From Maritimibacter sp. (GTDB lineage Bacteria > Pseudomonadota > Alphaproteobacteria > Rhodobacterales > Rhodobacteraceae), in assembly GCA_002695005.1 (NCBI GenBank), contig NZNT01000029.1, positions 496,001 to 560,000 of the forward strand: a stretch of DNA of 64,000 bases, in the 5' to 3' direction. Below the pieces are notes generated by a model. That model searched no databases and was not told the DNA's origin. It saw nothing but the letters and a program-made list of their open reading frames with translations. This document shows, piece by piece, positions 1 to 64,000 of this stretch; positions within the stretch are counted from its first letter, which is position 1; each line of letters starts with the position of its first letter. A program made the translations under genes and the position numbers.

Positions 1-302
1 CCTTCAACCAGACGCTGACCAAGGACATCCGCGCGATCACCATGCTCAAGGCCGAGCTGGACGGGCGCCCGCCGGTCTGCGGCGTGCCGTTCATTCAGGC
101 CATCGCGAACCTGCGGATGCACGAAATTCAGAACGAGCTGGCGATGCGGGAGTTCGATCCGAAGTCCAAGATGTTTCCGTCCTGGTCGCTGCTCACCGAA
201 CTGCACGGCCTCGGGTCCGAAACGGCCGGGGACTGGCTCGGCACCCATCGCGGGGCGCTGGGCGTCGAGAGCACCGCGAAACTGGAAGACCGCTATCTGT
301 AA
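1..302 (+). CDS. Patatin-like phospholipase family protein, C-terminal part (5' end outside window)
   Basis: Only the last 99 codons are visible, in the frame opening at base 3 and ending in TAA at 300-302. The piece resembles the C-terminal region of bacterial patatin-like acyl hydrolases, with an FNQTLTKDIRAI stretch, the pattern SKMFPSWSLLTELHGLG, then a WL...LGVEST ending. That resemblance comes from memory of the family; the catalytic GxSxG and DGG motifs would lie before the window. It converges on the nicotinamidase gene with 6 bases between the two stops. The protein could also be another alpha/beta protein, so the call is moderate. Confidence 0.55.
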   Translation, partial: FNQTLTKDIRAITMLKAELDGRPPVCGVPFIQAIANLRMHEIQNELAMREFDPKSKMFPSWSLLTELHGLGSETAGDWLGTHRGALGVESTAKLEDRYL

Positions 303-308
303 GGCGGG

Positions 309-917
309 CTAGTCGGGCTTGCGCGACAGCTTGACCCCGGCCTGCGCCATGTTCGCCAGCGCCATGTCGAGCGACCCGTTCGCGTCGATGCCCCGGCACA
401 GGTCGAGCCGCACCGTCACGTTGAACCCGAGCCGCGCCGCGTCCATCGCGGACCAGCCGACGCAGAAATCCGTGGCCAGCCCGACGAAGGTCAGGTCCGT
501 GGCCCCCCGGTTGCGCAGGTAACCTTCGAGCCCGGTGGGCGTGCGGTGGTCGTTCTCGAAGAACGCCGAGTAGCTGTCGACCTCGGGCCGGAAGCCCTTG
601 CGGATCACGAGGTCGGCGGGATCGGTTTCCAGGTCTTCGTGGAAGGCCGCCCCGTCGCTCCCCTGAATGCAGTGGTCGGGCCAGAGCACCTGCGGGCCAT
701 AATCCATCTCGACCAGTTCCAGCGGCGCCTTGCCCGGGTGGGACGAGGCGAAGGACGAATGGCCCGCCGGGTGCCAGTCTTGCGTGAAGACCCGCACGGG
801 GAAGGCACGCAGGAGCCGGTTGATGCCCGGCACGATTTCGTCTCCGCCCGCAACGGCGAGTGCGCCGCCGGGACAAAAGTCGTTCTGAACGTCGATGACG
901 ATAAGCGCGTCGGTCAT
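309..917 (-). CDS. pncA: Nicotinamidase (nicotinamide deamidase)
   Basis: Hydrolyses nicotinamide to nicotinate for NAD salvage in the cytosol. The 203-residue protein has the isochorismatase-like fold with the PncA triad Asp9 (VIDVQNDF), Lys107 (VIRKGF) and Cys152 (LATDFCVGWSA). Metal-site residues Asp47 and His49 sit in TQDWHPAGH, and His82 in WPDHC. The ATG at 915-917 was chosen because the protein then opens directly on MTDALIVIDVQ as in the family; an upstream in-frame start would add 13 unrelated residues and run into the protease gene. It follows the HtrA gene by 4 bases and is probably co-transcribed with it. Confidence 0.93.
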   Translation of the reverse strand: MTDALIVIDVQNDFCPGGALAVAGGDEIVPGINRLLRAFPVRVFTQDWHPAGHSSFASSHPGKAPLELVEMDYGPQVLWPDHCIQGSDGAAFHEDLETDPADLVIRKGFRPEVDSYSAFFENDHRTPTGLEGYLRNRGATDLTFVGLATDFCVGWSAMDAARLGFNVTVRLDLCRGIDANGSLDMALANMAQAGVKLSRKPD

Positions 918-921
918 GGGA

Positions 922-2301
922 TCACCCGTTGAAGCGTGCGGTGATGCGCCGTCCACCGCGTGAGAATTCGACCCGCCACCAGCGCGAGCCTTCCGCGATG
1001 ACGGCCTCGAACGCGTCGCCGGTCGTCACCGAAATGTGGTTCACGGAATGGATCACGTCGCCGCGCTGGAACCCCGTGCGCCGCGCCGGCCCCTCGGCGG
1101 TCACGACGACGACGCCCTTCGCATCCATCGGCTGGCCGAGGTTGCGGGCGATGTCGGGCGAGAGCGGCGACAGCGTGAGGCCCTGAAACGGGCCGGGCAG
1201 GGTGATGGCGGTCAGCGCCGCCTCGATCCCGCGCGGGGCGGCGGCGAGGGTCACGCGCGCCGCCTGAAACCCGTCGGCGTTCATGTAGCGCACCTCGACC
1301 GTGTCGCCCATCGGATGCGTGGCGAGGCGGAAGTCGAGCTCGGCGGCGGCATTCACCGGCTGATCCGCGATGGCCACGACAACGTCGCCGACACTCAGCC
1401 CGGCCTGCGCGAAGGGGCTGTCCGGGTGGATGTCGCGCAGGAGCACGCCCATCGGCCGCTCCAGCCCCATCGCATCGGCGATGGAGGCGTCGACCACCTG
1501 CACCTCGACCCCCGACCAGGGCCGTTCGAACCGGTCGCGCCCGGCGGCGGCCTGTGCGACCACCTGTTTCACGAGGTTGGCGGGGATGGCGAAGCCGATC
1601 CCGTTCGAGCCGCCCGAGCGGGTGACGATCTGGGTGTTGATGCCGACGAGGTCGCCGCGCATGTCCACCAGCGCGCCGCCGGAATTGCCGGGATTGATCG
1701 GCGCGTCGGTCTGGATGAAATACCGCCCGCCCTGCAACAGCGCCCCGCCGCCCTGACCCGTGCGCGCAAGGCCCGAGATGATGCCGGAGGAGACCGTCTG
1801 ACCCACGCCGAACGGGTTGCCGATGGCCAGCACGAGGTCACCGACCGCAAGCTCGTCACTGTCGGCGAAATCGAGCGCGGGGAGGTCTTCGCCCCCGTCG
1901 AGCCGGATCACGGCGAGGTCGGCGGCCTCATCCGCGAGCACGAGCCGCCCGTCGTATTCCCGCCGGTCGGCCAGAACGACGCGGATATCGGTCGCATTGC
2001 CGACGACGTGGTAGTTCGACACCACCAGCCCGTCGCCCACGATCACGCCCGACCCCAGCGAGTTCTGCTGTTGCGGCGGAATGTCGAAGTCGCGGAAGAA
2101 CTGGGAAAAGAACGGATCGTCGGCGAAGGGATTGCGCCGCTCTACCACCCGCGAGGCATAGATGTTGACGACCGCCGGGGCCGTTTCCTCGACCACCGGG
2201 GCGAAGGACAGCTGCATCTGCGCGGGGCTGTCGGGCACCTGCGTCTGCGCGTTCACAGCAACGGGGACGAGGGCGAAACACAGGGCAAGAACGCGGATCA
2301 T
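922..2301 (-). CDS. DegP/DegQ-family periplasmic serine protease (Do-like)
   Basis: A periplasmic quality-control protease of 459 residues. A Sec signal peptide covers residues 1-18 (ends VNAQ). The trypsin-like domain has His98 (SNYHVVG), Asp128 (AADLAVI) and Ser207 (NPGNSGGAL), so the triad is complete. Two PDZ-like domains follow, roughly residues 250-350 and 370-455. The ATG at 2299-2301 has an AGGAGG-like ribosome site (GGAGGTGCCC) just before it; the longer in-frame start adds 20 residues ahead of the signal peptide and is unlikely. Probably transcribed together with pncA. Confidence 0.92.
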   Translation of the reverse strand: MIRVLALCFALVPVAVNAQTQVPDSPAQMQLSFAPVVEETAPAVVNIYASRVVERRNPFADDPFFSQFFRDFDIPPQQQNSLGSGVIVGDGLVVSNYHVVGNATDIRVVLADRREYDGRLVLADEAADLAVIRLDGGEDLPALDFADSDELAVGDLVLAIGNPFGVGQTVSSGIISGLARTGQGGGALLQGGRYFIQTDAPINPGNSGGALVDMRGDLVGINTQIVTRSGGSNGIGFAIPANLVKQVVAQAAAGRDRFERPWSGVEVQVVDASIADAMGLERPMGVLLRDIHPDSPFAQAGLSVGDVVVAIADQPVNAAAELDFRLATHPMGDTVEVRYMNADGFQAARVTLAAAPRGIEAALTAITLPGPFQGLTLSPLSPDIARNLGQPMDAKGVVVVTAEGPARRTGFQRGDVIHSVNHISVTTGDAFEAVIAEGSRWWRVEFSRGGRRITARFNG

Positions 2302-2435
2302 GGGCACCTCCGATTGAGGAAAGAAGTGGCGTAGTGCCCCGGCAAATTCAAGACAATGCACCGATCCGGCCCCAAAGCCGCCCCAATCCGGGAGGAAAGT
2401 TACCCTATCGCTGCTGCTTCACCGGACACCCGACG

Positions 2436-2933
2436 ATGACCCACGAAACATATGAATACACTTTGACGACCGCCAAGGGATTCCTTCTCATGGTCGTCTG
2501 CGGACTCATCACGGTCTGGGCCGGATACATGGCGGCGACGCACCAAGGCAGCCTGTCGGTCGCGGGATTTTCGCTTGGGATGCAGGGCGCGACCTTCGCC
2601 TATCTCGTGCTCGCCACCGTCACCGGCTGGGTCACGTTCGATGAAATCCGGTCGTGGATGCGCCCGGCCGAGCGCAAGGCGCCCATCGTGCTGGACAACG
2701 AGGCGATCTCGGCCCCGGCACAGCCCGACAACCCGGCGGTGCTGCGCCTGTCCTACAAGGGCATTTCCGATATCAAGACACGCTCGGTCTCGGGCAACCG
2801 CGTGATCGAGATCCGGCACATGGACGGCAACCTCACGATTTCCGGCTCTGCGCTGGGCTCGCGGGAGGCGTTCGACAGCCTGCTTCAGTCGCTCCAGGCG
2901 CGCGTGGCGCTGACGCGCGGCTACCGCTACTGA
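2436..2933 (+). CDS. Small two-helix membrane protein of unknown function
   Basis: 165 residues. Two hydrophobic helices are visible at about residues 15-34 and 48-67, followed by a soluble C-terminal domain of about 95 residues. That domain (ISDIKTRSVSGNRVIEI) looks like a PH-like or bacterial pleckstrin-type beta domain, but this is only an impression. Start chosen at ATG 2436 (MTHETYEY), which removes 34 residues of atypical proline/arginine-rich sequence from the longest possible reading. It is divergent from the HtrA gene and lies just before trhO. No family was recognised. Confidence 0.6.
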   Translation: MTHETYEYTLTTAKGFLLMVVCGLITVWAGYMAATHQGSLSVAGFSLGMQGATFAYLVLATVTGWVTFDEIRSWMRPAERKAPIVLDNEAISAPAQPDNPAVLRLSYKGISDIKTRSVSGNRVIEIRHMDGNLTISGSALGSREAFDSLLQSLQARVALTRGYRY

Positions 2934-2982
2934 GGCCCGAGCGGGCTTGATCGGAACCCGCGCCGGGCGTAAGCCCCGCGCC

Positions 2983-3888
2983 ATGTTCACAGTCTGCGCC
3001 CTTTACCACTTCACCGCCTTCGACGACCCTGCCGCCCTCAAGGGACCGCTGGCCAAATTCTGCTGTTCGCGCGGGATCACCGGCTCGCTCCTTCTGGCGC
3101 GTGAGGGGATCAACGGGACCGTGGCGGGGAGCGAGGGCACGATCCGTGAGCTGATCGCCCATATCGACGGCCTGCCGGGATGCGCGGGCTTCGACTACAA
3201 GCTGTCGACGGCTTCCGAGCAGCCCTTTGGCCGCATGAAGGTCCGGCTCAAGCGCGAGATCGTCACGATGGGCCAGCCCGACGTCGACCCGCGCGCCGCC
3301 GTGGGCCGCTATGTCCAGCCCGCCGACTGGAACGAGCTGATCTCGGCCCCTGATGTGGCGGTGATCGACACGCGCAACGACTACGAGGTCGCGATCGGCA
3401 CCTTCGAGGGGGCCGAAGACCCCGAAACGGCGAGCTTCCGGGACTTCCCGGCGTGGTGGGAGGCCAACAAGGAGCGGTTCCACAACAAGCGGATCGCGAT
3501 GTTCTGCACCGGCGGCATCCGGTGCGAGAAATCGACCAACTACCTGATCGGGCAGGCGGTCGAGGAGGTCTTTCACCTCAAGGGTGGTATCCTGAAATAT
3601 CTCGAGGACGTGCCGGAGGACGAGAGCCTCTGGCACGGCGAATGTTTCGTCTTCGACGGTCGGGTGAGTGTCGGGCACGGATTGGCCGAAGGGCCGCACG
3701 AGATGTGCCACGCCTGCCGCCGCCCGATCCTGCCCGAAGACAAGGGCCGGCCGGACTACGAAGAAGGCGTCTCGTGCCACCAGTGCATCGACGACTATGA
3801 CGAGGCCCGGCGCGAACGCTTCCGCGAACGGCAACGCCAGATCGCCCTGTCGCGCGCGCGGGGCGAGCGGCACCTGGGGCCACGCTAG
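2983..3888 (+). CDS. trhO: tRNA uridine-34 hydroxylase TrhO (rhodanese-like, YceA/UPF0176)
   Basis: Oxygen-dependent hydroxylation of U34 in the wobble position of certain tRNAs, the first step toward 5-oxyacetyl- or methoxy-uridine. The 301-residue protein has the N-terminal acylphosphatase-like segment (ALYHFTAF, then LLLAREGINGTVAG at about 36-49), the rhodanese domain with Cys175 and Cys181 in FCTGGIRCEKS, and a C-terminal cysteine-rich tail (CHACRRPI...SCHQC). ATG 2983 gives the family-typical opening MFTVCALYHF. A two-hairpin repeat lies directly after the stop. Confidence 0.92.
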   Translation: MFTVCALYHFTAFDDPAALKGPLAKFCCSRGITGSLLLAREGINGTVAGSEGTIRELIAHIDGLPGCAGFDYKLSTASEQPFGRMKVRLKREIVTMGQPDVDPRAAVGRYVQPADWNELISAPDVAVIDTRNDYEVAIGTFEGAEDPETASFRDFPAWWEANKERFHNKRIAMFCTGGIRCEKSTNYLIGQAVEEVFHLKGGILKYLEDVPEDESLWHGECFVFDGRVSVGHGLAEGPHEMCHACRRPILPEDKGRPDYEEGVSCHQCIDDYDEARRERFRERQRQIALSRARGERHLGPR

Positions 3889-3890
3889 AG

Positions 3891-3980
3891 GTTTCGTCGC
3901 AGGCTGACGCCTGCGCCGACCCGCCGGGGGAGGCGCTGCCTCCCCCGGACCCCCTCCGAAGTATTTGAAGAACGAAGAAG
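3891..3980 (+). repeat. Two-hairpin dispersed repeat, copy A
   Basis: Starts GTTTCG, then a first hairpin 3898-3915 (CGCAGGC/GCCTGCG) and a second with a perfect 11-bp stem (3924-3934 with 3938-3948, loop GCT). The tail at 3949-3980 has the pattern ACC..CTCCGAAGTATTT...GAACGAAGAAG. The same order of parts occurs five more times in this window. It sits right after the trhO stop and points the same way, so it may act as a transcription end or RNA-stabilising structure; that role is inference. Confidence 0.75.
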
Positions 3981-4112
3981 GGGCGTGTGGCGGGGCCTGA
4001 AGTTCTTGGGACGGACAGGGCGCCGGGACGCCACGTTTCCGTGGGGTCATGAAACCTTTTGTTGAGGTCCGCACGTTCCTTTCTTACGTCGGAGGAAACG
4101 AAGGGAGTTTCC

Positions 4113-4556
4113 ATGCGCTACGTTCACACGATGGTCCGGGTGTCGGACCTGGAAGAGAGCCTCGACTTCTGGTGCAACAAGGTCGGGCTGGTCGAAATCC
4201 GCCGCAAGGAGGTGCCGGAGGGCAAGTTCACGCTCGTCTTCCTCGCGGCCCCGAAAGACAAGGAGAGCGCCGAGGCGACGACCGCGCCGGAACTGGAGCT
4301 GACCTATAACTGGGACAGCGACGAGGTGTATGAAACCGGTCGCTCCTGGGGGCATCTGGCCTACAAGGTCGATGACATTCATGCCTTCTGCCAGAAGCTC
4401 ATGGACGCCGGCGTCACGATCAACCGCCCGCCGCGCGACGGTCGTATGGCCTTCTTCAAATCGCCTGATAATATCTCGGTGGAACTGATCCAGGACGGCC
4501 CCGCGCTCGACCCGACAGAGCCGTGGGTGTCGATGGAAAACACAGGAGACTGGTAG
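4113..4556 (+). CDS. gloA: Lactoylglutathione lyase (glyoxalase I)
   Basis: Isomerises the methylglyoxal-glutathione hemithioacetal to S-lactoylglutathione. The 147-residue VOC-fold protein shows candidate metal ligands His5 (YVHTMV), a Glu in ELELTYNW, His in [10 protein letters not shown] and Glu in SVELIQDG. Start at ATG 4113 (MRYVHTMV) has an AAGGGAG ribosome site 6 bases upstream; an earlier in-frame ATG at 4059 lacks a site and adds 18 unrelated residues. The sulfotransferase-like gene follows after 8 bases and may be in the same transcript. Confidence 0.92.
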
Positions 4557-4564
4557 GAGGCCTT

Positions 4565-5503
4565 ATGTCCCGCAGACTGCAAGATCTCGTCCGACTGAAC
4601 GCCCGTGACCGCCGGGGCATCGCCCCGGTGGAGGGAACCGTTGCGGCCTCGCCCGCGTCATTCGCCGCCCATCAGCCCGCAGACCTCAGGGCCGAGACCG
4701 AGGCGACGCTGAGTGCGCTGCCTGCGGGCCTGGCCGACCGGGTGCTCGCGCGGTTCGATCCGGGCCGGGTGATTCCCGGCTCCTACGAGCAGGAGCGCGA
4801 CATCCTGTTCTTCATCAACGTGCCGATGACAGCGGGCGGGGCCGTGGTAGGGGCGCTTAAGGACGTGTTCGACCGGACGCGGTCCTTCGGGTCCGGGGCG
4901 CTCAAGGGCGATCTCAAGGCCGAGTGGCAGGCTGCGCTGGACGCGCGCGAGGCGGCCGGGGGCCGGTTGCGGCAGGCACTTGCCGGCCCGTTCCGGTTCA
5001 AGCGGCTGTCCGAGATGGTGACGGGGGCGAGCGAGGTTCAGTTCGCGAGCTTCATCCGCAACCCGGCGGACCGGCTGTTTTCGGATTATGTCGCGCAGTC
5101 TTCGCCCGACAATCCCGACCACGCGGCGTTTCTTGAGGAATTCCCCACGTTCGAGGCCTATGTCGACGGCGCGCCGGAAAACCCGCAGCTTGCCCAGCTT
5201 GTCGGCATGACCGGCAACGTGTCGGAGATGCTGGAGCGGCTGGTGTCGACCTACAGCTTCGTCGGGGTAAGCGAGCATGTCTCGGCCTCGGTCGAGCATT
5301 TCCGCCGGTCCCACAACCTGCCGACGCTGAGCGACATCTCGGAAGCGGCGATGGATCAGGCCGCGCGCCTGAGCCCCGCGCTGCGGTCGCGCATCTGCAA
5401 GCGGCATATGGGGGACTGGGTGCTCTTTACCCTGCTGGAGCCCGCAATGGCGGGGTTCGAGCAGCGTCTGGCGGCTGTCGCCTATCCCGACCGGCTGTCG
5501 TAA
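4565..5503 (+). CDS. Sulfotransferase-like protein with altered PAPS-binding loop
   Basis: 312 residues. Two pieces recall sulfotransferase family 2: FFINVPMTAGGAV near residue 80, where family members have F-HIPKTGGTS (5'-phosphosulfate loop), and FIRNPADRLFSDYV near residue 165, matching the 3'-phosphate motif R-P..R..S.Y. In the first motif the usual His and Lys are replaced by Asn and Met, so catalysis with PAPS is doubtful. Start ATG 4565 is preceded by GGAGG at 4556-4560. It overlaps the convergent MgtC-like gene by 22 bases at the 3' end. Family assignment is by remote resemblance. Confidence 0.5.
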   Translation: MSRRLQDLVRLNARDRRGIAPVEGTVAASPASFAAHQPADLRAETEATLSALPAGLADRVLARFDPGRVIPGSYEQERDILFFINVPMTAGGAVVGALKDVFDRTRSFGSGALKGDLKAEWQAALDAREAAGGRLRQALAGPFRFKRLSEMVTGASEVQFASFIRNPADRLFSDYVAQSSPDNPDHAAFLEEFPTFEAYVDGAPENPQLAQLVGMTGNVSEMLERLVSTYSFVGVSEHVSASVEHFRRSHNLPTLSDISEAAMDQAARLSPALRSRICKRHMGDWVLFTLLEPAMAGFEQRLAAVAYPDRLS

Positions 5504-5991
5504 TTTTGGCGTTTGTCGGGCGCGAGTTTGCGCTCGGCGATGCCCACGAGCCAGATGATCGTGATGGCCGGGACGGTGACGAGCACCGCGACCACCCACA
5601 GGCCCAGCCCGCAGGCCAGCCCGACGGATGCGGTGAGCCACAGGCTCGCCCCTGTCGTGAGGCCGTGGACCTTGCCCTGCGAGAACACGATGAGGCCCGC
5701 CGCGAGGAAGGCCACGCCCGAGGTCACGGCCTCGATCACGCGGATCGGGTCCATCCGGGCGCCTTCCGCATAGCTGTCGCCGCGGCTCATGAGTTCCAGC
5801 ATCAGGATGCAGTAGACGGCGGCGGCGAGGCCGACGAGCATATGGGTGCGCAGGCCCGCAGGGCGCGCGCGCGATTCCCGCTCGAACCCGATCAGCCCGC
5901 AAAGCAGGACGGCCCCGGCGAGTCTCATCGCGAGGATGCCCGGCGGCAGCACCGTGGTGGCGGCCAATTCATTGAGCAGACTGTCGTACAT
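5482..5991 (-). CDS. MgtC/SapB-family membrane protein
   Basis: 169 residues with four to five membrane helices. The family hallmark is visible early: RLAGAVLLCGLIGFERE, followed by PAGLRTHMLVGLAAA and later RMDPIRVIEAVTSGVAFLAAG, which match the MgtC N-terminal domain. Family members include virulence-associated regulators of Mg2+ adaptation and F-type ATP synthase, but many environmental copies have no assigned role. Ends inside the 3' end of the convergent neighbour. The C-terminal ACT-like domain of long MgtC proteins is absent. Confidence 0.85.
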   Translation of the reverse strand: MYDSLLNELAATTVLPPGILAMRLAGAVLLCGLIGFERESRARPAGLRTHMLVGLAAAVYCILMLELMSRGDSYAEGARMDPIRVIEAVTSGVAFLAAGLIVFSQGKVHGLTTGASLWLTASVGLACGLGLWVVAVLVTVPAITIIWLVGIAERKLAPDKRQNYDSRSG

Positions 5992-6067
5992 GGCAGGGGT
6001 AAACTGCCGCCAAGGCCTCGCGGTTCCGTGAAAATCGCGTGAGAAAACGCCAAGTCGTTAAACTATC

Positions 6068-6092
6068 GGAACAAAAACCTCATGAATTTGTT
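6068..6092 (+). promoter_or_regulatory. Candidate EcfG promoter for the glycine-zipper lipoprotein
   Basis: GGAAC at 6068-6072, a 16-base spacer, then TGTT at 6089-6092. It differs by one base from the EcfG consensus GGAAC-N16/17-CGTT. It lies 36 bases upstream of the ATG at 6129, and the other stress-type genes nearby carry perfect matches. Confidence 0.45.
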
Positions 6093-6128
6093 ACCATAGG
6101 GACGAATCCATTGAAGAAGGAAGTCCAG

Positions 6129-6401
6129 ATGAAAACCCGAGTTCTTGCCGTTGCCGCCCTGTCCGTGTTCGCTCTTGCGGGCTGTGAAACCGAAAATCAG
6201 GTGCAAGGGACGGCGGTTGGCGCCGCGGCCGGCGCGGCTGTCGGGGGGCTTTCGTCCGGTTCGCTTGCCGGTGCTGCCGTGGGTGCCGCGACCGGTGCCG
6301 TTGCCGGCAACCTTATCGCCCGCGTGGGTGAAGGCGAGAACCAGTGCATCTATCAGGATCGCAACGGCAACCGCTATCGCGCGGCCTGCCCCGAAAGCTG
6401 A
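6129..6401 (+). CDS. Glycine-zipper outer-membrane lipoprotein
   Basis: 90 residues. A lipoprotein signal ends at the lipobox LAGC, with Cys19 as the lipidated residue. Residues about 28-70 are a glycine-zipper repeat (GAAAGAAVGGLSSGSLAG and similar GxxxG steps), as in 17 kDa antigen/OsmB-like proteins. A short tail carries two more Cys in NQCIYQDRNGNRYRAACP. ATG 6129 has a GAAGGAAG ribosome site. It is followed by a strong terminator and preceded by an EcfG-like promoter, which suggests stress-induced expression. Confidence 0.85.
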   Translation: MKTRVLAVAALSVFALAGCETENQVQGTAVGAAAGAAVGGLSSGSLAGAAVGAATGAVAGNLIARVGEGENQCIYQDRNGNRYRAACPES

Positions 6402-6430
6402 TCCAGCGTCGCGGCCCTTGCCGCGCATGA

Positions 6431-6460
6431 AAAAGCCCCGCCATTCGGCGGGGCTTTTGT
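6431..6460. terminator. Rho-independent terminator, probably bidirectional
   Basis: Perfect 8-bp GC stem GCCCCGCC/GGCGGGGC (6435-6442 and 6447-6454) with an ATTC loop, flanked by AAAA on the left and TTTTG on the right. It can end the lipoprotein transcript on + and the csbD transcript on -. Confidence 0.85.
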
Positions 6461-6481
6461 CGTTCGGGTCGTTGGATCAGG

Positions 6482-6679
6482 TCAGGCAGCGGCGAGCCAG
6501 TCGTCGACTTCGCGCTGGGCCTCTTCCTTGGAGCGACCGTATTTCTCCTGGATCAGCCCTTCGAGCTTCTCCCGGTCACCATCCACCTGGTCGAGGTCGT
6601 CGTTCGTGAGCTCGCCCCACTTGGTCTGGGCGTCGCCCTTGACCTGTTTCCATTTGCCTTGCACTTGGTCCCAATTCAT
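6482..6679 (-). CDS. CsbD-family stress protein
   Basis: 65 residues with the CsbD signature: MNWDQVQGKWKQVKGDAQTK then WGELTNDDLDQVDG and KLEGLIQEKYG. Small soluble proteins of this family are general-stress induced in many bacteria; their biochemical role is not known. The ATG at 6677-6679 has an AAGGAGG ribosome site, so the extra 10 residues of the longer reading are excluded. A perfect EcfG promoter lies 35 bases upstream, tying it to the stress response genes next to it. Confidence 0.9.
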   Translation of the reverse strand: MNWDQVQGKWKQVKGDAQTKWGELTNDDLDQVDGDREKLEGLIQEKYGRSKEEAQREVDDWLAAA

Positions 6680-6713
6680 CGGGTGCCTCCTTTCGTTCAG
6701 GGTCTGCAATTGA

Positions 6714-6739
6714 AACGCCTGGTCCCGGTCCGGAGTTCC
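6714..6739 (-). promoter_or_regulatory. EcfG promoter of csbD
   Basis: On the minus strand GGAAC (6739-6735), a 17-base spacer, then CGTT (6717-6714), an exact match to the alphaproteobacterial EcfG consensus. The -10 element is 35 bases before the csbD start. Confidence 0.75.
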
Positions 6740-6752
6740 GCCCCGAGGTCCG

Positions 6753-8534
6753 TTATTCCCGGCTCCTGTCAGCGGGCTGGACCGGGTGGAGGTGGTCGGA
6801 GGGGACGATGGTGTCGTCGAAGGCCTGAATCGGGAAGTCTATGGTCACGGTATAGCTGTCATCCGTCATCTCGCGCGATACGCGGCCTTCCATCTGGCTC
6901 ACGAAGGCACGCACCAATTGCTCGCCCAGGCCGGTCGAAATGTTGTCCTCGATCTCGGCGGGCTCTGCCGAAATGGTGTTCCTGACCACGACGACACCCC
7001 GGTTTCCGCCCGCCTTGCAATCAAGCGACACGGCCACGCGCGGCCTGGTCTCACCCTCGGCGGGTCCCATGTGTTTGAGCGCATTGGTCACGAGTTCCGA
7101 AATGGCGAGAGACAGCGGCACGGCCTGATCCGGATAGACCTCGCAGTCGTCGTAACTCGCGTCGAGGATCACGTCGCGCGTGTCGCCGGTATGGGAAGAG
7201 CTGACCATCTGGCTCACGATGGCCTCCAGCAGTTCGCCCATGCGCACGCGTTCGGCCGTCGAGGTCTCATAAAGGTTCTGATGCACCCGCGCTATGGACA
7301 TGACCCGTTGGCGGATGTCGGTGAGGGAATCCTTGATCGCCGGATTGCGCGACTTGCGGATCTTCATGCCGAGGATCGACACGATGAGCTGGAGGTTGTT
7401 CTTCACCCGGTGGTGGACCTCCTTGAGCAGGACGGTGCGCTGGTGGATCGTGTCGTAAAGCTCGGCCTCGTCATGCAGGATGTTTTCGGCCAGCCGCATC
7501 CACGTCTCTTCCATGTCGCGGATCTCGGTCGGCAGGCCCCGGTCGCGGCGCGGTTCCACCAGCTTGCGCGAGCGCATGAACTGGAGCATCCGGGCGCGCA
7601 GGTTGCGGGTGGGTTTGATGACCATGCGCTGCACGGCATAGAAGGCGACGGCGAGGCTCACCAGCCACATCAGCAGCGGGAAGAGCATCGAGGTGCTGAA
7701 GCTCATCCCGTTGCCGATCGCGTTGCGCCGGTATTCCCAGCTGCCGAGCGCGTAGACCTGCCCGGACACGATGGGGACGAGGGCGAAAACACGACGCTCG
7801 TTATTGGCGTTCTCGGCGATGAAGGCGACCTCGGACCCGCCGGTGAGCGCGCGCAGGGAGCGGTCGGCGGGCAGGTTGTCGGCCAGGTCGGTGGCATCGG
7901 AGGAGGTGGTCAGAACCTCGCCATCCCCGTTGAAGGTGATGAGCTCGAGAGGCCGGTTCTTGAGGTCGTCCGCGCCGGTCGGCGTGGTCAGCCCGCGGTG
8001 GGGGAGCGAGGCCACGACATAGCCGTCGTAATCGCCACCCGTGATCACCGGGAGCGACACGACAATCACCGAAGTCTGGCTGATCGACCCCCGGATCGCA
8101 AATTTCACACGGGGGCCGGGATTGTCGATGAATTCCCTGTGGAGCGGCCGCTCGGCAAGGCTCTGGCCCTGTGCAGACGAACCGCACATCACGGTCCCGT
8201 CGCGCGCGACGTAGCCGATGAAAGACAGCTCCGGCGTGTCGCGCAGGAGCGCGGACAAGGGCTCCTCGCAGGGATAGCCCGCCTCGCGCATCACGGGAAC
8301 CATGGTGACGAGACTCTTGGCGACGCCCGTGGCCGTGCGGATCGCGGCCTCCTGCTCTGCCGCCGCGTCGGAAGTGAGCGCGAGCAGCGTCTGGGCGAGG
8401 TCACGGTCGGCGCGATCGAGCAACTGATAGGTCGTCGCGACGGAAATGATGCCGACGGGAAGGAGCGCGATGGCCAACAGCCCCGCGATTCGGAAGGTCA
8501 GCGACCGGCTCCGTTCCCGGAAAGTATTGATCAA
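6753..8534 (-). CDS. HWE/HisKA_2-type sensor histidine kinase of the general stress response
   Basis: 593 residues. Helices at about 14-36 and 281-303 enclose a periplasmic sensor region of some 240 residues, probably Cache-like. A membrane-proximal linker follows, then the HisKA_2 dimerisation segment KEVHHRVKNNLQL with the phospho-acceptor at about His374, and a HATPase domain whose N-box contains ISELVTNALKH. Such kinases phosphorylate PhyR. The start is a TTG at 8534 overlapping the ecfG stop (TTGA), with GAGGAAG upstream; no nearby ATG keeps the first helix intact. The next gene upstream is ecfG, so the kinase is transcribed with its own output sigma factor. Confidence 0.88.
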   Translation of the reverse strand: MINTFRERSRSLTFRIAGLLAIALLPVGIISVATTYQLLDRADRDLAQTLLALTSDAAAEQEAAIRTATGVAKSLVTMVPVMREAGYPCEEPLSALLRDTPELSFIGYVARDGTVMCGSSAQGQSLAERPLHREFIDNPGPRVKFAIRGSISQTSVIVVSLPVITGGDYDGYVVASLPHRGLTTPTGADDLKNRPLELITFNGDGEVLTTSSDATDLADNLPADRSLRALTGGSEVAFIAENANNERRVFALVPIVSGQVYALGSWEYRRNAIGNGMSFSTSMLFPLLMWLVSLAVAFYAVQRMVIKPTRNLRARMLQFMRSRKLVEPRRDRGLPTEIRDMEETWMRLAENILHDEAELYDTIHQRTVLLKEVHHRVKNNLQLIVSILGMKIRKSRNPAIKDSLTDIRQRVMSIARVHQNLYETSTAERVRMGELLEAIVSQMVSSSHTGDTRDVILDASYDDCEVYPDQAVPLSLAISELVTNALKHMGPAEGETRPRVAVSLDCKAGGNRGVVVVRNTISAEPAEIEDNISTGLGEQLVRAFVSQMEGRVSREMTDDSYTVTIDFPIQAFDDTIVPSDHLHPVQPADRSRE

Positions 8535-9109
8535 TTGCCGGACTTCCTCACTTGCATCCCTGAGTTCACGACCGCCATCGTGGCGCTGTCGGTGATTTCG
8601 AGGCTTTCCTCATCAGACAGCTTGAGCAGCTCGGTCAACCGCGAACGGCCCCGGTTGATTCGGCTCTTGATCGTCCCGATGGCGACGCCACAGGTCTCGG
8701 CAGCTTCCTCATAGGACATGCCGGACGCGCCGACGAGGATCAGCGCCTCGCGCTGTTCCACCGGCAGTTCGGCGAAGACCTTTTCGAAATCGGCGAGCGC
8801 GAGGCGCCCGTCGTGATGCGGTTTCTCGGACAGTGTCTGCGCCATCGCGCCGTCCACATCCTCGACCTCGCGCTTTTTCTTGCGAAGGTCCGAGTAGAAC
8901 GTGTTGCGCAGGATGGTGAACAGCCATGCACGCAGGTTGGTCCCCGGTTTGAACTTGTCGAAATTCTTCCACGCCTTGACGATGGTGTCCTGCACCAGGT
9001 CGTCAGCGGCCGCGGAATTTCGCGTCAGACTCGCAGCAAAGGCACGCATCGCCGGCAGATGCTCGACGACGGCCTCGCGCGGGTCGACGGGACTGTTGTC
9101 ATTCGCCAT
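8531..9109 (-). CDS. ecfG: EcfG-type RNA polymerase sigma factor (general stress response)
   Basis: 192 residues. Region sigma-2 spans about 15-85 (ADDLVQDTIVKAW, then NLRAWLFTILRNTF) and sigma-4 about 105-160 (LPVEQREALILVGASGMSYE with the helix-turn-helix EEAAETCGVAIGTIKSRI). These are the hallmarks of the EcfG subgroup. It would direct RNA polymerase to GGAAC-N16/17-CGTT promoters, several of which are found close by. The start overlaps the end of nepR by 11 bases, which couples sigma and anti-sigma production. Confidence 0.92.
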   Translation of the reverse strand: MANDNSPVDPREAVVEHLPAMRAFAASLTRNSAAADDLVQDTIVKAWKNFDKFKPGTNLRAWLFTILRNTFYSDLRKKKREVEDVDGAMAQTLSEKPHHDGRLALADFEKVFAELPVEQREALILVGASGMSYEEAAETCGVAIGTIKSRINRGRSRLTELLKLSDEESLEITDSATMAVVNSGMQVRKSGN

Positions 9110-9263
9110 GCTTGGACCCCTGATCCTGGTCCTTCAGCTTGGACAGCAAGTCCATGAACTTGTCGGGCACATCTTCTTCGAGCGTGCGTTGGAAAACCTT
9201 ACGGAGATTTTCGTCGATCTGTTCGGCGAGAGGATCCTCTCCTTCGATGTCTTTTTCCGTCAT
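9099..9263 (-). CDS. nepR: NepR anti-sigma factor
   Basis: 54 residues. The central helix carries the NepR pattern IDENLRKVFQRTLEEDVPDKF followed by a Leu-rich helix. NepR binds and holds EcfG until phosphorylated PhyR takes it away. The ATG at 9261-9263 is the only one giving a protein of family length; the frame stays open far upstream but that stretch is antisense to phyR. No convincing ribosome site is seen. Overlaps ecfG by 11 bases and is divergent from phyR, the classical arrangement. Confidence 0.9.
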   Translation of the reverse strand: MTEKDIEGEDPLAEQIDENLRKVFQRTLEEDVPDKFMDLLSKLKDQDQGSKHGE

Positions 9264-9317
9264 GTGTGTCCGCGTCCCATTCCGTGCTGCCTCACAGCGC
9301 TTTTTTTTCAAACTGCT

Positions 9318-9342
9318 GGAACCAAACCAGCAAGTCGGCGTT
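9318..9342 (+). promoter_or_regulatory. EcfG promoter of phyR
   Basis: GGAAC at 9318-9322, a 16-base spacer and CGTT at 9339-9342: an exact consensus match, with the -10 ending 41 bases before the phyR ATG. It implies positive autoregulation of the circuit. Confidence 0.75.
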
Positions 9343-9349
9343 TTGTTCC
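9325..9349 (-). promoter_or_regulatory. Possible EcfG promoter of nepR-ecfG, overlapping the phyR promoter
   Basis: On the minus strand GGAAC (9349-9345), 16 bases, then GGTT (9328-9325), one mismatch in the -10. It faces away from and overlaps the phyR promoter, and lies about 60 bases before the nepR start. Confidence 0.45.
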
Positions 9350-9383
9350 AGACGACGTGAAAAAATTGGGGAAAAAAACAGGG

Positions 9384-10202
9384 ATGGATGGGATGCCCGA
9401 CTCCGAGACAGAATTTCTTTCCGTGAAGGTCGCTGCGCTTCTGCCGTATCTGCGGCGATATGCGCGTGCGCTGACCGGAAGCCAGAAGACCGGCGACACC
9501 TATGCGGCCGCCACGCTTGAGGCGCTGCTCGAAGACCGCTCGGTTTTCGATCTCGGCCTTGACCACAAGGTCGCGCTCTTCCGCGCCTTTCATCAGATCT
9601 GGTCGAGCTCCGGCTCGCCGGTCGACACCGGCGAGGAGGGGATGCACGAACGTGCGCAGCGCCACCTTGCCAAGCTCACCACCAACACCCGCGAGGCGCT
9701 TCTCCTCTATACGGTCGAGGAGTTTCCGACCGCGGACATCGCGCAGATCATGGAGATGCCGGCCGACGAGGTGAACCACCTGATCGGCGTCGCGCGCAAG
9801 GAGATGGAAGACAGCGTGAAGGGCCGTGTCCTCGTCATCGAGGACGAAGCGATCATCGCGATGGATCTTCAGGACATCGTGGCCGACATGGGCCATGCGA
9901 TCACCGGCGTCGCCCGGACCGAGCGCGGGGCGGTGGATCTGGCCGGGAAAGAGACCCCGGATCTGATCCTGTCGGACATCCAGCTTGCCGATGGCTCCTC
10001 CGGTATCGACGCCGTGAACGCGATCCTGAAAAGCGCGGGGGATGTTCCCGTGATCTTCATCACCGCTTTCCCCGAACGGCTGTTGACCGGCGACCGGCCC
10101 GAGCCGGCCTTCGTCATCACCAAACCCTATTCCGAGGATCAGGTCCGCTCTGCGGTCAGCCAGGCGATGTTCTTCGCATCGACCGAAACGCTGCATACCT
10201 GA
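9384..10202 (+). CDS. phyR: PhyR response regulator/anti-anti-sigma factor
   Basis: 272 residues. The N-terminal half (about 10-140) imitates an EcfG sigma factor (LLPYLRRYARALTGSQKTGD, ADIAQIMEMPADEV), the part that captures NepR. The C-terminal receiver (about 147-265) has the acidic pair in VIEDEA, the phospho-acceptor Asp198 (LILSDIQL), Thr227 and Lys247 (ITKPYS). Phosphorylation opens the protein to bind NepR and release EcfG. The start is ATG 9384 or 9393; the earlier one is given. An ideal EcfG promoter is upstream and a terminator follows. Confidence 0.93.
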   Translation: MDGMPDSETEFLSVKVAALLPYLRRYARALTGSQKTGDTYAAATLEALLEDRSVFDLGLDHKVALFRAFHQIWSSSGSPVDTGEEGMHERAQRHLAKLTTNTREALLLYTVEEFPTADIAQIMEMPADEVNHLIGVARKEMEDSVKGRVLVIEDEAIIAMDLQDIVADMGHAITGVARTERGAVDLAGKETPDLILSDIQLADGSSGIDAVNAILKSAGDVPVIFITAFPERLLTGDRPEPAFVITKPYSEDQVRSAVSQAMFFASTETLHT

Positions 10203-10227
10203 CCCCCGGTTCCCTCGAAGGTGCGAA

Positions 10228-10263
10228 AGGCGGCGTCCCCCCTCGGGGCGTCGCCTTTTTTTT
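10228..10263 (+). terminator. Rho-independent terminator of phyR
   Basis: Imperfect GC stem between AGGCGGCGTCCCC (from 10228) and GGGGCGTCGCCT, followed directly by an eight-T run ending at 10263. It lies 25 bases after the phyR stop. Confidence 0.8.
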
Positions 10264-10275
10264 GGCGCGCAAACA

Positions 10276-10306
10276 CGAAAAAACGGGGCGCCCGATGGAC
10301 GCCCCG
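10276..10306 (-). terminator. Rho-independent terminator of the DUF1328 gene
   Basis: On the minus strand CGGGGCG, a 9-base loop, CGCCCCG (10306-10284), then TTTTTTC. It lies 25 bases past the stop of the DUF1328 gene and faces the phyR terminator. Confidence 0.75.
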
Positions 10307-10330
10307 CTTTGGTGTTTCAATGTGCCTCGC

Positions 10331-10501
10331 TTACACGCGCCGGCCACGGACCGCGCGGGCGATGAGCGCCACGACGAACAGCACGAGGAACACGAAGAAC
10401 AGAATCTGCGCGATCCCGGCGGAAGCCGAGGCGATCCCGCCGAAACCGAAGACGGCGGCGATAATCGCGATGACGAGGAATGTCAGAGCCCAACCGAGCA
10501 T
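10331..10501 (-). CDS. DUF1328-family small membrane protein (YtjA-like)
   Basis: 56 residues, easily missed because of its size. The reading [20 protein letters not shown] followed by a small-residue loop [12 protein letters not shown], a second helix and the basic end RAVRGRRV is the DUF1328 pattern: two helices forming a hairpin in the membrane. The role is unknown. The ATG at 10499-10501 has a perfect AAGGAGG ribosome site. A perfect EcfG promoter lies 65 bases upstream and a terminator follows, so it looks like a stand-alone stress gene. Confidence 0.88.
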
Positions 10502-10565
10502 GACGAACCCTCCTTTTCTCTGGTTACAAACAAAGGCGTCGCGGGGACGCCGTGATTGTGGGGGA

Positions 10566-10591
10566 AACGGTTAGGTGGATCGGAAAGTTCC
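10566..10591 (-). promoter_or_regulatory. EcfG promoter of the DUF1328 gene
   Basis: On the minus strand GGAAC (10591-10587), a 17-base spacer, CGTT (10569-10566): exact consensus. Back-to-back with the promoter at 10616 on the other strand. Confidence 0.75.
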
Positions 10592-10615
10592 AGCGAAAAG
10601 AATCCCTTGGATGAC

Positions 10616-10640
10616 GGAACACCTCCTACGCGCACGCGTT
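10616..10640 (+). promoter_or_regulatory. EcfG promoter of the DUF883/holin-like operon
   Basis: GGAAC at 10616-10620, a 16-base spacer and CGTT at 10637-10640: exact consensus. The -10 ends 40 bases before the DUF883 ATG at 10680. Confidence 0.75.
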
Positions 10641-10679
10641 GAACACCCAAATGGACAGACACCCAAAAGGAGCTATCCA

Positions 10680-11027
10680 ATGGCAACCGCCACACCGACC
10701 ACCACGACCACTGCCGGGCGCAACGGCATGGACAAGGACGTCAAGGATCTGCAGGCGCAGATCGAGCAACTCAAGGGCGACGTGTCCGAGTTGACCACGA
10801 CGCTGCGCGACGTGGGCAACTCCACCGCCGCCGAATACAAGACCCGCGCCAAGAAGACCGCGAAGAAGGCGCGCGCCAAGGGCCAGAAGGCCGCACAGGA
10901 CGCGCAGGACAGCGCCGCCGCCTATTATCGCACTGCCGAAGGCCAGGTGCGTGAGAACCCGGCAGCCGCCGTGGGGATCGCCGCCGGCGTCGGCTTCATG
11001 GTGGGTCTGTTCCTGAGCCGCAAATGA
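10680..11027 (+). CDS. DUF883-family (ElaB/YqjD-like) membrane-anchored protein
   Basis: 115 residues. A Thr/Ala-rich start is followed by a coiled-coil-like segment (DVKDLQAQIEQLKGDVSEL), a Lys/Ala-rich stretch, and a C-terminal membrane anchor of the ElaB/YqjD type (ENPAAAVGIAAGVGFMVGLF, ending LSRK). In enterobacteria these inner-membrane proteins are stationary-phase induced and some bind ribosomes; whether this one does is unknown. The ATG 10680 follows AAGGAGC. It overlaps the next gene by ATGA and sits behind an EcfG promoter. Confidence 0.87.
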   Translation: MATATPTTTTTAGRNGMDKDVKDLQAQIEQLKGDVSELTTTLRDVGNSTAAEYKTRAKKTAKKARAKGQKAAQDAQDSAAAYYRTAEGQVRENPAAAVGIAAGVGFMVGLFLSRK

Positions 11028-11413
11028 TTGCGGCAATTGAATACCGCGTAAGGCTTGCCATTCGCCGCACCATGTTTGGTGTGGCGAGTGGCATCCTTTT
11101 GTTCGTGGGGATCGCGTTTCTCGCGGTCGCGGGCTGGATCGCCCTGTCGGAGTTTTTCGACACGCTGCAACTCGCCCTGATTTTCGGTGGTGTGTTCGTG
11201 GGGCTTGGCCTGATCATGCTGGCCATGACGCGCACCAACAAGGCGGCCGTGAAGATGGCGCCGAGTGTGCACGCGCCCGCCTCGACGGCGGCGCCCGCTG
11301 CGGGCATGGCAGCCGTCGGCGGCCTCAGCGCGGCCTTCGTGCAGGGCATCACCGCCGGGATGGCGGCCGGCAAGGGCCACACGCCGCCGGAGGACGATCA
11401 CCCGTATCACTGA
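11024..11413 (+). CDS. Holin-like (phage_holin_3_6-type) two-helix membrane protein
   Basis: 129 residues with two helices at about 17-41 and 48-68 and an Ala/Gly-rich, proline-containing C-terminal tail ending in PPEDDHPYH. The pattern is that of small proteins annotated as the phage holin superfamily that usually accompany DUF883 genes. There is no phage context here and lysis is not implied; a membrane stress role is more likely. Translationally coupled to the DUF883 gene through the ATGA overlap at 11024-11027. Confidence 0.75.
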   Translation: MIAAIEYRVRLAIRRTMFGVASGILLFVGIAFLAVAGWIALSEFFDTLQLALIFGGVFVGLGLIMLAMTRTNKAAVKMAPSVHAPASTAAPAAGMAAVGGLSAAFVQGITAGMAAGKGHTPPEDDHPYH

Positions 11414-11436
11414 TCTGGAGATTTCCGAAAAGGACG

Positions 11437-11468
11437 CCGCGCCCAGCCATCGCCGGGCGCGGTTTTTC
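11437..11468 (+). terminator. Rho-independent terminator of the DUF883 operon
   Basis: Stem CCGCGCCC (11437-11444) with GGGCGCGG (11455-11462), followed by TTTTT. It is 24 bases after the stop of the holin-like gene. Confidence 0.82.
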
Positions 11469-11488
11469 CTGTGACGGACAGCCGGGCG

Positions 11489-11929
11489 TCAGCCCTCGCG
11501 CACGACGTAAACCGACGCCTTGGTATGGCGCACGACGCGGGCGGCGTTCGGACCCAGAAGGTAATCCGACAGGTCCGGGTCATGGGCGCCCAGCACGATC
11601 AGATCGGCCTTGTCCTTGTCCGCCGCTTTCAGGATTTCCTGATAGGCCTTCCCCACCGCAACGACATGCCGGCATTTCTTGTTGGCCTCTTCGCCCAGAA
11701 CCTTGCCCACCTCGTCGCAGAGCAGCGCGTGGGCATGTTCCACCGCCTTTTCCGTATGGTCCTGCGTGAAATACCCGCCGACCACCGACATGCCGTAATC
11801 CGGCACGACCGTGATGACGTCGAGCTGCGCGCCCTCGGCCTCGGCGATCTTGTGGGCGCGTCGGAGCACCATGGCCTCGGCCTCGGGGCGGTTGATGTCG
11901 ATGGCGCAGAGCACGGTCTTGAGGGTCAT
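11489..11929 (-). CDS. Universal stress protein (UspA family) linked to TRAP transporter
   Basis: 146 residues with the UspA fold: KTVLCAIDINRPEAEAM at the N-terminus, then LIVLGAHDP and the nucleotide-loop region LLGPNAARVVRHTKASVYVV at the end. The ATG at 11927-11929 overlaps the stop of the TRAP permease gene (ATGA), so the two are translated together. A USP gene in the same position (teaD) tunes the ectoine TRAP transporter TeaABC in Halomonas; a similar regulatory role here is inference from position. Confidence 0.87.
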   Translation of the reverse strand: MTLKTVLCAIDINRPEAEAMVLRRAHKIAEAEGAQLDVITVVPDYGMSVVGGYFTQDHTEKAVEHAHALLCDEVGKVLGEEANKKCRHVVAVGKAYQEILKAADKDKADLIVLGAHDPDLSDYLLGPNAARVVRHTKASVYVVREG

Positions 11930-14541
11930 GCCGGCACTCCTTCGCGGGTGGTGGCCGCAGGGGCGCGGCGGGTTTGCAGGAAGGCGATCAGCGCCATGAG
12001 CGCCAGCGCCGGGATGAAGATGAGTTCCTTGGGCATCTGGTCGGCAGGTGCCCGGACCGCCGAGATCGTCACCGGCTCGTCCCCGTAGAAATCGAAGGAG
12101 GACAGCTTGTCCGAAAGCTGCGTGCCGAACATCGGCTCTTCGAGAATGACGTCGTCGCCCTCCTGCATCAGGAGCAGCCCCCATTCGTCGAGGCGGGCCT
12201 GCGCGCCCTCGACCTCGGGCACGGTGAGCACGACGGTCATGTCCTTCATCTCGAGCGTGTCGAAGTCGGGCCCGGAGATCACGACGCGCAGATCACGGCC
12301 CACCGGGGCGTTCTCCACACGTTGTTCAAGCGCGGTAGGCTCGACCTCGTCATAAGGTGGCTGGATCTGGTCCATGAAGAAGCCCGGACGGAACAGCGCG
12401 AAGGCGATGACGAGCATCGCCACCGTCTCCCAGATCCGGTTCTTGGTGAGGAACCAGCCCATCGTCGCAGAGGTGAAGATCAGGATGCCAATGGTGGCCA
12501 CGATGAACACGATGATCCCCTGCGTCAGCGTCACGTCGATCAGCAACAGGTCGGTGTTGAAGATGAACACGAAGGGCAGGGCGACGGTGCGCAGCGAGTA
12601 GAAGAACGCGGTGAAGCCGGTCCTGATCGCGTCGCCCCCCGACACGGCCGCGGCCGCGAAACTGGCCAAGCCCACGGGTGGAGTCACGTCCGCCATGATC
12701 CCGAAGTAGAACACGAACAGGTGGACCGCGATCAGCGGCACGACGAGGCCGGATTGCGCGCCCAGTTCCACGACGACCGCGACCATGAGCGAGGACACGA
12801 CGATGTAGTTCGCCGTGGTCGGCAGGCCCATCCCGAGGATCAGCGACAGGATCGCCACGAAGATCAGCATCAGGATCAGGTTGCCGCCCGACAGGAACTC
12901 GACGAAATCCGCCATCACCTGCCCGATACCCGTCAGCGACACGGTGCCCACGATGATCCCGGCGGTCGCGGTGGCGAGGCCGATCCCGATCATGTTGCGC
13001 GCCCCGTCGATCATACCGCCGATCAGGTCGATGAGCCCGTCCTTGAGCTTGGCGAACGGGTTGGATTCACCCCGGAACATCGCCTTGAGCGACCGTTGGG
13101 TCAGCAGGATGCCGAACAGCAGGAACGTGGCCCAGAAGGCCGACAGACCCGGCGACTTGCGCTCGATCATCAGGAAATAGACCAGCACGATGATCGGCAG
13201 CAGGTAGTAGAGGCCCGATTTGTAGATCTTCGGAATGTCCGGAAGCTCCACGTCCTCGGAATTTGGATCGTCCGGCTCCAGATCATCCACGGTGGAGGCG
13301 AGGTAGATGAGGCCGACATAGACCAGCGCCAGCAGCGCCGCGAGGATCCAGCCCGAGCCGGTCGGAACCATCGAGGTCACGAGGCGGACGGGGAATTGCG
13401 TGATGTAGCACAGGATCGCGAAGCCAGCGAAGAACAGGAACATGCCCAGGATCGTGCGCCACAGTTTCACGACCTTGTTGCCCAGCGTCGGCATCCGCGT
13501 TTTCACCGCTTCGAGGTGCACGATATAGACCAGCGCGATGTAGGAGATGATCGCGGGCAGGAAGGCGTGGGTGATGACCTCGACATAGGAAATGCCGACA
13601 TACTCGACCATCAGGAAGGCCGCGGCCCCCATGACCGGCGGCATGATCTGGCCGTTGACTGATGAGGCCACTTCGACCGCCCCGGCTTTTTCCGACGAGA
13701 ACCCGACCCGCTTCATCAGCGGGATGGTGAAGGTGCCGGTGGTCACGACGTTGGCGATGGACGAGCCGGAGATAAGGCCGGTGGCCGCAGACCCGACGAC
13801 AGCCGCCTTGGCCGGGCCGCCGCGCAGGTGGCCAAGCGCGCCGAACGCCATCTTGATGAAGTAGTTGCCAGCGCCTGCCTTATCGAGCAGCGCGCCGAAG
13901 AGGACGAAAAGGAACACGAACTTGGTCGACACGCCCAGCGCGATGCCGAACACGCCCTCGGACGTGATCCACATATGCGACATGGCCTTGCGCAGCGATG
14001 CGCCCGCCCAGCGGATCGTGTCGGGCACCACTTCGGACGCGCCGAAGAAGACATAGCCCAGAAAGACCAGCGCGAGCACGACCATGACCGGGCCGAGCGT
14101 GCGGTAGGCGGCGATGAAGAGGAGCGTGAGACCGGCGAGCGCGGCATAGGCGTCCGTCTGGTCGGCCAGCCCGCCGGCCTGCACGATCTTTTCATAGAAG
14201 AAGTAGCCGTACAGCGCGAGGATCGCGCCGCCCACGGCAAGTATCCAGTCATACCACGGCACCCTGTCCTTGGGCGCCGAGCGGAACAAAGGATAGGCCA
14301 TCGCGGACAGGAAGATCGCGAAGGCGAGGTGAATCTGGCGCGAGTTGTTGATCGCGTCGGACGGCAGGATATAGGGCGCCCAGGGCGAAGCGAGCAGCAC
14401 CTGGAAGATCGACCAGATCAGCGCGACGGCGGCGATGAAAAGCCCGAGGCCCCCCGGAACGCTGCGCGCGCCACTGTCGGAGGCGGCGACAAGCTCCTGA
14501 AGTTCGTCTTCGTTCAGGCTGCGTTTCTCACTGTCGGACAT
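11926..14541 (-). CDS. TRAP transporter permease, fused small and large subunits (TAXI type)
   Basis: 871 residues with roughly 18-20 membrane helices. The N-terminal part (about 35-190) corresponds to the DctQ-like four-helix subunit; the large DctM-like subunit follows (about 210-660), with GLISGSSIANVVTTGTFTIP and ILGMGLPTTANYIVVSSL as its two characteristic re-entrant loop regions. The last 170 residues (about 690-860) look like the DUF3394 extension seen on TAXI-type permeases. It imports a solute delivered by the periplasmic binding protein encoded just upstream, driven by the Na+ gradient. ATG 14541 is preceded by GGAGGGACA. Confidence 0.92.
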   Translation of the reverse strand: MSDSEKRSLNEDELQELVAASDSGARSVPGGLGLFIAAVALIWSIFQVLLASPWAPYILPSDAINNSRQIHLAFAIFLSAMAYPLFRSAPKDRVPWYDWILAVGGAILALYGYFFYEKIVQAGGLADQTDAYAALAGLTLLFIAAYRTLGPVMVVLALVFLGYVFFGASEVVPDTIRWAGASLRKAMSHMWITSEGVFGIALGVSTKFVFLFVLFGALLDKAGAGNYFIKMAFGALGHLRGGPAKAAVVGSAATGLISGSSIANVVTTGTFTIPLMKRVGFSSEKAGAVEVASSVNGQIMPPVMGAAAFLMVEYVGISYVEVITHAFLPAIISYIALVYIVHLEAVKTRMPTLGNKVVKLWRTILGMFLFFAGFAILCYITQFPVRLVTSMVPTGSGWILAALLALVYVGLIYLASTVDDLEPDDPNSEDVELPDIPKIYKSGLYYLLPIIVLVYFLMIERKSPGLSAFWATFLLFGILLTQRSLKAMFRGESNPFAKLKDGLIDLIGGMIDGARNMIGIGLATATAGIIVGTVSLTGIGQVMADFVEFLSGGNLILMLIFVAILSLILGMGLPTTANYIVVSSLMVAVVVELGAQSGLVVPLIAVHLFVFYFGIMADVTPPVGLASFAAAAVSGGDAIRTGFTAFFYSLRTVALPFVFIFNTDLLLIDVTLTQGIIVFIVATIGILIFTSATMGWFLTKNRIWETVAMLVIAFALFRPGFFMDQIQPPYDEVEPTALEQRVENAPVGRDLRVVISGPDFDTLEMKDMTVVLTVPEVEGAQARLDEWGLLLMQEGDDVILEEPMFGTQLSDKLSSFDFYGDEPVTISAVRAPADQMPKELIFIPALALMALIAFLQTRRAPAATTREGVPA

Positions 14542-14597
14542 TGTCCCTCCGTCCCGGCCGTTCTGGCGCGATGAAATCTGTGTTTCTTATGGGGAGG

Positions 14598-14619
14598 GGA
14601 GGGCGGCGGACCGCCCTCC
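14598..14619 (-). terminator. Intercistronic hairpin between binding protein and permease
   Basis: Perfect stem GGAGGGCGG (14598-14606) and CCGCCCTCC (14611-14619) with a 4-base loop. It is followed on the minus strand by CCCCATAAG rather than a T-run. It likely protects the abundant binding-protein message or attenuates permease expression. Confidence 0.6.
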
Positions 14620-14640
14620 TGATTGGTGTCTGGTCGGAGA

Positions 14641-15609
14641 TTACTCTAGCCAGCCCTGTTCCTGGTAATACTTCTCGGCACCGGCATGGAGCGGCGCGGA
14701 CAGACCGGCGGACGCCATCTCTTCCGGCACGAGGTTCGCAAAGGCCGGGTGCAGACCCGTGAAGTCTTCGAAGTTCTCGAACACCGACGAGACGACGGTG
14801 TAGACCGCGTCTTCGGACACGTTCGACGAGGTGACGAAGGTCGCGCCGACACCGAAGGTCATCGTGTCCTCGTCATTGCCGCGATACATGCCGCCGGGGA
14901 TGGTGGCCGTCCGGTAGAACGAGTTTTCGTCGATCAGGCCCTGAACGGCGTCACCCGCCACTTCGACCAGCACGGAATCGCAGGCGGTGGTCGCCTCCTG
15001 GATCGAGCCGGAGGGGTGACCGACGGTATAGACCATCGCGTCGATCTGGTTGTCGCAGAGCGCGGCGGATTGTTCGGCGGCCTTGAGCTCGGTCGCGAGC
15101 GCGAAGTCGTCCATGGTCCAGCCTTTGGCTTCCATCAGCACTTCCATCGTGCCGCGCTGACCGGAACCGGGGTTGCCGATGTTCACGCGCTTGCCTTGCA
15201 GGTCGTCGAAGGTGGTGATGCCGGAATCGGCGCGGGCGACCACGGTGAAGGGCTCCGGGTGGACCGAGAAAACCGCGCGAAGCTCTTCGAACGGCCCGGC
15301 CTCTTCGAAGCGCGAGGTGCCGTTGTAGGCGTGGTACTGCCAGTCCGACTGGGCGACGCCGAATTCAAGCTCGCCCTCGCGGATCGTGTTGATGTTGTAG
15401 ACCGAGCCGCCGGTGGATTCGACTGAGCAGCGGATGCCGTGGTCGCGGCGTCCCTTGTTGACGAGCCGGCAGATCGCGCCGCCGGTCGGGTAATAGACGC
15501 CCGTGACGCCGCCGGTCCCGATGGTGATGAACTCTTCCTGCGCCATCGCGGGCGCCGTGAAGGCCACCGTCGCGAGGGCGGCAAAGCCCAGTTTGATGTG
15601 TTTCATCAT
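14641..15609 (-). CDS. TAXI-family TRAP transporter solute-binding protein
   Basis: 322 residues, periplasmic. The signal peptide is about residues 1-23 (cleavage after AMA). The mature part opens with EEFITIGTGGVTGVYYPTGG, the family signature, and continues with the VESTGGSVYNI and GVAQSDWQYHAYNGTSRF segments typical of TAXI (TRAP-associated extracytoplasmic immunogenic) proteins. The ligand cannot be read from the sequence; known family members bind glutamate or similar acids. Starts at the first of two adjacent ATGs, with GGGAGAAAAT upstream. Gene order is binding protein, hairpin, permease, USP. Confidence 0.92.
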   Translation of the reverse strand: MMKHIKLGFAALATVAFTAPAMAQEEFITIGTGGVTGVYYPTGGAICRLVNKGRRDHGIRCSVESTGGSVYNINTIREGELEFGVAQSDWQYHAYNGTSRFEEAGPFEELRAVFSVHPEPFTVVARADSGITTFDDLQGKRVNIGNPGSGQRGTMEVLMEAKGWTMDDFALATELKAAEQSAALCDNQIDAMVYTVGHPSGSIQEATTACDSVLVEVAGDAVQGLIDENSFYRTATIPGGMYRGNDEDTMTFGVGATFVTSSNVSEDAVYTVVSSVFENFEDFTGLHPAFANLVPEEMASAGLSAPLHAGAEKYYQEQGWLE

Positions 15610-15640
15610 ATTTTCTCCCGTTGCTTCTGGTTGGTTGACT

Positions 15641-16591
15641 TCAAAGACCGATCACCTCGCCAAGGGCCAGGTTGGCGGTCTCGATATCCGCGATCCGTTC
15701 GGTCGCGGCGGGTCCTGCGCGTTTCGCGACCATGGCCATCAGTGTCTCCACGAAGAACATGGTCGCCACGTAGGACGAAAAGAAATTGGGGCTGTCGGTG
15801 GGCACCACCACCCGCGCCGAGGCATGGCGCAGCGCGGGGCAGGTGTGCGTGTCGGTGACGACGAGGACGAAAGCGCCCCGCGTATGGGCGAATTCGGCAG
15901 CGCGGATCGAGGTGGTCGAAAATGGCGGCTTCGTGATGACGAACAGCGCATCACGGGAATCGAGGTCTGTGACCGCGCTCCCGATGGAGCCGCCCATTCG
16001 CCCGGCGGGCGTCCAGGCGTCACCCAGGAAGTTGCCCATATAGGCCGCGTATTCCGCGATGGCGGTGGAGCCGAGCCCGCCCAGCACGACGACGCGCCGT
16101 GCCTCGTGCAGGTATTTCGCGATTTCCTCGAACCGGCTCGTGTCGAGGGCGTCCACCAGCCCGTCGATATTGGCGACACAGGCATCCCGGCTGCGCGCGA
16201 CAAGGCTGCGGCCCTCGGTGTCGCTTTCGACCTGCAACGCCCCGGCGCGGTCGGCAAAGCTCGAGTGTCGCCGCTCAAGCCGCTTGCGCATACTCTCGCG
16301 CAGCTCCTCGAAGTTCTGGTAGTCGAGCGCCTTGGCGAGCCGGGTGAAGGTGGCGGGCGCGAGGCCCGAATGGTCCGCGACGGCGCGCAGCGAGCGGGTG
16401 GCGGTGTCGAGGGGATTGGCCGCGATGTAATCGCCAGCTTCACGCAGACGGGCGCTGAGGCTGTCATAGGACGTCGCAAGTCGTTCCTCGAAGCTGGTCA
16501 GCACACGCCCCCCGTAACCGTCAAAAGCAGAACCGAGTCGGAGCGTTTCATCTGTTTCATATCTTGTCAACGGTTGAACCATCTGTTTCAT
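15641..16591 (-). CDS. MurR/RpiR-family transcriptional regulator
   Basis: About 316 residues. N-terminal helix-turn-helix domain (about 10-90; TRSLRAVADHSGLAPATFTRLAKALDY) and a C-terminal SIS domain (about 130-270; ARRVVVLGGLGSTAIAEYAAY, then DALFVITKPPFSTTSIRAAE) expected to bind a phosphorylated or carboxylated metabolite. Start at ATG 16591 or 16582; both lie in a 17-bp palindrome that may be the operator. Divergent from the aminotransferase-BKACE operon and upstream of the TRAP genes, so it probably controls both. Confidence 0.88.
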   Translation of the reverse strand: MKQMVQPLTRYETDETLRLGSAFDGYGGRVLTSFEERLATSYDSLSARLREAGDYIAANPLDTATRSLRAVADHSGLAPATFTRLAKALDYQNFEELRESMRKRLERRHSSFADRAGALQVESDTEGRSLVARSRDACVANIDGLVDALDTSRFEEIAKYLHEARRVVVLGGLGSTAIAEYAAYMGNFLGDAWTPAGRMGGSIGSAVTDLDSRDALFVITKPPFSTTSIRAAEFAHTRGAFVLVVTDTHTCPALRHASARVVVPTDSPNFFSSYVATMFFVETLMAMVAKRAGPAATERIADIETANLALGEVIGL

Positions 16592-16601
16592 GCTGAAACA
16601 T
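16545..16601. promoter_or_regulatory. Probable RpiR operator region
   Basis: A perfect inverted repeat TGTTTCA-TGC-TGAAACA at 16584-16600, plus further half-sites in GTTTCATCTGTTTCAT at 16545-16560. The region lies between the divergent regulator and aminotransferase genes, where an autoregulating repressor would bind. RpiR sites with TGAAA/TTTCA arms are known; the assignment is inference. Confidence 0.55.
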
Positions 16602-16636
16602 GTTGAATGACCGAGTCGGTCCGGGAGCCTACGGCC

Positions 16637-17956
16637 ATGAGCCACGTTTTTCATCGTTCCGCCACATCTTCACCCCCTGTCGCAACACGCGGGGATGGCG
16701 CCTATCTTTTTGATAAGGCGGGAAAACCCTACCTCGACGGGTCCGGGGGAGCGGCGGTGTCCTGCCTTGGTCATTCCGACCCGGACGTCATCGGGGCGAT
16801 CAAGGCGCAGGCCGATGCCCTGCCCTTCGCCCACACCGGGTTCTTCACCTCGGAACCGGCGGAACGGCTGGCCGACCGGCTGATCGCCCATGCGCCCGAG
16901 GGGTTGGACAAGGTCTATTTCGTCTCCGGCGGGTCCGAGGCGGTGGAGGCCGCGCTCAAAATGGCGCGGCAGTATTTCGTGGAAACGGGTGAGCCGCAGC
17001 GGTCGCGCTTCATCGCGCGGCGGCAAAGCTACCACGGCAACACGCTGGGCGCGCTGGGCACTGGCGGCAATGCATGGCGGCGGGCGCAGTTCCAGCCGCT
17101 GATGGTCGAAACCAGCCACATCGCCCCTTGCTACGCCTATCGCGGGCAGGAGGAGGGCGAGGATGCGGTGGCCTATGGTCGCCGTGTCGCGGACGAGTTG
17201 GAGGCGGAACTCCTGCGCGTCGGGCCCGAGACGGTCATCGGCTTCATCGCTGAACCCGTGGTCGGCGCGACGATGGGCGCGGTGCCCGCCGTGCCGGGCT
17301 ATTTCAAGCGCATCCGCGAAATCTGCGACCGCTACGGCATCCTGATGATCCTCGACGAGGTGATGTGCGGCATGGGCCGGACCGGCACGCTGTTCGCCTG
17401 CGAGCAGGACGGGGTGACGCCCGACATCGTGACCATCGCCAAGGGGTTGGGCGCGGGATACCAGCCGATCGGCGCGACGCTGTGCACGGCGCGTATCTTC
17501 GAGGCGTTCGCGCAGGGGTCGGGCTTCTTCCAGCACGGCCACACTTACATCGGCCACCCGATGGCGACCGCGGCGGCGGACGTCGTCGTGACCAAGCTGA
17601 CCGAGGGCGGCATGGCCGCGCGGGCGGCGGATATGGGCGAAAAGCTGGGCGCGGCGCTGACCGACGCCTTCGGCCAGCATCCCCATATCGGTGACATTCG
17701 CGGACGGGGCATGTTCCGGGGGCTCGAGATCGTCGCGGACCGCGAGACCAAGGCCTCCTTCGACCCCGCGTTGGGCATCCACAAGAAGGTCAAGGCCGCG
17801 GCCTTCGAGGCCGGGCTCATCTGCTACCCGATGGGCGGAACCATCGACGGGGTGCAGGGCGACCACGTCCTGCTCGCCCCGCCCTTCATCCTGACCGACG
17901 ACCAGCTGGGCGAATTGATCGACAAGCTCGGTACGGCCTTCGGGGCGGTGCTGTGA
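16637..17956 (+). CDS. Class III (omega) pyridoxal-phosphate aminotransferase
   Basis: 439 residues. Fold type I landmarks in order: DGSGGAAVSCLGHSDP (about 34-49), VYFVSGGSEAVEAALKMARQ (93-112), YHGNTLGAL (132-140), LMILDEVMCGMGRTG (236-250) with Asp240, and the Schiff-base lysine at Lys269 in TIAKGLGAGY. The family acts on beta-alanine, taurine, polyamines and other omega or beta amino acids; the substrate is not fixed by sequence. The gene overlaps the BKACE gene at its stop, suggesting it delivers a beta-keto acid to that enzyme. Start ATG 16637 (MSHVFHR). Confidence 0.9.
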   Translation: MSHVFHRSATSSPPVATRGDGAYLFDKAGKPYLDGSGGAAVSCLGHSDPDVIGAIKAQADALPFAHTGFFTSEPAERLADRLIAHAPEGLDKVYFVSGGSEAVEAALKMARQYFVETGEPQRSRFIARRQSYHGNTLGALGTGGNAWRRAQFQPLMVETSHIAPCYAYRGQEEGEDAVAYGRRVADELEAELLRVGPETVIGFIAEPVVGATMGAVPAVPGYFKRIREICDRYGILMILDEVMCGMGRTGTLFACEQDGVTPDIVTIAKGLGAGYQPIGATLCTARIFEAFAQGSGFFQHGHTYIGHPMATAAADVVVTKLTEGGMAARAADMGEKLGAALTDAFGQHPHIGDIRGRGMFRGLEIVADRETKASFDPALGIHKKVKAAAFEAGLICYPMGGTIDGVQGDHVLLAPPFILTDDQLGELIDKLGTAFGAVL

Positions 17957-18705
17957 TGCTGCCCTCGCTCATGGTCGCCCCGAACGGTGCCTCGAAAACC
18001 CGCGCCGATCATCCCGCGCTGCCGGTCACGCTGGACGAGGTGACGGAGGCCGCGCGGGCCTGCCGTGCCGCCGGGGCCGACGGGCTTCACCTCCACCTGC
18101 GCGATGGCGGCGGGGGCCACCTGCTCGACACCGGTGCGTATCGCGAGGCGTTGACGCATCTGGGCGAGGCGCTTCCCGATATGCCGGTGCAGATCACGAC
18201 CGAGGCGGCGGGGCGCTATGGTCCGGGCCATCAGAAATTCGTGGCGCTCAATTCCGGTGGCACCCTCGTCTCGGCCGCATGGCGTGAGATCACGGGGGAG
18301 CCGGGGGCAACCGCGTTTTATGAACAGGCGGCGGATGCGGGGATTGCCGTGCAGCATATCCTTTACGACGTGAGCGACGCCGAAGGCCTCGCGCAAACGC
18401 TGCCCAAGAGCCTCCTGCGCGACTCGCGGCTCCAGCTCATCTTCGTGCTCGGGCGTTATGTCGACGGACAGGTCTCGACGCCGGACATGCTGCATCCTTT
18501 CACGGACTGGATGCGCGCCACGGACATCAACCCGGACTGGATGCTCTGCGCCTTCGGGCAGGGAGAGACCGCGTGCCTCGCCGAGGCGCATCGCGCCGGG
18601 GGCAAGTGCCGGGTTGGGTTCGAAAACTCGCTCGTCAACGCCGACGGAACCACCGCTCCGGACAATGCGGCCCGTGTCGCCGAGGTGCGCGCGGCGCTGG
18701 GCTAG
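17956..18705 (+). CDS. Beta-keto acid cleavage enzyme (BKACE, DUF849 family)
   Basis: 249 residues, slightly short for the family (commonly 270-310). Family traits: opening APNGASKTRADHPALP, the zinc-binding HxH at His46 and His48 (GLHLHLR), ITTEAAGRY, and the late GFENS with its zinc-site Glu. BKACE enzymes use Zn2+ and acetyl-CoA to convert a beta-keto acid into acetoacetate and a new acyl-CoA. The ATG at 17956 overlaps the aminotransferase TGA. The last bases form a CTAG shared with the stop of the convergent receiver gene. Confidence 0.88.
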   Translation: MLPSLMVAPNGASKTRADHPALPVTLDEVTEAARACRAAGADGLHLHLRDGGGGHLLDTGAYREALTHLGEALPDMPVQITTEAAGRYGPGHQKFVALNSGGTLVSAAWREITGEPGATAFYEQAADAGIAVQHILYDVSDAEGLAQTLPKSLLRDSRLQLIFVLGRYVDGQVSTPDMLHPFTDWMRATDINPDWMLCAFGQGETACLAEAHRAGGKCRVGFENSLVNADGTTAPDNAARVAEVRAALG

Positions 18706-19091
18706 TGCTTGGCCACCCGGTCGCCATGATGGGTAACGACCGCCACGAGATCTTCGGGCGGGGTGCGGGACGGCAGGAAGGCGCAGGCATTGGGGCTCAT
18801 CGAAAACACGGACCCGTCCGAGAAGAAGGACGATGCCGTCACAAAGACCACCTTGGCCGCCGGATGCCGGTAGGCCGCGTAATCCGCCACGGCCATCGCG
18901 CCGGAGCCGGGCAGGTCCAGATCGGCCACGATCATGTCCACATGCCCGTCGCGCAGCCGGTCGAACGCCGTCTCGGTCGTGCGGACGAGAGTCGCGCGCG
19001 CGCCCTGCCGTTCCAGGTGCCTTTGCCAAAGGCGACCGAGGTCGGCATCTGTTTCGACGATCAGGACGTCCACAGAATCACTCGAATCCAA
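18702..19091 (-). CDS. Single-domain response regulator with altered switch residues
   Basis: 129 residues, a receiver domain only. VDVLIVETDADL gives the acidic site, MIVADLDLPGSG the phospho-acceptor Asp, and KVVFVTASSF the conserved Thr. The usual Lys-Pro after strand 5 is replaced: the sequence reads CAFLPSRTPPEDL, with no Lys at that place. Phosphorylation signalling may therefore be changed. No kinase gene adjoins it. Stop codons of this gene and BKACE interleave in one CTAG. Confidence 0.8.
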   Translation of the reverse strand: MDSSDSVDVLIVETDADLGRLWQRHLERQGARATLVRTTETAFDRLRDGHVDMIVADLDLPGSGAMAVADYAAYRHPAAKVVFVTASSFFSDGSVFSMSPNACAFLPSRTPPEDLVAVVTHHGDRVAKH

Positions 19092-19092
19092 T

Positions 19093-19167
19093 CTGTAGGT
19101 GCACTTGCCGGATGGCTCATTCTACACCAAGCGCCCCAGGAACAAAATCTACCGAATCCTACACCAA
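19093..19167. promoter_or_regulatory. Repeated CTACACCAA motif upstream of the DUF1636-cobCD operon
   Basis: CTACACCAA occurs at 19122-19130 and 19159-19167, 37 bases apart, and the inverted form TGTAGGTG lies near 19094-19101. They sit between the receiver gene and the DUF1636 gene. The spacing and orientation suggest a regulator site; no cobalamin riboswitch was seen here. Confidence 0.35.
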
Positions 19168-19257
19168 TGAAAGAGGTGACGGAGATATAGGATAACCAGC
19201 CCTTCACCATTGCTTTCGTGGCGGTTTTCCGTTTCAAGCAGCGAAAAAAGGAACACC

Positions 19258-19632
19258 ATGACACCGACCTGGATCACCATTTGCGACACCTGCAAGCGCG
19301 ACGACTGGGCCGCCAAGGGCATTGAGCGGACCGATGGGCAGGTTCTGGCCGATCTGGTGGAAGCTGCGGCGGCCGACACGGGCCTGAACGTGCGCCGGAC
19401 CTCCTGCCTCATGGGCTGCGACCATTCCTGCAACGTCGCGGTGCAGGCGTCGGGCAAACTTTGCTACACGCTGGGCCGGTTCGAGCCGACCGAAGAGGCC
19501 GCGCAGGGCATCGTGGACTGGGCCGTTCTCCATGCCGACAGCGCGACGGGGCAAGTGCCCTACCGGACCTGGCCGGTGGCGGTGAAGGGGCATTTCGTGA
19601 CCCGGCATCCGCCCTTGCCCGGGGCCGAATGA
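19258..19632 (+). CDS. DUF1636 thioredoxin-fold ferredoxin-like protein (cobalamin-linked)
   Basis: 124 residues. Cysteines are arranged as ICDTCKRDD near the start and then RRTSCLMGCDHSCNVAV (C-x3-C-x3-C), fitting a thioredoxin-like [2Fe-2S] ferredoxin fold or another metal site. DUF1636 genes are regularly found in cobalamin or cobalt loci; the biochemical role is not established. ATG 19258 has AAAGGAAC upstream. It overlaps cobC by ATGA, and cobC overlaps cobD, forming one operon. A second DUF1636 gene lies at 28424. Confidence 0.8.
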   Translation: MTPTWITICDTCKRDDWAAKGIERTDGQVLADLVEAAAADTGLNVRRTSCLMGCDHSCNVAVQASGKLCYTLGRFEPTEEAAQGIVDWAVLHADSATGQVPYRTWPVAVKGHFVTRHPPLPGAE

Positions 19633-20573
19633 CCACCCCGCGCGACCACGGCGGCGGCCTCGACGCCGCGATGCCGCATTGGGGCGGGACGCGCGCCGAC
19701 TGGATCGACCTGTCGACGGGCATCAACCCGAGCCCCTTTCCGCTCCCCCAAATACCGTCCCAAGCGTGGGCGGCCCTGCCTGACACCGGCGCGATGGCCG
19801 CACTGGAAACGGCGGCGCGCGACTTCTGGATGGTGCCCGATGGGGCGGGTGTGGTCGCCGCGCCCGGCGCCTCGGCCCTCATCGCGCGCATTCCCGCGCT
19901 CTTCGCCCCGGGGCGGGTGCGGATCGAGGAACGGACCTACAACGAACATGCCGCCGCCTTTTCACAATCCGGGTGGGAGGTCGTGCGCGACGGTCCCGCC
20001 GAGGCGCGTGTCGTGGTGCATCCGAACAATCCCACCGGGCGCATGTGGTCGGGCGAGGACGACCATCCCCGAGGCCTCACCATCATCGACGAAAGCTTTT
20101 GCGACATCGCGCCGGACGATACGCATGTACCGGCGCGCGGGGCGGAGCCGGGGGTCGTCATCCTCAAGTCGCTGGGCAAGTTCTGGGGCCTTGCGGGACT
20201 GCGCCTTGGCTTCGCGATCGGGGACGCGGCCCTGATCGACGCGTTGCGCGAGATGCTCGGCCCCTGGCCGGTCTCCGGCCCCGCGCTGACGGTCGGGCAC
20301 GCGGCGCTGACCGACATCGACTGGGCCAACCGGACGCGCCAGCGCCTCAGCGCCGATGCCGCGCGGCTCGACGAGTTGATGCAGGCGAAGGGGGCCGAGG
20401 TGGCGGGCGGCACGGCGCTCTTCCGGCTCTACGACGTGGGCGATGCGGCGGCGTGGCAGGACCGGCTCGCCCGTGGCCGGGTCTGGAGCCGGGTGTTTCC
20501 CTATGAGCCACGCTGGCTGCGCCTCGGCCTGCCGCCTGAGGATCGCTGGGATCAGCTGGAGGCCGCGCTGTGA
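19629..20573 (+). CDS. cobC: Threonine-phosphate decarboxylase (CobC, PLP enzyme)
   Basis: Makes (R)-1-amino-2-propanol phosphate from L-threonine phosphate, the linker of the lower ligand of cobalamin. 314 residues, fold type I aminotransferase-like: LSTGINPSPFPLP (29-40), HPNNPTGRMW (131-140), TIIDESFCDI with the PLP-binding Asp (about 151-160), the lysine of SLGKFWGLAG (Lys184), then LRLGFAIG. Start ATG 19629 overlaps the DUF1636 stop. This is the Pseudomonas/Rhodobacter name; Salmonella calls it CobD. The next gene, cobD, uses its product. Confidence 0.92.
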   Translation: MTTPRDHGGGLDAAMPHWGGTRADWIDLSTGINPSPFPLPQIPSQAWAALPDTGAMAALETAARDFWMVPDGAGVVAAPGASALIARIPALFAPGRVRIEERTYNEHAAAFSQSGWEVVRDGPAEARVVVHPNNPTGRMWSGEDDHPRGLTIIDESFCDIAPDDTHVPARGAEPGVVILKSLGKFWGLAGLRLGFAIGDAALIDALREMLGPWPVSGPALTVGHAALTDIDWANRTRQRLSADAARLDELMQAKGAEVAGGTALFRLYDVGDAAAWQDRLARGRVWSRVFPYEPRWLRLGLPPEDRWDQLEAAL

Positions 20574-21481
20574 GCTTTGCCGCCGTTCTCGTCATCGCCC
20601 TCCTGATCGACGCGGTGGCCGGAGAGCCGGAGCGGCTCTGGTCGCGCGTGCCGCACCCGGCGGTCATCATGGGGCGCGCCGTCGGCTGGGCGGACGAGAT
20701 GCTGAACCACGGGCGCGGGCGGGTCGTGACCGGGGGCGTGACCATCGCGGCGCTCACCGCGCTCGCCGCGAGCGTCGGCTGGGCGCTCGCGCAACTGGGC
20801 TGGGTGGTCGAGGCGCTTGCGGCCGCGATCCTGATCGCCCACCGCTCGCTCGTCGATCATGTGGAGGCGGTGGCGGACGCCCTGTCGCTGTCGCTCGCCG
20901 ACGGACGCGCGGCGGTGGCCCGGATCGTGGGGCGCGACACCACCGACATGGACGACGGCGACGTGGCGCGCGCGGCGATCGAGAGCGGGGCCGAGAACTT
21001 CTCGGACGGGGTCGTGGCCCCCGCCTTCTGGTTCCTCGTCGCGGGGCTGCCGGGGATCATGGCCTACAAGATGGTCAATACCGCCGACAGCATGATCGGC
21101 TACCGAACACCGCGGCATGAGGCGTTCGGCAAGGCGGCCGCGCGGCTCGACGACGTCCTCAACTGGATTCCCGCGCGGATTTCCGCCGTGCTGATGTTCC
21201 TCGTGAACCACCGCCCCGGCGGCTGGGCGACGGTCGCCGGCGACGCCCCCCTCCATCGCTCGCCGAACGCTGGCTGGCCCGAGGCGGCGATGGCGGTGAG
21301 CCTTGACGTCGCTCTATCCGGCCCGCGCAGCTACGAGGGCGAGGTTCGCGACTACCCATTCGTGAACGAGACCGGCGAGCGCGACATCGGCGCGACCGAG
21401 GTCGACCGTTCCGTATCGGTGCTCTGGCGGGCGTGGATCGCGCTTCTCGTGGTCGTGTTCATCATCGCGGTTGTCTGGTGA
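20570..21481 (+). CDS. cobD: Adenosylcobinamide-phosphate synthase (CobD/CbiB)
   Basis: Membrane enzyme joining aminopropanol phosphate to adenosylcobyric acid. 303 residues with 4-5 helices. Family motifs: LIDAVAGEPERLWSRVPHP (about 9-27), VGRDTTDMDDGDVARAAIES, ENFSDGVVAPAFWFLVAGLP, and MVNTADSMIGYR. The ATG overlaps the cobC stop (ATGA-type), so linker synthesis and attachment are translated together. Confidence 0.93.
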   Translation: MSFAAVLVIALLIDAVAGEPERLWSRVPHPAVIMGRAVGWADEMLNHGRGRVVTGGVTIAALTALAASVGWALAQLGWVVEALAAAILIAHRSLVDHVEAVADALSLSLADGRAAVARIVGRDTTDMDDGDVARAAIESGAENFSDGVVAPAFWFLVAGLPGIMAYKMVNTADSMIGYRTPRHEAFGKAAARLDDVLNWIPARISAVLMFLVNHRPGGWATVAGDAPLHRSPNAGWPEAAMAVSLDVALSGPRSYEGEVRDYPFVNETGERDIGATEVDRSVSVLWRAWIALLVVVFIIAVVW

Positions 21482-21528
21482 GCGGGGCCTGATAGGCTCT
21501 CTTTCGACCATTTGAACCGGAGTGCCCG

Positions 21529-22722
21529 ATGAAGAAACTGATCGCAGCCGTGGCCCTGAGCCTCGCCACCGCCAGCCCCAGCGCAGCGCAGGACATCCCC
21601 GCGCCGCTTGTCGAATGCGGCGGCTCGTTCTCGTCCTTCGTCGGACGGATGAAGGACCTCGCCCTCAGCCGGGGCCATGACGCGGGCACGGTGAACAACT
21701 TTTTCGCCTCGGTGCGGCAGGACGGCGCGACGCTGAACGCTGACCGGGGGCAGGGGTTCTTTCAAAAACCCTTCATCGAGTTCTCCCGCTCGCTCATTTC
21801 GCAAAACCGCATCGACAACGGGCGTGCGAACCTCAACCGCTACTCCAGCGTCTTCGACCGGATGGAGCGCGAGTACGGTGTGAGCCGGGGCGTCCTCACC
21901 GCCTTCTGGGCGTTCGAGACGGATTACGGCGGGTTCCAGGGCAACTTCAACACGCTCAATTCTCTGATGACACTCAGCCACGACTGCCGCCGTCCGGGGC
22001 TGTTCCAGCCACAGGTTCTGGCTGCGCTGGAGCTTTACAAGAGCGGAGACTTCTCCCCCACCGGCACCACCGGCGCATGGGCGGGTGAGATCGGTATGGT
22101 CCAGATGCTCCCCAGTGACATCATCGAGGCGGGCGTGGACGGCGACGGGGACGGGCATGTGCGGCTCAAGACCTCGGCCCCCGATGCGTTGCTCTCCGGC
22201 GCGAACATGCTGCGCGAACTGGGCTGGCGGGCGAACGAGCCGTGGTTGCAGGAGGTCGTGGTGCCCCAGAACCTCGACTGGACCAAGACCGGGACGGACA
22301 ACAGCCTGCCGACAAGCCAGTGGGCCAGCATGGGCGTGCAGGCACGCAACGGCCAGCTGCGCACCGACCTGCCCGGCAAGATCATCCTGCCGCAGGGGCA
22401 CAAGGGCCCGGCGTTCATCGCCTATCCGAACTTCGACATCTATTTCGAGTGGAACCAGAGCTTCACATATGTCCTGACGGCGGCCTATTTCGCCACGCGG
22501 CTGGAAGGCGGGCCGATCTATGACGCGGGCAACCCGGACCCGGGCCTGTCGGGCGGCCAGATGAAGGCGCTGCAACAGAAGCTTCAGGCGCGCGGGCATG
22601 ACGTGGGCAAGATCGACGGAATTCTCGGCGCAGGCACGCGGGCGGCGGCGCAGGCGGAACAGGCGCGGCTTGGTCTGCCGGCGGATGCCTGGCCGACAGC
22701 GGCGCTGCTGAACGCGCTTTAA
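21529..22722 (+). CDS. Lytic murein transglycosylase B-like protein with peptidoglycan-binding domain
   Basis: 397 residues. Signal peptide about 1-20 (ends PSAAQ). The SLT/MltB domain (about 25-320) holds the catalytic Glu130 in AFWAFETDYGG, plus GEIGMVQMLPSDI. A peptidoglycan-binding type 1 repeat occupies about 335-395 (LQQKLQARGHDVGKIDG, then AGTRAAAQAEQARLG). Cleaves glycan strands in the periplasm with 1,6-anhydro product formation. ATG 21529; the ribosome site is weak. It is independent of the cobalamin operon, 47 bases after cobD. Confidence 0.92.
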   Translation: MKKLIAAVALSLATASPSAAQDIPAPLVECGGSFSSFVGRMKDLALSRGHDAGTVNNFFASVRQDGATLNADRGQGFFQKPFIEFSRSLISQNRIDNGRANLNRYSSVFDRMEREYGVSRGVLTAFWAFETDYGGFQGNFNTLNSLMTLSHDCRRPGLFQPQVLAALELYKSGDFSPTGTTGAWAGEIGMVQMLPSDIIEAGVDGDGDGHVRLKTSAPDALLSGANMLRELGWRANEPWLQEVVVPQNLDWTKTGTDNSLPTSQWASMGVQARNGQLRTDLPGKIILPQGHKGPAFIAYPNFDIYFEWNQSFTYVLTAAYFATRLEGGPIYDAGNPDPGLSGGQMKALQQKLQARGHDVGKIDGILGAGTRAAAQAEQARLGLPADAWPTAALLNAL

Positions 22723-22812
22723 CCACGTTAGCGGGCGCGCGTTTACAGGAAATTAGGGAATGTGATAAACACTGAACCTACGAAATGTATTTCAGTGTCA
22801 TCACCGAAAAAC

Positions 22813-22842
22813 GACCCCGCAGAGTTGCAGCTCTGCGGGGTC
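22813..22842 (-). terminator. Rho-independent terminator
   Basis: Perfect 12-bp stem GACCCCGCAGAG (22813-22824) and CTCTGCGGGGTC (22831-22842). On the minus strand it is followed by GTTTTTCGG, so it fits the end of the small gene at 22856-22951; on the + strand it is followed by a CT-rich stretch and could also end the transglycosylase transcript. Confidence 0.8.
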
Positions 22843-22855
22843 TCTCTTTCCCGGC

Positions 22856-22951
22856 CTAGTGGCCGATCCAGAGTCGGATGATTGCCATGAGCAGCGTTGC
22901 CGCTCCGAGTGTCACCATCCATTTCCGAAATGTATGTTCGTCCAGTGTCAT
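22856..22951 (-). CDS. Putative 31-residue membrane miniprotein
   Basis: Not a recognised family. The reading MTLDEHTFRKWM followed by a hydrophobic helix (VTLGAATLLMAIIRLWIG) and a final His gives a charged head plus one membrane span. It is preceded by GGAGGTG, though the gap to this ATG is only two bases; in-frame GTG and TTG codons lie just upstream. A perfect terminator follows 14 bases after the stop. The first codons are partly duplicated at 22781-22805. Expression is plausible but unproven. Confidence 0.4.
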   Translation of the reverse strand: MTLDEHTFRKWMVTLGAATLLMAIIRLWIGH

Positions 22952-23022
22952 CACCTCCAATCACCGCGAAGGGTCGCGGCGACCGGAGAATTGACCGGGA
23001 ATCGTTCAGATGGCGTTAACCG

Positions 23023-23520
23023 TCACCAGTTGATGTGTTCCTCGTAGAGCACGATGCTGTCGAGCCAGAGATCCAGCAGCGCCTCGAAGTCGCGATGGGT
23101 CAGGCCGTCGAGGCTCGTCGCAACGTCCATCTCGATCCGCGCCACGCCTTCATCCGTCTTGTACGATCGCACGAAACGCCGTTCGGTGTTCCATGCGTTG
23201 ATGGAGTCGAGCGGCAGATCGGGGGCGCGGTAGCCCGCGTAGAACTGCACCGCCTGACAATCGGTGTTGTCGGTGCAGTCGTAGAAAAACAGGCTAAGCT
23301 TGTCGCCGTTGGAGCGGTATTCGACAAGCGGATCGCCCACGCTGTCCTCGGTCAACCGGGCCGGGAACCCTTTGGCCTCAAAGAAATCCACGAAGCTCTG
23401 CGGGTCGGTGGCGATCACCATGTCCGCTGACGCCCCCGTACCTTCGAGCGATTTCTGCTCCTGCGCGATGGCCGGTGCGGCGAGGATGGCCAGCGCGGCC
23501 GCGACGAGTTTGGGTGACAT
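23023..23520 (-). CDS. YbjN-domain protein, secreted
   Basis: 165 residues with a signal peptide (about 1-19, ends AIAQ). The remainder (FVDFFEAKGFPARLTEDSVG, then DKLSLFFYDCTDNTDCQAVQFY) matches the YbjN/type III chaperone-like fold that occurs in many roseobacter exported proteins. Function unknown. ATG at 23518-23520 with AAGGGAGAG upstream. It lies 59 bases after the smc stop on the opposite side, so separate from smc although on the same strand. Confidence 0.75.
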   Translation of the reverse strand: MSPKLVAAALAILAAPAIAQEQKSLEGTGASADMVIATDPQSFVDFFEAKGFPARLTEDSVGDPLVEYRSNGDKLSLFFYDCTDNTDCQAVQFYAGYRAPDLPLDSINAWNTERRFVRSYKTDEGVARIEMDVATSLDGLTHRDFEALLDLWLDSIVLYEEHINW

Positions 23521-23579
23521 GACGCTCTCCCTTGATGCCCAGTGACAGCTTAGCCGGGAATCGCCACGGGGCAACAGGG

Positions 23580-26500
23580 TCAGGCGACGAGCGCCTCGGC
23601 TTTCTTCAGATCGACCGAGACGAGCTGGCTCACCCCCTGCTCCTGCATCGTCACGCCGAAGAGCCTGTCCATCCGGCTCATCGTCACCGCGTGGTGGGTG
23701 ATGATGAGGAACCGGGTGTCGGTGCGGCGCGTCATCTCGTCCAGCAGATCACAGAACCGCGTGACGTTCGCATCGTCCAGCGGCGCATCCACCTCGTCCA
23801 GCACGCAGATCGGTGCGGGGTTGGCGAGGAAGACGGCGAAGATCAGGGCGAGCGCGGTCAGCGTCTGCTCGCCGCCCGACAGGAGCGACAGGGTCGACAG
23901 CTTCTTGCCCGGCGGCTGGCACATGATCTCAAGCCCCGCTTCCAGCGGGTCGTCGGATTCGACCAGAACGAGGTTCGCCTCGCCGCCGCCGAAGAGGTGA
24001 CTGAAGAGCGTGCCGAAATTCGCGTTCACCTGTTCGAAAGCGGTCAGCAGCCGCTCGCGCCCCTCGCGGTTCAGCGCGGCGATGCCGTGGCGCAGCTTTG
24101 AGATGGCTTCCTCGAGGTCAGACTTCTCGCGCGTCAGGGTGTCGTATTCCTCCTGCACCTCGCGGGCGTCTTCTTCCGCGCGCAGGTTCACCGCGCCGAG
24201 CGCGTCGCGCTGGCGTTTGAGCCGGTTCACGTCGGCCTCGATCTGTTCCGACGCGGGCATCTGGTCGGGCACGACGTCGAGCGATTCGAGAAGGTTGTCC
24301 GGCGTCGTCTCCATATCCTCCTGGATACGCTCCACGGCATAGGCGGTGGTTTCGCGGGCGGCGTCCAGCCGGGCTTCGGCGCGGGCGCGGGCCTCGCGCG
24401 CCTCGCCCGCTTCGCGCTCTGAGTCCCGCTCGGCCATCTGCGCCTCACGCAACACGCCTTCGGCAGCAGACAGCGCATCCTGCGCCGTGGCGCGTCGCGC
24501 TTCCGCCTCGGCGATCTGGCGGGCAAGTTCGTCGCGCTTCGCGGCCAGTTCCTCGGGCGCGGCCTTGGCATCCTTCAGTTCGGCTTCCGAGGCGGTCTTG
24601 CGCTCGGCCAGTTCCGCGATCCGCTTCCCGGCTGTTTCGAGCCGGTGCTTCCAGCCGGAGATTTCCTTGGTCACTTCCTGCGAGCGGCGCAGCCGGGCTT
24701 CGCCCTCGCGCTTGACCTCATCATGGGCCGACCGGCGCGCCATCATGGTCATGCGCGCGGCCTCGACCGTCATCTTGGTATCTTCGACTTCGGCCCGCGC
24801 CTCGTCGAGATCGGGGAGGGTTTTGACCGCCTTTTCCGCCTCGACCAGACGGGCGCGCGCTCCGGCGGCCTCTTCCTCGTGCCGGGTGACGGCCAGCCCG
24901 AGGTTCTCCAGCTTGCCCTCGGAAATGTTGCGATCCGCCTCGGCCCGCGACTGGGCCCGGTTGGCCTCGGACACGGCGCGGTCGGCGTCACGCCGGGCCT
25001 CGCGCGCGGCCTTGTCGGCCTCGGTCGCGCGGGTCAGTTCCTCGCGCAGCGCCTCATGCGCCCGCATCGCGCCATCGGCTTTGGACTGGGCGCGTTCGAG
25101 ATCCTGCTTGAGCTCTTCCAGACGGTTGAGCTGTTCCAGGCGCAGCGCGGCGGCGGAGGGCGCGTCCTCGGCGGCGACCCGGTAGCCGTCCCAGCGCCAC
25201 AGGTCGCCCTCGGCCGTGACGAGCCGCTGGCCGGGGCGCAGGAGCGGCTGGAGCCGCGCGGCGTCCTCCGCCGAGACCAGCCCGACCTGCGACATGCGCC
25301 GGCCCAGAACCTCGGGCACGGTGACGTAGTTGGTCAGCGCCGCGACACCATCGGGCAGCGTCTGGGCATCGGAGTAGCCGGGCAGGGTGAGCCAGCCGGA
25401 GGTGTCAGGATCGTCCACGGCGGGCGCGCGCAGATCGTCGGCCAGCGCGGCCCCGAGCGCGGCCTCATAGCCCTTCTGCACCCGCACGAGGTCGAGCACC
25501 TGGCCCCCCTCGGCGGTGTCGCGTTCGAGCAGCTTAGCGAGCGCCATGACCTCGGCGCGCAGTGCGTTCACTTCGCCCTCGGCCTCGGAGCGGGCGGCCC
25601 GTGCTTCGGCCTCGCGCGACTGCGCGTCAGCCCGCGCCTCGTCGGCGGCGACCAGCGCGGCTTCGGCGGCTTCGGCGGCCTCGGCCGCCTGTTTCTGCGC
25701 GTAATCCGCTTCGGAATAGGCGAGCTTGGCGGCATCGAGCGAGGTCTTGGCCTGAACGGCAGCCGCCCGCGCGCGCTCGGCTTCGCCTTCGGATTTTTCC
25801 AGCGTTTTCTTGGAATCGTCCAGCAGGCGGTGCGCCGACTGGTGGCGGGCGGCGAGGCGGGCGACATCCTCGGTCAACTGGCTCAGCGCATCCTCACGCT
25901 CGCCCAGCACGCGCTTGGCCTCGCGCGCGTCTTCGGAGGCGGCCTCCAGCCGGGCCTCGTGGCCCTCGGACGCCTTGGCGAGTTCCGTACGCTCCCACTC
26001 CAGCCGTTCGATGGTCTCGCCCGCGTCGCGGTTCAGCGCCTCTTCGCGCTCCATGTCGCGGGTAAGCTGGTCGATCCGGTTCGTCAGCGTTTCGATCCGG
26101 GCGACCGCCTGCTCCTCCTGCTCGGCAAGCTGGTCACGCGAGACGGTAAGGCGCTGAAGCACGGCGGCGGCAATCGCCTCCTCCTCGCGCCGGGGTGGCA
26201 GCTTGTCCTCGGCCTCGGTACGGGCCTTGCCGGCGGCGCGCGCGGCACTTTCGGCGGCGGCGGCGGCACGCACGCGGTCCGTGAGAACCTCCTGCGCCTT
26301 GGCCCGCGCTTCGTCCGCCTCTTTCCAGCGGCGATAGAGGAGCATCCCCTCGGAATTGCGCAACTGCGCCCCGATCTCGCGATACCGCTGCGCCTGCCGG
26401 GCCTGACGCGCAAGCTGGGCCAACTGGCTGGCGAGCTGTTCGGTCACGTCCTCGACCCGCGCAAGGTTCGTCTCGGTCCCCTTGAGCTTCAGCTCCGCTT

Positions 26501-27035
26501 CGTGACGCCGCTGATAGAGGCCCGAGATTCCGGCGGCTTCCTCGAGGATGCGGCGCCTGTTCTTGGGCTTGGCGTTGATGAGTTCGGAAATCTGCCCCTG
26601 CCGCACGAGGGCGGGGGAATGCGCGCCGGTGGAGGCATCGGCGAAGAGCATCTGCACATCGCGCGCCCGCACGTCCTTGGCGCCCACCTTGTAGGCCGAG
26701 CCCGCGTCGCGCGTGATCCGGCGCACGATCTCCAGAAGGTCCGAATCGTTGAACCCCGAGGGCGCGAGCCGTTCGGAGTTGTCGATCTGAAGCACCACCT
26801 CGGCAAAGTTGCGCGCCCCGCGTGACGAGGTGCCTGCGAAGATCACGTCCTCCATCCCGTCGCCGCGCATCGCCTTGGCGCGGTTTTCACCCATCACCCA
26901 GCGCAGCGCTTCGAGCAGGTTCGACTTGCCGCAGCCGTTCGGCCCGACGACCCCCGTCAGCCCGTCCGCGATGATAAGATCGGTCGGGTCAACGAAGCTT
27001 TTGAAGCCGTTGAGGCGCAGGCGGGTGAATCGCAC
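23580..27035 (-). CDS. smc: Chromosome segregation protein SMC
   Basis: 1151 residues. N-terminal ATPase head with Walker A GPNGCGKSNLLEALRW (about 30-45), a long coiled coil, a hinge at about 500-650 (LDLVRVQKGYEAALGAALAD, and LPDGVAALTNYVTVPE), a second coiled coil, and the C-terminal head with the signature LSLLSGGEQTLTALAL and Walker B PICVLDEVDAPLDDAN. Organises and compacts the chromosome with ScpA/ScpB. The start is GTG at 27033-27035, giving MRFTRLRLNGFKSF, with AGGAACA upstream. Extremely rich in Glu/Ala/Arg in the coils. Confidence 0.97.
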   Translation of the reverse strand: MRFTRLRLNGFKSFVDPTDLIIADGLTGVVGPNGCGKSNLLEALRWVMGENRAKAMRGDGMEDVIFAGTSSRGARNFAEVVLQIDNSERLAPSGFNDSDLLEIVRRITRDAGSAYKVGAKDVRARDVQMLFADASTGAHSPALVRQGQISELINAKPKNRRRILEEAAGISGLYQRRHEAELKLKGTETNLARVEDVTEQLASQLAQLARQARQAQRYREIGAQLRNSEGMLLYRRWKEADEARAKAQEVLTDRVRAAAAAESAARAAGKARTEAEDKLPPRREEEAIAAAVLQRLTVSRDQLAEQEEQAVARIETLTNRIDQLTRDMEREEALNRDAGETIERLEWERTELAKASEGHEARLEAASEDAREAKRVLGEREDALSQLTEDVARLAARHQSAHRLLDDSKKTLEKSEGEAERARAAAVQAKTSLDAAKLAYSEADYAQKQAAEAAEAAEAALVAADEARADAQSREAEARAARSEAEGEVNALRAEVMALAKLLERDTAEGGQVLDLVRVQKGYEAALGAALADDLRAPAVDDPDTSGWLTLPGYSDAQTLPDGVAALTNYVTVPEVLGRRMSQVGLVSAEDAARLQPLLRPGQRLVTAEGDLWRWDGYRVAAEDAPSAAALRLEQLNRLEELKQDLERAQSKADGAMRAHEALREELTRATEADKAAREARRDADRAVSEANRAQSRAEADRNISEGKLENLGLAVTRHEEEAAGARARLVEAEKAVKTLPDLDEARAEVEDTKMTVEAARMTMMARRSAHDEVKREGEARLRRSQEVTKEISGWKHRLETAGKRIAELAERKTASEAELKDAKAAPEELAAKRDELARQIAEAEARRATAQDALSAAEGVLREAQMAERDSEREAGEAREARARAEARLDAARETTAYAVERIQEDMETTPDNLLESLDVVPDQMPASEQIEADVNRLKRQRDALGAVNLRAEEDAREVQEEYDTLTREKSDLEEAISKLRHGIAALNREGRERLLTAFEQVNANFGTLFSHLFGGGEANLVLVESDDPLEAGLEIMCQPPGKKLSTLSLLSGGEQTLTALALIFAVFLANPAPICVLDEVDAPLDDANVTRFCDLLDEMTRRTDTRFLIITHHAVTMSRMDRLFGVTMQEQGVSQLVSVDLKKAEALVA

Positions 27036-27158
27036 GGGGGGTGTTCCTGATTCCGTCGTATCGGCACATGATCCCGATGCTGCGGCGCGGAGTCAACGCG
27101 CCTGCGCTGCATATGGCGGTCCGTTGCGGGTTATCCACAAGATATTGCGCAGCTCGGG

Positions 27159-27242
27159 GTTTCGCCCCGGCAAAGCCGGGCCGACCCGCTGGAGGGGCGC
27201 TGCCCCTCCAGACCTCCCCGAGGTATTTGTGGACCAGAGAAG
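27159..27242 (+). repeat. Two-hairpin dispersed repeat, copy B
   Basis: GGTTTCG lead, first hairpin CCCGGC-AAA-GCCGGG (27166-27180), CCGAC link, second hairpin with a perfect 10-bp stem (27189-27198 with 27202-27211, loop GCT), then tail ACCTCCCCGAGGTATTT...GGACCAGAGAAG to 27242. Located between the smc start and the cobalamin riboswitch, in a 290-base stretch with no gene. Confidence 0.75.
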
Positions 27243-27321
27243 GGGGCAGGGTCGGTGGAAACGCGCGACGTGTCGCAATCCGCCTTGACCGGGCGCCACG
27301 CTCTGCGTCACAAGGATGGGA

Positions 27322-27512
27322 CATGGTTCCCGAGACGGCGCAAAGCGCCACGGGAGAATAGGGAATGCGGAGGGGTGATCCAAACCGGAGCCTTCAGCCG
27401 CAGCCGCCCCCGCGACTGTAATGCGGCGAGCGACCGTCAGATGCCACTGGGTGCCACACCCGGGAAGGCGGCGGAAGCGACGACCCGCGGAGCCAGGAGA
27501 CCTGCCATGTGG
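27322..27512 (+). promoter_or_regulatory. Cobalamin (B12) riboswitch
   Basis: Conserved elements in order: AGGGAATGCGG at about 27360, CCGGAGCC and CAGCCGCAGCCGCCCCCGCGACTGTAATGCGG region at about 27388-27428, GCCACTGGGTGCC at about 27442, CCCGGGAAGGCG at about 27458, and the B12 box AGCCAGGAGACCTGCC at 27490-27505. The ribosome site of cbtB lies 35 bases further on, so adenosylcobalamin binding probably blocks expression of the cobalt transporter when B12 is plentiful. No other B12 riboswitch was seen in the window. Confidence 0.93.
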
Positions 27513-27557
27513 ACTGAAACCCACCCGTCGGGGAGACGGGCCAAGGAGGGACAACAC

Positions 27558-27734
27558 ATGACGACCAAGACCATCCGCACCACAGCCGTGGCCGCCGACA
27601 GCAAACTGGGCGCGATCTTCGCCGTTCTCGCGTTCGGCGCGGTTCTGCTCTTCGCCGCCGGTTACGCGCAGGCGACCGTTCTGCACGACGCGGCCCACGA
27701 TCAGCGTCACGCGATGGCGTTCCCCTGCCACTGA
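27558..27734 (+). CDS. cbtB: CbtB, small subunit of the putative cobalt transporter
   Basis: 58 residues: a single membrane helix (about 17-40, LGAIFAVLAFGAVLLFAAG) followed by a His-rich, Cys-containing end (HDAAHDQRHAMAFPCH) fit to bind Co2+. Typical CbtB length and layout. ATG 27558 has AAGGAGGG upstream, directly behind the cobalamin riboswitch, and cbtA follows after 15 bases. Together they bring cobalt into the cell for corrin synthesis. Confidence 0.92.
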   Translation: MTTKTIRTTAVAADSKLGAIFAVLAFGAVLLFAAGYAQATVLHDAAHDQRHAMAFPCH

Positions 27735-27749
27735 GGCAGGCCTGATCCC

Positions 27750-28427
27750 ATGCTGAAAAATTTGCTGACCGGCGCGCTCGTCGCCGGTGTGGCGTCCGGC
27801 CTCGTGGCCGCGGCGCTTCAATTCGCATTCGTGATTCCACTGATCCTGGAAGGCGAACTCTATGAAACCGGTGCCCGCATCCACTTCGGCGCGGGCAGTC
27901 CGCAAAGCCCGGCGGGATCGCCGGGGCTCGGGGGCGACTGGGGCCGTCACCTGATGACCGTCACCTTCGACGTGGTGAGTTACACCGCCTATGCGCTGAT
28001 TCTGTCGGGCCTCATGGCGCTGGCGGTGCGGCAGGGGCACGCGGTCGGCGCCCGGCGCGGGGCCGTCTGGGGCCTTGCCGGGTTCTTCGCCGTGCAGCTG
28101 GCCCCGGCGGCGGGTCTGCCCCCGGAACTGCCCGGCACCATCGCCGCCGAGGTCGGGCCGCGCCAGGCATGGTGGAGCTTCGCGATCCTCGCGACCGCGG
28201 CCGCGCTCTGGCTCTTCGCCTTCGTGCCGCAGTGGTGGGCCGTGGCTGTCGGCGTGGTCCTCGTCCTCGCCCCGCATCTGGTCGGCGCGCCGCATCTCGA
28301 CACCTATTTCGGGGTGGCCGCACCTGAGCTGGCGGCGGAGTTCGCGGCCCGCTCGCTCGCCTTCGCGGCCATCGGCTGGGTCGTACTGGGCGCCATCGCC
28401 GGCGCCATGATGGTGCGGGACGATTAG
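27750..28427 (+). CDS. cbtA: CbtA, membrane subunit of the putative cobalt transporter
   Basis: 225 residues with about five to six helices. The start LKNLLTGALVAGVASGLVAA, then FVIPLILEGELYETG with LAxxxQ-type motif, fits CbtA. His residues in the loops (ARIHFGAG, WGRHLMTV, PHLVGAPHLDTYFG) could contact the metal. Co-transcribed with cbtB behind the riboswitch. Its stop overlaps the convergent DUF1636 gene. Confidence 0.9.
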   Translation: MLKNLLTGALVAGVASGLVAAALQFAFVIPLILEGELYETGARIHFGAGSPQSPAGSPGLGGDWGRHLMTVTFDVVSYTAYALILSGLMALAVRQGHAVGARRGAVWGLAGFFAVQLAPAAGLPPELPGTIAAEVGPRQAWWSFAILATAAALWLFAFVPQWWAVAVGVVLVLAPHLVGAPHLDTYFGVAAPELAAEFAARSLAFAAIGWVVLGAIAGAMMVRDD

Positions 28428-28723
28428 GCGGGGATGCGCCCGATGAGCTTGAACCGCAGCCGTTCCAGCACCCGCGCGTCGGTGATGAGGCCCTTTGGCG
28501 CGGCGTCGTACAGGGCGAGGAACGTCTCGACCTCATCCGCGAGGGTGGGGTCGACGTCTCCGAACAGATACGCGGCCTTGCCCTCCTCGCGCACCGACAG
28601 GCACACGGGACGGGCGCAGGCGTTCATGCAATGCGCCCGCTCCACCTTCATCCGCGCGGCAAGCGCATCGGCCAGAGCCGTGCCCCCTTCGCATCCGATG
28701 CAGACGGCCACGCGCCCTGCCAT
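28424..28723 (-). CDS. Second DUF1636 ferredoxin-like protein
   Basis: 99 residues, a shorter relative of the protein at 19258. Cysteines: VCIGCEGG and then RAHCMNACARPVCLSV, the same C-x2-C plus C-x3-C-x4-C type of layout, with a matching AAYLFG segment after it. A thioredoxin-like ferredoxin fold is expected. Start at ATG 28721-28723 (MAGRVAV) behind AAGGAAAGG; a GTG five codons upstream is the alternative. Divergent from cobW, convergent with cbtA. Confidence 0.75.
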   Translation of the reverse strand: MAGRVAVCIGCEGGTALADALAARMKVERAHCMNACARPVCLSVREEGKAAYLFGDVDPTLADEVETFLALYDAAPKGLITDARVLERLRFKLIGRIPA

Positions 28724-28784
28724 ACCCTTTCCTTCCACACCGTTTCGGGCGACAAGCCCCTAACGCCCCATATCGGAGACCGTC

Positions 28785-29852
28785 ATGCGTGCCAAGATTC
28801 CCGCCACCGTCGTCACCGGCTTCCTCGGCGCTGGTAAGACCACGCTGATCCGCAACATGCTCCAGAACGCCAACGGCAAGCGGATCGCGCTCATCATCAA
28901 CGAATTCGGCGACCTCGGCGTCGACGGTGACATCCTCAAGGGCTGCGGGGATGAGACCTGCACCGAGGACGACGTGATGGAGCTGTCGAACGGCTGCATC
29001 TGCTGCACCGTTGCCGAGGATTTCGTGCCGACACTGGAAAAGCTATTGAACCGCGAGACGCCCCCCGATCACATCGTAATCGAGACGTCCGGGCTGGCCC
29101 TGCCGCAACCGCTGGTGCGCGCGTTCCAGTGGCCCGAGATTTCGACCCGCGTGACCGTGGATGGTGTCGTCACCGTCGTGGACGGCAAGGCCGTGTCCGA
29201 GGGCGTCTTTGCCTCCAACCTCGAAGCCGTCGAGGCGCAGCGCCGGGCCGACGACAACCTCGACCACGAAACGCCGCTGTCGGAGCTGTTCGAAGATCAG
29301 ATCGCCTGCGCCGACATGATCGTCGTGAACAAGATCGACCTTCTGGGCGAGGACGAGGCCACCGCGCTCACCGGCAAGCTGTCGGGCGAGGCGCGCAAGG
29401 GCGTGCAGGTGGTCAAGACGTCGATGGGCCTGCTCCCGATCGAGGTGTTGCTGGGTCAGGGCGCATCGGCTGAGACCAGCATGGAGCACCGGCACGAGGT
29501 GCATCACCACCACCACCACGATGACGACGACCATGACGATCACCACGATCACGAGCATGAGCACGGCCACGACGAGTTCGAGTCGTTCGTCGTGGAGCGT
29601 GGTGAGATCGCCGACCCCAAGGCCTTCGCCGAACAGGTGGCCGACGTGATCCGTCAGAACGGCATCCTGCGGCTCAAGGGCTTCGCAGCGGTCGAGGGCA
29701 AGCCCATGCGCCTGACGCTGCAAGCCGTCGGCCCCCGCGTGGACACCTATTTCGACCAGCCCTTCGGTGCGAACCCGCGCCAGACCCGGCTTGTCGTGAT
29801 CGGCCAGACCGGGCTCGACCGCGCGCGGATCGAGGCCGCGCTGATCGCCTGA
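28785..29852 (+). CDS. cobW: CobW metallochaperone GTPase
   Basis: 355 residues of the COG0523/CobW family. Walker A TGFLGAGKTT (about 11-20), the metal-binding CxCC in NGCICCTVAEDF, and the NKxD in VNKIDLLG. A His/Asp-rich loop at about 235-265 (HHHHHH with alternating D and H) would bind metal, and the C-terminal domain follows. It is thought to deliver Co2+ to CobN-type chelatase. ATG 28785 after TCGGAGAC. Head of the cobW-GNAT-cobN-GNAT operon (start/stop overlaps throughout). Confidence 0.94.
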   Translation: MRAKIPATVVTGFLGAGKTTLIRNMLQNANGKRIALIINEFGDLGVDGDILKGCGDETCTEDDVMELSNGCICCTVAEDFVPTLEKLLNRETPPDHIVIETSGLALPQPLVRAFQWPEISTRVTVDGVVTVVDGKAVSEGVFASNLEAVEAQRRADDNLDHETPLSELFEDQIACADMIVVNKIDLLGEDEATALTGKLSGEARKGVQVVKTSMGLLPIEVLLGQGASAETSMEHRHEVHHHHHHDDDDHDDHHDHEHEHGHDEFESFVVERGEIADPKAFAEQVADVIRQNGILRLKGFAAVEGKPMRLTLQAVGPRVDTYFDQPFGANPRQTRLVVIGQTGLDRARIEAALIA

Positions 29853-30304
29853 TGCTGGTCGTCGAAGCGGCAAACCCGCTCGACCCTGTGCCCTCGGCCC
29901 TGCTGGCCCGGGCGCAGGCGTTGCAGGCGGAGACCTATGCGCCCGAGAATAACCACGCGCTCCCGACCGAGGCGCTGGCGGCCCCCGACATCCGCTTTTT
30001 CGCCGCCCGCGAGGGGGACGAGGTGCTGGGTGTCGGCGCGCTGGCTGTGCGCGACGGTTATGGAGAAGTGAAGGCAATGTTCACGACCGACGCCGCGCGT
30101 GGCAAAGGCGTCGGCGCTGCGCTTCTCCGTATGATCGAAGACACGGCACGCGAAGAAAAGCTGCCCGTCCTGCACCTTGAAACCGGCGAAGAACTCGCCG
30201 CCGCCGTGCGCCTGTATGAACGCCACGGGTTCAAACGCTCAGGCGCATTCGGCGACTATCAGGACGACGGGATCAGCCTGTTCATGACCAAGGTTCTCGA
30301 CTGA
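29852..30304 (+). CDS. GNAT-family N-acetyltransferase between cobW and cobN
   Basis: 150 residues with the GNAT core: VKAMFTTDAARGKGVGAALLR (acetyl-CoA loop R/Q-x-x-G-x-G/A) and AVRLYERHGFKRSGAF. Substrate unknown. Its start overlaps the cobW stop (TGATG) and its stop overlaps the cobN start, so it is locked into the cobalamin operon. A role in modifying a corrin intermediate or protein is not known from any study I can name. Confidence 0.85.
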   Translation: MLVVEAANPLDPVPSALLARAQALQAETYAPENNHALPTEALAAPDIRFFAAREGDEVLGVGALAVRDGYGEVKAMFTTDAARGKGVGAALLRMIEDTAREEKLPVLHLETGEELAAAVRLYERHGFKRSGAFGDYQDDGISLFMTKVLD

Positions 30305-33300
30305 TGCACCTGCTCGCCGCGACCCCCGGCCAGATCGACGACGGGAAAGAGGCTGTCGACCTGGGCCAGACCCCCGCCGATGTGGTGTTCATCTCGGCCG
30401 CGGATACCGAGCTTGCGGCGCTGTCCGAAGCGCGGGGCGAGATGGCCGCGCCGCCCGCCCTGCGGCTTGCGAACCTGACCCATCTCAATCACCCGATGTC
30501 GGTGGACCTGCATATCGACGATTGCGCAAAGCAGTCCCGTCTGGTGATCGCCCGCGTCCTTGGCGGCACCGGCTATTGGCGTTACGGGGCCGAGCAATAC
30601 GCGGCCCATATGGCCGAGGCGGGCGTGCCCCTTGCGCTCCTGCCCGGCGACGACAAGCCCGACGCGGAACTCGCGGCGCTTTCGACGGTCTCGGATGAGG
30701 ATTACGCCGCGCTCTGGGCCTATCTCGTCGAGGGCGGGCCGCAGAACGCGGCCAATTTCCTGAGTTACGCCGCAGCCATGCTCGACGGTGGCGAGAAACC
30801 TGCCCCTGCCAGCCCGCTCCTGCGCGCGGGCGTCTACTGGCCCGGCGCGGGGGTCTCGGACCTCGCCACCATCCGCGAGATGTGGACCCCGGACGCGCCC
30901 GTCGTGCCGATGGTGTTCTACCGCGCGCTGGTGCAGGGCGCGGGACTGAACCCGATCAACCGGATGGTCAAGGCGCTCCTGCGTCAGGGCCTCAACCCGC
31001 TCCCCGTCTTCGTCGCCTCGCTGAAAGACCCGGTGTCCACGGCGACGCTCGAACACCTGTTCGGGGAAGCCTCGCCCAGCGTCATCCTGAACGCCACCTC
31101 GTTCGCGGTCGGCAGCCCGCATCAAGGTGACGACAGCCCCGAGAACCCGCTCGCCATGCCAGCGGCCAACGCGGCCCCCGTGTTCCAGGTCGTCCTGTCC
31201 GCCAGCTCCGAGGAGGCATGGGCCGAGGGGCTCAACGGCCTCTCCGCTCGCGACATCGCGATGAACGTGGCCTTGCCCGAGGTCGACGGGCGGGTGCTGA
31301 CGCGCGCGATCAGCTTCAAGGGCGAGGCGTATTACGACGACGCCACCCAATGCGCCATCGCCACCTACCGCGCACAGGGCGACCGGATCGACTTCGTCGC
31401 GCGCCTCGCCGCCAACTGGGCGACCCTGCGCACTACGCCCACGCCCAAGCGCCGCGTCGCGCTGGTGCTGGCCAACTACCCCAACAAGGACGGGCGGCTG
31501 GCGAACGGCGTCGGCCTCGACACCCCCGCCGCCACCGTCCACACGCTGAGCCTGCTCGCTGACGCTGGCTACCACGTCCAAAACGCCCCTGCCGACAGCG
31601 ACACCCTCATGCAGGCGATCATGGCCGGCCCGACCAACTGGCTCACCGACCGCCACGACCGCGCCGGTGGCGTCGACCTGAGCATGGCCGACTACCAGAT
31701 CGCCTATGGCCAGCTTCCGTGGGAGGTCCGCCAGAGGATCGAAGAGCGTTGGGGCAAACCCGAGGCGGACCCGTTCTTCGAACCCGGCGCGGTCGATTGC
31801 GGGCGGTTCAAGCTGTCGGTCCTGACCTTCGGCAACGTGGTCGTCGGCCTGCAACCGGCGCGCGGCTACAACATCGACCCGACCGAAAGCTACCATTCGC
31901 CCGATCTGGTCCCGCCGCACAATTACCTCGCGTTCTACATCTGGCTGCGCGATGTCCACCGGGCGAACGCGATCGTCCACATGGGCAAGCACGGCAACCT
32001 CGAATGGCTCCCGGGCAAGGCGCTGGCCCTGTCCGAGACCTGCCTGCCCGAGGCGGTCCTCGGCCCCATGCCCCACATCTACCCGTTCATCGTGAACGAT
32101 CCCGGCGAAGGCACGCAGGCCAAGCGGCGCACACAGGCGGTCATTATCGACCACCTGACCCCGCCGCTCATCCGCGCCGACACCTATGGCCCGCTCAAGG
32201 ATCTCGAAGCGCTCGTGGACGAGTATTACGAGGCCGCGGGCGTCGACCCGCGCCGCATCGACCACCTGCGCCGCGAGATCCTGTCGCTCACCGCCGCCAC
32301 CGGGCTCGATGCCGACGTCGGCATGGCGGGCGAGGATGAGGACACCGACCTCGCCAAGCTCGACGCCTATCTTTGCGAGTTGAAAGAGGCGCAGATCCGC
32401 GACGGCCTGCATGTCTTCGGCCAGTCGCCAGAGGGCCGCCTCCAGCGCGACCTCGTCCAAGCCCTCGTCCGTGTCCCGCGCGGAGACGGCAAAGGCCCCA
32501 ACGCCTCGCTCATCCGTGCGCTCGCCGCAGACTTCGCCATGCGTTTCGACCCGCTCGACTGCGACATGGCGGCCGTGTGGGACGGCCCCCGCCCCGAGGC
32601 GCTGACCGGCGGCACATGGCGCACGAACGGCGACACGGTGGAGCGGCTGGAGGACTTCGCCGCCCGCCTCATCAACGGCGAAGAGGTCCCGCCGGGACCG
32701 ATGAGCGGCGCCGTGATGGACGAGATCGCCACCACCGTCCGCCCCGCCGTCGCCACCTGCGGCCCGAACGAGGGCGCGGGTCTCCTCACCGCCCTGGACG
32801 GCCGGTTCGTCGCCCCCAAACCCTCCGGCGCGCCCACGCGCGGGCGGCTCGACACGCTGCCCACGGGGGGCAACTTCTTCTCCGTCGACAGCCGCTCGGT
32901 TCCCACCCCCACCGCCTGGGCGCTGGGATGGAAATCCGCGAGCCTGCTCATCGATAAATACCTGCAAACGAACGGCGACTGGCCTCGCACCATGCTGGTC
33001 ACGGCCTGGGGCACGGCGAACATGCGCACCGGCGGCGACGACATCGCTCAAGCGCTGGCTCTCATGGGCGTGAAACCGACGTGGGACACCGCGAACCGCC
33101 GCGTCACCGGCTTCGAGATCATCCCATCGACCGCCTTGGGCCGCCCGCGCGTGGACGTCACGCTGCGCGTCTCCGGCTTCTTCCGCGACGCTTTCCCCTC
33201 GCTCATCGCTCTGGTCGACAGCGCGGCCCGGGCCGTCCAAAAGCTCGACGAACCGGACGAGGACAACCCCGCCGCCGCCCGCGCACGCTCAGGCGAAGCC

Positions 33301-33993
33301 CAATCCCGCGTCTACGGCTCGAAACCGGGCGCCTATGGCGCTGGTCTGCAAGCCATGATCGACGAGAAGCTGTGGGAGCGGAAAGCCGACCTCGCCGCCG
33401 CCTATCTCGACTGGGGCGGCTACGCCTATGGCGCCGACGCCACCGGCACCCGCGACCGCGAAGGGCTGGAGCAACGCCTGAGCCAGACCGAGGCAATCAT
33501 CCAGAACCAGGACAACCGCGAACACGACCTCTTGGACAGCGACGACTACTACCAGTTCGAAGGGGGTGCCGCGGCGGCCGTCTCGACCCTTCAGGGCCGC
33601 GACCGCCCGATCTATCACAACGACCACTCGCGCCCCGAACGCCCGGTGATCCGCACGCTGGACGAGGAAATCGGCCGCGTCGTCCGCTCGCGTGTCGTGA
33701 ACCCCAAGTGGATCGAGGGGGTCAAACGCCACGGCTACAAGGGCGCGTTCGAAATCGCGGCCACGGTCGATTACCTCTTTGCCTTCGCCGCCACCACGGG
33801 CGCTGTGAAAAGCCACCACTTCGACCTCGTCCACGCGGCCTTTCTCGAAGACGAAGACACCCGCGCCTTCATCGAACGCCACAACGCGCCGGCCTTGGCC
33901 GAGATCGCGCAACGTCTGGCCGAGGCGATGGAGCGCGGCCTCTGGACCCCGCGCGCCAACTCCGCCCGCGCGCTGATCGAGGCGCTTGCGTGA
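30304..33993 (+). CDS. cobN: Cobaltochelatase subunit CobN (aerobic pathway)
   Basis: 1229 residues, the large ATP-dependent chelatase subunit that inserts Co2+ into hydrogenobyrinic acid a,c-diamide. Family traits: N-terminal MHLLAATPGQIDD, the NYPNKDGRLANGVGLDTP segment at about 392-409, MGKHGNLEWLPGKALALS near 560, and HNDHSRPERPVIRT near 1105. The partner subunits CobS and CobT are not in the window. Start ATG overlaps the preceding GNAT gene, and the stop overlaps the following one (GTGA). Confidence 0.95.
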   Translation: MHLLAATPGQIDDGKEAVDLGQTPADVVFISAADTELAALSEARGEMAAPPALRLANLTHLNHPMSVDLHIDDCAKQSRLVIARVLGGTGYWRYGAEQYAAHMAEAGVPLALLPGDDKPDAELAALSTVSDEDYAALWAYLVEGGPQNAANFLSYAAAMLDGGEKPAPASPLLRAGVYWPGAGVSDLATIREMWTPDAPVVPMVFYRALVQGAGLNPINRMVKALLRQGLNPLPVFVASLKDPVSTATLEHLFGEASPSVILNATSFAVGSPHQGDDSPENPLAMPAANAAPVFQVVLSASSEEAWAEGLNGLSARDIAMNVALPEVDGRVLTRAISFKGEAYYDDATQCAIATYRAQGDRIDFVARLAANWATLRTTPTPKRRVALVLANYPNKDGRLANGVGLDTPAATVHTLSLLADAGYHVQNAPADSDTLMQAIMAGPTNWLTDRHDRAGGVDLSMADYQIAYGQLPWEVRQRIEERWGKPEADPFFEPGAVDCGRFKLSVLTFGNVVVGLQPARGYNIDPTESYHSPDLVPPHNYLAFYIWLRDVHRANAIVHMGKHGNLEWLPGKALALSETCLPEAVLGPMPHIYPFIVNDPGEGTQAKRRTQAVIIDHLTPPLIRADTYGPLKDLEALVDEYYEAAGVDPRRIDHLRREILSLTAATGLDADVGMAGEDEDTDLAKLDAYLCELKEAQIRDGLHVFGQSPEGRLQRDLVQALVRVPRGDGKGPNASLIRALAADFAMRFDPLDCDMAAVWDGPRPEALTGGTWRTNGDTVERLEDFAARLINGEEVPPGPMSGAVMDEIATTVRPAVATCGPNEGAGLLTALDGRFVAPKPSGAPTRGRLDTLPTGGNFFSVDSRSVPTPTAWALGWKSASLLIDKYLQTNGDWPRTMLVTAWGTANMRTGGDDIAQALALMGVKPTWDTANRRVTGFEIIPSTALGRPRVDVTLRVSGFFRDAFPSLIALVDSAARAVQKLDEPDEDNPAAARARSGEAQSRVYGSKPGAYGAGLQAMIDEKLWERKADLAAAYLDWGGYAYGADATGTRDREGLEQRLSQTEAIIQNQDNREHDLLDSDDYYQFEGGAAAAVSTLQGRDRPIYHNDHSRPERPVIRTLDEEIGRVVRSRVVNPKWIEGVKRHGYKGAFEIAATVDYLFAFAATTGAVKSHHFDLVHAAFLEDEDTRAFIERHNAPALAEIAQRLAEAMERGLWTPRANSARALIEALA

Positions 33994-34895
33994 TCCGCAA
34001 CCTCGCGTCCGACGACGCGGCGCTGCCTGCGGTCCTGACCCTGATCCATGATGCCTTCGCCGACGTCCCGGACTCCCCGGCCGCGACCCTGACCCCGGCG
34101 GGACTGGCCGACAAGATCGCCCAGGGCCCGGCACTGGTGGTGGAACAGAACGGCGCCCCCGTCGCCTGCGTCTTCGCCCGGCCGTCCCGCGACGTGCCCG
34201 GCGCGCTCTATTTCGGAACCCTCGCCGTGGCGTCGACCGCACGACGTCACGGTCTCGCCCGTCGTCTTGTCGAGGCGCTCGACACCCATGCGAAAACCGA
34301 GGGCTTCTCCGGCCTCACGCTGGAAACATGGGCGGGCCACGACCACCTGATCCGCCTCTATGATGCGTTGGGGTTCGACCTGTCCCCCGGCACTGGCGAG
34401 ACCGTCATCATGACACGGCTCTTCGGCAGCACCAGACCGCGCCGGTTCTCGCAGGCCGACAATCCGGACCCGCTCATGACCCTCATCCGCGAAAGCTTTG
34501 CCTATATGGAGGGCCTGATCGACCCGCCATCCTCGATGACCCGGCTCACGCCCGACAGCATCCGCGCGCATCTCGCCACAGGCGAGATCTGGATCATCGG
34601 CCCGGCAACCGCGCCTGAGGCCTGCGTCTTCCTCACCCCGGACACCCCCGCGCTGTATCTCGGCAAACTCGCCGTGACGTCCCGGGCCAGAAACCGGGGC
34701 CTTGCCCGCGCACTCGTCACGCACGCCGCGACCCGCGCGCGCACACTTGGCTTCGACCGCCTGAGGCTCCAGTCCCGGATCGAACTGACCGAAAACCACG
34801 CCACCTTTCGCCACCTCGGCTTCACCAAGACGGCGGCCACTGCCCATCCGGGTTACAGCCGCGCAACCTCGATCACCTTCGAGAAACGGCTCTAG
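33990..34895 (+). CDS. Tandem GNAT acetyltransferase (two domains fused)
   Basis: 301 residues made of two GNAT domains, about 1-145 and 155-301. Domain 1 has GTLAVASTARRHGLARRLVEAL and RLYDALGFD; domain 2 has LGKLAVTSRARNRGLARALV and ATFRHLGFTK. Each carries the acetyl-CoA loop (R-x-x-G-L-A), so both could be active. The start is a GTG at 33990 overlapping the cobN stop. It is the second acetyltransferase gene touching cobN. Substrate unknown. Confidence 0.85.
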   Translation: MIRNLASDDAALPAVLTLIHDAFADVPDSPAATLTPAGLADKIAQGPALVVEQNGAPVACVFARPSRDVPGALYFGTLAVASTARRHGLARRLVEALDTHAKTEGFSGLTLETWAGHDHLIRLYDALGFDLSPGTGETVIMTRLFGSTRPRRFSQADNPDPLMTLIRESFAYMEGLIDPPSSMTRLTPDSIRAHLATGEIWIIGPATAPEACVFLTPDTPALYLGKLAVTSRARNRGLARALVTHAATRARTLGFDRLRLQSRIELTENHATFRHLGFTKTAATAHPGYSRATSITFEKRL

Positions 34896-34897
34896 GG

Positions 34898-34990
34898 CTT
34901 CTTCGGTCCGAAAATACCTCCGCCGGAGGCACCCGCTCATATCTGCCAAAGGCGGATATGAGCTGACAAAGCGCCGCGCCTCGCGCGGCC
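34898..34990 (-). repeat. Two-hairpin dispersed repeat, copy C (divergent form)
   Basis: Reading on the minus strand the conserved tail is GGAGGTATTTTCGGACCGAAGAAG (34921-34898 core). A short hairpin CCTCC-GCC-GGAGG lies at 34917-34929. Next to it is a long hairpin GCTCATATCtGCC/GGCgGATATGAGC (34935-34947 and 34951-34963), then GCCGCGC/GCGCGGC near 34974-34990. It lies between the convergent GNAT and lipoprotein genes and can serve as a terminator for either. Confidence 0.65.
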
Positions 34991-35003
34991 CCTGTCGGAC
35001 ACG

Positions 35004-35297
35004 TCAGCCACAGGCGAGCCGCGCGGTCACGACGGCCTGATCGCCCTTGAGTGTGCCCTGCCACACGCGGCACCCCGTGGCCCGCTCGATCGCCACCTCG
35101 GCGCGCGCGAGCACGACCGACAGCCGGGGCAGCGCCTCGGGCGAGATGCGGATCACCTCGACCCGGTCGCCATTGCGCCAGACCGAAAACCGGCTGGTTT
35201 CGACCGTCACCTCGACATGGGGCGAATCCATGAACCGGGGGCTCGGGCTGTTGCAGGCCGCGAGGGCCGCACAGGCCAGGAAAACAAATGATCTCAT
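35004..35297 (-). CDS. Small lipoprotein of unknown function
   Basis: 97 residues. Lipoprotein signal with lipobox LAAC at Cys15. The mature part has a predicted beta-rich stretch (VEVTVETSRFSVWRNGDRVEVIRI) and two more Cys (GCRVWQG and the penultimate residue). No family recognised. A perfect CtrA-type site (TTAA-N7-TTAA) lies 24 bases upstream of the start codon. Confidence 0.7.
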   Translation of the reverse strand: MRSFVFLACAALAACNSPSPRFMDSPHVEVTVETSRFSVWRNGDRVEVIRISPEALPRLSVVLARAEVAIERATGCRVWQGTLKGDQAVVTARLACG

Positions 35298-35320
35298 GGC
35301 CCGACCAAAACCGAACCCGG

Positions 35321-35335
35321 TTAACAGAAGGTTAA
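35321..35335. promoter_or_regulatory. Candidate CtrA-binding site
   Basis: TTAA at 35321-35324 and TTAA at 35332-35335 with exactly seven bases between, each followed by C: the full consensus of the alphaproteobacterial cell-cycle regulator CtrA. It sits between the divergent lipoprotein (start 35297) and membrane-protein (start 35427) genes. In such GC-rich DNA the match is unlikely by chance, but binding is not shown. Confidence 0.5.
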
Positions 35336-35426
35336 CCTTGGCCCTGCAACACCTTGTCGCACTGCAAGCCCGCGATCGTTTCGATTACAACGTATGCGGA
35401 AAATCGAATATGAAAGGAAGCGAACC

Positions 35427-36632
35427 ATGCACTCCAACCGTCCGGCGGACAGCTACTCGCCGCTCTACTTCCTTGCCTCCGTCGGCGCCGGTGGCCTGTC
35501 GGTCACGTTCTTCATGTACCTGATGTTCTGGGTGCCCCATCCGGGCCGCCCGGTCCCGATTTTCGAGGATATCGCGGCTGCCTGGTCCACCGGCGGGGCC
35601 GGGCTCAGAACCGCCATCGTCATCGCGATGGCCGGCATTGCGGTCTTTGCGTTCATCAATCTTCAAAAGCTGCTGTGGAACATCGCGGCCTTCACCCGTT
35701 TCAAGACGACGGAAGGGTATGAGACACTGCGCAACTCCAATGCCGAGACCACGCTCCTCGCCTATCCGCTGGCCCTCGCCATGTCCGTGAACGGGCTCTT
35801 CATCGTGGGCCTCGTCTTCATCCCCGGCCTCTGGAGCGTGGTCGAATATCTCTTCCCCTTCGCCATGGCCGCCTTCCTCGCCATCGGGATCTTCGCGCTC
35901 TCGACCATCGGCGACTTCCTCGGGCGCGTGCTGACCAAGGGCGGGCTGTTCGACGTGACCGCCCACAATTCCTTCGCCCAGCTCCTGCCGACCTTCGCGC
36001 TGGCGATGGTGGCCGTGGGCCTCGCCGCCCCTGCCGCCATGTCGGGCAACAGCCTGGTTGTCGGCGTTTCGCTCGTCGGCTCGACCTTCTTTTCGACCGT
36101 GGCGATCGTCTATGCCGCCGTGGCACTGGTCACGGCCTTCAACTCGATGCTGCACTACGGCACGGCCCGGGAAAGCGCCCCGACGCTGATGATCCTGATC
36201 CCGCTGATGACCATCCTCGGCATCATGTTCCTGCGTCAGGATCACGGCCTCCACACCACGTTCGAGGCGCACAAGACGCCCGCCGAGACCATGATGTTTC
36301 TCGCCCGCCTCGTGTCGGTGCAGGTGATGTTCCTCGGCCTTGGTCTCGTCGTGCTCAAGCGTGAGGCGTATTTCAAGGATTTCGTCTTCGGCACCAAGAC
36401 CTCCCCCGGCTCCTATGCGCTGGTCTGTCCGGGTGTGGCGCTGTCGGTGCTGACCCAGTTCTTCCTGCACAAGGGGCTGGTCGCGGCCGGGATCGTGGAC
36501 AAGTTCTCGGTTGCCTACTGGGTCATCGTGGCCATCGCGCTTGCCTTCCAGTGGTCGATGGTCTGGCTGGTGTTCCGCCTGAACCGTCAGCATTTCGCCA
36601 AGGCCCCGGGCGCGGCCGTGCCTGCCGAGTGA
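35427..36632 (+). CDS. Polytopic membrane protein, TsoY-like
   Basis: 401 residues with about ten hydrophobic helices. The start SPLYFLASVGAGGLSVTFFM then YLMFWVPHPGRPVPIFEDI resembles what I remember of the TsoY (seleno)protein family; the overall ten-helix plan is also like the tellurite-resistance/dicarboxylate (TDT/SLAC1) group. Substrate unknown. ATG 35427 with GAAAGGAAG upstream. It stands alone, downstream of the CtrA-type site. Function call is tentative. Confidence 0.6.
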   Translation: MHSNRPADSYSPLYFLASVGAGGLSVTFFMYLMFWVPHPGRPVPIFEDIAAAWSTGGAGLRTAIVIAMAGIAVFAFINLQKLLWNIAAFTRFKTTEGYETLRNSNAETTLLAYPLALAMSVNGLFIVGLVFIPGLWSVVEYLFPFAMAAFLAIGIFALSTIGDFLGRVLTKGGLFDVTAHNSFAQLLPTFALAMVAVGLAAPAAMSGNSLVVGVSLVGSTFFSTVAIVYAAVALVTAFNSMLHYGTARESAPTLMILIPLMTILGIMFLRQDHGLHTTFEAHKTPAETMMFLARLVSVQVMFLGLGLVVLKREAYFKDFVFGTKTSPGSYALVCPGVALSVLTQFFLHKGLVAAGIVDKFSVAYWVIVAIALAFQWSMVWLVFRLNRQHFAKAPGAAVPAE

Positions 36633-36745
36633 TACGACCCGACGTCCCTGAGGCGGGGTGGGCCGCTGGCCTGTCCCGCCTCGCATGAGCGGTTGCGCTC
36701 GCCCCCGCCGCCGCTACCATCGCCGGACGCGCGAACGGGGACCCG

Positions 36746-37090
36746 ATGATCCGAGCCATTGCCATCCTTCTGGGCTTTCAACTCGCCGGTGAGGTCACCG
36801 CGCGGGCGCTGGGCCTCAGTCTGCCGGGCCCGGTCCTCGGCTTCGCCGCGCTGTTCGTCGCCTTCCTCGTCTGGCCGCCGCTCCATGCGATGCTGGCGGA
36901 GACCGCACGCGGCCTGCTGGCCCATCTGTCGCTCCTTTTCGTGCCGGCGGGTGTGGGGGTGGTGGGCCATATCTCCAGCCTTGGCGCGCAAAGCGCCGCC
37001 GTCCTCGCCGCCATCATCGCCTCGACCGCGCTGGCCATCGCCGTGGGCGCGGGCACCTTCGTTCTCGTGGACCGGGCCACGCGGCGATGA
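36746..37090 (+). CDS. CidA/LrgA-family membrane protein
   Basis: 114 residues with four helices. GEVTARALGLSLPGPVLGFAALFVAF and LLFVPAGVGVVGHISSL correspond to the CidA/LrgA core. In Gram-positive bacteria the family has holin-like or antiholin-like effects; in plants and other bacteria an LrgAB unit transports pyruvate or glycolate-type acids. It overlaps the LrgB gene (ATGA at 37087), forming the usual pair. Confidence 0.88.
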   Translation: MIRAIAILLGFQLAGEVTARALGLSLPGPVLGFAALFVAFLVWPPLHAMLAETARGLLAHLSLLFVPAGVGVVGHISSLGAQSAAVLAAIIASTALAIAVGAGTFVLVDRATRR

Positions 37091-37803
37091 CCGATTTCGC
37101 CGATATCTGGTCCTACCTCGCGCAGGGTCCGCTCCTGTGGCTGACCGCGACGCTGATCGCCTACCTCGTCGGCGCTTGGCTGCAAAAGGTGTCCGGCACG
37201 AAACCCTGGGTGAACCCGGTGCTGATCGCCGTCGCGCTCCTCGCGGGCGTGCTGACCGTGAGCGGCACGGCGTATGAGACCTATTTCGAGGGCGCGCAGT
37301 TCGTCCACTTCATGCTCGGCCCCGCGACCGTCGCGCTGGCGATCCCGCTTTACGACAACCGCGCGCTGATCCGCGCCTCGGCGCTCCCGATGCTGGCTGC
37401 CCTCGTGGCCGGATCACTTACCGCGATCCTGTCGGCGCTCGCCATCGCCCGCGCGCTGGGGGTGAGCGGCGATGTCCTGATCTCGCTGGCCCCGAAATCC
37501 GCGACCGCCCCCGTGGCGCTGGGCGTGGCCGAGGCGATCGGCGGCTCGCCCACCCTGACCGCCGTGCTCGTCATCCTCACCGGCATTACCGGGGCTGTCA
37601 TCGCCGCGCCCATCCTGAACCTGCTTCGCATCCGCGACGACCGGGCGCGCGGCTTCGCGCTCGGCACGGCCAGCCACGGCATCGGCACCGCCCGCGCGTT
37701 TCAGGAAAGCCAGACCTCGGGCGCCTTTTCCGGCGTCGCGATGGGGCTCAACGCCATCCTGACGGCGCTGATCGCGCCCGTCATCATCCGCCTGTTCACC
37801 TGA
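37087..37803 (+). CDS. LrgB-family membrane protein
   Basis: 238 residues with about seven helices. Diagnostic stretches: MLGPATVALAIPLYDNRALI, SLAPKSATAPVALGVAEAIGG and GFALGTASHGIGTARAFQES, all typical of LrgB/CidB. It is translated together with the upstream CidA/LrgA gene. A role in small organic-acid transport or membrane integrity is inferred from family members. cobO follows 11 bases after the stop and may be in the same transcript. Confidence 0.92.
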   Translation: MTDFADIWSYLAQGPLLWLTATLIAYLVGAWLQKVSGTKPWVNPVLIAVALLAGVLTVSGTAYETYFEGAQFVHFMLGPATVALAIPLYDNRALIRASALPMLAALVAGSLTAILSALAIARALGVSGDVLISLAPKSATAPVALGVAEAIGGSPTLTAVLVILTGITGAVIAAPILNLLRIRDDRARGFALGTASHGIGTARAFQESQTSGAFSGVAMGLNAILTALIAPVIIRLFT

Positions 37804-37814
37804 AGGAGGTCCAC

Positions 37815-38423
37815 ATGACCGACGACACCGACCGCCACGCCCAGAAAATGGCCAAGAAGAAGGCCGCGCGGGACAAGATCATGGCCACCAAGACCGAGGA
37901 AAAGGGGCTCATCATCGTCCATACCGGCAAGGGCAAGGGGAAATCCTCCTCCGCCTTCGGCATGGTCTTTCGCGCCATCGCGCACAAGATGCCCTCGGCC
38001 GTCGTCCAGTTCATCAAGGGCGGCATGGGCACCGGCGAGCGTGACCTGATCGAAGGCCACTTCTCGGACCTGTGCCAGTTCTACACCATGGGCGAGGGCT
38101 TTACCTGGGAAACGCAGGACAAGTCGCGCGACATCGAAATGGCGCAGGCCGCGTGGGAGAAATCGAAAGAGCTGATCCGTGACCCGAACATCCGCCTCGT
38201 CCTGCTCGACGAGATCAACATCGCGCTGCGCTACGACTACATCGACATCGACGAGGTGGTGACCTTCCTTGTCGAGGAAAAGCCGGACATGACACATGTG
38301 ATCCTGACGGGTCGCAACGCCAAGGACGACCTGATCGAGATCGCGGACCTCGTGACCGAGATGGAACTCATCAAGCACCCGTTCCGCTCGGGCGTGAAAG
38401 CACAGGCGGGCGTCGAATACTGA
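37815..38423 (+). CDS. cobO: Cob(I)yrinic acid a,c-diamide adenosyltransferase (CobO/BtuR type)
   Basis: Attaches the adenosyl group to the reduced cobalt of the corrin. 202 residues with a Lys-rich N-terminus, the Walker A-like loop HTGKGKGKSSSAFG (about 36-49), QFIKGGMGTGERDL, and LLDEINIALRYDYID near 135. ATG 37815 has a perfect AGGAGG site. A second, unrelated adenosyltransferase (PduO type) is encoded at 58384. Confidence 0.95.
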   Translation: MTDDTDRHAQKMAKKKAARDKIMATKTEEKGLIIVHTGKGKGKSSSAFGMVFRAIAHKMPSAVVQFIKGGMGTGERDLIEGHFSDLCQFYTMGEGFTWETQDKSRDIEMAQAAWEKSKELIRDPNIRLVLLDEINIALRYDYIDIDEVVTFLVEEKPDMTHVILTGRNAKDDLIEIADLVTEMELIKHPFRSGVKAQAGVEY

Positions 38424-41077
<2,654 letters not shown>

Positions 41078-41134
41078 GACCCGATTACGGCACCGGGACG
41101 CGTCTGGATGCAAGAGATTTGGCCGGGGCCGCCC

Positions 41135-42535
41135 TTATCCGAGCGCGGAGCGCCACCGGGCGATCTGTTCGCGCACCCGGACCGGGGCCGTGCCACCGTA
41201 GGAGGTGCGCGAGGCGACCGAGGCATCGACGGTCAGCACGTCGAACACGCCCTCGGTAATCCCCTCATGGACGCTGCGCATATCGTCGAGCGTCAGGTCC
41301 GGCAGGTCGCAGCCCTTGCCCTCGGCCATCGCGACGAGGGAGCCCGTGACATGGTGGGCATCGCGGAAGGGCAGGCCCAGCTCGCGCACCAGCCAGTCGG
41401 CGAGGTCGGTGGCGGTCGAGAAGCCGGAGGACGCGGCGGCGGCGAGCGCGTCACGGTTCGCGGTCAGGTCGGACACCATCCCGGTCATCGCCGCGAGCGA
41501 GAGCATGAGCGTGTCGGCGGCGTCGAACACCTGTTCCTTGTCTTCCTGCATGTCCTTGGAATAGGCGAGCGGCAGGCCCTTCATCACCGTGAACAGCGCG
41601 ACCATCGCGCCCATGATCCGCCCGATCTTGGCGCGGATCAGTTCGGCGGCGTCGGGGTTCTTCTTCTGCGGCATGATCGAGGAGCCGGTGGAGAAGCGGT
41701 CGCTCATCGTCACGAAGCGGAACTGGGCGGAGGACCAGATCACCAGCTCTTCGGAAAAGCGCGACAGGTGCATGGCGCAGATCGTGGCGCAGGACAGGAA
41801 TTCCAGCGCGTGATCGCGGTCCGACACGGCGTCGAGCGAGTTGGCCATCGGGCGGTCGAAGCCGAGCGCCTCGGCGGTCATGTGGCGGTCGATGGCAAAC
41901 CCGGTCCCGGCGAGCGCGGCGGCCCCGAGGGGGGATTCGTTCATCCGGCGGCGGGCATCCTCGAACCGGGACTTGTCGCGCCCGAACATCTCGACATAGG
42001 CCATCATGTGATGACCCCATGTCACCGGTTGCGCGGTTTGCAGGTGGGTAAAGCCGGGCATGACCCAGTCGGCCCCCGCCTCGGCCTGATCGAGAAAGGC
42101 GCGGATGAGGGCGTCGAGGCCGTCGATGGCCGCGTCGAGCTGATCGCGCACCCAGAGGCGGAAATCCGTCGCCACCTGATCGTTGCGCGAGCGCGCGGTA
42201 TGCAGACGCCCGGCGGGTTCCCCGATCAGCTCTTTCAGCCGGGCTTCCACGTTCATGTGGATGTCCTCCAGCGCGGTCGAGTAGGCGAACGCGCCGTTCT
42301 CGATTTCTGACAGAACCGTGAGGAGGCCTTCCCGGATCGCTTCCGCATCGTTATCCGTAATGATGCCCGTGGTCGCGAGCATCGCGGCATGGGCACGAGA
42401 GCCGGTGATGTCCTGGGGGGCCAGCCGCTTGTCGTAGCCGATCGACGCATTGATCGCTTCCATGATCGCGTCAGGGCCTGCGGCAAAGCGTCCGCCCCAC
42501 ATGGCGTTAGCGGTTTTTTTGTTGTTGTCTGTCAT
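41135..42535 (-). CDS. argH: Argininosuccinate lyase
   Basis: Last step of arginine synthesis: argininosuccinate to arginine and fumarate. 466 residues of the fumarase/aspartase superfamily. Signature [12 protein letters not shown] at about 280-292, plus [16 protein letters not shown] (about 110-125) and [15 protein letters not shown] (about 155-170). ATG 42533-42535 (MTDNNKK). Divergent from a thioredoxin-like gene with only 23 bases between the two starts, an arrangement conserved in this bacterial order. Confidence 0.96.
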
Positions 42536-42558
42536 GGCCGGGAGCCTCGGAGAACCTG

Positions 42559-43119
42559 ATGAATATTCGCAAGCTGCTATACGCGGCCCTCCTTCTGGGT
42601 GCAAACGCCGCCTTCGCCGACATGGCCGAGATCGAGGCGCTTAAGGACGGCGACATGAAAAAGCTCATGTTCTCGTCCGAACCGTCACCGGCGGGGCAGG
42701 CGACGTTCACCGATACCGAGGGCAACGAGGTGTCGCTCGCCGATTATCGCGGGAAGGTCGTTCTGTTGAACTTCTGGGCGACTTGGTGCGCGCCCTGTCG
42801 GCATGAAATGCCCATGCTCGATGCGTTGCAGGCGGAATACGGCGGCGACGATTTCGCGGTCGTGACCGTGGCCACGGGTCGCAACAAGGAAATGGCGATC
42901 AAGAAGTTTTTCGAGGAGGTCGGGGTCGAGAACCTGCCGATCCTCATGGACCCGAAACAGGGGCTTGCGCGCGAGATGGGGGTCATGGGCCTTCCGGTCA
43001 CGGTGCTGCTCGACCGCGAGGGCAACGAGATCGCGCGCCTCATGGGGGATGCCGACTGGTCGTCTGAAAGTGCAATGGCCATCGTTTCGGCCCTGATCGC
43101 GGAGGATGGCGGCGCCTGA
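42559..43119 (+). CDS. tlpA: TlpA-like periplasmic thiol-disulfide oxidoreductase
   Basis: 186 residues. Signal peptide about 1-20 (ends AAFA). Thioredoxin fold with the active site WATWCAPC (Cys77, Cys80) and the cis-Pro at GLPVTV. TlpA/ResA-type proteins reduce periplasmic disulfides, for example in cytochrome c or cytochrome oxidase assembly. Divergent from argH. The next gene starts 74 bases downstream. Confidence 0.9.
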
Positions 43120-43193
43120 GGGCGCGGTTTCCGTCGCGCCAAGATTGACAGCGGCGCGCGCCCCGGCTTCCCTGTGATCCGGAGGAGACCCCC

Positions 43194-43583
43194 ATGCCGC
43201 TCTGGCTTCTAGGCATCATCGTCGTTGTCGGGCTGACCGCCATCTGGCTGGTCATGCGGGTCTATGGTTTCGACCGCCCGCTCACGCTGACCCATGAGGT
43301 CGTGGCGCAGGAATTCGCCGTCGACAACCCCGGCCTGACGCCCGAGGACATACACCTCGCCAAATCCGGACAATCGGCGCTCGTCCATGCCGGTGGATCG
43401 ACCTATGTGCTCTGGGTCATGGGGCAGGACGTGGCGACCCATGACCTTGCCAAGGCGCGCGTCAGCGACGCGGAGAGCGGGCTGACCCTGCGCCTGCCGG
43501 ACTTCGCCGCGCCGCGGGTGACGCTGACCCTGACCGAGGACGAGAAGGCCCGGTGGAAACCGATGATCGAGGAGGCCGTCTGA
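43194..43583 (+). CDS. Single-span membrane protein of unknown function
   Basis: 129 residues: an N-terminal membrane helix (about 3-22, LWLLGIIVVVGLTAIWLVM) followed by a soluble domain of about 105 residues with no recognised motif. ATG 43194 behind CCGGAGGAG. Its stop overlaps the start of the sterol-desaturase-like gene (TGATG), so the two are likely functionally linked. No family could be named. Confidence 0.65.
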   Translation: MPLWLLGIIVVVGLTAIWLVMRVYGFDRPLTLTHEVVAQEFAVDNPGLTPEDIHLAKSGQSALVHAGGSTYVLWVMGQDVATHDLAKARVSDAESGLTLRLPDFAAPRVTLTLTEDEKARWKPMIEEAV

Positions 43584-44521
43584 TGGATCTGTCGCAGCTC
43601 ACCTATCCGGACGTGATCTCGCTCGCCGTGCCATTCTTTGTCGCTGCGATCCTGATCGAGGTGACGTGGATCTTCGTCAAGCACAGGGGCGGGCGCTATG
43701 AGGCGCGCGACGCGATGACGAGCCTTGCGATGGGCGTGGGCAACGTGGCCTCGGGCATCCTTCTGGGCTTCATCACCTTCGGCTTCTTCATGTGGTTGTG
43801 GGAAATCACGCCGGTCGACCTTGGCACCGCCTGGTGGGTCGTGGCGCTGTGCTTCGTGCTGGATGACCTGCGCTACTACTGGGTTCATCGCTTCGGCCAC
43901 CGGGTGCGCTGGGTCTGGGCGAGCCATGTGAACCATCATTCGAGCCAGCACTACAACCTCACCACGGCGCTCAGGCAGACGTGGACGGGCACCTTCACCT
44001 TCATGATGATTGTGCGCGCGCCGCTGGTCCTGCTTGGGTTTCACCCGGCAATGATCCTGTTCGTGGGCGGTCTGAACCTGATCTATCAGTTCTGGATTCA
44101 CACCGAAGCGATCAACAAGATGCCGCGCTGGTTCGAGGCGGTGATGAACACGCCATCGCATCACCGGGTGCATCACGGGCGCAATCCGCGCTATCTCGAC
44201 GCCAATTACGCCGGTGTCTTCATCATCTGGGACAAGCTCTTCGGCACCTTCGTGCCGGAGCTGGAGGAGGACCGGCCCGACTATGGCCTCGTCCACAATA
44301 TCGGGACGTTCAATCCGCTCCGGGTGGCATTCCATGAATGGGTCGCCATTTTCCGCGATTGGCGTCAGCCGGGTCTGACGCTCTGGGACCGCCTGCGCTA
44401 TGCCGTTATGCCGCCGGGCTGGCGCCATGACGGGAGCGGGGGCGGGTCCGAGCGGCTCAAGGCCGAGTATGTCGAGGCGCATCCCGAAGCCCGGGGCACG
44501 CCGGGCTTCGAGCGGTTCTAA
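43583..44521 (+). CDS. Sterol desaturase/fatty acid hydroxylase-family membrane protein
   Basis: 312 residues, integral membrane di-iron protein. Histidine boxes: VHRFGH (His102, His106), HVNHHSS (His115, His118, His119), and HHRVHH plus the preceding HT near 195-205. Family members hydroxylate or desaturate sterols, carotenoids or acyl chains; the substrate here is not readable. Translation is coupled to the small membrane protein upstream. Confidence 0.9.
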   Translation: MDLSQLTYPDVISLAVPFFVAAILIEVTWIFVKHRGGRYEARDAMTSLAMGVGNVASGILLGFITFGFFMWLWEITPVDLGTAWWVVALCFVLDDLRYYWVHRFGHRVRWVWASHVNHHSSQHYNLTTALRQTWTGTFTFMMIVRAPLVLLGFHPAMILFVGGLNLIYQFWIHTEAINKMPRWFEAVMNTPSHHRVHHGRNPRYLDANYAGVFIIWDKLFGTFVPELEEDRPDYGLVHNIGTFNPLRVAFHEWVAIFRDWRQPGLTLWDRLRYAVMPPGWRHDGSGGGSERLKAEYVEAHPEARGTPGFERF

Positions 44522-44528
44522 GGGCGCA

Positions 44529-44921
44529 TCAGGCGAAGGCTGCGTCCTCCGCCTCCCGCCACGTCCAGGCGAGATAGCCGATGTAGAGCAGCGCCAGCAC
44601 CTCGATCGAGGCGAGGAAGATGTAGTGGGGCGAGAGCGATCCGCCGCCCACCACGAACAGGATCGTCACCACCACCGCGGCGAGGTTGGCGATCCGGCTT
44701 GCCCGTGGGGCGAGAGCGCGGGTCAGGAAAATCATCGCGATGCCGACCTCGATGAACACGGCGGCGAGCACGAGGAACATCGGGGTGATCGTAACGCCCT
44801 CGATCGTGCCGGTGGAAAGCTGCGCGACGGTGCCGGGATAGAAGATCGAAAGGATGTCGGCGAAAATCATGTTCAGGAGGACGACGACCCAGAGGGTCGA
44901 AATCTTGGCGGGCAGGGTCAT
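44529..44921 (-). CDS. DUF6326-like four-helix membrane protein under TetR control
   Basis: 130 residues with four helices (about 8-28, 45-68, 76-95, 100-120). The opening KISTLWVVVLLNMIFADIL is typical of what is annotated DUF6326; function unknown. Divergent from a TetR regulator, with two palindromic operators between the two starts, so it is presumably the regulator's target. It converges with the desaturase-like gene. Confidence 0.7.
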   Translation of the reverse strand: MTLPAKISTLWVVVLLNMIFADILSIFYPGTVAQLSTGTIEGVTITPMFLVLAAVFIEVGIAMIFLTRALAPRASRIANLAAVVVTILFVVGGGSLSPHYIFLASIEVLALLYIGYLAWTWREAEDAAFA

Positions 44922-44950
44922 GGGATGGGTCCGTTCTGTGGTTCAAGGAA

Positions 44951-45002
44951 AAACATACGGTGTATGTTTGTGCGGAAAGACGTAAATATACACTGTATGT
45001 TT
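44951..45002. promoter_or_regulatory. Two TetR-type operators
   Basis: Site 1 at 44951-44969 reads AAACATACGGTGTATGTTT, a near-perfect inverted repeat. Site 2 at 44984-45002 reads AAATATACACTGTATGTTT. Centres are 33 bases apart, about three helical turns. Both lie between the divergent DUF6326-like and TetR genes. Confidence 0.8.
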
Positions 45003-45035
45003 GTCAAGCCGTGTGACGATGCCTAAAGGTGTGCC

Positions 45036-45698
45036 ATGAGCCCCGCGTCAAAACCCCCGCAACGCCGGACCCTCACGACCGACAAGGTCGTGGCAGAGGC
45101 GATGCGGCTTGCGGATGCCGAGGGGCTGGAGGGACTGTCGATGCGCCGTCTTGCGGGGGCGCTGGGGGTCACGCCCATGTCGCTTTACAACCATGTCGCG
45201 GGCAAGGAAGAGCTGCTCGACGCAATGGTGGACGCGGTCGTGGCGCAGATCGACAGCCCTGAGATCGACGGGGACTGGCGCGCGATGATGCGCCGTCGGG
45301 CACTGTCGATGCGGGAGGTGCTGATGCGCCACCGCTGGGCGTCGATCCCACTGATCAGCCGGATGACCTCGGGCGCGGCGATCCTGCGCGACACGAACGC
45401 GACGCTTGGCTGCCTTGTCACGGCGGGGTTCACCTATCCCCAGGCGGACTGGGCGCGCAACGCGATCGACAATCATGTCTATGGCTATGCGTTCCAGGAG
45501 GTGAATTACCCGGTAGACCCCGAGGGCTACAAGGCCGCCGCGTCACGATTCCTGCCGCGCATTCCGGCGAGCGAGTATCCGTTCCTTCACGAAGCAGCCC
45601 GGCAGATCGCGGAAGCGCGGTATGACGGGATCACCCGGTTCGAGTTCGGGCTGGACCTGATCCTCGACGGGCTGGAGGCGTGGAAGGACGCCGAGTGA
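45036..45698 (+). CDS. TetR/AcrR-family transcriptional regulator
   Basis: 220 residues. N-terminal helix-turn-helix (about 12-58; TDKVVAEAMRLADAEGLEGL, then LAGALGVTPMSLYNHVAGKE), the form seen in TetR proteins with the TetR_C-type ligand domain; the C-terminal half ends FEFGLDLILDGLEAW. Likely represses itself and the divergent membrane gene through the paired operators upstream. Inducer unknown. Confidence 0.9.
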   Translation: MSPASKPPQRRTLTTDKVVAEAMRLADAEGLEGLSMRRLAGALGVTPMSLYNHVAGKEELLDAMVDAVVAQIDSPEIDGDWRAMMRRRALSMREVLMRHRWASIPLISRMTSGAAILRDTNATLGCLVTAGFTYPQADWARNAIDNHVYGYAFQEVNYPVDPEGYKAAASRFLPRIPASEYPFLHEAARQIAEARYDGITRFEFGLDLILDGLEAWKDAE

Positions 45699-45704
45699 CC
45701 CGGC

Positions 45705-46247
45705 TTACGCGCCGGACGCCGTCCGCAGGTTTCCCATCAACTCGCCCAGGAACCTGACCGACGCCTCGTTCTTCAACCGCCCGTCGTCGTCGAAGGCGTC
45801 CTTGGAGTTGCCGATGAACACTTCGGGTCCATAGACGAGGTGGGGGCGGAAGGGCATCATGCACAGGATCAGGTTGTGCATCGCGCGCGCGCCGCCGGAA
45901 ATGCCGGACGACGCGGCGATAAGCGACACGGGCTTGTCGCGCCAGACGTTGCCGTCGCAGCGCGACACCCAGTCGAGCGCGTTCTTGAGCACGCCGGGGA
46001 TGTTCTTGTTGTACTCGGGCGTGGAGATCACCACAGCATCCGCTGCCGCGATCTGGTCGTTCAGCCGGAGCACCGCCTCGGGGATGCCGGGGCCATCCTG
46101 GATGTCCTGGTTGAAGGCCGGGAAGTCGATGTCGGCCTCGACATAATCGCAGGGGCCGAAGGTCCGCGCGGCCTCTTTCAGCAGCAGGCGGTTGGTCGAG
46201 GCTTTGCGTAGGGCACCGGCGATGCCGAGCAGGATGGGATCGGACAT
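45705..46247 (-). CDS. NADPH-dependent FMN reductase
   Basis: 180 residues, flavodoxin-like fold. LGIAGALRKASTNRLLLKEA (about 6-25) is the FMN phosphate loop region, and VISTPEYNKNIPGVLKNALDW (about 74-94) is the second FMN contact; both are typical of the chromate/azo-reducing FMN reductase family. Cytosolic, homomultimeric in relatives. ATG 46247 with AGGAG upstream. Converges on tetR with a 6-base gap. Confidence 0.9.
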   Translation of the reverse strand: MSDPILLGIAGALRKASTNRLLLKEAARTFGPCDYVEADIDFPAFNQDIQDGPGIPEAVLRLNDQIAAADAVVISTPEYNKNIPGVLKNALDWVSRCDGNVWRDKPVSLIAASSGISGGARAMHNLILCMMPFRPHLVYGPEVFIGNSKDAFDDDGRLKNEASVRFLGELMGNLRTASGA

Positions 46248-46369
46248 GGAAACTCCTATGACTGCCGTCTTGGTAGAAAACGTCGCGCCCGGTGGGAAGG
46301 ATCAATCGCCGGGCCGAAGAGGTTGCGGACCGCTCGGTGTGATCCGCCGGGAAGCCGAGGCGCGTCCAT

Positions 46370-46425
46370 CTTCTTCGGTCCGGAAATACCTCGGAGGTGC
46401 GGGGGCAGAGCCCCCCGCGGGGCAG
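46370..46425 (-). repeat. Two-hairpin dispersed repeat, copy E
   Basis: On the minus strand: hairpin GGGGGC-TCT-GCCCCC (46401-46415 on +), then ACCTCCGAGGTATTTCCGG and ACCGAAGAAG ending at 46370. It lies just after the stop of the gene at 46429 and points the same way as that gene. The surrounding 181 bases (46248-46428) contain no gene. Confidence 0.7.
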
Positions 46426-46428
46426 GCC

Positions 46429-46800
46429 TCAGGTCGTCTCGACACAGTGACGCCGGAATGCCCGCTTTAGCATATCCAGTTCGGCGCGCAAAAGCTCCAT
46501 CTCGGCGCGGAAATCCTCATCCAGCGGCTGACCGGTGACGACCGTGAAGCTTGCGAGCCGGTCGCCTGTTGCGGCGTGGGCGATGATGAAAGTCTGCACC
46601 CCTTCCGACAGAAGCTCGGGCGGGATCGGGACCGAGACGCGGAACTGCCCCTCGACCTGGGGGTCTTCACGCAGGGTGGCCCCTTCGATGTCCTGCCCGT
46701 TGTGGGTGACGGTGATGTCCGGCGGCGTCGCGGCGCCCGTGAGCACGCCTTCCCAGATGCCAGCTTGAATCCGTGTCTTGGTCAGCACGAGTTCGGCCAT
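46429..46800 (-). CDS. Hypothetical protein following DUF6478
   Basis: 123 residues, soluble. A beta-rich first part (LTKTRIQAGIWEGVLTG, TVTHNGQDIEG, SFTVVTGQPL) is followed by a C-terminal helical stretch that could form a coiled coil (EDFRAEMELLRAELDMLKRA). No family recognised. It starts one base after the stop of the DUF6478 gene with GGAGGTG upstream, so both are in one operon. Confidence 0.65.
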   Translation of the reverse strand: MAELVLTKTRIQAGIWEGVLTGAATPPDITVTHNGQDIEGATLREDPQVEGQFRVSVPIPPELLSEGVQTFIIAHAATGDRLASFTVVTGQPLDEDFRAEMELLRAELDMLKRAFRRHCVETT

Positions 46801-46801
46801 G

Positions 46802-47575
46802 TCACACCTCCGAGCGTGGGCGGCGCGAGAAGTTCACGTCGCGCAGCATCACCTGATTCATTTCCGGCCCCTCGAAGATCAGATCGACCCACGCCCGCTC
46901 CACCCGCTTTTCGTTGAGCTTGGTGTAGGCGAGGTCGAAGTCCACCGAAAGCTCGGTGTCCGACAGCGGCAGCTCGCGCACCATCTGTTCGGTGTTGGGG
47001 CCGTGCTGGATGTTGAGCCGGGCGAAGATTTCCAGCGGCTTCTCGGTCTCGACCACAGCGTTCATGCGGATCAGATGTTTGCGACCCAGCCCGCGCATGG
47101 CGCTGTCGGGCATTTCGACGACGAGCGACAGGAACGATCCGTCGAACTGGAACACATCCATGCGCAGGCCGAAGGGGGCGAGGTCGTCCTCGTGCGTGTT
47201 GCGCAGCTGGCGCACCGTCAGTTCGGAGATCCGGCAGTCATGGAAGATCGTCACCTCGTCCCCGAAGGTCGTCTTGCTCTCGACCTCGGCCTGTCCGGGC
47301 GGGAAGATCGGGCCGCGCCAAAGCTGCGGTCGCCACGACCAGTCGGAGTGGAGCGGCTTGGGAAACGAGTTGGAGCCGATGAGGGGCAGCGCCAGGCGAC
47401 CATTGGAGACGAAGAGGAGCCGGTCGGTGACCTGCCGCAGCTCCAGCGCGCGCAGGCGCAGGCGGCGCAGCCCGTCCAGCCCCATCTGATCGGCGGCAGC
47501 GGCGATCCGGCGCCAGCGGCGCATCACCAGCCGGTGAAGCAGCGCGTCGAGAGGGCCAAAGGCGCGGTCAGGCAT
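46802..47575 (-). CDS. DUF6478-family protein
   Basis: 257 residues, soluble, restricted to Rhodobacterales as far as I know. The N-terminal helical part contains many Arg (LVMRRWRRIAAAADQMGLDG), and the rest is beta-rich with WSWRPQLWRGPIF and TIFHDCRISELTVRQL. Function unknown. An imperfect palindrome (ATTGTTTAC/GTAAATAAT, 47582-47602) lies just upstream of the start. Paired with the hypothetical gene downstream. Confidence 0.7.
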   Translation of the reverse strand: MPDRAFGPLDALLHRLVMRRWRRIAAAADQMGLDGLRRLRLRALELRQVTDRLLFVSNGRLALPLIGSNSFPKPLHSDWSWRPQLWRGPIFPPGQAEVESKTTFGDEVTIFHDCRISELTVRQLRNTHEDDLAPFGLRMDVFQFDGSFLSLVVEMPDSAMRGLGRKHLIRMNAVVETEKPLEIFARLNIQHGPNTEQMVRELPLSDTELSVDFDLAYTKLNEKRVERAWVDLIFEGPEMNQVMLRDVNFSRRPRSEV

Positions 47576-47581
47576 CGGTTA

Positions 47582-47602
47582 TTGTTTACCCATTGTAAAT
47601 AA
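47582..47602. promoter_or_regulatory. Palindromic site upstream of the DUF6478 gene
   Basis: ATTGTTTAC and GTAAATAAT surround five central bases; eight of nine arm pairs match. The AT-rich 55-base gap between two minus-strand genes contains this site, which suggests a regulator operator or promoter region. Confidence 0.35.
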
Positions 47603-47630
47603 TCTCATCATCTACACCAGAATTATTGAC

Positions 47631-48296
47631 CTAAAGCAAACGGTTGAGGAGGCCGCGCAGGCCTGGTGATGCCGCGCGCGGGGTGTCGTCCTGCCCGGCA
47701 TCCGGGGCCGTTCCTGCCGGATTGGCCTCCCGCACCGCTTTGACGAAGGCGAGGGTGAGCGCCTTGCCCGTCGCCGCCGCGAGAGGGGCCTGTGCCGTGC
47801 CTGCGGCGGTGATCGTCACCAGCGCGCCGGACTGGACGAAGATCGCGCGCCAGTAGTCCTCGGACAGGTCGATGGTGCCGTCGTCGCGCACCCGCATGAG
47901 GATGAGGTTCGCGTCCCGCTCAAGCGACAGGATCTGCGCCCTGCCGGAGCCGCCGGACCGCGCGAGAGCGGCCTTGCCCGCATCCGACGACAGATGCGCC
48001 GCGAGGGCGGCGAGGTCGTCGCGACCCAACGCGCCGGCACCCGGAGCGACGGCGGCGGTCAGAACGGCCGGGGCTGCCGGGGCGGGGCCGCGCCCTTCGA
48101 TGCCCTGACAGGTGCCGTAAAGGACGAAGGCGCCGCTGGGGGACTCGCGCCGCTGTGCCGGATCGGGGCAGAAACCGGAGGGCGCGACGAGCGTGAAGGT
48201 GCCGTTCAGCACGCGAAGCGCGCCACCGGATGACAGCCCACCCGCGCATCCCGCGAGCAGCGCCACCACGCAAATCACCCCGTATATCCGTTGCAT
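47631..48296 (-). CDS. Lipoprotein of unknown function
   Basis: 221 residues. Lipoprotein signal with lipobox LAGC at Cys17, then a domain with FTLVAPSGFCPDPAQRRESP and LIRMRV-like strands plus a disordered Pro/Ala-rich segment before the final GLRGLLNRLL. The frame continues upstream over the antisense strand of two other genes, but ATG 48294-48296 is the only start that gives a signal peptide. Divergent from the CPBP protease. No family named. Confidence 0.65.
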   Translation of the reverse strand: MQRIYGVICVVALLAGCAGGLSSGGALRVLNGTFTLVAPSGFCPDPAQRRESPSGAFVLYGTCQGIEGRGPAPAAPAVLTAAVAPGAGALGRDDLAALAAHLSSDAGKAALARSGGSGRAQILSLERDANLILMRVRDDGTIDLSEDYWRAIFVQSGALVTITAAGTAQAPLAAATGKALTLAFVKAVREANPAGTAPDAGQDDTPRAASPGLRGLLNRLL

Positions 48297-48386
48297 CGCC
48301 TTGTCCCGAAAGCCCGCTGTCCCTTCCGGGATAGGGGCCGCCACAGGGCGATGCAAGCCATGCTTGTGACCCGGCGCACGTCCTTT

Positions 48387-49331
48387 ATGCTCCGGTCCGA
48401 GAACGCGGAGCGAATGATGCAGGATTTCTGGGCCCCGGCCTTTCCCAAGGTGCAGATCTGGCGCACGACGCTGGGCCTGATCCTGTTGTTCGGGGCCTTT
48501 TTCGCCGGAACGGCGGGGGTGTTCCTGCTTGCGGCCCGGCTGATCGGGACAGATCCGGGCGCGATGCTCGGCGGCGGATCGCCCGCGGATGCATCGGTCT
48601 TTTTCGCGACGTTCATCGGCTTCCATGTGGGTCTGCTGATCGTTCTGCCGCTGTTGCACCGGCGGGGGTATTTCAGCTTGTTCGGCCCCACCCGCCGGCT
48701 CAACCTGCGCCACTTCGCCATCGGCACGGCCACGACCCTGTCGCTCGCCGCGCTGCTCTATGGCGTGATGTTCGTGGAGCGGGTCTTTCTGCCGGACGGG
48801 ATGGAGCCGACGGTGCGCCAGATCCGTCCGGTGAGCGAGTGGGTCGTGTGGCTGTTGCCCGCCATCGCGCTGATCTTTTTCCAGACCTTCGCGGAGGAGG
48901 CGCTGTTTCGCGGCTACCTGCTCCAACAACTGCGCGCGCGGTTCCGGTCGGTGTTCATCTGGGCGGTGCTGCCGTCGCTGATCTTCGGGTTCCTGCATTT
49001 CGACGTCGCGACCTACGGCACGGTGAACGCGCTGGCCTATGTGGTGAACACGACGACGACGGGTATCCTGCTGTGCCTCATCACCATCCGCACCGGCAAT
49101 CTCGGCGCGGCGGCGGGGCTGCACTTCGGCAACAACGCGGCGCTGATCGCCATCGGGATCGACGGCAACCTCGACGGCTTCTCTCTCTTCGTCGTGGGGA
49201 TGGAACTGGGGTCCGGCTATACCGCCTGGTCGATCCTCAGCCAGACCGCCTTTACGCTCGTGCTGTTCACGCTCTGGTGGCTCTGGATGAACCGGCGGGA
49301 CAAGATTGCAAAGGCGGGCGTGGCGGCATAG
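48387..49331 (+). CDS. CPBP-family intramembrane metalloprotease
   Basis: 314 residues, about eight helices. CPBP (CAAX protease/Abi) motifs: the EExxxR in FAEEALFRGYLLQQL (about 176-190), the His of IFGFLHFD, and the HFGNNAALI of motif 3. Such enzymes cleave membrane proteins or act in bacteriocin self-protection; the target is unknown. Start at ATG 48387 aligns with the family's LRS...R..W opening, though 48414/48417 have a better GGAG ribosome site. Confidence 0.87.
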   Translation: MLRSENAERMMQDFWAPAFPKVQIWRTTLGLILLFGAFFAGTAGVFLLAARLIGTDPGAMLGGGSPADASVFFATFIGFHVGLLIVLPLLHRRGYFSLFGPTRRLNLRHFAIGTATTLSLAALLYGVMFVERVFLPDGMEPTVRQIRPVSEWVVWLLPAIALIFFQTFAEEALFRGYLLQQLRARFRSVFIWAVLPSLIFGFLHFDVATYGTVNALAYVVNTTTTGILLCLITIRTGNLGAAAGLHFGNNAALIAIGIDGNLDGFSLFVVGMELGSGYTAWSILSQTAFTLVLFTLWWLWMNRRDKIAKAGVAA

Positions 49332-49361
49332 GTAGTGCCCGAATGAGCCAAGGATGACGCG

Positions 49362-50405
49362 ATGAACTGGATCTCGAACTACGTCCGGCCCCGGATCAAC
49401 TCGCTGTTTTCGCGGCGGGAGGTGCCCGAGAACCTGTGGATCAAGTGCCCGGAGTGCGGTTCCATGCTGTTCCACCGGGAGCTGTCGGACAACCTCAACG
49501 TCTGCACCAATTGCGATCACCACATGGCGATCACCCCGCGCGAGCGGTTCTCCAAGCTGTTCGATGGCGGCACCTTTACCGAAGTGAGCGTGCCCGCGCC
49601 GATCGAGGACCCGCTGAAGTTCAAGGATCAGAAGAAATATCCCGACCGAATGAAGATCGCCCAGAAGACCACGGGCGAGAAGGAAGCGATGCTCGTCGCC
49701 GAGGGCGAGATGGGGCGCACGCCCATCGTCGCGGCCTGTCAGGACTTCTCGTTCATGGGTGGGTCGATGGGCATGTATGTCGGCAATGCGATCATCGCGG
49801 CGGCCGAACGCGCGGTGGAGCTCAAGCGCCCGCTGATCCTGTTCTCCGCAGCCGGCGGCGCGCGGATGCAGGAGGGCATTCTGAGCCTCATGCAGATGCC
49901 GCGCACGACCGTGGCCGTCGACATGGTGAAGGAGGCGGGGCTTCCCTACATCGTGGTCCTGACGCACCCGACGACCGGGGGCGTGACCGCGTCTTACGCC
50001 ATGCTGGGTGACGTGCAGATTTCCGAGCCCAACGCGCTTATCTGTTTTGCCGGGCCGCGCGTCATCGAACAGACCATCCGCGAGAAGCTGCCGGAGGGGT
50101 TCCAGCGGGCCGAATACCTGCTCGACCACGGGATGCTCGACCGGGTGACGCATCGCAACGACATGCGCGACGAGTTGATCACCATCGTTCGCATGATGCT
50201 GGGTCTCGGCCCGGCGGTGCGTGGCGACCTGCCCGCGCCGGAAAAGAAGCCGGCGCCCAAGCCCGACGCGACGCCTGACGCGAAACCCGAGGCGAAGCAG
50301 GACGCCAAGGCCGACGCGCCCAAGCCCGAGGCGAAGCCGAAGCCGGATGCGCCCAAGCCGGATGCGCAGAAGAAGACGCCCCCGCAGGAGGCCAAGAAAG
50401 CGTGA
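49362..50405 (+). CDS. accD: Acetyl-CoA carboxylase carboxyltransferase beta subunit, with long tail
   Basis: Transfers carboxyl from carboxy-biotin to acetyl-CoA to make malonyl-CoA for fatty acids. 347 residues: an N-terminal zinc ribbon with Cys29, Cys32, Cys48 and Cys51 (CPECG, CTNCD), and the crotonase-like domain with [13 protein letters not shown] and [11 protein letters not shown]. After about residue 290 comes a low-complexity tail of about 55 residues rich in Lys, Pro, Asp and Ala, absent from E. coli AccD. Start ATG 49362 after AAGGATGA. It overlaps folC (GTGA). Confidence 0.95.
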
Positions 50406-51673
50406 GCGAGGCAGGCTCGGACATCATCCTCGACCGGATGATGTCACTCCACCCCAAGATCATCGACCTGACGCTGGACCGCGTGTGGCGGCTTCTGGAG
50501 GCGCTGGACCATCCCGAGCGGCGTCTGCCGCCAGTGATCCATGTGGCCGGGACCAACGGCAAGGGCTCTACCCTAGCCATGATCCGCGCCGGGCTGGAGG
50601 GCGCGGGCAAGCGGGTCCATGTCTACACCTCGCCGCATCTTGCCCGGTTCCACGAACGCATCCGCCTTGCCGGGACGCTGATCACCGAGGATCACCTGAC
50701 CGATGTGCTCGACCGCTGCTATGCGGCCAATGGCGGCGAGAGCATCACCTACTTCGAGATCACAACCGTCGCCGCGCTGCTCGCGTTTTCGGAAACGGAC
50801 GCGGATTACACATTGCTCGAAGTCGGGCTTGGCGGCCGGCTGGACGCGACCAACGTGGTCGATCCGGTGCTGACCGCGATCACGCCCGTCTCCATCGACC
50901 ATACGCAGTTTCTGGGCGATACGCTCGCCGCCATCGCAGGCGAGAAGGCCGGGATCATCAAGCGGGGCGTGCCCTGCGTGGTGGGGCCGCAGCCGGACGA
51001 GGCGCTGGAGGTGATCGAGGCCAAGGCCGCGCGTCTGGGCGCGCCGCTTCTGGCGCATGGACAGCAGTGGCAGGTGTCGCAGGAGCGCGGGCGGCTGATC
51101 TTTCAGGACGAAACCGGCCTGCTGGATCTGCCGCGCCCGGCGCTCATCGGTGCGCATCAGGTCGAGAACGCGGGCGCGGCGCTGGCCGGTCTGCGCGCGC
51201 TGGGCTTCGGCGAGGATGCCTGCGAGGCGGCGATGACGGACGCCAGTTGGCCCGCGCGGATGCAGCGGCTGCGCGAAGGACCTTTGGTCGAGGCGGCCGG
51301 GGCGGCGGAGCTGTGGCTCGACGGGGGGCATAACCCGTCGGCGGGCGCGGCGCTGGCCAGTGTGTTGGCGGAGCTGCCCCGGCGGCCCCTGCGGCTCGTC
51401 TGCGGGATGCTCAACACCAAGGACGTGAGCGGCTTCATGCGCCCGCTGGCCGATCTCGCTCAGGATCTGACCGCAGTGTCCATTCCCGGCGAGGCCGCGA
51501 CACTCACCGCCCGCGAGACGGCAAAGGTTGCGCGGTCGGTCGGGTTGCAGGCCGGGACGGCGGAAAGCCTCGACGCCGCGATCCGCGACATCGTGGCCGA
51601 AACACCGGAGGCGCGCATCCTGATCTGCGGCTCGCTTTACCTCGCCGGACATGTGCTGCGCGCGAACGGCTGA
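50402..51673 (+). CDS. folC: Folylpolyglutamate synthase/dihydrofolate synthase
   Basis: Adds glutamate to dihydropteroate and to folates. 423 residues of the Mur ligase fold: P-loop [13 protein letters not shown] (about 47-59), the Omega loop region [29 protein letters not shown], and [13 protein letters not shown] near 300. The start is GTG 50402 within the accD stop (GTGA). accD-folC pairing is common in proteobacteria. Confidence 0.95.
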
Positions 51674-51790
51674 CCCGAATGGGTGTGGCGCGAAAGACTC
51701 TCTGACGAGAATAATGTCACGCGATCCGACCCGCTCCGGGGTCTCCCGCGACTCAAGCCATTGGCCCGACTCGCTTTTTCCGCGGATTGC

Positions 51791-51839
51791 CGAATCGCCT
51801 GCGAATCATACGAAATATTGACCGTCCGAGGTGATTCGC
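51791..51839. promoter_or_regulatory. Repeated GAATCG motifs upstream of the rhodanese-LysM pair
   Basis: CGAATCGC at 51791-51798 and GCGAATC at 51801-51807 on +, and the inverted GATTCGC at 51833-51839. They are the only structure seen in the 246 bases between folC and the next gene, apart from a short AT-rich stretch at about 51811-51820. A regulator or promoter role is a guess. Confidence 0.3.
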
Positions 51840-51919
51840 CCAAGATGTGGCCTATTGAATACCGGGCTGCCACCCGGGAAGAATTACCTGTCGAGCAGGA
51901 CAGGACAGGGGGACAGTAG

Positions 51920-52549
51920 ATGTTTCGGCTGATCTTGGTCGCCGCACTGGCGTGTGTCATCACAAGCAAAGACGTTCTGGCGCAAGAGGTCCGGATCACT
52001 CCGGATACCGCATCGTTCTCGGTGGAAGTGAATGGGAAACTGATCACCATCGAGCGCAACCAGGACACAAATCACAAGATCACCAACGAGTTCACCAAGA
52101 CATCGCGCCCCTGCCCACCGTTTTGTATCCACCCGATTTCGGCAGCGCCGGGTGTGACGACGGTGGGCGAACTCGAGGTTATCGACTTCATCGAGACGTC
52201 GGTGGCCAAGGGCAACGGGCTGTTGATCGACAGCCGGCTTCCCGAATGGTTCGCGAAGGGGACGATCCCAGGTGCGGTGAACGTGCCCTTCGCGACCCTC
52301 GAGCCCTCCAACCCCTATCGCGACCAGATCCTTCAGGCACTTGGCGGGGTCCAGTCTGGCGCGGGCTGGAGCTTTGCCGCCGCGCGCGACCTTACGCTGT
52401 TCTGCAACGGACCGTGGTGCGACCAGAGCCCGCGCGCGATCCGCAACCTCGTGGACGCCGGGTATCCGGCGGACAAGATCAGGTATTACCGGGGCGGGAT
52501 GCAGCTTTGGCTGTTGCTCGGCCTGACCGTCGAATCCCCGAACGCTTAA
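51920..52549 (+). CDS. Secreted rhodanese-domain protein
   Basis: 209 residues. Signal peptide about 1-21 (ends VLAQ). A Cys-containing linker (SRPCPPFCIHP) precedes a rhodanese-like fold (about 85-205) with LLIDSRLPEWFAKGTIPGA and the active-loop Cys162 or Cys167 in LFCNGPWCDQSP. The CxxxxC pair in the loop is unusual for the classic single-Cys rhodanese. ATG 51920 after GGGGGACAG. The LysM gene follows 10 bases later. Confidence 0.8.
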   Translation: MFRLILVAALACVITSKDVLAQEVRITPDTASFSVEVNGKLITIERNQDTNHKITNEFTKTSRPCPPFCIHPISAAPGVTTVGELEVIDFIETSVAKGNGLLIDSRLPEWFAKGTIPGAVNVPFATLEPSNPYRDQILQALGGVQSGAGWSFAAARDLTLFCNGPWCDQSPRAIRNLVDAGYPADKIRYYRGGMQLWLLLGLTVESPNA

Positions 52550-52559
52550 GGAGGGGCCG

Positions 52560-53378
52560 ATGTATCGTATCGTCGTCCTGATCGCGGGGTTCCTCATCGC
52601 CGTTTCGGGTATGCTGTTTCTCCAGGGCGGGCAGCGCGACCCGGCCGATTTCGCCCTCGCCGAGGACATCGTGATCGAGGACGTCGCGCAGATGTCCGCG
52701 CGCACGTCGCAGGCCCCGGCGACCGATCTGTCGGGTCTGACCTCCGCCGTGCGCGCCTCGCTCTCCCCCGAGACGGTGGCGGCCCCTGAGGAGGCGGACG
52801 ACATGGCCGCGATGACCTCCGGCGTGCTGGCAGGTCTCGGCGCGCCCGCCCCCGCGCCGGGCGGTGACGACGCGATGCAGCAGGCGACCGCGGCGGTGCT
52901 GGCGAGCCTGAACGGCGCCACGGCCCCCACCAACCCGGCCCCGCAGAGCCTTGAGGCGATCATTTCGCAATCCATGCAGGCGGGGGAGAGCGACGCCTAT
53001 ATCGACGCGCTCCTGAACGAGGCGGTCACGTCGGGGTCCGTGCAGGTGCCCGAGGCGCTGATGACCGTGGATGGGCGCGTGGATACCCGCACGCTCATTG
53101 CCGCCATCGTGCAGCAGTCGATGGGCAGCGCGGACGCTGCCGAGATTCAGGCCATCGCCGCCGAGGCGAACGCGGGCACGACGCCCCGCGCGCCGGCAGT
53201 GCAGGAGGTGGCGGGCGAGCGGCTCTATACCGTCGAGCAGGGCGACAGCCTCGCCTATATCGCATTGATTTTTTACAAGGATTCCGGGCAGTTCGAGCGG
53301 ATCTTCGAGGCCAATCGCGACGTCATCGCAAGCCCGGACAAGATCCGGGTGGGCCAGCAGCTCCGCATTCCCGGCTAA
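52560..53378 (+). CDS. LysM-domain envelope protein
   Basis: 272 residues: N-terminal membrane helix (about 3-22; not a cleavable signal by look), a long acidic Ala-rich low-complexity middle (about 60-210) and a C-terminal LysM peptidoglycan-binding repeat (about 222-271; LYTVEQGDSLAYIALIFYKD, then PDKIRVGQQLRIPG). Probably anchors a rhodanese-linked function to the cell wall; the link is by position only. RBS AGGAGGGG. A strong terminator follows. Confidence 0.85.
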   Translation: MYRIVVLIAGFLIAVSGMLFLQGGQRDPADFALAEDIVIEDVAQMSARTSQAPATDLSGLTSAVRASLSPETVAAPEEADDMAAMTSGVLAGLGAPAPAPGGDDAMQQATAAVLASLNGATAPTNPAPQSLEAIISQSMQAGESDAYIDALLNEAVTSGSVQVPEALMTVDGRVDTRTLIAAIVQQSMGSADAAEIQAIAAEANAGTTPRAPAVQEVAGERLYTVEQGDSLAYIALIFYKDSGQFERIFEANRDVIASPDKIRVGQQLRIPG

Positions 53379-53407
53379 GACGACCTCGTACCGAAGAAGG
53401 TGCTCCT

Positions 53408-53436
53408 GCCCCGGCCTCGTGCCGGGGCTTTTTTTA
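53408..53436. terminator. Rho-independent terminator between LysM and MalY-like genes
   Basis: Stem GCCCCGGC (53408-53415) with GCCGGGGC (53421-53428), loop CTCGT, followed by TTTTTTT. The stop codon of the minus-strand gene (53434-53436) lies in the T-run, so the same structure may end both transcripts. Confidence 0.85.
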
Positions 53437-54609
53437 TTGCAGGTCCGAGAAGGCCGCCTGCATCCGCTCCACCGCTTCAGTGACCAGCGCGCGGCGGGTG
53501 CCGAAGTTGAACCGCAGGTGGCCGCTGCCGCCGTCGCCGAAGGTGGTGCCGTGGTTCACCGCGATCTTCGCCTCGTCCTGCACGCGCCGGATCGCCTCGG
53601 CGTCGTCCATGCCGGTGCCGGAGAAGTCGACCCATGACAGGTAGGTGGCCTCAAGCGGCATCGAGCGCACGCCCGGGATCGCGTTGAAACCGTCGTCGAG
53701 GATGCGCCGGTTCTCGTCGAGATAATCCACCAGCGCATCGACCCAGTCCGCGCCTTCGGGAGAGTAGGCGGCTTCGACCATGTTGAGGCCGAAGGCGTTG
53801 GGCGACAGGGAGAGGCCGGTCTGAACCGCCGCGAACTTCGCGCGCAGGGCCTTGTCCGCGATGATGGCGTTGCCCGTATCGCAGCCGGCGATGTTGAAGG
53901 TCTTGGAGGTGGCCGACAGGGTGATAAGCCGGTCCTCGATCCCGCCGATGTTGGCCATCGGGAGGTGCGTCGCGCCGGGGAACACGATGTCCTGATGGAC
54001 CTCGTCCGAGACGAGGATCAGGTCGTGGCGTTTCGCGAAAGCCGCGACGCCCTCCAGCTCCGCCCGCGTCCAGACGCGGCCGCCGGGGTTGTGCGGGGAA
54101 CAGAGGATGAGCATCCGCTCGGACCCGGTCATTTGCGCGTCCCAGGCGTCGAAATCCATCTCGTGCCGCCCGTCGGTCACGGCGAGCGGACATTCCACGA
54201 CCGCGCGCCCGGCGGCTTTGATGATGCGGTGGAAGGCATGGTAAACGGGCGTCATCAGCACGATGCCGTCGCCGGGATCGGTGTTGGCTTCCATCGCCAG
54301 CGCCACGGCGTTCACAAGGCCATGCGTGGTGAGAATCCAATCGGATTCGATGTCCCAGCCGTGGCGGTTGGCCATCCACCATTGAATCGCCGCGCGATAG
54401 CCGCTGTCGTCGGCGTAATAGCCGTAGACGCCGACTTCGCGCATCCGGTCGAGCGCGGCCTGAATCGGCGGGGCGGCGGCGAAATCCATGTCCGCCACCC
54501 ACATCGGGATACCGTCCTCGGGCGAGACCCCGTAAATCGGCTCCATCTTGTCCCACTTGGCGGAATGGGTGCCCACGCGGTCGATGATGCGGTCGAAATC
54601 GTAACTCAT
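53434..54609 (-). CDS. MalY/PatB-like PLP-dependent cystathionine beta-lyase
   Basis: 391 residues, fold type I. MWVADMDFAAAPPIQAAL (about 36-53) is the MalY/PatB hallmark; NPGGRVW, VSDEVHQDIVF (about 200-210) with the PLP Asp, and the Schiff-base Lys236 in SATSKTFNIAGC follow. Such enzymes cleave the C-S bond of cystathionine or cysteine to a thiol, pyruvate and ammonia. ATG 54607-54609 with CGGAGG upstream. Divergent from def1. Confidence 0.9.
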   Translation of the reverse strand: MSYDFDRIIDRVGTHSAKWDKMEPIYGVSPEDGIPMWVADMDFAAAPPIQAALDRMREVGVYGYYADDSGYRAAIQWWMANRHGWDIESDWILTTHGLVNAVALAMEANTDPGDGIVLMTPVYHAFHRIIKAAGRAVVECPLAVTDGRHEMDFDAWDAQMTGSERMLILCSPHNPGGRVWTRAELEGVAAFAKRHDLILVSDEVHQDIVFPGATHLPMANIGGIEDRLITLSATSKTFNIAGCDTGNAIIADKALRAKFAAVQTGLSLSPNAFGLNMVEAAYSPEGADWVDALVDYLDENRRILDDGFNAIPGVRSMPLEATYLSWVDFSGTGMDDAEAIRRVQDEAKIAVNHGTTFGDGGSGHLRFNFGTRRALVTEAVERMQAAFSDLQ

Positions 54610-54703
54610 ACTGCCTCCGAAATTTGGCGGACAAGCTAGCTGCGACATCGGTGAGTGCAAGGGGCCGTTGCGAAATGCGCGTGCGTGTCATAATTGAAAC
54701 GTC

Positions 54704-55225
54704 ATGCCGATACGTCCGATCCTGATACACCCCGACCCGCGCCTCAAAAAGGAGGCCGAAAAGGTCCACGACCTCGACGACGAGCTGATCGCGCTCGCCG
54801 ACGATATGCTCGAGACCATGTACGACGCGCCGGGCATTGGCCTTGCCGCGCCGCAGGTGGGCGTGCTTCAGCGCCTCATCGTGCTGGACTGCGTGAAGGA
54901 CGAAAGCGAGCCGCCCCAGCCGCTCGTCATGTTCAACCCCGAGGTGGTGCTGTCGTCCGACGACACCAGCGTCTACGAGGAGGGGTGCCTGTCCATCCCC
55001 GAGCAATATGCCGAAGTGACGCGGCCCGCCGAGGTCAAGGTCCGCTGGATCGACCGTGCGGGCAACGAGCAGGAGCGGGATTTCGAAGGGCTCTGGTCGA
55101 CCTGTGTGCAGCACGAGATCGACCATCTGAACGGCAAGCTGTTCATCGACTACCTGTCGCCGATGAAGCGCCAGATGATGACGCGCAAATCCCAGAAGCT
55201 GAAACGCGAGCGGGCGCGGGTCTGA
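54704..55225 (+). CDS. def: Peptide deformylase (active copy)
   Basis: Removes the formyl group from the first methionine of new proteins. 173 residues with all three motifs intact: GIGLAAPQVG with Gln51, EEGCLSIP with Cys95, and QHEIDHLNG with His137, Glu138 and His141, which hold Fe2+ and the catalytic Glu. First gene of a def-def2-fmt operon (ATG overlaps throughout). Confidence 0.95.
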   Translation: MPIRPILIHPDPRLKKEAEKVHDLDDELIALADDMLETMYDAPGIGLAAPQVGVLQRLIVLDCVKDESEPPQPLVMFNPEVVLSSDDTSVYEEGCLSIPEQYAEVTRPAEVKVRWIDRAGNEQERDFEGLWSTCVQHEIDHLNGKLFIDYLSPMKRQMMTRKSQKLKRERARV

Positions 55226-55719
55226 TGCCGCGCCCTTTCGTGATGTGGCCGGACAAGCGGCTGCGGACAGCCGCCCAGCCGGTCGAGGCTGTGACCGACG
55301 AGGTGCGCGCGATCTGGGACGAGATGATCGAGGCGATGGAGACGATGCCGGGGGTCGGTCTGGCCGCCGTGCAGCTTGGCGTGATGCAACGTCTGGCGGT
55401 CGTCGATGCGTCCGAGGAGCGCGGCAAGGCCGTGCGCATGGCGAACCCCGAAGTGCTCCATGCCAGCGTGAAGCTGCGCGAGCATGACGAAGCCTCGCCC
55501 AACCTGCCCGGCGTCTGGGCGACCATCAGCCGCCCGCGTGCGGTGACGGTCAGGTTCATGGACGAGACGGGCGAGGTGCGCGAGCAGGATTTCGTCGGGC
55601 TCTGGGCCACGAGCGTGCAGCACCAGATCGACCACCTGAACGGCAGGATGTATTTCGACCACCTGTCGAAGCTCAAGCGCGACCGTCTGATCGCCAAGGC
55701 GCGAAAGGCGAAATCATGA
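55225..55719 (+). CDS. Deformylase-like protein with lost catalytic residues
   Basis: 164 residues, aligned along its length to the upstream deformylase. [10 protein letters not shown] keeps Gln50, but the EEGCLS motif reads DEASPN (metal-ligand Cys replaced by Ser91) and the last motif reads QHQIDHLNG (catalytic Glu replaced by Gln134). The two His remain. Deformylase activity is therefore unlikely. It overlaps both neighbours, so it has been kept in frame and in the operon, which argues for a retained function such as binding or regulation. Confidence 0.88.
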
Positions 55720-56615
55720 AACTGATCTTCATGGGCAGCCCCGACTTTTCCGTCCCGGTGCTCGACGCGCTGGTCGCGGCGGGCCACGAGATTGTCTGCG
55801 TCTATTGCCAGCCGCCGCGCCCGGCGGGCCGGGGCAAAAAGGACCGCCCGACGCCCGTGCAGGCGCGGGCCGAGGCGCTGGGCCTGCCGGTGCGTCATCC
55901 GAAATCGCTCAAGGGCGCGGACGAGCAGGCTGCGTTCGCGGCGCTCGGGGCGGATGCCGCCGTGGTCGTCGCCTATGGCCTGATCCTGCCGCAGCCGGTG
56001 CTGGATGCGCCCGCCCATGGGTGCCTGAACATTCACGCCTCGCTCCTGCCGCGCTGGCGTGGGGCCGCGCCGATCCACCGGGCGATCATGGCCGGGGATG
56101 CGCGAACCGGCGTGTGCATCATGCAGATGGAGGCAGGTCTGGACACCGGGCCGGTGCTGTTGCGGCGGGAGACGGAGATTGGCGCAGAGGAGACCACCGG
56201 CGAACTGCATGACCGGCTGTCAGCGCTGGGGGCTGATGCGATTGTCGAGGCGCTGGGACAGTTGGATACGCTGACGCCCGAGGTGCAGCCGGAGGACGGC
56301 GTGACCTATGCCGCCAAGATTGACAAGGCCGAGGCGCGGGTGGATTGGACCCGGCCCGCCGCAGAGGTCGACCAGGTGATCCGGGGGCTGTCGCCCTTTC
56401 CGGGTGCATGGTGCGAGATGGACGGGGTGCGGGTGAAGCTCCTCGGCTCACGCCTCGTCGCCGGGAGCGGTGCGCCGGGTGAGGTGATCGGGCCGCTGAC
56501 CATCGCCTGTGGCGACGGTGCTGTGGAAATCACGCGGGCGCAGAAGCCCGGCGGGCGCGGGATGGACGCCGATGAGTTCCTGCGCGGGTTCCAGATGCCC
56601 GCGCGCGTGGATTAG
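55716..56615 (+). CDS. fmt: Methionyl-tRNA formyltransferase
   Basis: Formylates Met-tRNA for initiation, using 10-formyl-tetrahydrofolate. 299 residues. [20 protein letters not shown] at the N-terminus, the active-site segment [20 protein letters not shown] (Asn, His and the Asp of [12 protein letters not shown]), and the C-terminal OB-like domain. It overlaps the second deformylase gene (ATGA), so formylation and deformylation are encoded together. It is tail-to-tail with the molybdoenzyme gene. Confidence 0.96.
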
Positions 56616-57361
56616 ATCCCGGCATACCATTCGTATCCGCGATCTTCCCAATAGCCACCCTTGCCCCCGGCGATTCCGTCGAGGCTTTCCACCAGTTCGA
56701 TCTGCATGATGTACTTGGCGTTCTTGTAGCCCAACTGCCGCTCGACCCGCAGGCGGATCGGGGCGCCGTGGCCGACGGGGAGCGTCTGGTCGTTCATGCC
56801 ATAGGCGAGGATGGTCTGCGGGTGATAGGCGTCGACCATGTCGATGCTCTCATAGTAGAGCGACAGGCCCATCCGGTCTGCGCAGCGGAATACCACGTAA
56901 TTCGCGTTGGGCTTCGGCTGGACGCGTTCCAGCACTTCGGACAGGGGCACGCCGGTCCATTTGCCGATGGCGCTCCACCCCTCGACGCAGTCGTGTCGCG
57001 TGATCTGGGTGCGCGCGGGCATGGAGCGCAGGGCGTCGAGGCTGAACTGCGCGGGCTGGGCGACAAGGCCGGAGACGCCGAGCTGCCAGTTTGCGAAGCC
57101 ATTGTCGCGACCCGCGAGCCATTCGTCGGTGCTGCCTGCCGTGCTGCCGTTGGTGCGGAAATCCGGTGACATCTCGGCCTCGGAATATTCGCGCACGAGC
57201 GCGTCGCGGCCCACCAGACGGTGCGTGTTGTAAGACAGCGTCTCGCCGCCCTTGAGCACGAGATCGCGGAAGGCGGGGCTGACGGCCAGCCCGCCCGCGG
57301 TGCCCGCAAGGGCGGTGTAGCCAAGCCCGGTAATGAGGCGGCGGCGGGTGATAAGGCTCAT
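56612..57361 (-). CDS. Molybdopterin-dependent oxidoreductase, MsrP/sulfite-oxidase fold
   Basis: 249 residues. N-terminal RRR sequence ([12 protein letters not shown]) is a likely Tat signal, so the cofactor-loaded protein is exported. The Mo-ligating Cys125 lies in [20 protein letters not shown], a sulfite-oxidase-fold landmark, with DNGFANW before and [18 protein letters not shown] after. Relatives reduce periplasmic protein methionine sulfoxide or oxidise sulfite. The gene overlaps the cytochrome b gene upstream (ATGA), its probable electron partner. Confidence 0.85.
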
Positions 57362-58191
57362 TGGTCTTTCTCCTTCGGCAGGCGGAACCAGCCGGTCAGC
57401 ATGGAGCGCACTTCGTTGATCGGGCCTGCGAGCACCACCATGACGAGGTGGATGACCACGAAGCCCACCAGCCCGAAGGCGAAGATGAAGTGGAGCGAGC
57501 GCGCCGATTGCCGCCCGCCGAAAAGGTCGAGCAGGAACGGAAGTTTCGCGTTCAGGTTCGGCGACATGGTGAGGCCGGTCAGGATCATGCCGGGGAAGAG
57601 GACGAGCAGCACGGTCAGGTAGGTCAGCTTTTGCAGGATGTTGTAGCGCGCCGCCGCCTCGCCTCGCGGGAACCGCAGGCGGGCGTGGTCCTTGATGTCG
57701 CGCCAGATGTGGCCGGGACGCGCCTCGCCCTTCGCAGGCAGGAGGTCGCGGCGGTGACGGCCGAAGAGGGTGCCGATGAGGTAGGCGGTCATGGTGAGCG
57801 CCAGCACCCAGGCGAAGGTCAGGTGCCAGAGCCGGGCGCGGGCGAGGTTGTAGTTGGAGGGGATCGTGGACCACCATGGGAAGGCCCGCGCGGTCAGTTC
57901 GCCGTCCTGCGTGTTGTTTATGCCGAGGACGCCGGTGGTCGTGACGTCGATATTGCCCACACGCAGGTAACCGCGCCGGTCGTCATTGCCGATCTCCATC
58001 CAGGCGTAGTCGGGGTTCGCGCCATACTGGCCCCAGTAGAGCCGGGGGTGGGCGTTGAAGATCATAAGGCCGGACATCAGCATGACGACGAAGGTCAGCA
58101 CCGTCGTCCAGTGCCACAGCCGGGTGCCGGTCCGGTGGCGATAGACGCGGTCGCCGCCCGTTGCGGGGGTGTGCTCGGCGCTTGCGGTCAT
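57358..58191 (-). CDS. Cytochrome b-type membrane electron carrier, partner of the molybdoenzyme
   Basis: 277 residues with about four to five helices. His-containing helices: RLWHWTTVLTFVVMLMSG, RLWHLTFAWVLALTMTAYL, LFPGMILTGLTMSP and LHFIFAFGLVGFVVIHLVMV, the spacing of a formate-dehydrogenase/b561-like cytochrome b. It would pass quinol electrons to the exported molybdoenzyme. ATG 58191 after GGAGGCCCC. Alternative partner type MsrQ is less likely because MsrQ is smaller and has a different pattern. Confidence 0.83.
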   Translation of the reverse strand: MTASAEHTPATGGDRVYRHRTGTRLWHWTTVLTFVVMLMSGLMIFNAHPRLYWGQYGANPDYAWMEIGNDDRRGYLRVGNIDVTTTGVLGINNTQDGELTARAFPWWSTIPSNYNLARARLWHLTFAWVLALTMTAYLIGTLFGRHRRDLLPAKGEARPGHIWRDIKDHARLRFPRGEAAARYNILQKLTYLTVLLVLFPGMILTGLTMSPNLNAKLPFLLDLFGGRQSARSLHFIFAFGLVGFVVIHLVMVVLAGPINEVRSMLTGWFRLPKEKDQ

Positions 58192-58302
58192 GGGGCCTCC
58201 CTGTCGGTTTTGGCCGCTTGTGATGCGGCCTTCACCAAGAACAAACGGCTCCAACGTCCAAATGGTTTCAGGTGGAGCGGGCTGGCGCCCGCGCTTTGGG
58301 AG

Positions 58303-58380
58303 CCCGTGATATCCTTGCGGATCTCACGGGCGGCTGGAGGCCAGCCTCCAGACCTCCGGGATATTTCGAGACCGGAAAGA
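58303..58380 (+). repeat. Two-hairpin dispersed repeat, copy F
   Basis: First hairpin CCCGTGAtATCC/GGATcTCACGGG (58303-58330), second hairpin with a perfect 8-bp stem (58334-58341 with 58344-58351), then tail ACCTCCGGGATATTTCGAG and ACCGGAAAGA to 58380. It lies between the cytochrome b start and the stop of pduO; the 192-base interval has no gene. Confidence 0.72.
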
Positions 58381-58383
58381 GGG

Positions 58384-58956
58384 TCAGCGGTTCGCGCCGG
58401 GCACCCAGAGGACGTCGGATTTGCCGTCGTCATTGGCCATGCGGGCCGCGGTGAAGCACCAGTCGGAGAGGCGGTTGAGGTATTTGACCGCTGCCGGGTT
58501 CACGTCTTCGACCGTCGCGAGGTCTGTGGCGAGGCGTTCGGCGCGGCGCGAGACGGTGCGCGTGAGGTGCAGGAAGGCTGCGAGGGGCGAGCCGCCGGGC
58601 AGGATGAAGCTGCGGAGCGGTTCGAGCACCTTGGTCATGGCGTCGATCTCGGCCTCGAGCCGCTCGACCTGAGCGTCGGTCATGCGGAGCGGCGGATATT
58701 CCGCCTCGGCATCCTTGGCCATGTCGGGGCGGCACAGGTCCGCGCCCAGATCGAAGAGGTCGTTCTGGATGCGCGCCAGTGCGTCGTCGGTGTCGCCGGT
58801 CGCGTGGAGCCGGGCCATGCCGATCGTCGCGTTGGTTTCATCGACGGTGCCATACGCCTCGACCCGGGGGGAGTGTTTCGGTACGCGCGTGCCGTCGCCC
58901 AGAGCCGTGTCGCCCTTGTCGCCGGTGCGGGTGTAGATCTTGTTCAGAACGACCAT
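58384..58956 (-). CDS. PduO-type cob(I)alamin adenosyltransferase
   Basis: 190 residues, the PduO/MMAB fold, unrelated to CobO. NKIYTRTGDKGDTALGDGTRV (about 5-25) is the ATP loop, VEAYGTVDETNATIG and the late YLNRLSDWCFTAARMAND (about 158-175) complete the signature. Converts cob(I)alamin to adenosylcobalamin, usually for salvage or for methylmalonyl-CoA mutase. ATG 58954-58956 after GGGAGGCTG. The small twin-membrane gene ends one base before it on the same strand. Confidence 0.94.
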   Translation of the reverse strand: MVVLNKIYTRTGDKGDTALGDGTRVPKHSPRVEAYGTVDETNATIGMARLHATGDTDDALARIQNDLFDLGADLCRPDMAKDAEAEYPPLRMTDAQVERLEAEIDAMTKVLEPLRSFILPGGSPLAAFLHLTRTVSRRAERLATDLATVEDVNPAAVKYLNRLSDWCFTAARMANDDGKSDVLWVPGANR

Positions 58957-58957
58957 G

Positions 58958-59164
58958 TCAGCCTCCCTGCCGTTTCAGCCAGACGTAGCCCAGGATCAGG
59001 ACGATGGCGACCGCTTGCGCGTAGATGCGGTAGCGCATGATCTTGTTGGCGTTGCGTTTGTTGAATTCGCCGCCGCGCCCGAAGCTGCCGATGCCGGTGA
59101 GAAGGATGAGGGCGACGATCAGGACCGCGGCCAGCGGGATGATGATGAGGGGATCTTCGAACAT
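58958..59164 (-). CDS. Small twin-transmembrane protein (HIG1-like)
   Basis: 68 residues with two helices (about 6-24 and 46-63) and a central basic loop with NKRNANKIMRYRIYAQAVAI, the HIG1 domain pattern. Relatives in mitochondria attach to respiratory complexes; here it may aid cytochrome oxidase assembly, which is only an analogy. It lies one base before the PduO-type gene on the same strand, so the two are likely co-transcribed. Confidence 0.8.
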   Translation of the reverse strand: MFEDPLIIIPLAAVLIVALILLTGIGSFGRGGEFNKRNANKIMRYRIYAQAVAIVLILGYVWLKRQGG

Positions 59165-59227
59165 GGGTCTATCCTTGGTTTGGCCCAGCGATAGCGCGTC
59201 TCGAAGCGGGATGCGAGCGGCGCGTCG

Positions 59228-60064
59228 TCACGCCTTGGCGAGGAACCAGTCGGCCAGCCGCGTGGGCAGGAGCCGGCGCGCCCAGTAGGACATATAGGTC
59301 GGCGTTGTGACGAGGTAGCGGGGCCGGGGGCGCCGGGCCTCGAGCGCGCGGATCAGTTTTGCGGTCACGGCGGAGGCGGGCAGTTCGAAGGGGTCCTTCG
59401 CGTCGATGTCGCGGGCGAAGCGGGGCAAAATCTTTGCCTCGTAGGCTGCGCGTTTCGCCGAGGATTCCCAGTCGATATGGGCCTCGAACTGCGCCTTGGC
59501 GTTCAGGCGGAAGTTGGAGGTGATCGGGCCGGGCTCGATCAGGATGGCGTGGATGTTGTCCGGTGCGAGCTCCAGCCGGAGGGTATCGGTATATCCCTCC
59601 AGAGCGAACTTCGACGCGACGTAGGGCGCGCGCCAGCGGATCGCCGAGAAGCCCAGCGTGGAGGAGCAGTTGATGATGCGGCCGTAGCCCTGCGCGCGCA
59701 TGACGGGGATGACGCGGCGCACAATTTCATGGACGCCGAAGAAGTTGGTTTCCATCATGTCCTTCAGGACGAAGGCGGGAAGATCCTCGATCAGGACCGG
59801 GAGGCCGTAGCCCGCATTGCAGAACACCGCGTCGAGCGTGCCGCCGGTGCGTGTCGTGGCTTCCGTGATGGCGGTGCCGATGCTCGCCGGGTCCCGATGG
59901 TCAAGCACGAAGCTTTCGAGCCCGTCGTCACGCAGGCGTGCGCAATCCGCCTCTTTCCGGCAGGTGGCGAACACGCGCCAGCCGCGCGCGGTCAGCGTTC
60001 TGGCGGCATCGAGGCCGATGCCGGAGGAACACCCGGTCATGATGATCGATTTCGGTTGGTTCAA
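59228..60064 (-). CDS. Short-chain dehydrogenase/reductase (SDR)
   Basis: 278 residues. Rossmann motif TGCSSGIG (10-17), NAG (about 83-85), catalytic Ser near 134-135 and Tyr148-x3-Lys152 (YVASKF). Substrate unknown; the extra C-terminal part is typical of classical SDRs acting on lipids or retinol-like molecules. The start is a TTG at 60064 overlapping the stop of the SH3 gene (TTGA); the first ATG would cut into the dinucleotide motif, so TTG is preferred. Confidence 0.87.
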   Translation of the reverse strand: MNQPKSIIMTGCSSGIGLDAARTLTARGWRVFATCRKEADCARLRDDGLESFVLDHRDPASIGTAITEATTRTGGTLDAVFCNAGYGLPVLIEDLPAFVLKDMMETNFFGVHEIVRRVIPVMRAQGYGRIINCSSTLGFSAIRWRAPYVASKFALEGYTDTLRLELAPDNIHAILIEPGPITSNFRLNAKAQFEAHIDWESSAKRAAYEAKILPRFARDIDAKDPFELPASAVTAKLIRALEARRPRPRYLVTTPTYMSYWARRLLPTRLADWFLAKA

Positions 60065-60639
60065 GGCTGCTGAGGCGACAGGAAACGTCCGGCCATGAAG
60101 CCGCGCTCGCCTGTGTCCGTCAACACCACTTGGCGCCAGCCGTTACCGGCATCCCCGATGTCTTCCACGCGCGTGCCCTGTCCGAGGGACGAGATGACGC
60201 CATAGGCCGTGGACGGGCCGCCCCGCACGTTCACGCGCGATCCGGTGACGTAGAGGTAGTCCGCTTCAGGCTCCGCCGCCGGTTTTTCGGTCCCGCTCAG
60301 GGGACGGTTGGCTTCGGGTTCGGAGGCCGTGCCGACGACCCCGGTTTCTCCGCCTTCGACAGTGGCGACGGCGGGTTGCGCCGCAGGTTTGTCCCGGTCG
60401 GCGCGGAAGGCCACGAGCGTCGCGGTCTCGGGGCTGGCGTCTGACGCGAGGGCGCGGGCGAGGCGTTCGTCTTCCTGCGACTCCTCGCCGCTTCCCGTGA
60501 TGGCGGTGATGAAATCGTCGGAGATCAGCGCCGTTTCCCGACCGATGGGGTCATCCGGCACACCTGCGTCGCGCCCGAACCAATACATCGACGCGCCGAG
60601 ACCGGCGAGCGTGAGAACGGAAAGACGAACGAGGCCCAT
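60061..60639 (-). CDS. SH3-domain protein with N-terminal membrane anchor
   Basis: 192 residues. N-terminal hydrophobic helix (about 3-20), a long low-complexity acidic linker (about 40-120), then a bacterial SH3 domain (about 125-188; VTGSRVNVRGGPSTAYGVIS, then GWRQVVLTDTGERGFMAGRF). Probably binds cell wall or envelope ligands. Its stop overlaps the SDR start. An exact EcfG promoter match lies about 130 bases upstream, so this pair may be stress induced. Confidence 0.83.
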   Translation of the reverse strand: MGLVRLSVLTLAGLGASMYWFGRDAGVPDDPIGRETALISDDFITAITGSGEESQEDERLARALASDASPETATLVAFRADRDKPAAQPAVATVEGGETGVVGTASEPEANRPLSGTEKPAAEPEADYLYVTGSRVNVRGGPSTAYGVISSLGQGTRVEDIGDAGNGWRQVVLTDTGERGFMAGRFLSPQQP

Positions 60640-60770
60640 GAGTCAGATTCTCCCCAAGAGAGTCAGAAGATACCGACCGCGCCCTGCGGCTGGCAATGAT
60701 TCGGCAGGAAGATGGCGAATAAAGCCGTCCTTTTGGTGGCAGCTGTGTCACGTCCGTCTTCCACATATGA

Positions 60771-60795
60771 AACGCGCTTTACGCGATTCCGTTCC
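60771..60795 (-). promoter_or_regulatory. Candidate EcfG promoter of the SH3-SDR pair
   Basis: On the minus strand GGAAC (60795-60791), a 16-base spacer, CGTT (60774-60771): an exact match to the consensus, 51 kb from the ecfG gene. The -10 is 131 bases upstream of the SH3 start, inside the gap between that gene and the divergent parC. Confidence 0.55.
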
Positions 60796-60813
60796 TTCAG
60801 TATTCCGGGTCCC

Positions 60814-63267
60814 ATGACCGACCAGGTGGATGACCCCCAGAACCCGATCACCGAATTCGCCGAGCCGCTGCGCCGGGCGATCGGCGACCGCTACCTGACC
60901 TACGCCCTGTCCACGATCATGAACCGGGCGCTGCCCGACGCGCGCGACGGGCTGAAGCCGGTGCACCGGCGCATTCTCTATGCGATGCGGGAGCTGCGGC
61001 TGGCCTCTGGCGGGCGTTTCCGCAAGTCGTCGAAGATTTCGGGCGACGTGATGGGCAACTATCACCCCCACGGCGACACGGCGATCTACGACGCGATGGC
61101 GCGGCTCGCGCAGGACTTCAACGTGCGTTACCCGCTCGTCGACGGGCAGGGGAACTTCGGCAATATCGACGGGGATAACCCGGCGGCCTCGCGCTATACC
61201 GAAGCGCGGATGACCATCGTGGCCGAGGCGCTGCTCGAAGGACTGGACGAGGATTCGGTCGACTTTCGCGAGAATTATGACGGGACGCTGCGCGAGCCGG
61301 TGGTTCTGCCTGCCACCTTTCCGCACCTGCTGGCCAATGGCGCGGCGGGGATCGCGGTGGGGATGGCGACGAACATTCCGCCGCACAACATCGCGGAACT
61401 GGTGGATGCCTGCGTGCATCTCATCAAGACGCCGGATGCCCGCGATGACACGCTTCTGAACTACATCCCCGGTCCGGATTTTCCGACCGGCGGTATGATC
61501 GTGGAGCCGCGCGAGAATATCGCGGAAGCTTACCGCACCGGGCGCGGCTCGATCCGCCTGCGCTCGAAGTGGGAGGTCGAGGACCTTGGCCGGGGCCAGT
61601 GGCAGATCGTCGTTACCGAGATCCCGTTTCAGGTTCAGAAATCCAAGCTGATCGAAAAGCTGGCCGAGGTCATCCAGACCAAGAAGGTGCCGCTTCTGGC
61701 CGACGTGCGCGACGAGAGCGCGGATGACGTGCGGATCGTGCTTGAGCCGAAGTCGCGCAATGTCGAGCCCGACATGCTGATGGGGCTTTTGTTCCGGAAC
61801 TCCGATCTGGAAGTGCGCTTTTCCCTCAACATGAACGTGCTGATCGACGGGCTGACGCCCAAGGTCTGTTCGCTCAAGGAAATCCTGCGCGCCTTCCTCG
61901 ATTTCCGGCGCGAGGTTCTGATCCGCCGCTCGCAGCACCGGATGGCCAAGATCGATCACCGGCTGGAGGTGCTCGAAGGCTTCATCATCGCCTTCCTCAA
62001 CCTCGACCGGGTGATCGACATCATCCGCTATGACGACGACCCCAAGGCCGGGCTGATGTACGAGGACTGGTCGCGCCCGCATCAGGACACGATTCGGCGT
62101 GCCACGTCCGAGGCCGACTACGTCTCGCCGCTCATCGGTGTGGATGTTGCGAGCCTTGAGTTGCGCGAGGATGTCGACGCGACCGCGCCCGAGATCATCA
62201 CGGACAGCACCGGATCGGGCGCCAACCCGCGCCGGTTCGTGGGGCGGTCCGAGGGGCTGTCGGACGTGCAGGCCGATGCGATCCTCAACATGCGGCTGCG
62301 GTCGTTGCGGCGTCTCGAAGAGCTGGAGCTGATCCGGGAGCGTGATGCGCTGATGGAAGAGCGCGCCGGGCTCGAGGACCTGCTGGACAGCGAAGACCTG
62401 CAATGGACGCGCATCAGTGACGAGCTGAAGGACGCCAAGAAGAAGTTCGGCAGGGATTACGAGGGCGGCGCGCGGCGCACGCAGTTCGCGGAGGCCGCCG
62501 AAGTGCCGGACGTGCCGCTGGAGGCGATGATCGAGCGCGAACCTGTGACGGTCGTGTGCAGCCAGATGGGCTGGATTCGCGCCATGTCGGGCCATGTCGA
62601 CCTGAGCCGCGAGTTCAAGTTCAAGGATGGCGACGGTCCGCGCTTTGCCTTCCATGCCGAGACGACGGACCGGGTGATCCTGTTCGGGGCGAACGGGCGG
62701 TTCTACACGCTGTCCGCCGCGAATCTGCCCGGCGGGCGGGGGATGGGCGAGCCCGTGCGGCTCATGATCGACCTGCCCAACGACGTCGAGATCGTGGACA
62801 TGTTCGTCCATCAGCCCGACCGCAAGCTGATCGTCGCCTCCAAGGCCGGCAACGGGTTCATCGTGCCCGAGGCCGAAGTCGTGGCCCAGACCAAGAACGG
62901 CAAGCAGGTGCTGAATACCTCCGGCACCGTCGCGAAACTCGTGCGTCCGGTCGCGGGCGATCACGTCGCGGTGGTGAGCGAGAACCGCAAGCTGCTCGTC
63001 TTCCCGCTGGCCGAGCTTCCGGAGATGGGGCGCGGCAAGGGCGTCAGGCTTCAGAAATACGGCAGCGCGCGCGGGCGGCAGGGGACGCTCGACATCGATG
63101 GCGGGCTGTCGGACCTTACCACCTTCGACCTCGCCGCGGGCCTGAGCTGGGCCGCGACCGGGGACCGGACGCGCACAGAGGTGGACATGAGCCCGTGGAT
63201 CGGCAAACGGGCCGGGGTGGGGAAAATGCCGCCCCACGGCTTCCCGAAGTCCAACACCTTTACCTGA
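60814..63267 (+). CDS. parC: DNA topoisomerase IV subunit A
   Basis: Breaks and passes DNA strands to separate daughter chromosomes. 817 residues. The winged-helix and tower core begins YLTYALSTIMNRALPDARDG, with the DNA-cleaving Tyr128 in AASRYTEARMT. The C-terminal region (from about 590) has the beta-propeller blades (MGWIRAMSGH, ILFGANGRFYTLSA, and repeats ending in LPGGRGMG). ATG 60814 (MTDQVDD). Length and propeller favour ParC over GyrA, which is longer. ParE is not in the window. Confidence 0.92.
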   Translation: MTDQVDDPQNPITEFAEPLRRAIGDRYLTYALSTIMNRALPDARDGLKPVHRRILYAMRELRLASGGRFRKSSKISGDVMGNYHPHGDTAIYDAMARLAQDFNVRYPLVDGQGNFGNIDGDNPAASRYTEARMTIVAEALLEGLDEDSVDFRENYDGTLREPVVLPATFPHLLANGAAGIAVGMATNIPPHNIAELVDACVHLIKTPDARDDTLLNYIPGPDFPTGGMIVEPRENIAEAYRTGRGSIRLRSKWEVEDLGRGQWQIVVTEIPFQVQKSKLIEKLAEVIQTKKVPLLADVRDESADDVRIVLEPKSRNVEPDMLMGLLFRNSDLEVRFSLNMNVLIDGLTPKVCSLKEILRAFLDFRREVLIRRSQHRMAKIDHRLEVLEGFIIAFLNLDRVIDIIRYDDDPKAGLMYEDWSRPHQDTIRRATSEADYVSPLIGVDVASLELREDVDATAPEIITDSTGSGANPRRFVGRSEGLSDVQADAILNMRLRSLRRLEELELIRERDALMEERAGLEDLLDSEDLQWTRISDELKDAKKKFGRDYEGGARRTQFAEAAEVPDVPLEAMIEREPVTVVCSQMGWIRAMSGHVDLSREFKFKDGDGPRFAFHAETTDRVILFGANGRFYTLSAANLPGGRGMGEPVRLMIDLPNDVEIVDMFVHQPDRKLIVASKAGNGFIVPEAEVVAQTKNGKQVLNTSGTVAKLVRPVAGDHVAVVSENRKLLVFPLAELPEMGRGKGVRLQKYGSARGRQGTLDIDGGLSDLTTFDLAAGLSWAATGDRTRTEVDMSPWIGKRAGVGKMPPHGFPKSNTFT

Positions 63268-63324
63268 ATTTTGCCGGACGAACGATGTCGTGCAAGCTTC
63301 CCGCATAGCTTGTGGGAGATTTCA

Positions 63325-64000
63325 TTGACCCGTCTGTCCGCCGCTCTCGTGCGTCTCGCCCTCGCCTTTGCCATCCTTCCGGGCGTCGCGTCGGGCGCGC
63401 CCAACGGGTTCGAGAACCATGTCTTCAACGGCCGCGCGCCCGTCACGCAGAACGGCGTCGTGACGCTCCACGTGGAGGAGGGCGATTGCAGCAGCCGCAA
63501 ATACGGTGACGGGCGTGGCGAGAGCGATTGCTTCAACGGCAACCTCCGGTCGCGTATCGCCTACCGCAGCCACGCGAATCTGGGCCAAAGCCTCGAATAC
63601 GCCTTCGAGGTCATGGTGCCCGCTGGTTTACGTTACGGCGGTGGACCGAACCGGCGCAGTCTTCTGGAAATCGCCGAGTGGCAGCGCCTCAACACGATCA
63701 AGAACCACATCCACACGCTCCACCTCGACAGCGTCAAGGGCATCTCCTTCGACGACACGCGCTGTATCCCGCCGGGCGCGTTCGGATCGTGGCGCAGTAT
63801 CAAGGTGCAGGTGAAATGGGCTGCAGGCGAGGACGGGTTCCTCCAGGTGATCTGCGACGGCAAGCCGGTCATCGCCTATCGCGGCCAGACGGCGATCCCG
63901 CGGGACTGCGGACAACCCGGCGTCTTTCAGTGCGTGCCGGACCTTCAGCGCGTGAACCAACCGGTGCAGTTCCAGCTTGGCATCCTGTTTCGCGGGTACG
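63325..64000 (+). CDS. Polysaccharide-lyase-like secreted protein (start only)
   Basis: 225 codons are visible and the frame is open to the end. The start is a TTG at 63325 with GGGAG seven bases upstream. A signal peptide (about 1-25, LALAFAILPGVASGA) precedes a jelly-roll-like domain: LEYAFEVMVPAGLRYGGG, EIAEWQRLNT, WRSIKVQVKWAAGEDG and PVQFQLGILFRG. The pattern resembles heparin-lyase-I or related polysaccharide lyases that use the concanavalin fold. Substrate unknown. Cys pairs (GDCSSRK, SDCFNGN, DDTRCIP) suggest disulfides in the exported protein. Confidence 0.6.
   Translation, partial: MTRLSAALVRLALAFAILPGVASGAPNGFENHVFNGRAPVTQNGVVTLHVEEGDCSSRKYGDGRGESDCFNGNLRSRIAYRSHANLGQSLEYAFEVMVPAGLRYGGGPNRRSLLEIAEWQRLNTIKNHIHTLHLDSVKGISFDDTRCIPPGAFGSWRSIKVQVKWAAGEDGFLQVICDGKPVIAYRGQTAIPRDCGQPGVFQCVPDLQRVNQPVQFQLGILFRGY

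Follow-up and report, generated by a model that had tools for sequence, protein, structure and literature searches.

A gene cluster in the window (the whole stretch of DNA analysed here, 64,000 nucleotides from Maritimibacter sp., a marine bacterium) is real and conserved. A unit of genes for a universal stress protein (USP), a TRAP permease, a TAXI solute-binding protein and an RpiR-family regulator stands divergent from a unit in which the gene for a class III aminotransferase (AT) is followed by one for a DUF849 protein. At close to an even chance, these genes form a self-contained module, probably under RpiR control, through which beta-glutamate (3-aminoglutarate) is used and acetoacetate is formed. 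Put forward somewhat more cautiously is the wider proposal of a dedicated beta-glutamate/beta-glutamine pathway, in which a DUF849 protein lacking the BKACE base would act as a CoA-free 3-oxoglutarate decarboxylase and which would provide a sink for the main osmolyte of ammonia-oxidising marine archaea.

The features are collected in Table 1. All the genes named in the preliminary description were recovered by profile scores, and its two divergent units are borne out by the gene strands. Its "fused TRAP permease with USP" stood in part: both the fused permease and the USP are there, but the USP is a separate gene that overlaps the permease gene by 4 bases, and the two lie outside 14641-18705. 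The AT scores 760 bits against NF005685 (cut-off 485) and 320 bits against PF00202; the model name is uninformative on the substrate. Class III aminotransferases are keto-acid-forming enzymes. In the regulator, the SIS domain scores above the Pfam cut-off (35.2 versus 25 bits), while HTH_6 reaches 27.3 bits (cut-off 28.3, E 3.7e-6) and the NCBIfam RpiR models are also below cut-off.

Table 1. Features of the cluster, in window coordinates.
Feature	Coordinates	Strand	Remarks
Universal stress protein (USP)	11489..11929	-	PF00582 79 bits; last gene in transporter unit
Fused TRAP permease (TRAP_fused), 871 aa, C-terminal DUF3394 "claw"	11926..14541	-	TIGR02123 621 bits, PF11874 207 bits
TAXI solute-binding protein, GluP-like	14641..15609	-	TIGR02122 368 bits (cut-off 84)
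RpiR-family regulator	15641..16504	-	Frame open to 16654; start near 16504 likely (codon model)
Putative RpiR operator, RpiR/AT intergenic	16544..16600	.	TGTTTCA 16553, 16584; GTTTCAT 16545; TGAAACA 16594
Class III aminotransferase, NF005685/PRK07483 group	16637..17956	+	ORF from 16607; likely start 16637, model aligned from MSHVF
DUF849 (PF05853) protein, Q141/I143/N231 clade, 250 aa	17953..18705	+	PF05853 141 bits (cut-off 24.8)

Conservation was assessed on 104 distinct clade members, each carrying a Q.I.[YFH] motif and matching 80% of the query at 37% identity or more. The window copy is included; the decayed DUF849 of L097/L117 fell below this floor and was left out. The AT gene adjoins the DUF849 gene in 92 of the 104 and a TAXI gene is nearby in 69; within the subset with full flanks (n = 87), the figures are 77 and 59. 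The linkage of AT, DUF849 and TAXI persists in several gene orders. The exact order of the window recurs in 52 of the 104 loci (the window's own copy, a cut locus, is not among the 52) while the outer genes differ between loci, which shows an arrangement beyond chance. An AT of this type is absent beside DUF849 in 12 loci, where enzymes below 55% identity, such as the class III AT of L043 (32%) and the class IV AT of L112, were not counted. In L112, the class IV enzyme replaces the class III one, and in Microvirga a gene for a carnitine-dehydrogenase-like 3-hydroxy-acid dehydrogenase is followed by DUF849. These two cases support the earlier view of a unit for uptake and catabolism of an amino compound, in which the AT makes the substrate of the DUF849 protein. 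The genera concerned are those of marine habitats, and DUF1045 is linked with phosphonate genes.

Judged by its residues, the window DUF849 protein is a non-canonical member of the BKACE family. In 90 aligned rows, representing 85 distinct sequences, position 143 is always Ile (85/85 distinct), so that the catalytic base Glu143 is gone; E141 is replaced by Q in all 90 (85/85 distinct), and D231, presumably a position with a role in BKACE, by N in 89 (84/85 distinct). The Zn ligands H46, H48 and E230 are kept in 89, 89 and 90 rows (84, 84 and 85 of the 85 distinct), including the window protein, together with R226 (89-90 rows; its numbering is, we take it, that of Kce), and Tyr145 is retained in 87. 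An AlphaFold2 model (pLDDT 95.6) finds its best solved match in 2y7f (Z 27.9 over 244 residues), and cis-epoxysuccinate hydrolase 5zmu (Z 23.9) and ObcA (Z 21) are structural neighbours of the same fold. Solved DUF849 members are 20-25% identical to the window protein over the structural alignments; when solved structures were searched with phmmer and with profiles, the hits were DUF849 members, weak TIM barrels and chance matches. In a census of a phylum sample, the clade makes up 7 of 53 DUF849s and is the largest uniform non-canonical type there; E143 and D231 are both kept in 40 of the 53, but neither is kept in the clade. S82T was dropped as diagnostic of the clade, as T82 also occurs in canonical DUF849s, and G84E is alignment-dependent: it holds in the larger alignments and shifts in one small alignment owing to a two-residue insertion. 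In 12/12 plasmid relatives (active site inspected in 6 of them) the protein is automatically labelled "3-keto-5-aminohexanoate cleavage protein", a name that is probably wrong for the clade.

These residues bear directly on the chemistry claimed in the preliminary description, namely the canonical BKACE reaction, in which acetyl-CoA and a beta-keto acid derived from a beta-amino acid are converted into acetoacetate and an acyl-CoA. This reaction is retained as quite an improbable explanation: membership in PF05853, the fold, the Zn ligands, R226, Tyr145 and a keto-acid-making partner upstream favour it, but it was rejected as first choice since E143, E141 and D231 are missing in the clade. According to an extract of PMC11961710, the catalytic-base change E171L abolishes the activity of BKACE15, and E171 can be equated with E143 via Tyr173 = Tyr145 (extract of PMC12871164). 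The census counts against it as well, as does the window's own cluster, in which profile searches found no CoA ligase, CoA-transferase or thiolase genes. In 7 loci, a CoA-ligase-like and a thiolase gene follow USP on the same strand; these would suit an acetoacetate product, but also the BKACE reaction or any other acetoacetate-forming route. With the Zn ligands and R226 kept, and Tyr145 in 87/90, BKACE-like chemistry by another base is conceivable. The earlier interpretation as a whole is partly supported.

A very improbable alternative is that enzymes of the clade do not decarboxylate the keto acid but, for instance, hydrolyse it or cleave it in an aldol-type reaction. The fold neighbours 5zmu and ObcA are compatible with this, BsfD offers a case of divergent DUF849 chemistry (extract of PMC12871164), and the active-site set of the clade also occurs beside aromatic-degradation genes (L080, L094/L114). 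However, the published non-BKACE group with detected activity decarboxylates, as stated in an extract of PMC4922564. The chemistry of the clade may be wider, given the aromatic-degradation neighbours and the 12 loci without such an AT.

The substrate class is narrowed by the two main transporters, one of glutamate type (TAXI) and one of glutamine type (GlnH). The window TAXI shares 186 of 297 residues (63%) with VcGluP (8s4j) and keeps 10 of its 13 ligand-site residues, including Y45, S75, Q93, E125 and Y200. Mutant effects described in an extract of PMC11574862 mark Y45 and Q93 as the two strongest binding determinants of VcGluP, which binds L-Glu with a Kd of 65 nM. The second transporter belongs to what is termed cassette B, in which genes for a GlnH-type ABC transporter, a C45 hydrolase (NF040521) and RpiR stand opposite AT-DUF849. 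Cassette B was found at 8 distinct loci; further cases are the cut locus L075 (permease, GlnH, AT and DUF849) and L069 (the same operon without AT). Its GlnH is an equivalog match (372 and 391 bits, cut-off 303), and each of the 8 complete proteins agrees with GlnBP at 12 of the 13 positions compared, with G119S as the difference. These 13 are, we assume, the ligand contacts of E. coli GlnBP. GlnH-like proteins are otherwise rare, being present in 2 of 61 family genomes (E<=1e-40), one of the two in cassette B.

The TAXI ligand site was also considered as a marker of the cassette and rejected. Seven TAXI-TRAP operons (L225, L229, L230, L231, L234, L241 and L242) share all 13 ligand-site residues of the window TAXI, and neither AT nor DUF849 lies within the 12-14 kb taken around each. 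Two of the genomes concerned encode, respectively, two DUF849s that are both canonical (G188) and a best DUF849 match just 29% identical to the window's (G009). The site therefore does not single out transporters of beta-glutamate; what the TAXI normally carries may be L-glutamate. It is accordingly an unlikely, though appreciable, alternative that the transporter carries ordinary L-glutamate (L-glutamine in cassette B), that AT-DUF849 acts on another compound, and that the tie between them is shared regulation or glutamate as amino donor. The seven operons and the conserved GlnBP positions argue for this, but it leaves unexplained why two unrelated transporters of glutamate and glutamine type accompany one enzyme pair in several orders, and why a C45 hydrolase stands alongside the glutamine-type one. 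A different amino acid of the glutamate kind, N-methylated or otherwise substituted, might instead enter a module of the same logic and yield a correspondingly different beta-keto acid. This is suggested by L111, which has a GNAT gene and an N-demethylase-like DAO-GcvT fusion gene within its AT-DUF849 operon and an altered TAXI site (T157, W200, A201). It is nevertheless improbable, since such extras occur in two loci only (L111 and L248, the latter with a GcvT C-terminal fragment) and in neither unit of the window cluster.

With regard to regulation, at least one TGTTTCA/TGAAACA site was found in 55 of 67 cassette-A loci, against 2.6% in mononucleotide shuffles. The commonest spacing is 31 bases (46 pairs over 56 loci with at least two sites). 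The conserved feature is the repeated TGTTTCA, which is likely the RpiR operator. A palindromic operator was dropped, as the full TTTCA-TGAAA palindrome occurs in only one of the 67 cassette-A loci (the window has one too). Sites of the TGTTTCA type occur in 4 of the 11 loci that have neither transporter; in cassette B, 0 of 8 loci have them. A scan revealed no sigma-70 promoters, and terminator-like sites numbered 6 against 4.4 expected.

In the proposed beta-glutamate pathway, the GluP-like TAXI-TRAP would import beta-glutamate (or beta-glutamine), as its ligand site suggests, and the AT would transfer the amino group to a keto acid to give 3-oxoglutarate. Next, 3-oxoglutarate would lose CO2 without the help of CoA and yield acetoacetate, through the DUF849 protein, which is a TIM barrel of Zn2+ type that lacks the BKACE base. 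Acetoacetate could enter central metabolism via acetoacetyl-CoA synthetase or a CoA-transferase; a family search found both elsewhere in the genome (AACS 713 bits, cut-off 521; SCOT A 240 bits, cut-off 128.5). In relatives with cassette B, the GlnH-type importer and the C45 hydrolase might feed beta-glutamine to AT-DUF849. According to an extract of PMC8269262, no identified metabolite of Nitrosopumilus maritimus is more abundant than beta-glutamate (730 mM), and in two profiles deep water contained more of it than surface water; it is also a methanogen osmolyte (extract of PMC1224877). Bacterial breakdown of beta-glutamate was not seen among the best-matching titles and abstracts listed from the openly licensed literature, and such a route seems so far undescribed. 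If true, the proposal would name genes for beta-glutamate breakdown, supply a marker for metagenomes and assign a function to some of the DUF849 proteins classed as "not BKACE".

Among known systems, the glutamate TAXI-TRAP of Vibrio cholerae, VcGluP/VcGluQM (VC0430/VC0429), shares the fused permease with the DUF3394 claw, and its TAXI-TRAP-UspA neighbourhood matches that of the window (extract of PMC11574862). The ligand site differs by S40G, D157Q and M201T, and the neighbours described in that extract are argR and mdh, with no mention of AT-DUF849, unlike in the window. E. coli GlnHPQ resembles cassette B of the relatives, not the window, in the GlnBP positions, whereas the cassette-B operon adds a C45 hydrolase and RpiR and is divergent from AT-DUF849. 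BKACE/Kce (2y7d-2y7g) and BKACE15 (8rio, 8rip, 9hnf) share the DUF849 TIM barrel, the Zn ligands, R226 and Tyr145 with the window protein, but they possess E143 (= E171), E141 and D231, all three of which it lacks. Also close is DUF849 group G6 of Bastard et al. 2014, which an extract of PMC4922564 calls "not BKACE, presenting decarboxylation activity". Both G6 and the clade are non-BKACE with a uniform active site, they account for 70/725 and 7/53 of the family, respectively, and on this likeness of description the clade may correspond to G6 rather than G7. The sixteen cases of beta-ketoglutarate activity reported there for G6 fit the cassette.

All the genes named in the preliminary description are present in the window, but its range for the cluster (14641-18705) was too short and left out the permease and the universal stress protein (USP), which is a gene separate from the TRAP permease. 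The genome that contains the window is 4.27 Mb in size, and its nearest named relative in the genome scan is Maritimibacter alkaliphilus HTCC2654. The region with a NepR match may hold a general-stress-response locus.

Features of the cluster and its surroundings in the window
Feature	Position	Strand
Open frame whose end matches anti-sigma factor NepR (46.7 bits)	9099-10196	minus
USP		minus
Fused TRAP permease with C-terminal DUF3394 domain		minus
TAXI solute-binding protein		minus
RpiR regulator		minus
TGTTTCA sites	16553 and 16584	
Class III aminotransferase (AT)		plus
DUF849 protein (250 residues; start overlaps AT end)		plus
Small response-regulator receiver protein, past the cluster	within 18705-21481	minus
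Cobalamin genes following it: CobD/CobC-type decarboxylase (score just below cut-off), CbiB	within 18705-21481	plus

Neighbourhoods were collected for 104 distinct DUF849 proteins of the same clade (marked by Q141, I143 and N231 in the active site), including the copy in the window; 87 of these are full loci, flanked by 5 kb or more on either side. An AT gene lies within 600 bases of DUF849 in 92 loci (77 of the full loci) and a TAXI gene within 8 kb in 69 (59 of the full loci), counts that do not represent independent events, as the loci share descent. The gene order of the window recurs identically in 52 loci. Elsewhere, TAXI-TRAP-USP-AT-DUF849 forms a single operon with RpiR divergent (L119-L121, L244), AT-DUF849 precedes TAXI-TRAP(-USP) (L065 and L216, and L115 with RpiR in front), or DUF849 stands ahead of AT (L221). 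Since the genes remain together despite the reshuffled order, the cluster most simply serves a single function, and it is almost certainly a real unit. Between RpiR and AT, TGTTTCA sites were found in 55 of 67 loci of the TAXI-TRAP type, as against 2.6% of mononucleotide shuffles, most commonly as two sites 31 bases apart; these are likely RpiR sites. In locus L122, a 38-residue stretch with 74% identity to TAXI (G020:C1 near 2693705) lies in the same region as RpiR-AT-DUF849 and seems to be a TAXI remnant; a complete TAXI (64%) is present elsewhere in that genome.

The active site of the clade was aligned to the characterised DUF849 Kce using 90 clade rows (85 distinct) and 12 canonical controls. 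The zinc ligands are kept (H46 and H48 in 89/90 rows, E230 in 90/90), as is the arginine that we take to be R226 of Kce (89/90). However, E141 is replaced by Q and E143 by I in all 90 rows, and D231 by N in 89, whereas all three are retained in 12/12 controls. The sole outlier row, L097/L117 from genome G014, has lost both zinc-ligand histidines, R226 and N231; no AT was recognised in its TAXI-TRAP-USP-DUF849 run, and its DUF849 appears to have decayed or become inactive. In another characterised DUF849, BKACE15, the catalytic base was reported to be E171, and the E171L mutation abolishes activity (PMC11961710). This residue would correspond to E143 of Kce, because Tyr173 is equated with Tyr145 in PMC12871164. 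The beta-keto acid cleavage (BKACE) chemistry proposed in the preliminary description is thus at odds with isoleucine at the catalytic-base position, and the canonical chemistry has very probably been lost in the clade. The name '3-keto-5-aminohexanoate cleavage protein', carried by 12/12 records of plasmid relatives, is contradicted by the active site in the 6 records checked. The structure predicted for the DUF849 protein of the window (pLDDT 95.6) is closest to Kce (2y7f; Z 27.9, rmsd 2.5, 244 residues). Other DUF849 structures come next, then a cis-epoxysuccinate hydrolase (Z 23.9), and after it ObcA (Z 21).

The TAXI protein is identical at 186 of 297 residues to VcGluP, the glutamate TAXI of Vibrio cholerae. 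Of the 13 ligand-site residues named in PMC11574862, 10 are the same (S40G, D157Q and M201T differ), including Y45 and Q93, mutation of which reportedly cost VcGluP 213-fold and 990-fold in affinity. This points to a glutamate-like cargo. However, an identical 13-residue site occurs in seven TAXI-TRAP operons around which the sequence taken contains no AT-DUF849, and this speaks against the beta-glutamate reading set out below; the transporter may therefore be an ordinary glutamate transporter, joined to the enzymes since beta-glutamate is also accepted or for another reason. Of the genomes concerned, G009 lacks any close relative of the window DUF849 and all DUF849s of G188 are canonical, whereas G204 and G012 retain AT-DUF849 elsewhere. 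In L111 (5877-10782), a fused DAO-GcvT gene (N-demethylase-like) and GNAT lie within the AT-DUF849 operon and the adjoining TAXI site is altered (T157, W200, A201), which suggests an N-methylated substrate.

A second cassette, with the same DUF849 active site, carries GlnH-GlnP-GlnQ, a C45 hydrolase and another RpiR in place of TAXI-TRAP-USP, divergent from AT-DUF849. It was found complete in eight distinct loci, in addition to L075, a cut locus, and to L069, where no AT was recognised; an annotated example is plasmid pPAN2 of Paracoccus pantotrophus. At what we take to be the contact positions of E. coli GlnBP, 12 of 13 match (G119S) in 8/8 complete GlnH proteins; in a relative outside the cassette (L236) three differ. 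A third type, an NMT1/SsuA-like ABC transporter, precedes AT-DUF849 in P. aminovorans, and neither TAXI nor GlnH/C45 genes were found within 8 kb in 20 of the 87 full loci.

Since the importers are of glutamate and glutamine type and a deaminated form would feed a beta-keto-acid decarboxylase, the substrate is proposed to be beta-glutamate or beta-glutamine, the latter because the glutamine-type importer comes with an amidase-like gene; we regard the beta-glutamate reading as evenly poised between right and wrong. AT would remove the amino group of beta-glutamate to give 3-oxoglutarate, the compound on which activity of DUF849 group G6 was reported (PMC4922564), and DUF849 would decarboxylate it to acetoacetate. 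Two enzymes encoded elsewhere in the genome could each activate this product: acetoacetyl-CoA synthetase (713 bits, cut-off 521) and a CoA-transferase (240 bits, cut-off 128.5). In seven loci (L033-L035, L038, L041, L050, L057), genes for a CoA-ligase-like (AMP-binding) protein and an acetyl-CoA C-acyltransferase (thiolase) follow USP on the same strand and could process the acetoacetate. Beta-glutamate was described as the most abundant identified metabolite of Nitrosopumilus maritimus, more abundant at depth (PMC8269262), and both beta-glutamate and beta-glutamine as methanogen osmolytes (PMC1224877).

The partner of DUF849 presumably produces a keto acid. A class IV aminotransferase replaces the class III enzyme and abuts DUF849 in L112 (9004-10682), and in Microvirga a carnitine-dehydrogenase-like 3-hydroxy-acid dehydrogenase (279 bits, below the cut-off of 414) precedes it. 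The link to a class V aminotransferase near DUF849 in L011 is doubtful because of the gap and a DUF1045 neighbour. The clade active site also occurs next to aromatic ring-cleavage genes (L080, L094/L114): L080 and L114 both have genes for an FAD monooxygenase, an alpha/beta hydrolase and an extradiol or LigB dioxygenase, and L080 has one for an FAA hydrolase as well. In L118, a close relative of L114, its neighbours are genes for a DctP/DctM TRAP transporter and for other dehydrogenases. No aminotransferase was recognised near DUF849 in these loci, and their contexts are unaccounted for by the beta-glutamate reading.

In a phylum census of 120 sampled genomes, 53 of 66 DUF849 places were compared: 40 have E143 and D231, seven belong to the clade and six are otherwise non-canonical and mutually different. 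A survey of 725 DUF849 proteins (PMC4922564) described group G6 (70 proteins) as 'not BKACE, presenting decarboxylation activity' and G7 (139 proteins) as inactive and heterogeneous; for G6, beta-ketoglutarate activity was recorded in sixteen cases. The clade is a candidate for G6, favoured over G7 because of its family share and uniformity: G6 and the clade make up similar shares of the family (70/725 and 7/53), and both are uniform.
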